Shown here: one piece after another, positions 1 to 33,415 of the stretch
Layout of the letters: every line of letters starts with the position of its first letter
How positions within the stretch are numbered: position 1 is the stretch's first letter
NCBI GenBank assembly: GCA_950054395.1
Contig: CATLOZ010000009.1
Coordinates: forward strand, 1-33,415
Length of the DNA stretch: 33,415 nt
From: an uncultured Chloroflexota bacterium
GTDB taxonomy: Bacteria > Chloroflexota > Dehalococcoidia > Lucifugimonadales > GCA-002694895
Direction of reading: 5' to 3'
The notes under the pieces: model-generated
Database searches by the model: none
What the model saw: only the letters and a program-made list of their open reading frames with translations
Told to the model about the DNA's origin: nothing
Made by a program: the position numbers and the translations under genes

Positions 1-388
1 AAATCAGATGTGGGAAGAAATAGAAGATCTTGAAAGAATGGGAAGAAGATCACCAAGCGGACATTTTGATAAATCACATGAATATATAAAACAGGAGTCT
101 AAAAAAATCAGAGATCGATATGAGATTATTCGTAAAGATTTAGCATTACCAACTTTATCAGATGTTGTAGATCATATAGATCATATGGTTAAAGTTGCAG
201 GTATTGATCATGTTGGACTGGGTTCAGATTTTGATGGTATTCCTGAGGGGCCTGTAGGCCTTGAGGATTGTACCAAATTTCCTAGCATTACTGAAGAATT
301 AATGCGTAGAGGTTATGCTGATGGAGATATACAAAAAATAATCGGCTTAAATACCATGAGGGTAATGGAAGCTAATATAGGTAAATGA
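1..388 (+). CDS. Membrane dipeptidase (peptidase M19), C-terminal part
   Basis: This is the last ~128 codons of a gene that runs in from the left edge; the frame is open to base 2, so the ATG at 8 is internal. The motif HVGLGSDFDG near residue 70 is the renal-dipeptidase (M19) signature and holds the conserved Asp near the dinuclear zinc site. The final stretch, with the GLNTMRVMEAN segment, matches the usual C-terminus of the family. M19 enzymes hydrolyse dipeptides, often with dehydro or D-residues at the C-side. The His and Glu metal ligands would lie in the missing N-terminal part, so activity cannot be judged. The stop is one base from the stop of the convergent degV gene. Confidence 0.9.
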   Translation, partial: NQMWEEIEDLERMGRRSPSGHFDKSHEYIKQESKKIRDRYEIIRKDLALPTLSDVVDHIDHMVKVAGIDHVGLGSDFDGIPEGPVGLEDCTKFPSITEELMRRGYADGDIQKIIGLNTMRVMEANIGK

Positions 389-389
389 C

Positions 390-1223
390 TTATTTTGTAG
401 TAAATGCTATAGCTAGACATCCTGGTCCAGCATGAGTTCCAACAACTGGTCCTATTTCAGTGATTGTTCCAGCATTATTTAAATTTTGTGCATTGATTTG
501 GTTCATAACATCTTTAGCTAAATCAGGTGTTGTTGAATGAAGAACAGCAACTTCAATTATTTGATCTTTTTCTCCCATATCATTAATCATGGTTGAAATG
601 GCTTTTTTAATTGTCCTAGCTCTACTATGAGGTACTATCTCACCGTCATTTGTTGTGATAATTGGTTTTATATTCAAAATAGAACCTAGCATTGCTTTGG
701 CTTTTCCAATCCTGCCTCCTCTTTTGAGAAATTCCATTGTATCCATAGCTACAAAGACAGTTGTTTTTTTAGCTGTGCTTTCAGCAATATCAGCTAATTC
801 ATCTAGACTTTTGACATTTTTGATAGCTCTTGCTGCACTCATTGCAACTAATCCTTGTGCCATTGATGCAGATCTGGTGTCTATAATTTTGATTTTATTT
901 GTATCTATAGCTTTAATAGCTTGTTCAGCAGAATTTATTGTCCCACTTAGTTTTGCAGATACATGCACAGAAAGTATTTCGTATCCTTTTTTTAATAATT
1001 TCTCATAAGTTTTAACGAAAACCTCCGGTGAAGGTTGTGATGTTGATGGATGATTTGGGTCAGTTTCTAATTTTTTAAAGAATTCAGCGTTTGAAAGTTC
1101 TATCCCATCTAAGAATTGCTCTGTACCAAAAATCACGGTTAACGGCACTACTTTTATATCTAATTCTTTAGCTATCTTAGGTGAAATGTCCGAGACACTG
1201 TCTGTTACTATTGCCAGTTTCAT
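390..1223 (-). CDS. degV: DegV family fatty-acid-binding protein (FakB-like)
   Basis: The 277-residue product is a full-length DegV protein. It shows the N-terminal AIVTDSVSDI strand, the TSQPSPE motif, the SAKLSGTINSA motif, FLKRGGRIGKA followed by LNIKPI, and the GTHAGPG motif near the C-terminus. DegV proteins bind a fatty acid in a deep pocket; with the kinase FakA they feed exogenous fatty acids into phospholipid synthesis. A FakA homologue lies at 20587-22215. The ATG start is supported by AGGAG five bases upstream. The gene reads alone, convergent with the dipeptidase and following nth on the same strand after a 109-base gap that should hold its promoter. The ligand cannot be told from sequence. 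Confidence 0.92.
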   Translation of the reverse strand: MKLAIVTDSVSDISPKIAKELDIKVVPLTVIFGTEQFLDGIELSNAEFFKKLETDPNHPSTSQPSPEVFVKTYEKLLKKGYEILSVHVSAKLSGTINSAEQAIKAIDTNKIKIIDTRSASMAQGLVAMSAARAIKNVKSLDELADIAESTAKKTTVFVAMDTMEFLKRGGRIGKAKAMLGSILNIKPIITTNDGEIVPHSRARTIKKAISTMINDMGEKDQIIEVAVLHSTTPDLAKDVMNQINAQNLNNAGTITEIGPVVGTHAGPGCLAIAFTTK

Positions 1224-1332
1224 TTTTACTCCTAATGAGATTTGTTTTTACTTTCATTAAAATAGTTTGATTAGTTTAAAGTTTATAACATATATATTCA
1301 ACCTTTAAATAACCAAAAATATTAAGTATGTT

Positions 1333-1986
1333 TTAAGCTTTATTTGCCTTAAAAGGGTTTTTTCTATTTGGATAGCATGTTTTGCACATTTCGCATATCG
1401 TTCCGTCGCAACCTCGAGCAGTGCAATGAGATCTACCGTAAAATATTATTTGTAAATGTAATTTATTCCAACTGTTTTTTGGAAATATCTTTTTTATGTC
1501 TTTTTCTGTTTCCAAAACATTTTTGCCCTTAGTCAAACCCCAACGCTGTGCTAAACGATGAATATGTGTGTCAACAGGAAATGCAGGATACCCAAACCCT
1601 TGAGACATGACTACGCTGGCCGTCTTATGTCCAACTCCGGGCAAATTTTCTAAAGCTATGAAATCTCCTGGAACATTTGCATTATGCTTTTCAATAAGTA
1701 TTTTAGATAGCATAGAAATGTATGCAGACTTTTGAGGTGCTAAGCCACAAGGTCGAATAATTGAAGCAATTTTTTTTACAGGAATTTTTATCATTTTTTT
1801 TGCATTATTTGCCAAGGAAAATAATTTCGGAGTAACTTCATTTACCCTTTCATCGGTACATTGAGCACTTAGCAATACAGCAATAAGTAATTCAAACTTA
1901 TTTTTATGATTTAGTGGAATTGGTGTCTCAGGATAGATCTCATTGAGTCTATTGAGAATTAAAGACGCTCGATCTTTTTTTAACAC
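1333..1986 (-). CDS. nth: Endonuclease III (DNA glycosylase/AP lyase)
   Basis: Base-excision repair glycosylase of the HhH-GPD superfamily, 217 residues, the normal size. The helix-hairpin-helix LPGVGHKTA holds the catalytic Lys121 and PVDTHIHRLAQRW holds the catalytic Asp139. The C-terminus has five cysteines (188, 193, 198, 201, 204) where Escherichia coli has four in the pattern C-X6-C-X2-C-X5-C; the spacing here is X4, X4, X2, X2. A 4Fe-4S cluster is therefore likely but with a different loop. The start is GTG: no other in-frame start lies between it and a stop, and AAAGGA stands upstream at a good distance. The gene is divergent from argC. Confidence 0.93.
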   Translation of the reverse strand: MLKKDRASLILNRLNEIYPETPIPLNHKNKFELLIAVLLSAQCTDERVNEVTPKLFSLANNAKKMIKIPVKKIASIIRPCGLAPQKSAYISMLSKILIEKHNANVPGDFIALENLPGVGHKTASVVMSQGFGYPAFPVDTHIHRLAQRWGLTKGKNVLETEKDIKKIFPKNSWNKLHLQIIFYGRSHCTARGCDGTICEMCKTCYPNRKNPFKANKA

Positions 1987-2121
1987 GGCAACTTTCCTTT
2001 GAAATTATATTTTGTAAGATTTTTATCTATTAATTATCAATTATGAAAGAAATCTTTGTAAAGCTTTTTTATAAAAATGTATTTTGTACCTTTTAAGAAA
2101 AAATTAATATGCTCAAAGTTC

Positions 2122-2147
2122 ATATAAATTATTATAATAATTTATAT
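2122..2147. repeat. 26-bp perfect AT palindrome in the nth/argC intergenic region
   Basis: Bases 2122-2147 are a perfect inverted repeat without spacer (left arm ATATAAATTATTA and its complement), wholly A and T. It lies 66 bases upstream of the argC start, inside the 227-base divergent nth/argC gap, which holds no gene that I can see. It could be an operator or a site of DNA cruciform formation. Random A/T sequence gives short palindromes easily, but 26 bases is long. No resemblance to a textbook ARG box is clear. Confidence 0.45.
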
Positions 2148-2213
2148 AAGAATAGAAGTAGTAATATATGGCTGATATAAGTATAATTTTTATCCAATTC
2201 ATTTTGAAATGTT

Positions 2214-3242
2214 ATGAAAGTAAAAGCAGGAATAATAAATGTTACAGGTTATGCTGGTTCTGAGTTAGCTAGAATTTTGTATAATCATAAGAATGTTGAA
2301 ATAGTTGAAGTTACAGGAAGGAGCCAGGCGGGTAATCATATTGCTCAAGTATTTCCACATTTGTCGAGTATAGATCTACAAATAGAAAAATCTATTACAA
2401 AGAAATGTGATGTAATTTTTTCAGGATTACCCCATGCAGCTAGTGCAGAGCAAATTAAAGCATATTTTAATGATGATTTGAAGATATTAGATTTAAGTGC
2501 TGATTTCAGATTAAATAATTTAGATGAATATAAAAAATGGTATGATGTCGATCATCCAGCTCCGAATAATTTGAAAGATTTTGTTTATGGATTGACTGAA
2601 ATATATAGAAGTGAAATTACAAATTCTAATTATGTTGCTGTTCCTGGTTGTTTTCCAACTGCAACATTATTAGGCTTATTACCTGCAATCAAATCAGGCT
2701 TAGTAAATCCTCCAGTGATTATAGATGCAAAAACAGGCGTATCAGGTGCGGGAAGAAAATTATCATTAAATACTCATTTTTCTGAAGTTAATGAAAATGT
2801 AAAGGCATATTCAGTTTATGGGCACAGACATTTATCTGAAATATCACAGGAATGTATGATTTTAGATGAAAGTTTTAAAAATAATATTACTTTTTTAGCA
2901 CATCTTATTCCTATGACGCGAGGGATCTTGACAACTATTTATGCTGATTATAATGAAAAATTATTAAATAATGAAAATGACCTTAAAGAGATATTTAAAA
3001 CTTTTTACAAAGATTCTGAATTTGTTAAAATTGTTAATGACCCTCCCTCTACAAAAGAGACATTAGGAACAAATTATTGTTTAGTTTTTCCTTATATTGA
3101 ACCTAATAGTAATAAATTAATTATTATAAGTTGTATAGACAATTTAGTTAAAGGTACAGCAGGACAGGCAGTTCAAGATATGAATTTAATGTTTGGGCTT
3201 AATGAATCTGAAGGACTTTTAGATTTGGCTCTCTATCCGTAA
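2214..3242 (+). CDS. argC: N-acetyl-gamma-glutamyl-phosphate reductase
   Basis: Third enzyme of arginine biosynthesis: NADPH-dependent reduction of N-acetylglutamyl phosphate to the semialdehyde. The product has 342 residues, typical for the family. The NADP-binding loop is TGYAGSEL near residue 11, the active-site Cys146 is in VAVPGCFPTATLLG, followed by GVSGAGR and the HRHLSEI motif with the catalytic His. The gene stands alone, without argJ, argB or argD beside it, although a class III aminotransferase lies 2 kb downstream on the other strand. No clear ribosome binding site precedes the ATG. A long AT palindrome lies just upstream. Confidence 0.96.
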   Translation: MKVKAGIINVTGYAGSELARILYNHKNVEIVEVTGRSQAGNHIAQVFPHLSSIDLQIEKSITKKCDVIFSGLPHAASAEQIKAYFNDDLKILDLSADFRLNNLDEYKKWYDVDHPAPNNLKDFVYGLTEIYRSEITNSNYVAVPGCFPTATLLGLLPAIKSGLVNPPVIIDAKTGVSGAGRKLSLNTHFSEVNENVKAYSVYGHRHLSEISQECMILDESFKNNITFLAHLIPMTRGILTTIYADYNEKLLNNENDLKEIFKTFYKDSEFVKIVNDPPSTKETLGTNYCLVFPYIEPNSNKLIIISCIDNLVKGTAGQAVQDMNLMFGLNESEGLLDLALYP

Positions 3243-3271
3243 TATTTATATCTTTAAATAAGTAAAAATAA

Positions 3272-3277
3272 TATAAT
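3272..3277 (+). promoter_or_regulatory. Candidate -10 element of the tRNA-Glu promoter
   Basis: A consensus TATAAT ends 10 bases before the first base of the tRNA, which puts a start site about four bases before the mature 5' end. I cannot find a good -35 box at 16-18 bases. The call rests on the perfect -10 and its spacing only; such hexamers are frequent in this AT-rich DNA. Confidence 0.4.
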
Positions 3278-3287
3278 TTAACTAAAT

Positions 3288-3362
3288 GGCCCCATCGTCT
3301 AACGGTTAGGACACCACCCTTTCAAGGTGGGTATACGGATTCGAATTCCGTTGGGGTCACCA
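3288..3362 (+). tRNA. tRNA-Glu (anticodon UUC), 3' CCA encoded
   Basis: The sequence folds into a full cloverleaf. The acceptor stem GGCCCCA pairs with TGGGGTC with one G-U; the anticodon stem is CCACC/GGTGG with loop CTTTCAA, giving anticodon TTC at 3321-3323; the T arm is ACGGA-TTCGAAT-TCCGT. The discriminator base is A3359 and CCA (3360-3362) is encoded in the DNA. It decodes GAA/GAG. Confidence 0.97.
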
Positions 3363-3380
3363 ATTATTTAGGTACAATTT

Positions 3381-3734
3381 ATGACTAAAAGAATTGTAAT
3401 TTTATTTTCCATCGTATTTATTTTTATATTTTTTATTATTAATTTTATTATTTTTACTGATTATATTGATATAAATGTTGATGTGAAATTTGGAGCAGAA
3501 AATTTATCATCACAATCGGAAGCTTTAAATCCTGAAAGTATTGATAGTATGAAATTAAAAATGCAAATATTAGAAACTGAAATTTATGAATTGAAATTAA
3601 AAGTAAACATGAATGAATATGTTAATAATAAATTAAAAGAACAATACTGTGCTTATCTTATTTCCACGCCTAGTATCAGTAATTATACTAAATATTTAAA
3701 AGATTGTAAGGATTGGGAAAAAGACAATAAATAG
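3381..3734 (+). CDS. Small membrane-anchored coiled-coil protein, unknown
   Basis: I do not recognise this 117-residue protein. Residues 5-27 are a strongly hydrophobic segment (rich in I and F), a probable transmembrane anchor or uncleaved signal, with the positive residues K3 and R4 before it, so the rest is probably outside the cytoplasm. Residues 55-85 carry a leucine/isoleucine heptad-like pattern (MKLKMQILETEIYELKLK) suggesting a short coiled coil. Two cysteines lie near the C-terminus. The layout recalls FtsL/FtsB-like bitopic proteins, but no cell-division genes are near. It begins 18 bases after the tRNA-Glu CCA end and may share its transcript. Confidence 0.6.
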   Translation: MTKRIVILFSIVFIFIFFIINFIIFTDYIDINVDVKFGAENLSSQSEALNPESIDSMKLKMQILETEIYELKLKVNMNEYVNNKLKEQYCAYLISTPSISNYTKYLKDCKDWEKDNK

Positions 3735-3773
3735 TCAATAATAAAATATGATTTCCCGGATGGTTTATGAGGT

Positions 3774-3809
3774 AATATATAATTAAAAGAACACTTTTAA
3801 TTATATATT
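3774..3809. terminator. AT-rich 16-bp hairpin between convergent genes
   Basis: Arms 3774-3789 and 3794-3809 are perfectly complementary around the loop AACA. The hairpin lies between the stop of the small membrane-protein gene (+) and that of thiS (-), directly against the latter, and is followed by T runs on the plus strand (and by A/T on the other). It could end transcripts from both sides. Only one G-C pair is present, so it is weaker than a classical intrinsic terminator. Confidence 0.55.
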
Positions 3810-3810
3810 T

Positions 3811-4011
3811 TTAACCACCGCCAACAGCTCTAACTATTTCAATGGTGTCTTTTTCATTGATAGTAACAAAATCCCAATTTTTCTTTTGTATTACCTCTCC
3901 ATTATGAGCAATAGCAATAGTTCTTTTTTGAAGTCCTAAATTTTTAACTAGATCAGCTATTTTTATTGGGATTCCAATTTCATAATTTTCTTTTCCATTA
4001 AGATATATCAT
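3811..4011 (-). CDS. thiS: Thiamine biosynthesis sulfur carrier protein ThiS
   Basis: A 66-residue ubiquitin-like sulfur carrier ending in VGGG; the terminal Gly-Gly is adenylated by ThiF and converted to a thiocarboxylate that donates sulfur to the thiazole made by ThiG. The beginning MIYLNGKE and the region TIAIAHNGEVI (with the usual VAVxxNxxxV pattern) fit ThiS. The start ATG overlaps the thiE stop by four bases, so translation is coupled. It is the last gene of the thiG-thiE-thiS set; no ThiF is present in the window. Confidence 0.93.
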   Translation of the reverse strand: MIYLNGKENYEIGIPIKIADLVKNLGLQKRTIAIAHNGEVIQKKNWDFVTINEKDTIEIVRAVGGG

Positions 4012-4643
4012 TTAAGTAGTTTTGATTTAATTTTTTTTATTGTGCTGTAAGGGTTTTGAGAATTAAGTATACCTGTTATAAATGCAGCGCCATCAGCTCC
4101 GGATTTAATAACTTCAGATACATTATTAACATTAATACCGCCAATTGCAATTACAGGACATTGGTATTTTTTTTTAATTGAATTAAATTTATTTAATCCA
4201 ATAGGTTTAGTTTTCAAATGCGACTTTGATTTGAATATAGTTCCAAATATAACGTAGTTTGGTTTTTTAATATTATTAATTTCATGATTGTCATATAAGT
4301 GGGTTGATTTTCCAATTAATAGGTTAGGTCTAAGGTTTGAAAAATTAAAATTTCCCCACTCTGAAGCTTTTATTTGAATTCCATCTGCATTTGATTCTGA
4401 TGCTAATCTGTAATCTGAATTTACTATTACAGTACAGTTATTATTAAATTTGGTTTTAATTTTATTTATAAGAGAAAGTTTATTAGCGTATTCAGTTTTT
4501 GTATCTCTTACCTGTACCATATTAACCCCGGATTTTATTGAATTAAAAATAAAATCATCCGGTACACTGAAAGTTTTTTTTATAAAATCAAGATCAATTA
4601 TTAACATTAAATAATATGGAAGATCAAGTTTTTGGGTAAGCAT
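4008..4643 (-). CDS. thiE: Thiamine phosphate synthase
   Basis: Joins the pyrimidine (HMP-PP) and thiazole (THZ-P) halves into thiamine phosphate. At 211 residues it is of normal size. The TIM-barrel motifs can be followed: MVQVRDTKTE (usual QLRxK), NSDYRLA with ADGIQI, LIGKSTH, FGTIFKSKSH followed by PIGLNKF, and the phosphate-binding end PVIAIGGINVNNV plus GADGAAFITGI. The phosphate-loop regions are well kept, but the HMP-PP loop is divergent (QVRDTK), so a TenI-type role cannot be fully excluded. Its ATG overlaps the thiG stop by one base and its stop overlaps the thiS start by four. Confidence 0.87.
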   Translation of the reverse strand: MLTQKLDLPYYLMLIIDLDFIKKTFSVPDDFIFNSIKSGVNMVQVRDTKTEYANKLSLINKIKTKFNNNCTVIVNSDYRLASESNADGIQIKASEWGNFNFSNLRPNLLIGKSTHLYDNHEINNIKKPNYVIFGTIFKSKSHLKTKPIGLNKFNSIKKKYQCPVIAIGGINVNNVSEVIKSGADGAAFITGILNSQNPYSTIKKIKSKLLK

Positions 4644-5428
4644 TAATTTTGCTTTGCTATTTTATTAGTTGGGCTACTTGCTTTTCCTTGTTGTATTTTT
4701 TGAATTCTACCTGCCAAGTATGATTTTCTTCCTGCTTCTACTCCTAATTTAAAAGCTTCTCCCATTAGTACAGGATTTTCTGCTTGGGCAATGGCTGTAT
4801 TAACAAGCACGCAATCTGCTCCAATTTCCATTGCTAAAGACGCGTCTGATGGAACTGCTAATCCTGCATCTATTACTACAGGGACACTAGCCTGCTCAAT
4901 TATTATTTGAATTTCTTCTAATGTATGTATGCCATTACCTGAACCAATTGATGAACCTAGTGGCATTACTGTAGAACAACCTATTGATTCAAGTTTTTGT
5001 GCTAAAACTGGATCAGCATTGATATATGGTAATACAATAAAACCATTTTTAATTAGTTCCTTTGCTGCTTCAAAAGTTTGAACTGGGTCTGGAAGTAGGT
5101 ATTTACTATCTGGAATTACTTCTAATTTGACCCAATTGGTTCCTGTTAGTTCTCTGGCAAGTTCAGCTGTAAATAAGGCTTCTTTTGTAGTTTTTGATCC
5201 TGCAGTATTTGGTAATAGAGTATATTTGTTCCAATCAAAAAAATCCAATATTGATTTTTTTGATTGGTTTTCAAGATCAAGTCTTCTGATAGCGACAGTT
5301 ATTATTTCAGCACCTGATGCTTTAATAGAATTCACCATTTCATCATTTGATCTATGACGACCTGTGCCTATCATAAGCCTTGACTTAAACTTTTTGTCAC
5401 CTATTTTAAGTAAATCTTTTTTTGACAT
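4643..5428 (-). CDS. thiG: Thiazole synthase ThiG
   Basis: Builds the thiazole phosphate of thiamine from 1-deoxyxylulose 5-phosphate, ThiS thiocarboxylate and dehydroglycine. The product has 261 residues. Family motifs are RLMIGTGRH, SGAEIITVAIRRLDL, LPNTAGSKTTKEAL, the Schiff-base Lys101 in WVKLEVIPD, MPLGSSIGSGNGI and PVVIDAGLAVPSDA. It follows the class III aminotransferase by 36 bases and is probably co-transcribed with it. I saw no TPP riboswitch in that gap. The partner that supplies dehydroglycine (ThiH or ThiO) is not in the window. Confidence 0.96.
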   Translation of the reverse strand: MSKKDLLKIGDKKFKSRLMIGTGRHRSNDEMVNSIKASGAEIITVAIRRLDLENQSKKSILDFFDWNKYTLLPNTAGSKTTKEALFTAELARELTGTNWVKLEVIPDSKYLLPDPVQTFEAAKELIKNGFIVLPYINADPVLAQKLESIGCSTVMPLGSSIGSGNGIHTLEEIQIIIEQASVPVVIDAGLAVPSDASLAMEIGADCVLVNTAIAQAENPVLMGEAFKLGVEAGRKSYLAGRIQKIQQGKASSPTNKIAKQN

Positions 5429-5464
5429 TAAATTTTTATTGATTAATTAAAAATAAAATTAATA

Positions 5465-6844
5465 TCACTTAATATCTGATTCTAAGTCCCTTACTATATT
5501 TTCAACCCTTTCAACAAGGTCATCTACTTCATCTTTAGATACAGAAATTGGGGGAGCTAGATTAATAGAACTTGGTGATGGAAGACCAATCATTTTATAT
5601 TTGTTGAATAAGACACTTAATTTTTTGGCTAAATTAAAATCAGCAGGAAATGGTTCTTTTGTATCTTTGTTTTTTACTATTTCAACTGCATTAAGTAAAC
5701 CTTTACCTCCTCTGACATGACCTACAATATCGTATTTATACAATTCTTCTAACTTGCCCATCATGTAATCACCCATATCCTTTGAGTTTTGGACAATTTT
5801 TTCATTTTCCATAATTTCCAAAGTTTGAACCCCTGCTGCACATGATGCCGGGTTGCCGCCAAATGTCATTAGATGTGTAAATGTTTTACTATCATCTCCG
5901 ATAAAAGCATCAGAGATTTTTTTAGTAGCAATAGCACCTCCAATAGGAAGATAACCGCTTGTGCAAGCTTTTGCAAAAGTAATTATATCTGGTACTATAT
6001 CCCACTGTTCAATTGCAAACCAAGAGCCAGTTCTCCCGTAACCAGTGATTACTTCATCTGATATCATGATAACTCCATATTTATCACATATTTCCCTTAT
6101 CATCTGGAAATAACTTTTATTTGGGACATGTATACCTGTTGCTGCTGAAATTGGTTCAGCAATAAATGCAGATACAGTTGAAGGATTATGTCCAAGAATA
6201 GCACGTTCTAGATCTTTAGCATATTCTGCACTTGCTTCATCTTCAGATTTGGTACCGAACCCATATCTATAACTATCATAGTTAGCAATTTTGATACTTC
6301 CTGCCATTAATGGTTCGAATTCATGAGGTGACCTAGTGCCACCACCAAGACTCATTGTTGCATGTGTTGCACCATGATATGAATTTATTCTGCTAATAAC
6401 TTTAAATCTTGTTCCCTCGCCATTATTGATATGGTATTTTCTAGCCATTTTTAAAGCTGTTTCATTTGCTTCTGCCCCTCCGGATACAAAGAAAACCCTT
6501 GAATCCTTATCAGGTGCTACTGAAGCTATTTTTGCTGATAATTTTGCTGTGGGAGGGCTAACTGATCCCATAGGAGTAAAACTTACCTGTTTCATTTGCT
6601 CATAAGCTGCTTGAGCTATTTCAGTTCTTCCATGTCCTAAATTGACTAACCATAAACATGAAGTGGTATCATACCAAGGTTGGTCTTTTTCATCATATAG
6701 CCAAACACCCTTGCCTCTAGTTATAGTTTTCAAACCTGTTTCTTCTGACATATCTCCAGCTGGTTTTCCATGTGGCCAAAAATGATTTTGTGCCATTAAT
6801 TTTAGATCTTCAAGTTCTGATCCTGATATTGGTGATGTTGCCAT
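5465..6844 (-). CDS. Class III PLP-dependent aminotransferase (omega-amino acid type)
   Basis: A 459-residue fold-type I aminotransferase. Residues 1-60 show HFWPHGKPAG and the ring WYDTTSCLWLVNLGHG; the PLP phosphate-binding VSGGAEANETALKMAR, then the SYHGAT motif, IAEPI, the ring-stacking acid in SDEVITGYGRTG, and the Schiff-base lysine in FAKACTSGYLPIGG are all present. The overall pattern fits omega-amino acid:pyruvate transaminases such as beta-alanine, taurine or polyamine enzymes better than ArgD, GabT or HemL; the substrate cannot be fixed. The ATG follows a strong AAAGGGAG. It lies between ilvE (39 bases upstream) and thiG, so the three are probably one transcript. Confidence 0.88.
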   Translation of the reverse strand: MATSPISGSELEDLKLMAQNHFWPHGKPAGDMSEETGLKTITRGKGVWLYDEKDQPWYDTTSCLWLVNLGHGRTEIAQAAYEQMKQVSFTPMGSVSPPTAKLSAKIASVAPDKDSRVFFVSGGAEANETALKMARKYHINNGEGTRFKVISRINSYHGATHATMSLGGGTRSPHEFEPLMAGSIKIANYDSYRYGFGTKSEDEASAEYAKDLERAILGHNPSTVSAFIAEPISAATGIHVPNKSYFQMIREICDKYGVIMISDEVITGYGRTGSWFAIEQWDIVPDIITFAKACTSGYLPIGGAIATKKISDAFIGDDSKTFTHLMTFGGNPASCAAGVQTLEIMENEKIVQNSKDMGDYMMGKLEELYKYDIVGHVRGGKGLLNAVEIVKNKDTKEPFPADFNLAKKLSVLFNKYKMIGLPSPSSINLAPPISVSKDEVDDLVERVENIVRDLESDIK

Positions 6845-6882
6845 GTTTTTCTCCCTTTAAATAGATTAAATAGTTTTAATTT

Positions 6883-7851
6883 TTAATAAGTTGGTGTTCT
6901 CCAATGGGAATATCTGTGATCTAATCCTCTAACTAAATTATGATATAAAGTTTGGATTTCTTTTGAGATAATCCCAGGAGTGCCTTTGCCTATTGTATAA
7001 CCATCAATTTTACCTATAAACTGAACTTCTCCCCCAGTGCCACATATGAATGATTCATCTGAAACATAAAATTCAGTACGATCCACTTCCCTTTCTTCAA
7101 CATTTAATCCAAGTTCGTTTTTAGATATTTCTATAATTGATTTTCTGGTTATACTATCAAGAATTCCTGAAGTTACTGATGGGGTTATCAGTGTTTTGTT
7201 TTTTATCATGAAAACACAAGTGTAGGTGGATTCTGCAACCTTTCCTCTTGAGTTAAGTATTAAAGATTGATCATATCCGTTGATTCTTGCTTCTTCTGCA
7301 GCATATCTTCCATTTTGATAATTTGCTATAGATTTTATACGTGGAGGCATGACATCATCTGATATTCTTCTCCAAGAACTTACACCAACATTTAAGGTGT
7401 TATCTGAGTTTAAAAGAGAGTCTATTGGTTTTGCAGTAATAGCTATATCTCCAATTCTATCACCCGAAGGTAAAAATCCTGGTGGCCCATCTCCAAAATA
7501 TGCCAGTGGCATTATATATGTGTCAGCTCTATATTTATTTTTCCTAATAAGTTTTAATATAACTTCTTTGAGTTTTTCTGTTTCTATATATGGATGCATC
7601 CGCATCATTTTCATTGATTCAGCTAATCTGTTTAAATGTTCGTTAAGATGTAATACATAAACTTGGTCATCATTTTCATTGTAATATGCCCTAATTCCTT
7701 CAAATACCATATTTATTGAACTCCAACCCAGCATAGAGATATGGAATGTTGCTTTATCCCAAGGTATAAATTCCCCTGATTTCCATACAAAATCGGGAGG
7801 TTCAAGGTTTTCAAAAGTGTTACGTTTTACATTCTCTGCTTGTTTTACCAT
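6883..7851 (-). CDS. ilvE: Branched-chain amino acid aminotransferase
   Basis: Fold-type IV PLP aminotransferase for the last step of Val, Leu and Ile synthesis. With the chosen start (MVKQAEN) it has 322 residues, the usual size. The FEGIRAYY motif, YIMPLAYFGDGPPGF, the PLP lysine in PPRIKSIANYQNG, GYDQSLILN and the ESFICGTGGEVQ end are characteristic. Two positions differ from the standard pattern: AESTYTCVFMIK where many have EGxxxNIF, and SGILDSITR where most have GITR. An upstream ATG at 7980 would add 43 hydrophobic residues unlike the family and overlap the divergent rhodanese gene region, so I reject it. No clear Shine-Dalgarno precedes 7851. Confidence 0.9.
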   Translation of the reverse strand: MVKQAENVKRNTFENLEPPDFVWKSGEFIPWDKATFHISMLGWSSINMVFEGIRAYYNENDDQVYVLHLNEHLNRLAESMKMMRMHPYIETEKLKEVILKLIRKNKYRADTYIMPLAYFGDGPPGFLPSGDRIGDIAITAKPIDSLLNSDNTLNVGVSSWRRISDDVMPPRIKSIANYQNGRYAAEEARINGYDQSLILNSRGKVAESTYTCVFMIKNKTLITPSVTSGILDSITRKSIIEISKNELGLNVEEREVDRTEFYVSDESFICGTGGEVQFIGKIDGYTIGKGTPGIISKEIQTLYHNLVRGLDHRYSHWRTPTY

Positions 7852-7962
7852 AGTCTTAGATTGAAATTGAAATAAATTAAAAATAGAATAACATATAAAT
7901 AGTTTATAATGAACTCGTATTTTTTTAATATAAATAAAATTCAAAATCAGGTCATTAAATAT

Positions 7963-8301
7963 ATGCCAAAAAAGTATCAAGGCGAGCCATATAATAGAAT
8001 AACTGCCAAGGAATTGTATGCCTTAAGTAAAACAGAAGAAATTAGGATTATAGATGTCAGGGAATTGTCTGAGTATAATTCAGGCCATATTTTGGAATCG
8101 AAATTAATATCATTGAATAATATTGAGGATTGGGTAAAAGATAATGAAATTCATGATAAAACTGCTTTTGTCTGTCAGGTTGGAGTTAGGAGTGCTTTAG
8201 CTTGTGAAATTGCTGCAGCTTATGGATCTCTAGAGGATAATTTGTTTAATCTGGACGGTGGAGTTAATGAATGGATTAAGGAAGGATTTGAGTTGAAATG
8301 A
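7963..8301 (+). CDS. Single-domain rhodanese (thiosulfate sulfurtransferase-like)
   Basis: A 112-residue rhodanese domain. IRIIDVRELSEYNSGHI is the CH2A/CH2B-type beginning, VCQVGVRSALAC carries the catalytic cysteine with a standard CxxGxRS active-site loop, and NLDGGVNEWIKEGF closes the fold. Such proteins hold a persulfide and pass sulfur to acceptors. An in-frame ATG at 7909 would add 18 residues; I prefer 7963 because the family begins just after it and AGG stands upstream, but 7909 is possible. It heads the plus-strand run with the PfkB kinase, ahcY and metK; a role in handling sulfur from the homocysteine branch is a guess. Confidence 0.88.
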   Translation: MPKKYQGEPYNRITAKELYALSKTEEIRIIDVRELSEYNSGHILESKLISLNNIEDWVKDNEIHDKTAFVCQVGVRSALACEIAAAYGSLEDNLFNLDGGVNEWIKEGFELK

Positions 8302-8320
8302 TTAAATTTGCGAGTTATCA

Positions 8321-9280
8321 ATGTCTATAACTGTAGTTGGGTCAGTAGCTTATGATACTGTGACAACTAGTTATGGCAAAAGTATTAAACAGTTAGGTGG
8401 ATCTGCAATTTACTTCAGTATCGCAGCTTCTAAATTTACTAATGTTTATCCAGTAGGGGTTTATGGGGATGATTTTGATAATTCTGATATAAAACTTTTA
8501 CTAGATAATTCTATAAATATATCTAATTTAAAAAAAGAAAAAGGTAAAACATTTTTTTGGGAAGGGGTTTATGATAATAATGACATTAATAGTAGAAAGA
8601 CTATTACTACTGATTTAAATGTATTTGAAAAATTTGTTCCTGAATTAGATAATACTTCAAAAAAATCAGATATTATATTTTTAGCTAATATCAATCCTGA
8701 ATTACAATTAGACGTGTTAAATCAATGTAAGAATATCAATCCTAGTTCTTTTGTTGGATTAGACACAATGGATTTATGGATTAATAATTCAATTGAATCA
8801 TTAAATAAAGTTATATTTAAATCAAATGTGATTATGATAGATCAATATGAGGCAAGTGCTTTATCCATGGTTAATAATTTGAAGGATGCTGGATTGAAAA
8901 TATTAGAATCTGGGGTAGATTTTGTTGTAATAAAAAAAGGCGAACATGGAGTTTTGATTTTTAACAAAGATTATGAGATCAGTATTCCAGGATACCTAAC
9001 AAACATTGTTAAAGATCCAACAGGAGCAGGAGATTCTTTTGCAGGCACATTTTTTGGTTATTTAGATAAAATTGGGAATGAATACACTTCAGATAATATA
9101 TTTATTGCTACTGTTTTAGCTACGGTTGTAGCATCTTATACAGTTGAAGGTTTTGGTGTAGAAGCGTTATTGAAACTTGATATTGATAGTATTTATGAGA
9201 GATATGAGAAATATTTAAAATTAATAGGTCAAAGGACATACATTAGTTTAGATAATTTAAAAAGCAAATTAGATATTTAA
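8321..9280 (+). CDS. PfkB family carbohydrate/nucleoside kinase
   Basis: A 319-residue ribokinase-fold kinase. The N-terminal VGSVAYDTV and QLGGSAIYFSIAAS (Gly-Gly substrate hinge) and the C-terminal signature DPTGAGDSFAGTFFGYL, with the catalytic Asp and anion hole, are intact. VVIKKGEHGVLIF fits the nucleotide-binding region. The substrate is not readable from sequence. It sits 19 bases after the rhodanese and 147 bases before ahcY and metK; AhcY makes adenosine, so adenosine kinase activity would fit the place, but ordinary sugar kinases share these motifs. Confidence 0.9.
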   Translation: MSITVVGSVAYDTVTTSYGKSIKQLGGSAIYFSIAASKFTNVYPVGVYGDDFDNSDIKLLLDNSINISNLKKEKGKTFFWEGVYDNNDINSRKTITTDLNVFEKFVPELDNTSKKSDIIFLANINPELQLDVLNQCKNINPSSFVGLDTMDLWINNSIESLNKVIFKSNVIMIDQYEASALSMVNNLKDAGLKILESGVDFVVIKKGEHGVLIFNKDYEISIPGYLTNIVKDPTGAGDSFAGTFFGYLDKIGNEYTSDNIFIATVLATVVASYTVEGFGVEALLKLDIDSIYERYEKYLKLIGQRTYISLDNLKSKLDI

Positions 9281-9295
9281 GATAAATAAATAGTA

Positions 9296-9323
9296 TTATG
9301 AATTAATATAAATGTGTTAGAAT
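9296..9323 (+). promoter_or_regulatory. Candidate promoter for ahcY-metK
   Basis: TTATGA (9296-9301), a 16-base spacer and TAGAAT (9318-9323) with an extended -10 TG at 9315-9316. A start near 9330 would leave a leader of about 98 bases before ahcY. The leader starts with ACCCGCG, unusually G+C-rich here. I could not match the leader to a known SAM or SAH riboswitch by eye. Confidence 0.35.
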
Positions 9324-9427
9324 TACCCGCGTTAGTTAAGGATTTTTCAAATATTAGCTCTTAGAAATATATAATTTCCAATAAAATTTTTATTAAATTA
9401 ACAAGTATTAAAGTTTAAGGATAATTA

Positions 9428-10693
9428 ATGGCAGAATTTAAATATGATGTAAAAGATTTAAAATTAGCTTCTGAGGGCCTGAGAAGAATTGAGTGGTCTC
9501 AAAAAGAAATGCCTGTTTTGAATAAAATTCATGAAAGATTTATAAAAAACAAACCACTTACTGGAATGAAAATTGGTGCATGTTTGCATGTAACAACTGA
9601 AACCGCGTATTTAGCTAAAATTTTAAAAGATGGCGGGGCAGATATTGCTATGTGTGCAAGCAATCCATTAAGCACACAGGATGATGTTGCAGCAGCAATG
9701 GTATCAGAATATGAAATACCAACTTTTTCTATCAGAGGAGAAGATAATGATACTTATTATGATCACCTTTCGAAAGTTTGTGATTTTGAACCTAATATGA
9801 CAATGGATGATGGAGCAGATATGGTTGCAATGATTCATCAAGAAAGAAATGAATTAATTGATAATATATTAGGAGGAAGTGAAGAAACTACCACAGGTAT
9901 TATTCGTCTAAGAAGTTTAGCTTCTCAAAATAAATTGAAATATCCTGTGATAGATGTCAATGATGCTGATACTAAACATTTATTTGATAATAGATATGGG
10001 ACAGGCCAAAGTACTTTGGATGGGATAACCAGAGCTACCAATATACTATGGGCAGGTAAAACAGTTGTGGTTGCCGGATATGGTTGGTGCGGTAAAGGCA
10101 TAGCAAAAAGAGCCTCAGGCATGGGTTCACATGTTATAGTTACTGAAGTAGATTCTGTTAAAGCTCTTGAAGCAGTAATGGATGGGTACAGAGTTATGAA
10201 GATGGCCGATGCTGCAAAAGTTGGTGAAGTTTTTATCACTGTTACAGGAGGAATGAATGCCATTGGTAGAGAAGTAATAAAAAATTTAAAATCAGGTGCA
10301 ATAATAGCAAATAGCGGTCATTTTAATGTTGAAATTGATATAGATGCTTTAGAAGATGAATCTGATTCTAGTAAAGATATTTTGAATTTCGTTAAACAAT
10401 ATACATTATATGATGGCAGGCAAATATTTTTGTTAGGTGAAGGCAGATTGATAAATTTAACAGCTGCAGAAGGACATCCTTCTGGTGTTATGGATTTAAG
10501 CTTTGCTGGTCAGGCTTTAGCAGCCGAATATATTAAAAATAATAATATGAATTTAAATAATGCAGTACATTCATTACCAGTTGAAATTGACAAAGAAATA
10601 GCTTTGTTGAAATTACAAGGTATGGATGTGGGTATAGATATACTTACAGAAGAACAAGAAAAATATTTAAGCAGCTGGGATATTGGGACATAA
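9428..10693 (+). CDS. ahcY: Adenosylhomocysteinase (SAH hydrolase)
   Basis: NAD-dependent cleavage of S-adenosylhomocysteine to adenosine and homocysteine, removing the inhibitor left by methyltransferases. The 421-residue length is that of the prokaryotic form. ACLHVTTETAYL, the DVNDADTKHLFDNRYGTG block with conserved Lys and Asp, the Rossmann motif GYGWCGKGIAKRA, NSGHFNVEID and LTAAEGHPSGVMDLSF are diagnostic. AAGGATAATTA precedes the ATG, a good ribosome binding site. metK follows after 14 bases, so the two are one unit of the SAM cycle. Confidence 0.97.
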   Translation: MAEFKYDVKDLKLASEGLRRIEWSQKEMPVLNKIHERFIKNKPLTGMKIGACLHVTTETAYLAKILKDGGADIAMCASNPLSTQDDVAAAMVSEYEIPTFSIRGEDNDTYYDHLSKVCDFEPNMTMDDGADMVAMIHQERNELIDNILGGSEETTTGIIRLRSLASQNKLKYPVIDVNDADTKHLFDNRYGTGQSTLDGITRATNILWAGKTVVVAGYGWCGKGIAKRASGMGSHVIVTEVDSVKALEAVMDGYRVMKMADAAKVGEVFITVTGGMNAIGREVIKNLKSGAIIANSGHFNVEIDIDALEDESDSSKDILNFVKQYTLYDGRQIFLLGEGRLINLTAAEGHPSGVMDLSFAGQALAAEYIKNNNMNLNNAVHSLPVEIDKEIALLKLQGMDVGIDILTEEQEKYLSSWDIGT

Positions 10694-10707
10694 TATTGGA
10701 GATATAA

Positions 10708-11910
10708 ATGAGTTATGATTTTGTAAATGCTAAATCTTATTTATTTACTAGCGAGTCTGTTACAGAAGGTCATCCAGATAAAATTTGTGATCAAATTTCT
10801 GATTCTGTACTTGATAGTATTATTAAATTAGATCCAGAAGCCAGAGTTGCATGCGAGGTTTCAATAACTACAGGTTTAGTTGTTATTATGGGCGAGATAA
10901 CTACTAGTGCATATGTAGATATTCCTTCTGTTGTAAGAAAAGTTATATCTGATATTGGATTTAATGATCCTGAATTAGGGTTTGATTCTAAGTCGTGCGG
11001 GATAATGCTTTCTATTAATGAACAGTCATCAGATATTTCAGAGGGGGTATCAACATCCTTAGAAGTAAGAGGAAAAGATATAACAGATAAGAATGCATTA
11101 ATTGGTGCGGGTGATCAAGGAATAATGTTCGGATACGCATGTACTGAAACTCCAGAATTGATGCCCTTACCAATAACCTTATCCCATAAATTAGTTCAAC
11201 AATTATCTAATGTACGTAGAGATAATACTCTTAATTATTTACGACCAGATGGTAAATCTCAAGTTACAGTTGAATATTCAATGGGGAAACCTAAGCGTAT
11301 AGATACTGTTGTAGTAAGCACTCAACATGCTCCTGATATTTCTCAATCAGATATTTATAATGATATAAGTAACTATGTTATCAAACCTATAATTGATAAA
11401 TCTTTATTAGATTCCAATACAAAGATTTATGTTAATCCTTCTGGTCGATTCGTAATAGGTGGTCCAAATGGAGATACTGGATTGACTGGACGAAAAATTT
11501 TAGTAGATACTTATGGGGGCTTTGCCAGGCATGGTGGAGGTGCTTTTTCAGGAAAAGATCCTACCAAAGTTGATCGATCAGGTGCTTATGCAGCAAGATG
11601 GGTAGCAAAAAATTTAGTTGCCGCCAGAGTATCAGATTTATGTGAAATTCAAATTGCTTATGCCATAGGTATGGCTGAACCCGTATCTGTTTCTGTAGAA
11701 ACTTTTGGGACTAGTAAAATTTCATATGATAAAATTATTGATATTATTAATGATGTTTTTGATTTAAGGCCGGCTGCCATAATTGAACAATTGAATTTGA
11801 GGCGACCAATATATCACTCCACTAGTTCTTATGGACATTTTGGAAGACCTGATTTAGATTTGCCTTGGGAACAAATTAATAAAATGGAAGATATAAGATC
11901 AAGATTATAA
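10708..11910 (+). CDS. metK: S-adenosylmethionine synthetase
   Basis: Makes SAM from methionine and ATP. It has 400 residues. [18 protein letters not shown] at the N-terminus, [12 protein letters not shown] (signature 1), [13 protein letters not shown] and [16 protein letters not shown] (signature 2, phosphate binding) are all intact. TTGGAGATATAA before the ATG is a good ribosome binding site. It directly follows ahcY, joining synthesis of SAM with removal of its demethylated product. Confidence 0.98.
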
Positions 11911-11947
11911 TATTAATATATTTACAATAATTTATGGAATTATATTT

Positions 11948-13363
11948 ATGAAGAAAATAACTTTTGGTACCGATGGGTGGCGTGGATTGATAGCAGACGA
12001 TTTTACTTATCAAAATGTTGGAATTTGTGGATGGTCTATTGCTTCATATATTAAAGAATCTTTAATTAATGAAAGAGGTGTTATTGTTGGTTATGATACG
12101 AGATTTGGATCAAAAGAATTTGCCATTCAAATTTCAAATATATTTTTAAGTGTTGGTATAGATACATATTTAGTTACTGAACCAACTCCTACTCCTGTTA
12201 TTACAAGTGAAGTAATATCTCGTGGTTGTGATATGGGAATAATTATTACTGCAAGTCATAATGATTGGAAATGGAATGGGATAAAGTTAAGAAATTCAGA
12301 AGGTTTGTCTTTAGATAAAGAAGAGTTAAATTTAATTGAAAAAAAATCAAATGCTCGATCTAAGGATGAAATTATTAAATTATATTCAGGTAAATTAAAG
12401 GGTTTGTTAACAGAAATAAGCCCTAAGGATGGCTACTTGGAACTTATTAGAAGTAAATTGCCTATTTCTGAAATTAGAAAATCTGATATTAGAATACTCA
12501 ATGATAATATGTATGGGACTACTTTGGGATATTTGGAATCTTTGCTGGATGATAGTAATTCTTCGATAATTGTTGATTCTATTAATAATTATATCAATCC
12601 TAATTTCCCAGATATCATCAGACCTGAACCCATTAAAATAAATTTAAAGAAAATTTCTGAAAAAATGAAAAAAGAAAAATATGAAGTGGGATTTGCTTTT
12701 GATGCTGATGGAGATAGATTGGGGATTATAGATGAAAATGGCAAAGTTTTAGAAACATACGAAATCTTTTTGTTACTTCTATATTACATGTTTGAAATTA
12801 ATGGTAAAAGAGATGCTGTTGCTAGATCTTTGTCTGTAAGTCATACTATTGATACATTATCTGCAAATTATAATGTTCCTGTTTTAGAGACACCTATAGG
12901 TTTTAAATATCTAAGTAAATTTCTCAATCAAAAAAAAGTCATGTTTGCAGGAGAAGAAAGCGGAGGATTTGGTTCTGATCAATTCCCTGATAGAGATGGA
13001 ATTATTAATAGTATTTATATTTTAGATTTAATTAGGCAAACAGGATTATCAATAAGTAAAATTTTAGATGAAATAAAAACATTAGTAGGAGATAGGTGTT
13101 TCGTTAGAAAAGATATAGATTTTGATATCAATAGAAGGAAAGAAATTAATAATAATATTATGAATATTAAACCAAAAGAAATATATAATTTTGGTTTAAG
13201 TTATTCAACTGATATTGATGGAATTAAACATGTCTATAATGATGGTTCATGGTTTTTAGTAAGAATTTCAGGCACAGAAAATGTTGTTAGAATTTATTGC
13301 GAATCAAAACAAGAAGAAATTACAGAACTTATTCTAAATAAAGTAATTAAATTAATTACTTAA
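11948..13363 (+). CDS. Phosphoglucomutase/phosphomannomutase family protein
   Basis: Alpha-D-phosphohexomutase, 471 residues. Domain 1 begins FGTDGWRGLIADDF and holds the phosphoserine loop ITASHNDWKWNG; the usual TASHNP proline is Asp here. The metal loop is DADGDRLGI, the sugar-binding loop GEESGGFG and the phosphate loop RISGTENVVRIY. All four functional loops are therefore present. Whether it acts on glucose, mannose or glucosamine phosphates cannot be told. It lies 37 bases after metK with only a weak ribosome binding site, and is convergent with greA. Confidence 0.93.
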   Translation: MKKITFGTDGWRGLIADDFTYQNVGICGWSIASYIKESLINERGVIVGYDTRFGSKEFAIQISNIFLSVGIDTYLVTEPTPTPVITSEVISRGCDMGIIITASHNDWKWNGIKLRNSEGLSLDKEELNLIEKKSNARSKDEIIKLYSGKLKGLLTEISPKDGYLELIRSKLPISEIRKSDIRILNDNMYGTTLGYLESLLDDSNSSIIVDSINNYINPNFPDIIRPEPIKINLKKISEKMKKEKYEVGFAFDADGDRLGIIDENGKVLETYEIFLLLLYYMFEINGKRDAVARSLSVSHTIDTLSANYNVPVLETPIGFKYLSKFLNQKKVMFAGEESGGFGSDQFPDRDGIINSIYILDLIRQTGLSISKILDEIKTLVGDRCFVRKDIDFDINRRKEINNNIMNIKPKEIYNFGLSYSTDIDGIKHVYNDGSWFLVRISGTENVVRIYCESKQEEITELILNKVIKLIT

Positions 13364-13418
13364 AGGTCTTAAATTATTGCAATAATTATTTATTAGCCAC
13401 TATGACAGTAAAAATCAG

Positions 13419-14279
13419 TTAAGTTACTTTGACTATTTTGTATTTTATTTCACCTGCCGGTGCTGATATTGTAACATGATCGTTTTCACCTTTCCCCAGG
13501 AGGGCTTTTCCAAGTGGAGACTCAAGAGATATTTTAGATAAATTAACATCTGCCTCAGGTGAAGCTACAAGATTAATTTTAGTTCTTTTGTTTTCTTTTT
13601 CCAGTGTTACTTTAGATCCTATTTGTGCAATTTTATTTTTCTTATTACTTCTTTTTGTGTTAAATATAACTGACTTCCTCAATGTTTCTTCTATGGTTTT
13701 AATTTGAGATTCAATTAACCCTTGTTTTTCTCTTGCAGCTTCTAATGGTGCATTTTCTCTGAAATCTTTATCTGCTGCAGCTTTATTAATATCAACAACC
13801 ACATCTTCTCTTTCTTTATATTTTACATTTAATTCTTTTTCTAATGAATCGTGGTATTCTTTGGAAATTTCAACAAAATCGCCCTCATGTACTTTTGATT
13901 TTAGCGATACTGATCCACTTCTTCGACCTTTTTTATTTCTTATATGATTCCCAAGATTTGATTCAGTAAAACCTTCAGTATGAATATAATTTAAATAATC
14001 TCTTGCGACAGTTAATTTTTTAGAAGCATTTTGATTTGAATGTTTTAAGTTAGTTATTTTTACGTATTGCTCAATAAAGAAAGGTTCGATGATATTAAGA
14101 TTAATATTCTCTAGATTGGTATTTTCATCATATGATTTATTTTCAAGACTTATAGTTAGCCATTGAATAAAAGAAGAAAGATCGTTTTTTATAGTTTCTT
14201 TCCTAGATTTCCTCATTCTATTAGTATATAAATTTACTGATTTAATCAGTGTATTTCCGGGTTTAATATCTATACTCAT
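13419..14279 (-). CDS. greA: GreA-type transcript cleavage factor with N-terminal recombinase-like SAM domain
   Basis: The 286-residue product has two parts. Residues ~138-286 are a GreA: coiled coil with the acidic tip KDFRENAP (Asp172, Glu175 match the catalytic D41/E44 of E. coli GreA), AAREKQGLIESQIKTIEE, then the globular domain with SPLGKALLGK and APAGEIKYKIVKV. This rescues backtracked RNA polymerase by transcript cleavage. Residues ~10-118 look like the N-terminal SAM-like core-binding domain of XerC/D-type recombinases (RKETIKNDLSSFIQWL, NASKKLTVARDYLNYI, GFTESNLGNHIR). No recombinase catalytic domain follows. Normal GreA has ~158 residues. AGGAG before the ATG supports the long start. 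It follows polA by 21 bases. Confidence 0.88.
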   Translation of the reverse strand: MSIDIKPGNTLIKSVNLYTNRMRKSRKETIKNDLSSFIQWLTISLENKSYDENTNLENINLNIIEPFFIEQYVKITNLKHSNQNASKKLTVARDYLNYIHTEGFTESNLGNHIRNKKGRRSGSVSLKSKVHEGDFVEISKEYHDSLEKELNVKYKEREDVVVDINKAAADKDFRENAPLEAAREKQGLIESQIKTIEETLRKSVIFNTKRSNKKNKIAQIGSKVTLEKENKRTKINLVASPEADVNLSKISLESPLGKALLGKGENDHVTISAPAGEIKYKIVKVT

Positions 14280-14300
14280 CTATTTCTCCTATATGTTTAA

Positions 14301-17174
14301 TTAACTCATTTCGCCTAAGTTTTGACCTTTTTGTATATTAATGGTTAATGGAACATTTAATTCTACTACATTGGGCATGATTTTACTAAGTATATTTGAA
14401 AGATCTTTTGATTGATTTTTATCACATTCAAAAATCAATTCATCATGTATTTGTAAAAGCATTTTTGTTTGTATATTTTGGTAATCACTTGAATTATTTA
14501 TATTTATCATTGCAATTTTAATTATTTCTGCAGCGGTACCTTGAATTGGCATATTAATTGCCATACGCTCCCCATGAGCTCTTATTCGTTTATCATTTGA
14601 TTTTATTTCGTCAATATATCTTTTTCTTCCAAATAATGTTTCTACGTACCCTTTGTAGTATATTTCTTCTTTGGTTTTTTCTATATAATCTTTAATTTTT
14701 TCAAATCTTTGAAAATACAACTCTATAAATTCCTTACCTTTTTGAATTGATAGGTTAGTTTGTCTTGAAATGCCATAAGCGCTTAGTCCGTATAAAACTC
14801 CGAAATTTAATATTTTAGCTATTCTTCTCATTTCATCATTTACATTGGTTAAATCACATTCATACATGGTAGCAGCTGTAAAATTATGAATATCTTCTCC
14901 TTTCATAAATGCATTTTTGAGATTGGGATCTCCAGAAAAATGAGCTAATACCCTTAATTCTATTTGTGAATAATCAGCAGATACAAATTCATTGTCTTCT
15001 TCCTGTACCGCAAATGATGATCTGACTAGTTTTCCATAATTGGTTCTTTTTGGGATGTTTTGAAGATTTGGATCGCTGCTGGATAATCTTCCTGTTGTTG
15101 TTCCAGCTTGATTAAATTTTGTATGAATCCTGTTTGTTTTGGGATTTAACAATTTTGGTAATGTCATTACATAGGTGGATAAAAGTTTTGAAATTTCTCT
15201 GTATTCCTGAATGTAATTTAAAAATTGTATTTTGGTATTGTCTTCAAAACTGAGGTTGAATGATTCAGATTCTTTAAATTTGTATGTTAATCCATTTATT
15301 AATTCTGTTATCGATTCTGCTCCAGTAGAGTAACCTAATTTGGTTTTTTTTATGTTTTCCGTAGATAAATTTAATTTTTCAAATAAAATTTTACTTAGTT
15401 GCAGTGGTGAATTTAAATTAATTTCTTCCTGAATTAAAGATTTAGTATTGTTTTCAATTGTATTGATTTTATTTAAAAATTCGTTTTGCAATTTATTTAA
15501 TAGATTTAAATTAATTGGCATTCCCTCACTTTGCATTTGAATTAATATTGGTATTAGCTTTATTTCAAGTTCATCAAACAATTTATTCAAATTATTATTT
15601 GATAATTCATTGTCGAATTTTTGTTTCAATTTGTATGTGAAGTATGCATCGTTAATAGCATACTTAGCTATTTCATTGACTGGTTTTTCGCCAATGCTTA
15701 TTTGAGATTTACCTTTCCCTATAATATTTGTGATTGGTTCTAAATCTATATTAAATAAATCTTTTACTAGTTCTTTTAATCCTATATTTCTATACCCTAG
15801 AAGATTGGCAGCTATTAATGTGTCAAAATTAAAATTTTTAATATTTATTGTTATATTATGGTTTATATATGTAGTATTTAGTACTGAAAAATCAAAGTTG
15901 ATATTATGAGCTATTTTTAAAATTTCACTTGATTCTAATATTGGTTTTAATAATTCCAAAGATTCTTTTAATGGTAGATTATTTTCTTTCACATGGTTGA
16001 ATGGAAGATAATAACCGGTTGATTCACCGTATGAAAAAGATATTCCAACTAATTCATTGTTCATTACGTCTAGACTTGATGTTTCAGTATCTATTGCAAA
16101 TTCCTTTTTTTGTAATAGTATTTCAATCAGATCATTTAATTTTGAAATTGAATTTATTACTTCAAATGTAATTTCATTTTCATCGTTATTGCTCGCATTA
16201 GTAATTTCATCTTCATCGTTTTTATATTTATTTGTAATTTTATCTCCATCGTTTTTGTTATCATTATTTGAACCAAATGAATCTGAGATATTTATTTTTT
16301 CTAGTCTTTTTATTAGTGAATTGAAATTTAATTCTTTTAAAAATGAAATTAAACTTTCATTGTTTATATTATTTATTTCAATATCATTTAAATTAATTTC
16401 AACAGGGACTTCCAGATAAAGTTCAATTAATTGTTTAGCTTTTATTGAATTATTAAAATTTTCCAGTAAATTATTTTTTAATTTTTCTTGTTTTATTAAA
16501 TTAAGATTTTCTGAGAGTGAATCTAGAGTTTTGAATTCATTTAATAATTTTATAGCAGTTTTTTTTCCGACTCCTGGTATGCCTGGGATATTGTCTGAAC
16601 TATCACCCGTCAGAGATTTGAAATCAACTATTTGATTTGGATTCAATCCATCATACACTTCGTTGATTAAATTTTTATTGTATTCTATAATTTCGCCATT
16701 TCTTGATGTGGTTATTATGTGAATATTATCATCAATTAATTGGTGTAAATCTGAATCACCTGAGTAAATTAATACTTTTGTGTTTCCAACACCTAATGTT
16801 TTTCCAATTGTGCCTAGTACATCATCTGCTTCGTAATTATTTACAATAATGCTTTTTATATTTGTTGAAGGTAATTTTGTTGTGATTATTTCTAATTGTT
16901 TTTTTAATTCTTCTGGAGTCTCAGATCTGTTAGCCTTGTATTCATTGTATAATTCATTTCTAAATGTTGGGCCTTTCGGATCGAAAACAAAAGCTAGATG
17001 AGTAGGATTTAAAGTATTGAGTAACCTGAAGGTAGTATTGAAAAAGCCATATATTGCTCTAACCTCAATTCCATTATTATTTATCATCGGATTGGGGATT
17101 CCAAACCATGATCTAAACATTAAATAATGTCCATCAATTAATAAAACAATTTTGCTATTATTATTAATTTTCAT
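14301..17174 (-). CDS. polA: DNA polymerase I
   Basis: A 957-residue, three-domain enzyme for gap filling and primer removal. The 5' nuclease (about 1-295) has EADDVLGTI, SGDSDLHQLI and the helix-hairpin-helix IPGIPGVGKKTA. A low-complexity linker with three 11-residue repeats follows (307-339). The 3'-5' exonuclease seems active: DTETSSL (Exo I), HNINFDFSVL (Exo II) and YAINDAYFTY (Exo III) keep the acidic residues. The polymerase part has motif A DYSQIELRVLAHFSGD, motif B RRIAKILNFGVLYG (Phe at the ddNTP-discrimination site) and motif C QIHDELIFE. No ribosome binding site is clear. greA follows in the same direction. Confidence 0.98.
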   Translation of the reverse strand: MKINNNSKIVLLIDGHYLMFRSWFGIPNPMINNNGIEVRAIYGFFNTTFRLLNTLNPTHLAFVFDPKGPTFRNELYNEYKANRSETPEELKKQLEIITTKLPSTNIKSIIVNNYEADDVLGTIGKTLGVGNTKVLIYSGDSDLHQLIDDNIHIITTSRNGEIIEYNKNLINEVYDGLNPNQIVDFKSLTGDSSDNIPGIPGVGKKTAIKLLNEFKTLDSLSENLNLIKQEKLKNNLLENFNNSIKAKQLIELYLEVPVEINLNDIEINNINNESLISFLKELNFNSLIKRLEKINISDSFGSNNDNKNDGDKITNKYKNDEDEITNASNNDENEITFEVINSISKLNDLIEILLQKKEFAIDTETSSLDVMNNELVGISFSYGESTGYYLPFNHVKENNLPLKESLELLKPILESSEILKIAHNINFDFSVLNTTYINHNITINIKNFNFDTLIAANLLGYRNIGLKELVKDLFNIDLEPITNIIGKGKSQISIGEKPVNEIAKYAINDAYFTYKLKQKFDNELSNNNLNKLFDELEIKLIPILIQMQSEGMPINLNLLNKLQNEFLNKINTIENNTKSLIQEEINLNSPLQLSKILFEKLNLSTENIKKTKLGYSTGAESITELINGLTYKFKESESFNLSFEDNTKIQFLNYIQEYREISKLLSTYVMTLPKLLNPKTNRIHTKFNQAGTTTGRLSSSDPNLQNIPKRTNYGKLVRSSFAVQEEDNEFVSADYSQIELRVLAHFSGDPNLKNAFMKGEDIHNFTAATMYECDLTNVNDEMRRIAKILNFGVLYGLSAYGISRQTNLSIQKGKEFIELYFQRFEKIKDYIEKTKEEIYYKGYVETLFGRKRYIDEIKSNDKRIRAHGERMAINMPIQGTAAEIIKIAMININNSSDYQNIQTKMLLQIHDELIFECDKNQSKDLSNILSKIMPNVVELNVPLTINIQKGQNLGEMS
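16158..16256 (-). repeat. Three 33-bp in-frame tandem repeats in polA
   Basis: Three consecutive 33-base units (16224-16256, 16191-16223, 16158-16190 in reading order) encode KNDGDKITNKY, KNDEDEITNAS and NNDENEITFEV. The central part, read on the plus strand as GTAATTTCATCTTCATCGTT with few changes, is shared by all. They lie between the 5' nuclease and the 3'-5' exonuclease and lengthen an acidic, Asn-rich linker. Confidence 0.8.
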
Positions 17175-17262
17175 AATAAATAAAATAATGATTAAAAATA
17201 TATTGTAAGCATATTAAACTAAATATACTATTAAGATATCTAATAAACTTTTAAGGTAAATT

Positions 17263-17511
17263 ATGACTTATATAATTAGTAAAACTTGCGTTGGACTAAA
17301 AGACGGATCATGTGTAGATGTTTGTCCTGTTGATTGTATATATACCACTGATAATGATGATCAATATTATATTAATCCAGAAGAATGTATCGATTGTGCA
17401 GCATGTGAGCCAGTTTGTCCTGTAGAAGCGATATATGCTGAAGAAGATGTTCCTAAAGATGAAGAAGAATATATAGATAAAAATTATAAATATTTTAATT
17501 TAGAAAAATAG
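17263..17511 (+). CDS. fdxA: 7Fe ferredoxin ([3Fe-4S][4Fe-4S]), FdxA type
   Basis: An 82-residue electron carrier. The first cysteine set, CVGLKDGSCVDVCPVDC (C-X7-C-X3-CP), and the second, CIDCAACEPVCP (C-X2-C-X2-C-X3-CP), match the seven-iron FdxA type of Mycobacterium and Azotobacter rather than the 2[4Fe-4S] clostridial type. The C-terminus is acidic, good for docking redox partners. TTAAGGTAAATT precedes the ATG. It is 10 bases before the aconitase gene; its partner oxidoreductase is not visible here. Confidence 0.93.
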   Translation: MTYIISKTCVGLKDGSCVDVCPVDCIYTTDNDDQYYINPEECIDCAACEPVCPVEAIYAEEDVPKDEEEYIDKNYKYFNLEK

Positions 17512-17521
17512 AAATGAATAA

Positions 17522-20176
17522 ATGAGATTTGTTGATAAATTTAATATAAGAGATAGTATTAAAACATCATCAGGAGATTATTATTTTTGTAGTCTTAAAA
17601 AATTAGCTCAATCAAATCCTGGTATAAGTGTTGATAAAATGCCAAATGCTGTGAGGATTATGGTTGAAAGTGTGATTCGAAATACTAGTTTAGATAGCAA
17701 CGAAGATTTTGATATTAATAAATTGAAATTATGGAATGATTTTGATAATTCAGAAGAAGTCCCTTATTTTCCATCAAGAGTTCTTTTGCAGGATTTTACT
17801 GGAGTTCCTACAATAGTTGATTTAGCTAGCATGAGAGATGCAATGTTAACTAATAATGGAGATCCATCAAAAGTTAATCCAATGGTTCCGGTTGATTTGG
17901 TTATTGACCATAGTGTTCAAGTTGATTATTTTGGAACAAAAAATGCTTTCATGAATAATGTTAATAAAGAGTATGAAAGAAACAAAGAAAGATATTCTTT
18001 ATTGAAATGGGCTCAGAATTCTTTTGATAATGTGAAAGTTGTCCCCCCTGGTGCAGGTATCGTTCATCAAGTAAACTTAGAATTTTTATCCTCTGTGATT
18101 TCTTTTAGGGATTATGATAATATTTCATTGGTTTTTCCTGACACATTAATTGGAACAGATTCTCATACTCCAATGATTAGTGCATTAGGTGTTTTAGCAT
18201 GGGGTGTAGGCGGGATAGAAGCAGAATCTGTCATGGTTGGGCAACCAGTGTATATGAAGATACCACCTGTTGTTGGTGTTAATTTAACAGGGAAATTATC
18301 AGCAAAAGCAACAGCTACTGATCTTGTGTTATCTATAACACAAAAATTAAGAAGTTATGGAGTAGTTGGTAAAATGGTTGAATTTTATGGTGAAAGTTTA
18401 AATTCATTATCTTTACCAGATAGAGCAACAATTTCTAATATGGCGCCTGAATATGGTGCTACTGCATCATTATTTCCTGTGGATTCTAAAACATTAGATT
18501 ATTTAGAATTGACTGGAAGGACAAATGATCAAATTAATTTAATAGAACAGTATTCAAAATCTCAAGGTTTATTTAGATCTAATCAAGATACCAGGGAATA
18601 TAATAGTACAATTACGATTAATCTAGATGAAATAGAACTAAGTATGGCAGGTCCTAAAAGACCTCAAGATAAAGTAAAATTATCCGAAGTGAAATCTAAT
18701 TTCAATACATTCTTGGCTGATACAGGACAATCGATTACAAATTCTAATGAACTTGATCATGGATCTGTAGTCATAGCTGCAATTACTAGTTGTACTAATA
18801 CTTCTAATCCTGATGTTATGGTTGGAGCAGGAATATTAGCTCGTAATGCTGTAAGAAAAGGATTGAATTCAAGGCCATGGGTTAAAACAAGCTTGGCGCC
18901 AGGTTCGCAAGTTGTTGATGATTATTTACTTAAAGCTGATTTGATAGACCCATTGGAAAAATTAGGTTTTCATATTGTTGGACATGGATGCACAACATGC
19001 ATTGGTAACAGTGGCCCTTTGCCTGAAAAAGTTTCTAATAAAATTAATGATGAGAATTTAGTAACTTGTGCAGTACTTAGTGGAAATAGAAATTTTGAAG
19101 CAAGAATTCATCAACAGGTCAAGGCTAATTATTTAGCATCTCCTATATTAGTTGTTGCCTATGCTATAGCTGGCACTCTGAATATTAATTTTGATACTGA
19201 TCCGATTGGGATAGGGCAAAATGGAGAAGAAGTGTTTTTAGAAGATTTATGGCCAGAAAAAGAAGAAATTTATTCTATTGTTAATCATTCTCTTAACCCT
19301 TCAATGTTTAAAGCTAGATATAGTAAAGTTTTTGAAGGTGATGATAATTGGAAAAATCTAAGTATTCCTGATGGTAGTATTTATAAATGGGATAAATCTT
19401 CAACCTATATCCAACCATTGTCAATTTTTAATGATTTTAAAAAAGAGTTACCAGAAATGTCGGAAATAAAAAATGCAAGAATTTTAGTTGTGTTAGGAGA
19501 TAGTATTACAACGGATCATATTTCTCCTGCTGGGAACATAAGTAAAGATTCCCCTGCTTCTGAATTTTTAGAAATGAATGATATCTCCCCAATAGACTTT
19601 AATACATATGGATCCAGAAGAGGGAATGAAAATGTTCTAGTACGAGGAACTTTTGCAAATATCAGGCTTAGAAATTTGTTAACTTCGGAAAAAGAAGGCG
19701 GTTATACTATTCATTTTCCTTCTAATGAGATTATGAGTATTTATGAAGCTTCAGAGAAATATAAAGAAGATAATACTCCTTTGGTTATTATTGCTGGAGA
19801 TGAATATGGAAGTGGTAGTTCAAGAGATTGGGCTGCAAAAGGGCCTTATTTATTAGGGGTAAAATTAGTGATTGCTAAAAGCTTTGAGAGAATTCACAGA
19901 TCTAATTTGATTGGAATGGGGATATTGCCTGTTGAATTTGTTAATGGAGAAGATTTTAATTTATTAAAAATGAATGGAGATACAATTTTATCAATTGAAA
20001 ATATTGAAGATGTAAAAACTCCATCTAGTTCATTCCAAATGACTATCAAAAATCCTGACTCAAAAGATATTAAAAAAATAACTCTGAAATCAAGAATTGA
20101 TACTAATGCTGAAGTGAATTATTATGTTAATGGAGGAATACTACAATTTGTCCTCAGAAAACTATTAAATGATTAA
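17522..20176 (+). CDS. acnA: Aconitate hydratase A
   Basis: TCA-cycle enzyme converting citrate to isocitrate with a 4Fe-4S cluster; 884 residues, as usual for AcnA/IRP1. Seen in order: PVDLVIDHSVQVD, TDSHTPMISALGVLAWGVGG, the cluster Cys in ITSCTNTSNPDVM and the other two in GHGCTTCIGNSGPLP, GDSITTDHISPAGNI, YGSRRGNENVLVRGTFANIR, and the swivel-domain GDEYGSGSSRDWAAKGP. The pairing with a ferredoxin gene 10 bases upstream suggests one transcript. The end is convergent with rpmB, with only seven bases between them. Confidence 0.98.
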   Translation: MRFVDKFNIRDSIKTSSGDYYFCSLKKLAQSNPGISVDKMPNAVRIMVESVIRNTSLDSNEDFDINKLKLWNDFDNSEEVPYFPSRVLLQDFTGVPTIVDLASMRDAMLTNNGDPSKVNPMVPVDLVIDHSVQVDYFGTKNAFMNNVNKEYERNKERYSLLKWAQNSFDNVKVVPPGAGIVHQVNLEFLSSVISFRDYDNISLVFPDTLIGTDSHTPMISALGVLAWGVGGIEAESVMVGQPVYMKIPPVVGVNLTGKLSAKATATDLVLSITQKLRSYGVVGKMVEFYGESLNSLSLPDRATISNMAPEYGATASLFPVDSKTLDYLELTGRTNDQINLIEQYSKSQGLFRSNQDTREYNSTITINLDEIELSMAGPKRPQDKVKLSEVKSNFNTFLADTGQSITNSNELDHGSVVIAAITSCTNTSNPDVMVGAGILARNAVRKGLNSRPWVKTSLAPGSQVVDDYLLKADLIDPLEKLGFHIVGHGCTTCIGNSGPLPEKVSNKINDENLVTCAVLSGNRNFEARIHQQVKANYLASPILVVAYAIAGTLNINFDTDPIGIGQNGEEVFLEDLWPEKEEIYSIVNHSLNPSMFKARYSKVFEGDDNWKNLSIPDGSIYKWDKSSTYIQPLSIFNDFKKELPEMSEIKNARILVVLGDSITTDHISPAGNISKDSPASEFLEMNDISPIDFNTYGSRRGNENVLVRGTFANIRLRNLLTSEKEGGYTIHFPSNEIMSIYEASEKYKEDNTPLVIIAGDEYGSGSSRDWAAKGPYLLGVKLVIAKSFERIHRSNLIGMGILPVEFVNGEDFNLLKMNGDTILSIENIEDVKTPSSSFQMTIKNPDSKDIKKITLKSRIDTNAEVNYYVNGGILQFVLRKLLND

Positions 20177-20183
20177 TTCTTTA

Positions 20184-20459
20184 TTATGAATTACTAATTA
20201 TTTCTTTTTGGACTTTTTGTAATTTATTGGATAAATAGGAATTATTGGCTTTGATTAAATAAACATCAAAGCTCCCTACTTTATCTACATCTCTTATTGC
20301 ACTAGTGGCAGCAGTTATACTAATTTTTTTATTTAGTTTCGAACTCCAAAAAGAAATTTTTTGTAAATTCGGCTTGAACTTACGTTTGTTTCTATTTTTT
20401 GCATGACTTACATTGTTACCAGATTGTGGTATTTTTCCTGTTAATTCACACTTTGCCAT
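20184..20459 (-). CDS. rpmB: 50S ribosomal protein L28
   Basis: Residues 1-60 match L28: [21 protein letters not shown], then [13 protein letters not shown]. At 91 residues it is longer than the common 61-78, with a C-terminal tail ([16 protein letters not shown]) that looks helical; only one cysteine of the zinc-binding C+ form remains, so this is the zinc-free type. AAAGG precedes the ATG. It is divergent from fakA, the arrangement also known in Bacillus (rpmB next to yloU-yloV). Confidence 0.95.
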
Positions 20460-20586
20460 AATTACCTTTAAGTTATGTAATAAATATTAATTATAAATAT
20501 ATGTTATATTACTTATAATGTTACTAAAATAGCAGGATTATTCTATCATTCTATAATGATTTTGTCATTTATATTCAATCAGATAA
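20460..20586. promoter_or_regulatory. Divergent promoter region rpmB/fakA
   Basis: The 127-base gap between the two divergent genes must hold both promoters. It is almost all A/T with several TATAAT-like hexamers, for example TATAAT-like sequence on both strands near 20511-20520, and a small hairpin ATCATT-CTAT-AATGAT at 20545-20560. I cannot fix the start sites. Confidence 0.35.
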
Positions 20587-22215
20587 ATGAATAATATAAA
20601 AACAATAAATGGAACAGATTTTGTTAAGATCTTGTTTCTTGCTAAAGATTTAATTTTTAATACTAAAGATCAAATTAATCAGTTAAATGTTTTCCCTGTG
20701 CCTGATGGAGATACAGGAACTAATATGTATTTGACCTTGGAATCTGCGTTAAAAAATCTCAATACAATTAAAGATCAAAATATTGATATTGTAAGTAAAA
20801 AAATTGCTAAAAATGCTGTTTTGGGTGGAAGAGGGAATAGTGGTGTTATTTTAGGACAAATATTATATGGATTGTCAAAAGGCTTTGACAAACTTAATAA
20901 GTGTGATGTTAAAGAATTTGGACATTCATTAGATAGCGCTGTTGAGGCAAGTTATGAATCAGTTAGCAACCCTGTTGAAGGAACCATGTTAACTATTATT
21001 AAATCGGTTTCAGAAGCATGGAATAATGTTAGAAATAATAATGATTCATTTAATGATGTTTTACCTTTAGTATGCGAATATGTTGGAGAAGTTTTAAAAG
21101 ATACTCCTAATATGTTAGAGGTACTTAAGCAAGCAGATGTAGTTGATGCTGGGGGTCAGGGATTATTAATTATTTTTGAAGCAATGAAAAGTTATATGTT
21201 GGATGAAAAACCAGACATTGATCAAATTATGAATAAGCCTGGACAATCTAGTAAAGGATTAAATATCAAAAAATATGTCCAGGAGCATGCTGAGGATGAG
21301 TGGGGTTATTGTGTGCAACTAGTTGTTAATGGGGCGGATGTTTCTCGGGAAGAAATAGAATTTGCTGTCAATGAATATGGAGGTTCTACAATTATAACCG
21401 GAATAGAAAATTACATTAAAATTCATACTCATTCAGAGGATCCAGGTAAAATTTTGTCTGCGTGTATACAATATGGGGAATTAATGGAAATTAATATTGA
21501 AAATATGGATAAACAATTTCAAGAATTTGTTAATGACTCAGAAGTTGAATTTAACGAAAAACAAATATGTTCTATAATCGCTATTTCTAATGGTAATGGG
21601 TTTAACGATTTATTTATTAATTTAGGGATAGATAAAATTGTAAAATGTGAGAAAACATTAAATCCAAGTGTGGAGGAAATTTTGAATTCTATTGATGAAT
21701 GTCAAACTGATCATGTAATAATCTTACCCAACGAAAAAAATGCAATTATGGCTTGTAATTTAGCTGCTGAAGAATCATTGAAAAATGTATCTGTTCTTAA
21801 TACTAAATCTATACCAGAAGGTTTGGCATCTATGATGCCTTACAATAACGAATTGGATCTAAATACTAATATTTTAAATTTAGAGAATTATACGAATGAT
21901 ATGATATTTGGGGCAATTAGTTTGGCATCGAGATCTGGAGTTATGAATAATATTGAGTATAAAGAAGGTGAATACATAGTTGTAATTAATGATGCAATTT
22001 TATTTGCAGAAACCTCATTAATTAAATCTATTGAAAAAACAATATCACATATGGAATCAGACTCAGATAGCCTTATCACTGTATATTGGGGTGATCATAG
22101 CAATGAAAATCAAAGCGAATTAGAAAATAAATTAATTGATCGTTTTAGTTTTATTGAGATGGAATTTCAATATGGTGGACAATCTAATATTGAAGCTTGG
22201 GTAGTAATTGAATAA
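20587..22215 (+). CDS. fakA: Fatty acid kinase FakA-like (DAK2 domain / YloV family)
   Basis: A 542-residue protein of the DegV-partner kinase family. The N-terminal DhaL-type kinase domain (about 1-200) has NVFPVPDGDTGTNMYLTLES (Mg-ATP aspartates), GGRGNSGVILGQIL and ADVVDAGGQGLL. The middle has the IKIHTHSEDPGKIL motif, and the C-terminal half resembles the DegV-like domain of YloV. FakA phosphorylates a fatty acid held by FakB (DegV); the degV gene at 390-1223 is a candidate partner. The ATG has no strong ribosome binding site. recG follows after 13 bases, as in Firmicutes, where yloV is near recG. Confidence 0.93.
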   Translation: MNNIKTINGTDFVKILFLAKDLIFNTKDQINQLNVFPVPDGDTGTNMYLTLESALKNLNTIKDQNIDIVSKKIAKNAVLGGRGNSGVILGQILYGLSKGFDKLNKCDVKEFGHSLDSAVEASYESVSNPVEGTMLTIIKSVSEAWNNVRNNNDSFNDVLPLVCEYVGEVLKDTPNMLEVLKQADVVDAGGQGLLIIFEAMKSYMLDEKPDIDQIMNKPGQSSKGLNIKKYVQEHAEDEWGYCVQLVVNGADVSREEIEFAVNEYGGSTIITGIENYIKIHTHSEDPGKILSACIQYGELMEINIENMDKQFQEFVNDSEVEFNEKQICSIIAISNGNGFNDLFINLGIDKIVKCEKTLNPSVEEILNSIDECQTDHVIILPNEKNAIMACNLAAEESLKNVSVLNTKSIPEGLASMMPYNNELDLNTNILNLENYTNDMIFGAISLASRSGVMNNIEYKEGEYIVVINDAILFAETSLIKSIEKTISHMESDSDSLITVYWGDHSNENQSELENKLIDRFSFIEMEFQYGGQSNIEAWVVIE

Positions 22216-22228
22216 TAAAACAAATTGA

Positions 22229-24712
22229 ATGAATTCCTATCAAAATAATCATGATAAAAACTTAATATTTGAAAATTTAACAATATTTGAAAGAATTTTG
22301 AATCTTGAAATTTCAAATGATTATAGCAATACCTCGGTTTCTGGTGGAGGTTTGGATGAATATATTGAAAAAAATATAGTGTATTTTGTTCCCATTATTC
22401 GCATTTTAGAAGATAAATTTGGTAAAAGGCCATTATATTCTAATGCCAATAATAAATTGAGAAAATTATTTTGTGACAGGTTCATTAAAGAGATAGACAA
22501 TTTTAAAAAAAATAAGCTTACTGAAACTAAGATCACAAATAATCAATCATTAACAAAAAGAACTACCAATACTAATAAAGAGTTAACATTAAAATCTGAC
22601 ATTAAATTATTGGGTAGGGTTTCTAAAAAAATATTATCTATGTTTGAGAAATTGCGGGTAAAAGATTTAGAAGATTTAATTAATTATTTCCCTAGAAGAC
22701 ATCGGGATTTTAATGATGTAAAAAAAGTACAAGATTTAATACCTGGAGAAGTGCAAACTGTTGTTTTAAAAGTATGGGAAGCTAAAACTGCAAGATATAG
22801 AAATGGCGTAAATGCAACAATTGGAATCTTAGGTGATGATACAGGGAATGTGAAAGTTCAGTGGTTTGGAAGGAGTTGGTTAGTAAATCAATTAAAACCT
22901 GGTGTTCAAGTTATCATCAGTGGCAAAGTTAATATTTTCCGAGGTACACTTTTATTTTCAGGCAATTTTGAATATGAAATAATAGGAAATAATGAGTTTA
23001 ATGATCAATCTGACCTAACCCATGTTGGAAGATTTGTCCCTGTATATCCTTTGGCAGGGCAAATACATCAAAGAAGTTTAAGAAGCTTAGTAAGAAAAGC
23101 TGTCAATTTGATGGGAGATAGTGTTGAAGATTATTTACCTAAGGAAATTATTGATAAAGCAAATTTGATTGAATTAAAAAAAGCTATAAAACAATATCAT
23201 TATCCTGAAACTTTAGAAGATTATAACAGTGCTAGAAAAAGAATTGTATTTGATGAATTTTTTATTCATCAATGTGCATGGCTATTAAAAAGAAAAGAAT
23301 ATAATGAATTAAAAAATTCATATAAAATCAGAGTTTCTTGGGATTTTATTGATAGTTTTTTCCAATCACTTTCATTTACTCCAACACAATCGCAATTAGA
23401 TGTCATAAGGGAAATTGCAAAAGACTTAAATAATACTGTTCCAATGGCAAGGCTTTTGCAAGGCGAAGTGGGAAGTGGGAAAACATTAGTGGCTGTGGTT
23501 TCGGCTCTCGCGGTCATTGAATCAAATTACAAATCGGCAATTATGGCGCCAACTGAAATTTTGGCGGAACAACATTATATTAGTACATTAGAAATGTTTG
23601 ATAATGTTACAAAGATAACCCCTTTTCACTCCAAGTTAAAAATAAAAGGTTTATCTAAAGAAATTTCTATAGGGTTATTTTTAGGTAGTATGCCCGAGAA
23701 GATTAAACACGAGATGAAAGAATCAATTAATGAAGGAGTTTATGATTTTCTGATCGGTACTCATACTTTAATACAAGATAATATTAAAATTCCTGATTTA
23801 GGACTTAGTATAATTGATGAACAACATAGATTTGGAGTATTACAAAGAGCTGCAATAAAAAGTACTGAAAAATATTATCCACATAGTTTAACTATGTCAG
23901 CAACACCTATTCCAAGAACTTTGGCATTAACGGCTTATGGTGATTTGGATTTATCTGAAATAAATGAAATGCCCTTTGGAGAGAGGAATGTTAAAACGAA
24001 ATTAATATCACCAGATAGAATTAAAGCAGCATATAATCATTTAAACAATGAAATTCATAAAGGTAGACAGGCAATTGTTATTTGTCCTTTGATTGAAGAA
24101 TCTGAAAAATTAAATTCTTCTTCTGCAGAGGAAGTATATTCGAATTTACAGAATAATATTTTTCCTGATTACAATATTGGGTTATTACATGGAAGATTAA
24201 ATTTAAATTTAAAAGAAGAAGTAATGAAAAAATTTAGAAATGCCGATATAGATATATTAGTGAGTACAACTGTTATCGAAGTTGGGGTTGATGTCCCTAA
24301 TGCCAGCGTAATAATGATTCAAAGTGCTGATAGATTTGGATTGTCTCAATTACATCAATTACGAGGAAGAGTAGGAAGAGGAAAATATGAAGGATTTTGT
24401 ATTTTAGTTTCAGGAAATCAAAACGAACATACAAAAGAAAGATTGAAAATATTTGAGAGAATGTCTAGCGGTTTTGAATTAGCTAATGAAGATTTGAAAA
24501 TCAGAGGTGAGGGAGATATAACACATACAAGGCAAAGTGGAGTACCTTTATTTAAGGTTGCTGATTTGATTCGGGATAAAGATACTCAAGAATTATCAAG
24601 AAAAATGGCAGAATATTATGTTGTTGATAATTTTGATAGATTTAATAAAAATAAATTGTTATTTAAAAAAGTTAAAATAATTAAAGAACAAATGGAAGGA
24701 AAGCTTAATTAG
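22229..24712 (+). CDS. recG: ATP-dependent DNA helicase RecG
   Basis: Remodels stalled replication forks and branched DNA. The 827-residue protein is longer than E. coli RecG (693) because of an extra N-terminal region of about 120 residues before the wedge domain, as seen in several other phyla. Wedge/OB region at about 125-300 (LINYFPRRHRDFND), Walker A in LQGEVGSGKTLVA, MAPTEILAEQH, the DEQHRFGV box, SATPIPRTLAL, and the C-terminal QLRGRVGRGKYEGFC helicase motif VI are all kept. It follows fakA by 13 bases. Confidence 0.97.
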   Translation: MNSYQNNHDKNLIFENLTIFERILNLEISNDYSNTSVSGGGLDEYIEKNIVYFVPIIRILEDKFGKRPLYSNANNKLRKLFCDRFIKEIDNFKKNKLTETKITNNQSLTKRTTNTNKELTLKSDIKLLGRVSKKILSMFEKLRVKDLEDLINYFPRRHRDFNDVKKVQDLIPGEVQTVVLKVWEAKTARYRNGVNATIGILGDDTGNVKVQWFGRSWLVNQLKPGVQVIISGKVNIFRGTLLFSGNFEYEIIGNNEFNDQSDLTHVGRFVPVYPLAGQIHQRSLRSLVRKAVNLMGDSVEDYLPKEIIDKANLIELKKAIKQYHYPETLEDYNSARKRIVFDEFFIHQCAWLLKRKEYNELKNSYKIRVSWDFIDSFFQSLSFTPTQSQLDVIREIAKDLNNTVPMARLLQGEVGSGKTLVAVVSALAVIESNYKSAIMAPTEILAEQHYISTLEMFDNVTKITPFHSKLKIKGLSKEISIGLFLGSMPEKIKHEMKESINEGVYDFLIGTHTLIQDNIKIPDLGLSIIDEQHRFGVLQRAAIKSTEKYYPHSLTMSATPIPRTLALTAYGDLDLSEINEMPFGERNVKTKLISPDRIKAAYNHLNNEIHKGRQAIVICPLIEESEKLNSSSAEEVYSNLQNNIFPDYNIGLLHGRLNLNLKEEVMKKFRNADIDILVSTTVIEVGVDVPNASVIMIQSADRFGLSQLHQLRGRVGRGKYEGFCILVSGNQNEHTKERLKIFERMSSGFELANEDLKIRGEGDITHTRQSGVPLFKVADLIRDKDTQELSRKMAEYYVVDNFDRFNKNKLLFKKVKIIKEQMEGKLN

Positions 24713-24713
24713 T

Positions 24714-24737
24714 TAAATAAACACAGGTACTTATTTA
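24714..24737 (+). terminator. Weak AT hairpin after recG
   Basis: TAAATAA (24714-24720) pairs with TTATTTA (24731-24737) across a ten-base loop just after the recG stop. It has no G-C pair and no clean T run, so it could be chance. Confidence 0.25.
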
Positions 24738-24802
24738 TTATAGTTATCTAATGTAAAATATATATTGATTTAGAGATTTAGTATTAAAGAATAATTCCAC
24801 TC

Positions 24803-25786
24803 ATGAAAAATTATACGAAAAATGAAGCAAAAGAATGGGCAAGATCTTTTTTAGTCGGACAATGGTCAACTTTAGTTACACCCTTTGATGAAAATGGCTT
24901 AATAGATGAAGAAGGTTTGCGTGATAATATTGAATATATTAAAAGTTTAGGAACGAATGGAGCTGGGTGTTCTTGGGGTATGGGAGAGTTTTGGAGTTTG
25001 TCTACCAGCGAAAGAAAAAAATTAATGTTTATTGTTAAAGACCAGGCTCAAGATTGGCCTGTTGCAGCTCATGTAAGCCATACTTCAATAAAGGATATTT
25101 TTGAGTTAATGGATTCCGCTAAATCATTAGATTATGAATTATTAATAATAGGAGCTCCATATTTTGCCACTCGTAAATCTGATCAAGTTATTGAATTCAT
25201 TAAATATATAGCACAGAATACAGATCTTGCAATTATGTATTATAATTCTCCTCAATTTGGAACAATTTTAAATTCTAATGATCTAAATAGTATTGTAGAA
25301 ATAGAAAATGTAGTTGGAGTTAAAGAAGCCAGCTTTAATAAGGAAATTTCTATTGCATCACATTTGGAATTAGGTACTAAAGCAATTATTAGTACACCAG
25401 ATGAATGGATATTTTGGGAAGGGAATAAACAAGGCTTTCAGCAACAAGTTATGTTTGCTAATACTTCTGATTGGAGATTTGATACACCTGACAATAATAG
25501 TTATGTAAAGTTTATAAATAAGGCAACAAAGGGAATTATTGATAATAATCTTTATGAAAATGAAATCAGAAATATTAAAAATATTTCTGATAAATGGTGG
25601 GGAAAGACAGTTTCAGATGCAGGAGGTGTATTGCCTGTTGCTTTATGTAAGTATTGGGGGGAATTAGTAGGAATGAGTAGTGGATGCCCTAGATTACCTG
25701 TTATAGATTTATCTGATGATGATAAAAAAGATTTAAAAGATGAATTGATTAAATTGGGGAAATTAAATATTTCACTAGAAGTTTAA
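24803..25786 (+). CDS. DapA/NanA-family class I aldolase, substrate unknown
   Basis: A 327-residue TIM-barrel lyase or synthase of the dihydrodipicolinate synthase superfamily. It begins with the family's STLVTPFDENGLIDEEGLR, has the catalytic Tyr147 in IMYYNSP and the Schiff-base Lys174 in VGVKEASF. The usual GTTGE motif is replaced by TNGAGCSWGMGEF, so it is unlikely to be DapA itself. The long C-terminal part with DKWWGKTVSDAGGVLPV is less typical. Pyruvate or another 2-oxo acid is the probable partner. It lies 13 bases before the MfnB-like gene, in the same direction, suggesting a shared pathway. Confidence 0.83.
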   Translation: MKNYTKNEAKEWARSFLVGQWSTLVTPFDENGLIDEEGLRDNIEYIKSLGTNGAGCSWGMGEFWSLSTSERKKLMFIVKDQAQDWPVAAHVSHTSIKDIFELMDSAKSLDYELLIIGAPYFATRKSDQVIEFIKYIAQNTDLAIMYYNSPQFGTILNSNDLNSIVEIENVVGVKEASFNKEISIASHLELGTKAIISTPDEWIFWEGNKQGFQQQVMFANTSDWRFDTPDNNSYVKFINKATKGIIDNNLYENEIRNIKNISDKWWGKTVSDAGGVLPVALCKYWGELVGMSSGCPRLPVIDLSDDDKKDLKDELIKLGKLNISLEV

Positions 25787-25799
25787 ATAGAGGTTTGAA

Positions 25800-26795
25800 A
25801 TGTTACTATTAGTTAGTGTTCAAAATGTAGAAGAAGCAAAACAGGCTATTAAAGGCGGAGCAGATATAGTTGATGTTAAAAATTTGCAAGAAGCTTTAGT
25901 AGGATCTGCTCATCCAAATATATTTAAAGAAGTTAAAAAAATTGCTCCTGATCCCATACATTCTAGTCTGACTTTGGGTGTTGTCCCTGATCAAATTGGG
26001 ACAGTGGCTATGGCTGTTCATGCTGCAGGTCTTTTAAAAGCAACATCGGTTAAAGTTGGATTTATGAAAACAGAATATAGTTTTGCATTAGAAACTTTGT
26101 TAGCTTGTAGAGAAGCTTTGGAAGGATCTAACACTATGTTAATTGGTTCTTTATTTGCTGACAATTTGATTTATGAAGGCGGCTTGAACCCTTCATTAAT
26201 GGTTGATTTGTCAGTAGAAGGTAAATGTGATGGGTTTTTAATTGACACTCTTGTAAAAGACGGGAGAAATCTTTTTGATTTTATTTCTGAGTCAGAATTA
26301 AAAGATATGGTTATGTCTGCTAAATCCAGAGGATTGAGTACTGCTTTGTCAGGACATTTGAAATTGAGTGATTTAGATGAATTGGCAAGAATTAATCCAG
26401 ATATAGTAGGCGTTAGAGGAGCTGTATGCTCTAAAGGTGATCGAGATGAAGGAGTATATTGGGAAGCTGTGAATCATTTTAAATCTGAGCTAGACAGAAG
26501 GAAATCAGAAGGATTGAAATTTTCTGAAAATATTTCCGTGGATAAAGTTTCAAATAAAACATCTCGCAATTTCAAAGGAGAGGTTGTCATAGATGGTAAA
26601 GGTAAATCATGCGCTGGTATTATTGCGGCTTTATCTGAACAAATTAATTTAGATAAAACTTCTATAGTGGAAGTGATTATTCCCGATAAATTAAATACAT
26701 ATGATGTATTTTTATGGGCAAAAAATGATAATCATAGTATTATGAATCAGCATACTGATGAGGATGGAAATCTAAGGATATTGGTTAAACCTTAA
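25800..26795 (+). CDS. MfnB-like (5-formylfuran-3-yl)methyl phosphate synthase fused to TusA-like domain
   Basis: Residues 1-~235 are a DUF556/MfnB barrel. It starts MLLLVSVQNVEEAKQAIKGG and keeps Asp25, Lys27 (ADIVDVKN) and Lys85 (SVKVGF), positions I recall as catalytic in the Methanocaldococcus enzyme, and Asp149 (GFLIDTLVKDG). MfnB condenses two glyceraldehyde 3-phosphates to the furan precursor of methanofuran. Residues ~261-331 resemble TusA/SirA: VVIDGKGKSCAGIIAAL with Cys271 at the sulfur-carrier position but followed by Ala, not Pro, then YDVFLWAKNDNHSIM and a DGNLRILVKP end. A linker of about 25 residues joins them. AGAGG precedes the ATG. The product in this bacterium is unknown. 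Confidence 0.8.
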   Translation: MLLLVSVQNVEEAKQAIKGGADIVDVKNLQEALVGSAHPNIFKEVKKIAPDPIHSSLTLGVVPDQIGTVAMAVHAAGLLKATSVKVGFMKTEYSFALETLLACREALEGSNTMLIGSLFADNLIYEGGLNPSLMVDLSVEGKCDGFLIDTLVKDGRNLFDFISESELKDMVMSAKSRGLSTALSGHLKLSDLDELARINPDIVGVRGAVCSKGDRDEGVYWEAVNHFKSELDRRKSEGLKFSENISVDKVSNKTSRNFKGEVVIDGKGKSCAGIIAALSEQINLDKTSIVEVIIPDKLNTYDVFLWAKNDNHSIMNQHTDEDGNLRILVKP

Positions 26796-26812
26796 TTATC
26801 AAGGGATTATAT

Positions 26813-27130
26813 ATGGTAGAAATAACTGCTGTTTTAAGAGATATAATATTAATTGCATTTATCCTCTTATTAGCTGCCTTAGCTGTTTTTGGGTATATTA
26901 GATTAAATAGAATTATGACTAAAATTGATTCTTTAATTGAAAATTCTCGAAAATTATGGTCTTTATTTGGGTATGTGATTTCCCCAATTGATAAGATTAA
27001 TTCTAAGACTATTGATTTTATAACAAAATCATTAAAATCAATTAATGTGGATAAAGCAACTAAAACTGCAAAAAAAACAACTAAAACTGCTACTGATAAA
27101 ATAAGGAGAAAAAATAATGGCTCAAAATAA
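26813..27130 (+). CDS. Small membrane protein (DUF948-like?), Lys/Thr-rich tail
   Basis: A 105-residue protein with one transmembrane helix (about residues 8-29, LRDIILIAFILLLAALAVFGYI), then a short amphipathic region (MTKIDSLIENSRKLW), and a C-terminal tail (TKTAKKTTKTATDK) alternating Lys and Thr. The layout is that of DUF948 proteins, which often stand beside a YtxH-like gene, as here, but similarity is only general. AAGGGA precedes the ATG. It overlaps the next gene by 14 bases, so the two are translated together. Confidence 0.65.
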   Translation: MVEITAVLRDIILIAFILLLAALAVFGYIRLNRIMTKIDSLIENSRKLWSLFGYVISPIDKINSKTIDFITKSLKSINVDKATKTAKKTTKTATDKIRRKNNGSK

Positions 27131-27401
27131 AAATAAAAAAGGCTTTGGCAATCTATTTTTAGGATTTGCATTAGGAATGTATTTAGGCCCAAAGTTAGTT
27201 AGGAAATTAAAGCAAACAGAACTTACAGAGAATGAGAGATTGAAATTATTTGCTATGAATATGCGAGATGCATCTTTAAATATATTAGAAGCTTTACGTA
27301 AATACTTGGATAATCTTGGGATTGAACCTTCTAAAGATATTTTCGATGAAATTGAAAGATTGATTAACAGAAAAAATAACAAGCAAAATTCTGACGATTA
27401 A
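27117..27401 (+). CDS. YtxH-like small membrane protein
   Basis: A 94-residue protein. Residues 10-26 (FGNLFLGFALGMYLGPKL) form a glycine-rich short membrane segment like that of YtxH/GlsB-type proteins, followed by a basic stretch (VRKLKQ) and an amphipathic helical tail (SLNILEALRKYLDNLG). AAGGAG lies upstream within the end of the preceding gene. Function unknown; such pairs often relate to envelope stress. Its stop abuts the convergent pheA stop. Confidence 0.6.
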   Translation: MAQNKNKKGFGNLFLGFALGMYLGPKLVRKLKQTELTENERLKLFAMNMRDASLNILEALRKYLDNLGIEPSKDIFDEIERLINRKNNKQNSDD

Positions 27402-28235
27402 TTAATGTACGTTTGTAGATTTTTTATATGAACCAATAATTTTCAGTGTATTGGTTATTTTTTTGATTTTATTAAAAATTTCATTTAAATTATTGTCTTT
27501 TAAATGACCATCAATATCCATCCAAAAAATATATTTGCCTAATTGCTTTTTTGAGGGCCTAGATTCAATTTTAGAGATATTTATATTGTTGTCAGAAAAT
27601 TGACTCATTACATTAATTAATTGACCAGGTTTATCTGAATGTTTAAAATCAAAACAAAATGAAGTTTTATCATTTTGAGTGGGATTTGTTTTGCTTTTTG
27701 ATAATATTGCAAACCTTGTTATGTTATTCATTTCGTCTTGTATATTTTCTTCAATAATATTTAAATTATGTTTTTTAGCATTTCTTGTATGAGCTATGGC
27801 CCCTGAATTTTCCGGATCTTTGATTAAATCAAAAATTGCTGCTGATGTACTGGAAGAAGGAATGAGATCTGCTTGAGGTAATTTTTCTGATAGATACACT
27901 CTACACTGAGCTAAAGCCTGATGATGAGAGTAAATTTTTTTAATGTTATCTAATATTTTACTTTTATTTGTTATTAATGAATGAGAAATATTAAGCATTA
28001 TTTCTCCATTTATATATACGTTATAATCATGAATCAGAGAATCTAGAGTGAAAGTTACTGATCCTTCAATACTATTTTCAATTGGGACAACTCCCATATC
28101 AGTAATATCATCTTGAACTGATTCGATAACTGCAGGTATTGTGGGCATGGGAAATAATTTTTCATTTTTAAAATTTGTTAATGTTGCTTGCTCCGTGTAA
28201 GATCCCTCAGGCCCTAAATAAGATATACTTTTCAT
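27402..28235 (-). CDS. pheA: Prephenate dehydratase
   Basis: Converts prephenate to phenylpyruvate in phenylalanine synthesis. The 277-residue monofunctional form has no chorismate mutase domain. Catalytic part: SISYLGPEGSYTEQA, GVVPIENSIEGSVTFTLD, YSHHQALAQCRVYL, SSSTSAA and the NNITRFAIL motif containing the catalytic TRF. The C-terminal ACT domain (about 195-277) starts KTSFCFDFKHSDKPGQL and carries the SKIESRPSK motif, the phenylalanine feedback site. AAGGGAATTAAC precedes the ATG. It lies 11 bases after the second KTN gene, so it may be at the end of the K+ operon transcript. Confidence 0.96.
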   Translation of the reverse strand: MKSISYLGPEGSYTEQATLTNFKNEKLFPMPTIPAVIESVQDDITDMGVVPIENSIEGSVTFTLDSLIHDYNVYINGEIMLNISHSLITNKSKILDNIKKIYSHHQALAQCRVYLSEKLPQADLIPSSSTSAAIFDLIKDPENSGAIAHTRNAKKHNLNIIEENIQDEMNNITRFAILSKSKTNPTQNDKTSFCFDFKHSDKPGQLINVMSQFSDNNINISKIESRPSKKQLGKYIFWMDIDGHLKDNNLNEIFNKIKKITNTLKIIGSYKKSTNVH

Positions 28236-28246
28236 TGTTAATTCCC

Positions 28247-28906
28247 TTAGCTAAGATATTCTAACACACTTTCTTTTTTTCCTTCCTGTATTAAAACAAT
28301 AAGTTCATCATTTGAATGAATTGTTTTATGTCCTGAAGGGATATCTGTAATGCCATTTGATCTTATTATTAAAAGCAATTGACAATGACTTGGAAGTTCT
28401 ATTTCGGTTATAGATTTTCCAAGTATATTTGAATCGTCATTGATTTTTATTCCAATTATTTCTTTTAATGGATTTGTTTGTAATTTTGCAATTGGCCATG
28501 GTGCTAATATTGAAGTTTCTTGTTCTATAGATTTTAATATACTTGACTCAACATTAATTAAAATATCAAATCCATTTTCTTCAAACGCTTTAGAATAATT
28601 CATATTGTTAATTCTATTAATAATTGTATTTACCTTGAAATTAGATTTTGCTAGCGAACTGATTACAAAGTTTGTGCTATCATTCTTAGTAGCAACTATT
28701 AGAATATCTGCTCGCTCCATTCCAGATGATTTTTGAATATTTAGATCAGTTGCATCTCCGTGTTGGCATATAGGCCCATATAATTGATCAAATTCATGGC
28801 ATTTGGTTAGGTTTTTTTCAACTATGGTTATTTCATGATTATATTTTGAGTACCAGTCTATTAGCTGCTCTGAAATATTATTTGCACCTATAATAACTAT
28901 ATACAA
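28247..28906 (-). CDS. K+ uptake regulatory protein, TrkA/KtrA type (second copy)
   Basis: A 219-residue RCK protein: a TrkA_N Rossmann domain (VIIGANNISEQLIDWY; acid in IVEKN for NAD ribose; HGDATD; ADILIVATKND) and a TrkA_C domain (IIGIKINDDSNILGKSI to NDELIVLIQEGK). The glycine loop GANNIS is poorer than the classical GxGxxG. The start is TTG: GGAGG stands seven bases before it and no ATG is available, so this is a confident non-ATG start. The preceding gene ends immediately before it. It would gate TrkH in response to nucleotide. Confidence 0.9.
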   Translation of the reverse strand: MYIVIIGANNISEQLIDWYSKYNHEITIVEKNLTKCHEFDQLYGPICQHGDATDLNIQKSSGMERADILIVATKNDSTNFVISSLAKSNFKVNTIINRINNMNYSKAFEENGFDILINVESSILKSIEQETSILAPWPIAKLQTNPLKEIIGIKINDDSNILGKSITEIELPSHCQLLLIIRSNGITDIPSGHKTIHSNDELIVLIQEGKKESVLEYLS

Positions 28907-29326
28907 TTATTTCCTCCAGTATGAATTAAGTTTGGTTGGTATATTCCATGGATTGAATGTGATTATATTTTGAGAATTCAATAAATTATTATATTGTGTT
29001 TCGTAGCTGCAACAAAAAATATTTTCTGCTTTTAATGATTTTATATAAGAAGATGTAAGTATATTTAAATTGGTATCTTTTGAGCAGCAAATAGATAGCG
29101 ATGTATTTGGAAAATCTAATTCATTTAAAATTTTGGGATCGTAAATATTCCCTTTTAATATATATATATCATTATTAAATTTAGTATTGAATGACTCTTC
29201 GCTCAAAAGGGTAATATTGTAATTATTATTTGAATTTAACAAAGATTCAATTATAAAATTAGCAATATCCGAATTCCCGAAAATAATACAATTATTTTTA
29301 TTTGTAAGTTGTTGAGAATTATTCAT
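28907..29326 (-). CDS. Truncated TrkA_N-only protein
   Basis: The 139 residues resemble only the N-terminal RCK half: CIIFGNSDIANFIIESLL, then YNITLLSEESF and ILKGNIYDPKILNEL, NTSLSICCSKDTN and FCCSYETQYNNLL. It ends with NPWNIPTKLNSYWRK, similar to APWPIAKLQTNPL in the middle of the next gene, which is where TrkA_C would begin. So the C-terminal domain is absent. The glycine-rich loop is degenerate, so NAD binding may be lost. The frame is intact, so it is a real short gene rather than a frameshifted one. Its stop abuts the next start. Confidence 0.7.
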   Translation of the reverse strand: MNNSQQLTNKNNCIIFGNSDIANFIIESLLNSNNNYNITLLSEESFNTKFNNDIYILKGNIYDPKILNELDFPNTSLSICCSKDTNLNILTSSYIKSLKAENIFCCSYETQYNNLLNSQNIITFNPWNIPTKLNSYWRK

Positions 29327-29327
29327 T

Positions 29328-29783
29328 TTAAAAATTTGGATCTTTATATAATATTGTAGGACAAATATTGTTCTTTAGTACAAATTGGGCATTTTCACCT
29401 ATATCAAAATTTTCATTTTCTTTTTTATTTGCTCCAAGTATTAATAATCTTGGTTTATTAATTTTTACCATTTCCAAAATAGCAGCCCCTGCATGCCTTG
29501 CTTGAATTATTTCTCCAAATGTAGATGGATGCATTTTTCTTATTTTATTTTCCAAGGATTTCAGTGTTTTTTCAGCTTTATTATATGAATTTTCATTATC
29601 TATATCCAATGGCGAAGATCTTTCGATTATAATTACATGTATTAAAATAATTGTAGTTTTAGGATTTGAAAAAGTATCGGCACATTGCACTAATTTCTCA
29701 TCGATATTGTTACCAGATACAGCAACAAGTATTTTGTCTTTATAATAATTAGATTTATTTTTACTAAATTTAAATATATTGAT
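29328..29783 (-). CDS. UspA-family protein, probably with a non-standard start codon
   Basis: The reading frame from 29783 to 29328 would encode 151 residues, the normal Usp size. Residues 15-55 give KDKILVAVSGNNIDEKLVQC and then TIILIHVI, the usual first strand and HV turn of universal stress proteins, and the end has RLLILGANKK and CPTILYKD. The ordinary start GTG at 29690 would remove the first beta strand, so it seems too late. Between the upstream stop at 29784 and 29690 there is no in-frame ATG, GTG or TTG. AAGGA stands eight bases before ATC at 29781-29783, a possible start. Usp proteins bind nucleotides and often accompany ion transporters. Confidence 0.7.
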   Translation of the reverse strand: MNIFKFSKNKSNYYKDKILVAVSGNNIDEKLVQCADTFSNPKTTIILIHVIIIERSSPLDIDNENSYNKAEKTLKSLENKIRKMHPSTFGEIIQARHAGAAILEMVKINKPRLLILGANKKENENFDIGENAQFVLKNNICPTILYKDPNF

Positions 29784-29799
29784 TTATTAAATCCTTAAA

Positions 29800-30459
29800 T
29801 TAGTCTGTAAGTTTATCAATCAATTCATTGTTGCCAGCAATGAGTAAGATGTCATCTTTTTTTATCACCTCATTAACATCAGGATTTAATATGATATTTT
29901 TAGATCTTACTATTCCTAAAGCAGTTAAATTATATTTATCTCTTGAAGTTCCAATATTTAGATCTTTTAAAGATTTTCCTTGTATATGTTGAGGAACTAA
30001 GATTTTACTAATCCCATATTTTGAGTTCATGCTCATGTATTCTTGTACATTTGGATTAAATAGATTGTGTGCAATTTGCTCTCCCATTTCATTTTCAGCT
30101 AATACAGTTTTATTTACACCAACTAATTTCAAGGCATTACTTTGTAATTCATCTTGTGCTCTTGCAACTATATACATATTATCTTTTAACGATCTTAGTA
30201 ACACTGAAGTCAATAAACTTGAAACAGTATCAGAACCAATAGCTACAATTGCAGCATCATATGATGGAACACCCAACTCCTTTAAAGTTAATTCATTTGT
30301 TGCATCTCCTGAAACCGGATATGTAACTTTGCCGAGCATATCCTGTACTCTTTCCTCTTTTCTATCGATAGCTAAAACATCATGTCCAAGATTGTAAAGT
30401 GCTGAAGCTACACTTCTGCCAAATCTTCCTATTCCTATCACTGCAACTTGTTTTCTCAT
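29800..30459 (-). CDS. ktrA: K+ uptake regulatory protein TrkA/KtrA
   Basis: A 219-residue RCK protein with the full layout: TrkA_N domain with AVIGIGRFGRSVASAL (GxGxxG), acid in LAIDRKEE, SGDATN and AAIVAIGSD, and TrkA_C domain (about 140-219) ending with KKDDILLIAGNNELIDKL. This is the best preserved of the three related proteins in the operon and the likely main gating subunit of the TrkH pore, which lies 25 bases upstream in the same direction. No ribosome binding site is obvious. Confidence 0.93.
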   Translation of the reverse strand: MRKQVAVIGIGRFGRSVASALYNLGHDVLAIDRKEERVQDMLGKVTYPVSGDATNELTLKELGVPSYDAAIVAIGSDTVSSLLTSVLLRSLKDNMYIVARAQDELQSNALKLVGVNKTVLAENEMGEQIAHNLFNPNVQEYMSMNSKYGISKILVPQHIQGKSLKDLNIGTSRDKYNLTALGIVRSKNIILNPDVNEVIKKDDILLIAGNNELIDKLTD

Positions 30460-30484
30460 AATTATTTAATATTAGATATTTTTA

Positions 30485-31942
30485 TTAACCTATTGTAACT
30501 CTTTCTTCTACGTTTTTGTACATTATAGGTTTGTTTCTATTTCCTAAAACAAGCACCATAGTTAATGGGCCAATTCTTCCTATTATCATAAGAATAATTA
30601 ATATTATCCTACTGAAATTTGAGCTTTGTAGAGTGAAACCTGAAGACAATCCAACTGTTCCAAAAGCAGAGCAAATTTCAAAAAATATTTTATGTATTTC
30701 ATATGATTCATTTAAAGAAATTATAATAGTGAATAGAAAAATTACTAAAATTGAAATCATTAATATTGTGATACATCTGTTTACTTGTTCATCTGGTATT
30801 TTTCTATTGAAAATAGATGTATTCGGAGATCCCTTAAGTGTGCTGATGACAAATGAATAAACAACCATTATAGTATTGAGTTTAATACCCCCTGCAGTAG
30901 AAGCAGATGCACCTCCTATAAACATTAATGCAGAACACCATAAAGCTGTTGGAATACGAATTGAATTAAAATCTATCGTTGAAAATCCTGCAGTTCTTCC
31001 GCTTACAGTATTAAAAAGAGACTGTCCGGAACCATTTATTATTCCAGTGTTTTCCAATTCTCCATTTGGTTGAGATTCCAGAGCAAATAATATCAACGTT
31101 CCAAATAAATTCAAAAAAATTGTTGAAGAAATTACTAATTTAGAATTTAGAGATAATTTTTTCCATCTAAAGCTGTGAAATAAGTCAATAAATATCAAAT
31201 AGCCCAAACTTCCAAAAAAGATATTGATTCCCATTAAAGTTAATACAGAAATATTTTTTTCATATCCTCCTAGTAATCCTTTCGTATTGAAAAACAAGAA
31301 TCCAGCCCCATTAAATGAAGAAATAGAATGTGATATTGCCTGCCAAATCGCTTCTTTTGCATTCATGTTTGAATAAAATGCTAAGAATAAAAATATACCT
31401 ACAAATATTTGTATAATTATGCTATATGAAATAATAATACTAATTGTAGGTATTAAATTTCCAAGTTGTAGTTTGCCTAGTGATCTTGGATCTGCCAGGG
31501 ATTCTCTAAGTAGTATTTGCTGTGGCAATGAAATTTTTTGTCCAAATAATTTCAGAATAAAAATAGTTGATGTCATAAAACCTATTCCACCAATGAAAAT
31601 TAGTATAATTATTATGATTTGGCCAAATGTAGACCAAAATTGATTTGTATTTTGTACTATTAATCCGGTAAGAGTAAACGCAGAAGTTGCAGTGAATAAA
31701 GAAGTTAATAATCCGTGATTTTCTTCAGTATTTGCTGCTTGAGGTATCATTAGAAGAATTGTTCCTATAAGTATTATTGAAATATAACTGGCTAGAAGTG
31801 CAAGAGGTGGATTGTATAGACTATGAGTAATATTAAAATTTTTTGTGCTTATGTTTATGGGTTTTATAGACTCTAATCTTGACACTCTTACAATATTGGA
31901 GCCAAGTTTTAATGTTTTTTTATTCTTTTTATTAATATTCAT
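30485..31942 (-). CDS. trkH: K+ transporter, TrkH/KtrB pore subunit
   Basis: A 485-residue membrane protein with about ten hydrophobic helices. It shows the four pore loops of the SKT family: SAFTLTGLIV, SSFNGAGFLFF, SGRTAGFSTIDF and SAFGTVGLSSG, each with the filter glycine. LIFIGGIGFMTSTIF and FIGGASASTAGGIKLNT are family motifs following pores 1 and 3. An N-terminal tail of about 40 residues, rich in Lys, precedes the first helix. With KtrA it takes up K+. It leads an operon of the same direction that ends with pheA. The promoter should be in the 106-base divergent gap upstream. Confidence 0.96.
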   Translation of the reverse strand: MNINKKNKKTLKLGSNIVRVSRLESIKPINISTKNFNITHSLYNPPLALLASYISIILIGTILLMIPQAANTEENHGLLTSLFTATSAFTLTGLIVQNTNQFWSTFGQIIIIILIFIGGIGFMTSTIFILKLFGQKISLPQQILLRESLADPRSLGKLQLGNLIPTISIIISYSIIIQIFVGIFLFLAFYSNMNAKEAIWQAISHSISSFNGAGFLFFNTKGLLGGYEKNISVLTLMGINIFFGSLGYLIFIDLFHSFRWKKLSLNSKLVISSTIFLNLFGTLILFALESQPNGELENTGIINGSGQSLFNTVSGRTAGFSTIDFNSIRIPTALWCSALMFIGGASASTAGGIKLNTIMVVYSFVISTLKGSPNTSIFNRKIPDEQVNRCITILMISILVIFLFTIIISLNESYEIHKIFFEICSAFGTVGLSSGFTLQSSNFSRIILIILMIIGRIGPLTMVLVLGNRNKPIMYKNVEERVTIG

Positions 31943-32048
31943 AATTTTAAATAGGTATTCTTTTAGAATATAATTAATTTATAAAAGATTATATGTAATG
32001 TTTGTTTGTCAATTAAATAGTTTTGTTATCATTGTAGGTAGGTAAAAC
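31943..32048. promoter_or_regulatory. Divergent promoter region trkH / CinA-like gene
   Basis: The gap contains TTGTCA at 32006-32011 and TATCAT at 32027-32032 with an extended TG (plus strand, short 15-base spacer). For the minus strand it has TTGACA at 32012-32007 and TATAAT at 31993-31988, but the 13-base spacer is too short, so another -35 may be used. A small inverted repeat TATTCT-TTT-AGAATA lies at 31956-31970 in the trkH leader. Confidence 0.35.
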
Positions 32049-32609
32049 ATGACTTTTGATCAATTTCATGAAAAATCCAAGGTTCGAATCCAAAAAATAA
32101 CTAAACAAATTTCTTTATCAAAATATTTGTTTGTATTTACGTTATTAGGTTCATGTCATAGATTGGTAAAATGGTTCATGGATCAAGAAGGTATTTCTAA
32201 TAATTTAATTTCAGTAAATATGCCTTATTCAACTATTGCAATCGATCAAGAATTATCTTTTAAAAGTAATAGTTATGTCAATACTAATATTTGTAGAGAA
32301 TTAGCAATCAATAATTTTAATAAATATTCTAAAATGATTAATATGCCTGAAAATTTAATTTCATTAGCTGTATCTTCAAGTTTGCAAACAAATAGGAGAA
32401 AATTAAGTTCTGATAGAAGTTTTGTATCTTTGTTTGGGTATGAGATAAACTCAAATTATGAAATTAATTTTTTGGATCATAATCTTAATCGTAAACATCA
32501 GGATTATATAATTAGTTATTTAGTTTTAAATATTTTGTTAAATCCTGAAATAAAAGTTGCTAAAGATTTATTTCCATCTTTAGCAGATATAAAAATTATT
32601 GATAAATAA
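32049..32609 (+). CDS. CinA C-terminal-like protein
   Basis: The 186 residues resemble the CinA/PncC-like domain found at the N-terminus of two-domain plant and bacterial proteins that end in a nucleotidyltransferase. Seen are FTLLGSCHRLVKWFM near residue 30 (place of the GGxxxG region of CinA), then VNMPYSTIAIDQEL, NICRELAINNF (the SxxxAxxMA position) and LISLAVSSSLQTNRRK (place of the TGIAGP region). Classical CinA signatures are mostly lost, so NMN deamidase activity is doubtful. AGGTAGG precedes the ATG. It lies nine bases before the nucleotidyltransferase gene. Confidence 0.65.
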   Translation: MTFDQFHEKSKVRIQKITKQISLSKYLFVFTLLGSCHRLVKWFMDQEGISNNLISVNMPYSTIAIDQELSFKSNSYVNTNICRELAINNFNKYSKMINMPENLISLAVSSSLQTNRRKLSSDRSFVSLFGYEINSNYEINFLDHNLNRKHQDYIISYLVLNILLNPEIKVAKDLFPSLADIKIIDK

Positions 32610-32618
32610 AAAAAATTA

Positions 32619-33233
32619 ATGGATAATCTTAAGAAATTACAAAATAATAAAATCAATTATTTACATTATGATCTTGGGTTGTCATTAATAAATAATGTAA
32701 CTGATTATTCGCAATACCTTATTTTCTCTGGTAGTTTTAACCCAATTCATGAAGGACATTTAGAATTATTGAAATGCGGCATTGATCTTAGCGGTAAGAA
32801 ACCTATTTTCGAGATATCTTTTAAGAATGTTGATAAACCAGATTTGTTGTTTGAAGAAATATCTAAAAGGATTAAACAATTTAAGATTATTAGTGAACTT
32901 TTAGTAACTAATGAAGCAACGTTCTTAGGGAAGTCAATTTTATTTAAAGGAGCTGACTTCTTGATTGGAGGTGATACTCTTATTAGGTTATTTGATAATA
33001 AATATTACAATTCCGAAATGCATAATAAGAAAATTATAGATCAGTTTATATATTTAAAAAATTCTGGTACAAAATTTGTGGTTGGTGGCAGAACAATTGA
33101 TAATAAATTTGTAAATGTAGACAATGTTTTTATTCCTGATCAAATTAAAGACATGTTTACAGGTATTCCAAGGGAAGTGTTTGAATCTAACATGGCATCT
33201 AATAAAATAAGATCACAGATAAAAAAGGATTAA
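32619..33233 (+). CDS. HIGH-type nucleotidyltransferase (NadD-like)
   Basis: A 204-residue cytidylyltransferase-fold protein. LIFSGSFNPIHEGHLELL holds the nucleotide-binding (H/T)xGH signature; GKKPIFEISFKNVDKPDL and SKRIKQFKII follow, then FLIGGDTLIRLFD (GxDxxxRL-like, as in NadD) and VFIPDQ; SNKIRSQIK replaces the ISSTxIR motif near the C-terminus. The pattern is like the plant two-domain protein in which a CinA-like domain precedes this one. Whether it acts on NMN, nicotinate mononucleotide or another substrate is unknown. Confidence 0.8.
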   Translation: MDNLKKLQNNKINYLHYDLGLSLINNVTDYSQYLIFSGSFNPIHEGHLELLKCGIDLSGKKPIFEISFKNVDKPDLLFEEISKRIKQFKIISELLVTNEATFLGKSILFKGADFLIGGDTLIRLFDNKYYNSEMHNKKIIDQFIYLKNSGTKFVVGGRTIDNKFVNVDNVFIPDQIKDMFTGIPREVFESNMASNKIRSQIKKD

Positions 33234-33234
33234 T

Positions 33235-33415
33235 ATGTTTGAAGATTTAAGAGAATATATAGAATGGTTACAATCTTTTAATAAATTACATAAAATTAAT
33301 AAAAAGGTCTCATCAGATTGTGAAATAACTGAAATTGTTACGCGGATGATTGAAAAAAACGGACCAACTTTATTATTTGAAAATGTGGATAATAATAATA
33401 TTCCTGTGATTGCAA
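33235..33415 (+). CDS. UbiD-family decarboxylase, N-terminal part
   Basis: The gene starts at ATG 33235 and runs off the right edge; about 60 residues are seen. FEDLREYIEWLQSFNKLHKI, then CEITEIVTRMI and NGPTLLFENV are the usual N-terminal motifs of UbiD/UbiD-like enzymes, which decarboxylate aromatic acids with prenylated FMN. The ribosome binding site AAGGA lies in the end of the preceding gene, whose stop is one base before the ATG, so the genes are coupled. Subfamily cannot be told from this part. Confidence 0.85.
   Translation, partial: MFEDLREYIEWLQSFNKLHKINKKVSSDCEITEIVTRMIEKNGPTLLFENVDNNNIPVIA

Follow-up and report, generated by a model that had tools for sequence, protein, structure and literature searches.

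A GreA transcription factor fused to a recombinase-type core-binding domain in the Dehalococcoidia

Introduction

GreA, a rescue factor for stalled RNA polymerase (RNAP), is among the core transcription factors of bacteria. It is usually regarded as an invariant protein of about 158 residues and two domains. In the Gre fold, the N-terminus of the protein is located at the base of a coiled coil. The C-terminal domain is the part that binds RNAP, whose secondary channel admits the coiled coil (PMC4598747, PMC3132773). In MtbGre (Rv1080c), D43 is essential for cleavage while the substitution E46R is tolerated; mutation of Ser127 abolishes activity, probably through a lost interaction with RNAP; and Tyr50, the equivalent of the tip tyrosine, has been discussed as required for binding backtracked RNA (PMC3132773). 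Keeping both acids does not guarantee cleavage, and Rv3788 and Gfh1 are the examples (PMC3132773, PMC4598747).

Here we report a GreA with a different architecture. The window, by which we mean the whole stretch of 33,415 nucleotides that was analyzed, carries a greA gene in which a domain of the kind found in tyrosine recombinases precedes an otherwise intact GreA. A description of such a fusion was not found in the literature searched (open-access papers only), and this form of GreA appears to be undescribed. Is the fused protein still a transcript-cleavage factor, and what could a recombinase domain be doing in it?

An intact GreA with a conserved tip

The fused greA gene occupies positions 13419..14279 on the minus strand (read 14279..13419), and it encodes 286 amino acids from an ATG start with AGGAG upstream. 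The preliminary description of this locus did not give the strand; the minus strand is the coding strand of this open reading frame. Orthologues in the same genus are 71-74% identical across their full length.

That description had proposed an intact GreA at residues 138-286 with the acids D172 and E175, and both the Pfam matches and an alignment to E. coli GreA (1grj) agree. The coiled-coil domain (residues 138-205; 13665..13868, minus strand) matches PF03449 (GreA_GreB_N) with E = 1e-11 and 45.3 bits for a cut-off of 24.5, and the C-terminal, RNAP-binding domain (residues 215-286; 13422..13637, minus strand) matches PF01272 (GreA_GreB) with E = 8.7e-21 and 74.1 bits for a cut-off of 26.9. 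The NCBIfam GreA models match the protein below their full-length cut-offs (TIGR01462: 108.9 vs. 139). The predicted model of the fused protein compares to 1grj with Z 16.2 over 146 residues, and the alignment places the tip of the coiled coil at K171-D172-x-x-E175-N176 (13752..13769, minus strand), with D172 and E175 the counterparts of D41 and E44 of E. coli GreA.

In an alignment of 109 fused orthologues, the tip Asp is found in 109/109 and the Glu in 108/109; the Asn that follows the Glu and residue S254 are found in all 109, and the D/E pair is present in 56/56 representative fusions. The tip position after N-x-P is a Tyr in 10/109 and a Leu in 98/109, the window protein included, with a Pro preceding it in 108/109. 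Because of this replacement of the tip Tyr by Leu, cleavage by the fused GreA may be weaker than, or altered relative to, that of E. coli GreA.

Most of the larger genomes of the class also have a stand-alone Gre paralogue. Of 65 such paralogues examined in the class, not one combines D41 with E44. Their tip is usually GGTVDNAEY or one of its variants, and further tips include STVNNAEY and SSQADAEY (L188-L200, L208-L257). Judging by these aligned tips, the fused form is the only Gre of the class, among those examined, that keeps the D/E pair, and the acid-less stand-alone paralogue is a candidate Gfh1-like factor. In a PF01272 search of 20 genomes of the class, 19 have no GreA_GreB protein other than the fused ORF, several of these 19 being single-contig genomes with 99% completeness, and the same is true of the window's own genome (76% complete).

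These observations bear on whether the fused protein is a cleavage factor at all, or rather inhibits or modulates RNAP in the manner of Gfh1. The Leu at the tip with the Pro before it, seen in most members, would suit an inhibitor, and Gfh1 and Rv3788 inhibit despite their acids (PMC4598747, PMC3132773). But an inhibitor is hard to reconcile with a protein that is the sole GreA_GreB in nearly all of the genomes searched and the sole bearer of the D/E pair among those examined, and some members do keep the Tyr. We regard this alternative as improbable.

As a separate observation, genome G160 of family f50 encodes a protein exceeding 980 aa (L187:1-2949) in which an SF1-helicase (AAA_11/AAA_12) and an MTES_1575 REase are combined with GreA_GreB at the C-terminus. 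Its domain content suggests a role in defence or conflict, in which it would reach RNAP through the Gre C-terminal domain.

A core-binding domain of the recombinase type

Residues ~7-118 (13926..14261, minus strand) correspond to a core-binding (SAM-like) domain of the tyrosine-recombinase type, identified by profiles, an AlphaFold fold match, and conserved Lys/Arg. It is followed by a flexible linker (residues 119-132; 13884..13925, minus strand) with pLDDT < 50 in both AlphaFold models, and the region of the linker (residues 118-136) varies between 13 and 23 aa among 109 orthologues. The preliminary description had assigned the SAM-like domain by pattern only, adding that standard GreA has no such domain. 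The comparisons that follow support the second statement, and give the first the profile and structural backing that it did not have.

Pfam alone is too weak to identify this domain, since a Pfam scan does not find Phage_int_SAM in the window protein, and just a handful of family members match it. The XerC model TIGR02224 matches weakly, with E = 0.0067 for the window protein and E = 0.0015 for the isolated N-terminal domain (N-domain). The same N-domain is found in 29 relatives, and when the family profile of 29 rows is compared to the PDB, the top match is the integrase core-binding domain 3nrw (E = 9.3e-5), followed in the ranking by 2kd1, 2kj5, XerD 1a0p, and XerA 5hxy, all of them recombinases; unrelated chains also appear, at E-values of 0.03-1. 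With an enlarged profile of 76 rows, the PDB match was no sharper (3nrw at E = 3.4e-4). In single scans of 76 diverse members, 23 have an XerD match and 22 an XerC match at E <= 0.01, with a best XerD E-value of 2.6e-6.

The AlphaFold model, for which 109 orthologues were aligned, has a pLDDT of 88.5 and consists of two confident blocks and the linker, with values mostly above 90 within the N-domain. In this model, the N-domain takes the recombinase core-binding fold: residues ~7-117 superpose on 3nrw with Z 12.4 and an rmsd of 1.9 A over 98 residues, and the domain also fits lambda Int (Z 11.1) and XerD (Z 9.1). Among the structure matches listed, those in the N-domain region are all recombinases, and the unrelated ones fall on the coiled coil. 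The N-domain has 9-16% identity to the solved recombinase structures, and outside the window's genus the sequence identity to the window protein is mostly about 15-30%. Helical folds can reach middling Z scores by chance, and for that reason the case rests on the agreement between the profile, the scans of individual members, and the fold. Together, the profile comparisons and the predicted structure confirm the N-domain as homologous to the core-binding domains of XerC/XerD and phage integrases.

The rest of the recombinase is missing. Neither Pfam nor NCBIfam reports a match in the protein to the recombinase catalytic domain (R-H-R-Y), and the GreA domains fill everything past residue 138. 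Because that catalytic domain is absent, the fused protein cannot recombine DNA.

Translation and selection

Could the N-terminal extension be untranslated, or a relic, with a normal GreA being made from a start near residue 130? A proteome of D. mccartyi CBDB1 reports GreA cbdbA743 acetylated at K17 (PMC7918482), and this numbering would fit such a proposal: in the presumed D. mccartyi orthologues, an internal Met (MTASGYKK...LK17) puts a Lys at position 17, and the upstream Met does not. From the fit of K17 to the internal Met, we think that the D. mccartyi annotation probably starts inside the gene and omits the N-domain. For L074, L076, and L078, all of family f50, this K17 numbering suggests that the annotated start is too far downstream. 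The K17 match is among the grounds on which we infer that f50 is Dehalococcoides/Dehalogenimonas.

Other evidence makes an untranslated extension extremely improbable. The window gene has no ATG, GTG, or TTG between codons 22 and 160, so that an internal start is very unlikely in it, and a start near residue 130 would require a rare codon (ATT at 138); with no ordinary start codon there, the start near residue 130 that the preliminary description had named as a refutation is rejected for this gene. Beyond the window, the open frame comes with a homologous N-domain across most of the class (counts are given below). Among strains of family f50, the N-domain has a dN of 0.004-0.03 against a dS of 0.69-0.89, an omega below 0.04, a constraint at least equal to that on the GreA part. 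Ribosome-binding motifs favor the upstream starts: they accompany an N-terminal candidate start in 101/150 genes vs. the inner start near the GreA part in 27/150, and the first count, for which several candidate starts were considered and the best one kept, is favored by this choice. The N-domain is under strong purifying selection, and it is very probably translated as protein.

Distribution, origin, and neighborhood

A survey of relatives finds the fusion conserved. A full-length match is present in about 168/197 sampled Dehalococcoidia genomes, called at a best E <= 1e-50 when stand-alone GreA matches are never better than about 1e-45, and an open frame of 260-316 aa spans the match in most of 40 relatives. 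In a sample of the phylum, the fusion is also found in other Chloroflexota families (f111, f120, f123, f125, f130, f132, f134, f137, f140, f141, f148, f149, f152, f156, and f159), and many families of that sample have plain GreA alone. Among cultured organisms, Candidatus Lucifugimonas marina (L136, complete genome) appears to carry the orthologue, and so, apparently, do Dehalococcoides/Dehalogenimonas. In a tree of the GreA part, 56 fused rows fall on one side of a branch with an SH-aLRT of 94, and this favors, without proving it, a single origin of the fusion. The fusion is ancient, and it is a core gene of the class. The preliminary description, right about a GreA joined to a SAM-like domain, had overlooked this class-wide span and the fact that the fused protein carries the sole canonical catalytic tip among the Gre proteins examined in the class.

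Families f43 and f97 seem to be without the fusion. Five fairly complete class genomes belong here (G045, G104, G132, G167, and G179) that seemingly have no fused GreA, and some of the stand-alone Gre copies in genomes of these families have a D/D tip. Secondary loss of the fused GreA and its replacement is possible in f43/f97.

That the fused gene came from a mobile element or a phage was also considered and rejected. The viral contigs yielded no relative, and the matches listed from plasmids are to ordinary GreA, covering the GreA part and little before it. The one phage match that reaches residue 86 is in Pseudomonas phage Y6 (L032, OQ572408.1, 19223-25822); it is a plain 158-aa GreA beside carB, an ordinary bacterial chromosome segment, and for that reason the unverified Y6 record is probably host-contaminated.

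The gene directly upstream is polA, encoding a complete DNA polymerase I by Pfam (14301..17174, minus strand). The polA-greA order is kept in the genus relatives L088-L090, with a gap of 22-24 nt, and the two genes are probably co-transcribed in the window's genus. At one other locus, polA is two genes away from the fused greA. Since the neighbors differ outside the genus, the link to polA is not general, and the initial suggestion of a tie to the polA operon holds as adjacency within the genus and finds little support at the other loci. No gene neighbor is conserved class-wide around the fused greA at the loci compared. Those that recur in subsets of loci, with names assigned by eye, are divergent rnpA/yidD-like genes, TerC-like, FAD-linked oxidase, and ThiC/CinA-like genes.

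What the N-domain might do

A core-binding fold alone is no proof that the isolated domain binds DNA. The median pI of the N-domain is 9.6 vs. 6.6 for the GreA part, and in 150 sequences Lys/Arg occupies residues 93, 114, and 117 in 100%, 99%, and 97% of the cases, and residues 36, 59, 88, 101, and 116 in 81-90%. Because the N-domain is basic with conserved Lys/Arg, our best guess for a ligand is nearby DNA or extruded RNA, and DNA binding by the N-domain is plausible from its sequence.

Alternatively, the N-domain could be a protein-protein adaptor that kept the recombinase fold and recruits a repair factor, an elongation factor, or an RNAP subunit. Core-binding domains make protein contacts too in recombinase assemblies, the N-domain sequence is divergent, and some of the family's basic residues (36, 39, and 59) are no longer present in the window's genus. 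Against an adaptor stand the strongly basic character of the domain and its three nearly invariant Lys/Arg positions, and we found no class-wide conserved neighbor that would name a partner. We consider an adaptor unlikely, although less so than the inhibitor discussed above.

On the evidence of sequence and models, we lean toward the view that the cell relies mainly on the fused protein for transcript cleavage, and that this GreA has gained an N-terminal domain for binding nucleic acid. In this proposal, the C-terminal domain would dock on RNAP and the coiled coil would insert in the secondary channel, where D172 and E175 would help the polymerase cut backtracked RNA. Given where the N-terminus of GreA is located, at the coiled-coil base, the N-domain would remain outside of the channel on its tether of 13-23 residues. 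There, its conserved basic face and tail would hold on to nucleic acid close by (duplex DNA most likely, extruded RNA possibly), and that grip would retain the fused GreA on stalled complexes or recruit it to them.

More tentatively, the class may have rebuilt its sole cleavage-competent Gre as a secondary-channel factor tethered to nucleic acid, with the stand-alone Gre, its acids lost, turned into a regulator or competitor; we would not put this at even odds. If true, the rescue of backtracked complexes would be coupled to DNA contacts, as in encounters with roadblocks, replication, or repair. We know of no case of such coupling for Gre, DksA, or TFIIS factors.

The copy that keeps the acids is the one whose architecture changed, long ago and class-wide, which would indicate that backtrack rescue is open to re-engineering, and the fused GreA offers a direct test case for anchoring a Gre factor to DNA. 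A practical consequence is that the annotated start may hide the N-domain in cultured organisms that carry the orthologue.

Comparison with known systems

The fused protein is like GreA (E. coli 1grj, and MtbGre Rv1080c) in its coiled coil tipped by D and E, its RNAP-binding C-terminal domain, and its conserved S-P motif. Unlike E. coli GreA or MtbGre, it has an N-terminal recombinase-type domain of ~118 residues on a flexible linker, and its tip reads DxxENAPL where ordinary GreA has DxxENAEY. With XerC/XerD, lambda Int, and 3nrw it shares the fold of the N-domain, the order of the helices, and a basic C-terminal tail (N-L-A-x-H-x-R-x-x-K); unlike in XerC/XerD and lambda Int, the domain is joined to GreA, and the catalytic domain and Tyr nucleophile are absent downstream.

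Gfh1 and Rv3788 share the Gre fold, and the stand-alone paralogues of the class may, like them, have no cleavage activity. The fused protein differs from Gfh1 and Rv3788 in that it is not a divergent paralogue; its D/E pair is intact, and often a genome has no other Gre.

Large N-terminal additions to GreA are also found in the NCBIfam models PRK06330 and PRK14720 (model lengths 718 and 906). Those additions are much longer, and these models either match the GreA part or score far under the curated cut-offs; nothing in the NCBIfam scan indicates a relationship between their added regions and the N-domain. Finally, in the TPR-GreA/B-C-PIN conflict proteins, the Gre C-terminal domain likewise serves as an RNAP-targeting module within a fusion (PMC8195603). 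There, GreA/B-C is combined with TPR, PIN, and effector domains in predicted defence proteins (PMC8195603), whereas the fused GreA is a conserved core gene.

Follow-up and report, generated by a model that had tools for sequence, protein, structure and literature searches.

An MfnB-type furan synthase fused to a TusA-like domain and linked to a DHDPS-type partner in uncultured Chloroflexota

The window analyzed here, a 33,415-nucleotide stretch of contig CATLOZ010000009.1 from an uncultured Chloroflexota bacterium, contains an intact ORF of 331 aa at positions 25800-26795 (+), in which a barrel of the MfnB type is followed by a domain resembling TusA. What would a furan synthase make with such a fold tethered to it, and does the cysteine of this fold carry sulfur? 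The original prediction knew of no described example of this architecture, and likewise no description of an MfnB-TusA protein was found in the open-access literature. The answer that we tentatively prefer is an assembly in which an aldolase-type barrel and a furan synthase work together with a thiol carrier on a tether, which would probably lead to a sulfur-containing, furan-derived metabolite or cofactor precursor and not to methanofuran.

Residues 1-227 of the ORF product (25800..26480, +) form an MfnB-type (4-HFC-P synthase) TIM barrel according to PF04476, superposition on 4RC1 and the catalytic residues. The PF04476 family matched residues 3-227 with an E-value of 3.1e-53 (181.3 bits vs a cut-off of 22.4); the cut-off of the equivalog NF002573 ((5-formylfuran-3-yl)methyl phosphate synthase) was not reached (181 bits vs 341). 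An alignment profile of the barrel retrieved MJ1099 of Methanocaldococcus jannaschii (4RC1) from the PDB at an E-value of 1e-51, and 4RC1 superposed on the predicted model of the window protein along the whole barrel with a TM-score of 0.94 and 37% identity. The barrel also dominated the matches in a fold search with the whole predicted model. Asp25, Lys27 and Lys85 (codons 25872-25874, 25878-25880 and 26052-26054) were invariant in 61 of 61 homologs, and the active-site residues Asp149 and Lys153 (codon of the latter, 26256-26258; all codons on the + strand) were invariant as well. In the characterized MfnB, the Schiff base is formed by Lys27, and the enzyme requires two lysines and two aspartates (PMC6604932). 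Lys155, the equivalent of Lys153 in the window protein, has been assigned a role in catalysis or substrate binding (PMC11365854). The original prediction of an MfnB-type barrel with Asp25, Lys27 and Lys85 in place was thus confirmed, none of the barrel lysines being lost in the alignment, and the formylfuran-phosphate synthesis that it put forward is plausible in view of the barrel homology and the retained catalytic residues. Altogether, the case for furan formation by this barrel is strong. The similarity to MJ1099 (4RC1, 4U9P) includes all four equivalents of its Asp25, Lys27, Lys85 and Lys155. However, the archaeal enzyme is a free chain of 242 aa (construct length) from a methanofuran organism, whereas the window system combines a TusA-like fusion and a DHDPS-like partner with no methanofuran pathway markers.

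The TusA-like domain occupies residues 261-331 (26580..26792, +) and is separated from the barrel by a variable linker at about residues 238-260 (26511..26579, +), which is predicted to be flexible from pLDDT values below 50 at residues 239-259 and differs in length among homologs. Judged from the window alone, the TusA assignment is doubtful, as the match to PF01206 was sub-threshold both for the whole protein (E 0.03) and for the isolated domain (E 0.0014), with 18.9-19.1 bits vs the cut-off of 28.6. With the relatives included, the assignment becomes firm. When matches with E-values of up to 1 were admitted, PF01206 was matched by 51 of 51 orthologous domains (best E 1.8e-7), and each of the other families by at most five of these 51. 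Most copies fall below the Pfam cut-off, which one ortholog exceeded with 28.8 bits in a six-frame search. Comparison of the ortholog domains by hhalign with 11 canonical TusA paralogs from related genomes gave a probability of 91 and an E-value of 1e-6, and paired Cys271 with the cysteine of the CPxP motif. The AlphaFold2 model of the domain was confident (mean pLDDT 92) and had the order beta-alpha-beta-alpha-beta-beta. Its best fold matches in the PDB were the SirA-like 3HZ7, 3LVJ (E. coli TusA complexed with IscS; TM 0.82), YhhP and YeeD, with TM-scores of 0.79-0.82 and modest E-values of 0.008-0.03, as expected for a domain of 71 residues. No TusA chains were found in the PDB by sequence search with the domain profile; the domain sequence alone is too divergent, and the fold comparison was therefore needed. 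The TusA-like nature of the C-terminal domain, as originally proposed, was upheld by the orthologs, the predicted fold and the hhalign alignment, although the PF01206 match of the window domain taken singly stayed below the cut-off.

The domain shares with TusA/SirA/YhhP (PF01206; 3LVJ, 3HZ7, 1DCJ) the fold, the topology and a single cysteine at the N-terminus of helix 1, and with canonical TusA paralogs also the W-A and G-H pattern. This lone cysteine, Cys271 (codon TGC, 26610..26612, +), is the first residue of helix 1, occupies the TusA persulfide position and was invariant in 61 of 61 homologs. In contrast to the known proteins, the window-type domain is covalently tethered to an enzyme, and the CPxP motif is absent from every copy: Cys271 is followed by A/S-G/S and never by Pro-x-Pro, the alanine in place of the first proline having already been read correctly from the window. 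In E. coli TusA, the equivalent residue Cys19 receives the persulfide from IscS (PMC11302665). We estimated dN/dS in 12 close pairs at about 0.02-0.06 for the barrel and, where estimable, about 0.01-0.08 for the TusA-like domain, with the linker more relaxed than either. The domain is therefore constrained as strongly as the enzyme barrel, and because of this strong purifying selection and the conservation of Cys271 a purely decorative role is unlikely. Based on the fold, the invariant cysteine at the persulfide position and the constraint, we have moderate confidence in Cys271 as a sulfur carrier. Two points call for caution: CPxP has been lost, and neither a cysteine desulfurase nor another sulfur gene was recognized in the neighborhoods of the locus as a possible source of sulfur.

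TusA-like folds can also bind partners without any movement of sulfur. The fold may accordingly have been kept as a docking or substrate-holding module, with the MfnB-type barrel and the barrel of the upstream partner making a sulfur-free furan metabolite; we regard this as somewhat unlikely. As a part of the same reading, Cys271 would be structural or would form a hemithioacetal or thioester with an aldehyde intermediate. Such a role agrees with the loss of CPxP in all copies, with the missing sulfur genes and with the absence of canonical TusA from most carrier genomes. Among 40 relatives, canonical TusA was present in only about 1/4 to 1/3. It is harder to reconcile with a single cysteine retained in all 61 homologs exactly at the persulfide position and with the strong purifying selection on the domain.

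The gene that ends 13 bp upstream of the ORF (24803..25786, +) encodes a partner of 327 aa from the DHDPS/NAL superfamily (class I aldolase type), as recognized by PF00701 (E 8e-24; 84.3 bits vs a cut-off of 22.1); this third part had been overlooked in the original prediction. No named-subfamily or equivalog cut-off was reached by the partner: TIGR00674 (DapA) scored 72.6 bits, short of 206, and the archaeal KDG/KDPG aldolase model was matched weakly. The catalytic tyrosine and the Schiff-base lysine of the DHDPS/N-acetylneuraminate lyase superfamily are preserved as Tyr147 (25241-25243, +) and Lys174 (25322-25324, +), both invariant in 61 of 61 sequences. In contrast, the pyruvate-carboxylate residues were lost in all 61, the TT motif being replaced by G/N-M and Arg138 (DapA numbering) by Phe152. 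The partner differs further by near-invariant aromatic residues (W58, F63, W64 and F152) and by a C-terminal half divergent from the superfamily. Since Tyr147 and Lys174 are kept, the carboxylate residues are gone and the aromatics are near-invariant, the partner may catalyze Schiff-base chemistry on a non-DHDPS, perhaps aromatic, substrate. Alternatively, it could be a KD(P)G-aldolase-type sugar-acid enzyme that channels glyceraldehyde 3-phosphate into the MfnB barrel, leaving the TusA-like domain a secondary role. The weak matches to the archaeal model point in this direction, as does the proposal that COG0329 (DHDPS-family) paralogs of cultivated SAR202 serve non-phosphorylative sugar-acid breakdown (PMC10444878). 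However, the loss of both TT and Arg138 in every sequence and the aromatic residues fit an aromatic or otherwise different substrate better, and with no equivalog cut-off reached we consider a sugar-acid aldolase distinctly unlikely.

The partner was linked to MfnB-TusA in 60 of 60 neighborhoods, which comprise 31 loci with adjacent same-strand genes (gaps of -8 to 205 bp) and 29 in-frame fusions encoding one polypeptide of about 670-740 residues. In a phylogeny of the fusion, an analysis suggested along with the original prediction, the in-frame DHDPS-MfnB-TusA proteins grouped as a single clade, both in the MfnB-TusA tree (100/99) and in the DHDPS tree (96/88). Pairwise distances of the partner and of MfnB-TusA were correlated (r 0.79), with 0 of 500 permutations as high. 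Of 40 relatives, 22 have MfnB-TusA, and clear orthologs of the partner (E <= 1e-110) occurred in exactly these 22; any other DHDPS homolog in the 40 genomes was at 1e-17 or worse. Given the fusions and the perfect co-occurrence, the three parts are likely to act jointly. As 29 of the 60 relatives carry the partner within a single chain with MfnB-TusA, we regard the three-part assembly as the functional unit and the window as its two-gene version.

Further pathway genes nearby were considered and rejected, as no flanking gene tracks the cassette. RecG, FakA, prephenate dehydratase and Trk transport are housekeeping flanks in shared synteny, and MutM, ThiD, acetyl-CoA synthetase and, in one genus, a xanthine-dehydrogenase-type set are lineage-specific; in both groups several names were read from sequence. 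No gene for downstream tailoring of a furan was linked to the cassette, and no C1 genes were recognized among the recurrent neighbors in the 60 neighborhoods. The profiles for FTR, Fae and MfnF (TIGR03123, which we take to represent MfnF/Orf9) each had matches in 0 of 40 relatives, whereas control methanogens were detected. Methanofuran was rejected as the product on these grounds and is very unlikely. An ordinary enzyme of methanofuran or methylofuran biosynthesis with a decorative extension would explain the barrel homology and the conserved catalytic residues, but in genomes lacking all three markers, and with no C1 gene around the locus, it is highly improbable.

The survey covered Chloroflexota genomes and plasmid records of other phyla. 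PF04476 was present in 118 of the 247 genomes sampled from the Dehalococcoidia order of the window (45 of 95 among the good ones), in open frames of at least 325 residues without internal stops, except for one contig-edge fragment. No free MfnB frame without an extension was encountered in the 247 genomes. Similarly, the profile of the TusA-like domain had matches in 69 of 117 genomes from this order, always in the MfnB fusion save for contig-edge fragments, and there was no free copy of this type of domain in the 117. A phylum-wide sample of 400 genomes produced two matches, the genome of the window and another of the same order, and a contig scan with the window protein alone gave two loci, both from the same genus. 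The named relatives are Dehalococcoidia or Chloroflexi MAGs, from which, together with the make-up of the order, we infer that the carriers are SAR202-type and marine. Among plasmid records, 44 had MfnB homologs and none of these covered the C-terminal TusA-like domain. Four plasmid loci were viewed: two belong to C1 clusters of Alphaproteobacteria, and two are located in Streptomyces beside dehydrogenases and a methyltransferase. The Streptomyces homologs (NZ_CP108735, NZ_CP027299) resemble the window system in having MfnB outside a C1 gene cluster but have neither a TusA-like domain nor a DHDPS partner. Chance resemblance, a frame error or an assembly artefact, to which the weak single-sequence TusA score might point, has a negligible probability against the same architecture without internal stops in 118 genomes and a TusA fold both predicted and recovered from the PDB.

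The preferred three-part assembly would work as follows. Its first part would be the DHDPS/NAL-superfamily partner, a barrel of the class I aldolase type. In the second, the MfnB-type barrel would convert two triose phosphates to 4-HFC-P or a close analogue through the Lys27 Schiff base. In the third, a cysteine desulfurase would load Cys271 of the tethered TusA-like domain as a persulfide, and the domain would then swing over and pass its sulfur on to an intermediate of either barrel. MfnB catalysis proceeds by phosphate elimination, isomerization, aldol condensation and cyclization, with the enol form of methylglyoxal as an intermediate and an aldehyde as the product (PMC11365854, PMC6604932). 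We infer that a persulfide might attack this enol intermediate or the aldehyde product. The output, for which a sulfur-modified furan had originally been suggested, would be a small molecule, probably with sulfur, and distinct from methanofuran.

The working logic of the proposed assembly is that of ThiG-ThiS, where the thiazole synthase, a TIM barrel, binds its sugar-phosphate-type substrate as a lysine imine and receives sulfur from a small carrier. ThiS, a ubiquitin-like thiocarboxylate carrier, has a different fold, and no homology is claimed. In an extended form of the proposal, the system would be a thiazole-synthase analogue built from unrelated parts and widespread in SAR202-type marine Chloroflexota: the MfnB barrel would form the ring, the tethered TusA-like carrier would give the persulfide sulfur, and the DHDPS-type barrel would extend or trim a thiophene or thio-furan product. 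We consider this extension unlikely. If the tethered cysteine does carry sulfur, the assembly represents a new route by which sulfur reaches an enzyme that forms a ring, and a lineage abundant in the ocean would then have a novel metabolite or cofactor with sulfur in it. Should no sulfur be transferred, the assembly would still be a conserved system for furan synthesis in a setting other than methanofuran metabolism. Since the natural fusions are single-chain constructs, one purified protein would be enough to test the question.

Several additional observations were made around these loci. Two small overlapping same-strand ORFs downstream in the window (26813-27130 and 27117-27401), the first of a membrane type, are conserved in the genus, and small YtxH-like proteins have a similar position in about 20 split-form loci. 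In about ten genomes of genus g283 (L083, L095, L097 and others), the three-subunit molybdoenzyme set of the xanthine-dehydrogenase type is located 2-5 kb downstream on the same strand. The genomes G012 (L037, contig C19) and G019 (L112, contig C29), which are assigned to different families, encode identical MfnB-TusA proteins. G019 has a listed contamination of 10% and holds a second MfnB-TusA copy, so that L112 is probably a contaminant contig. The same order has a second TusA-like fusion without CPxP, a protein of about 511 aa with a cobalamin-independent methionine-synthase-type domain (PF01717), which was full length in three of 40 relatives (L138, L136 and L135 of G007, G010 and G025, with L148, L146 and L144). 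A second, short TusA-like protein is encoded just upstream of it. On a plasmid of Phyllobacterium zundukense (L153:7992-9164), MfnB is fused to dihydroneopterin aldolase (FolB) within a C1 cofactor cluster, the record being named for the furan synthase only. On the two Streptomyces plasmids (L151, L152), genes for an aldehyde dehydrogenase, an alcohol dehydrogenase and a SAM methyltransferase come after that of the MfnB homolog in the same order, which looks like a furan natural-product cassette.
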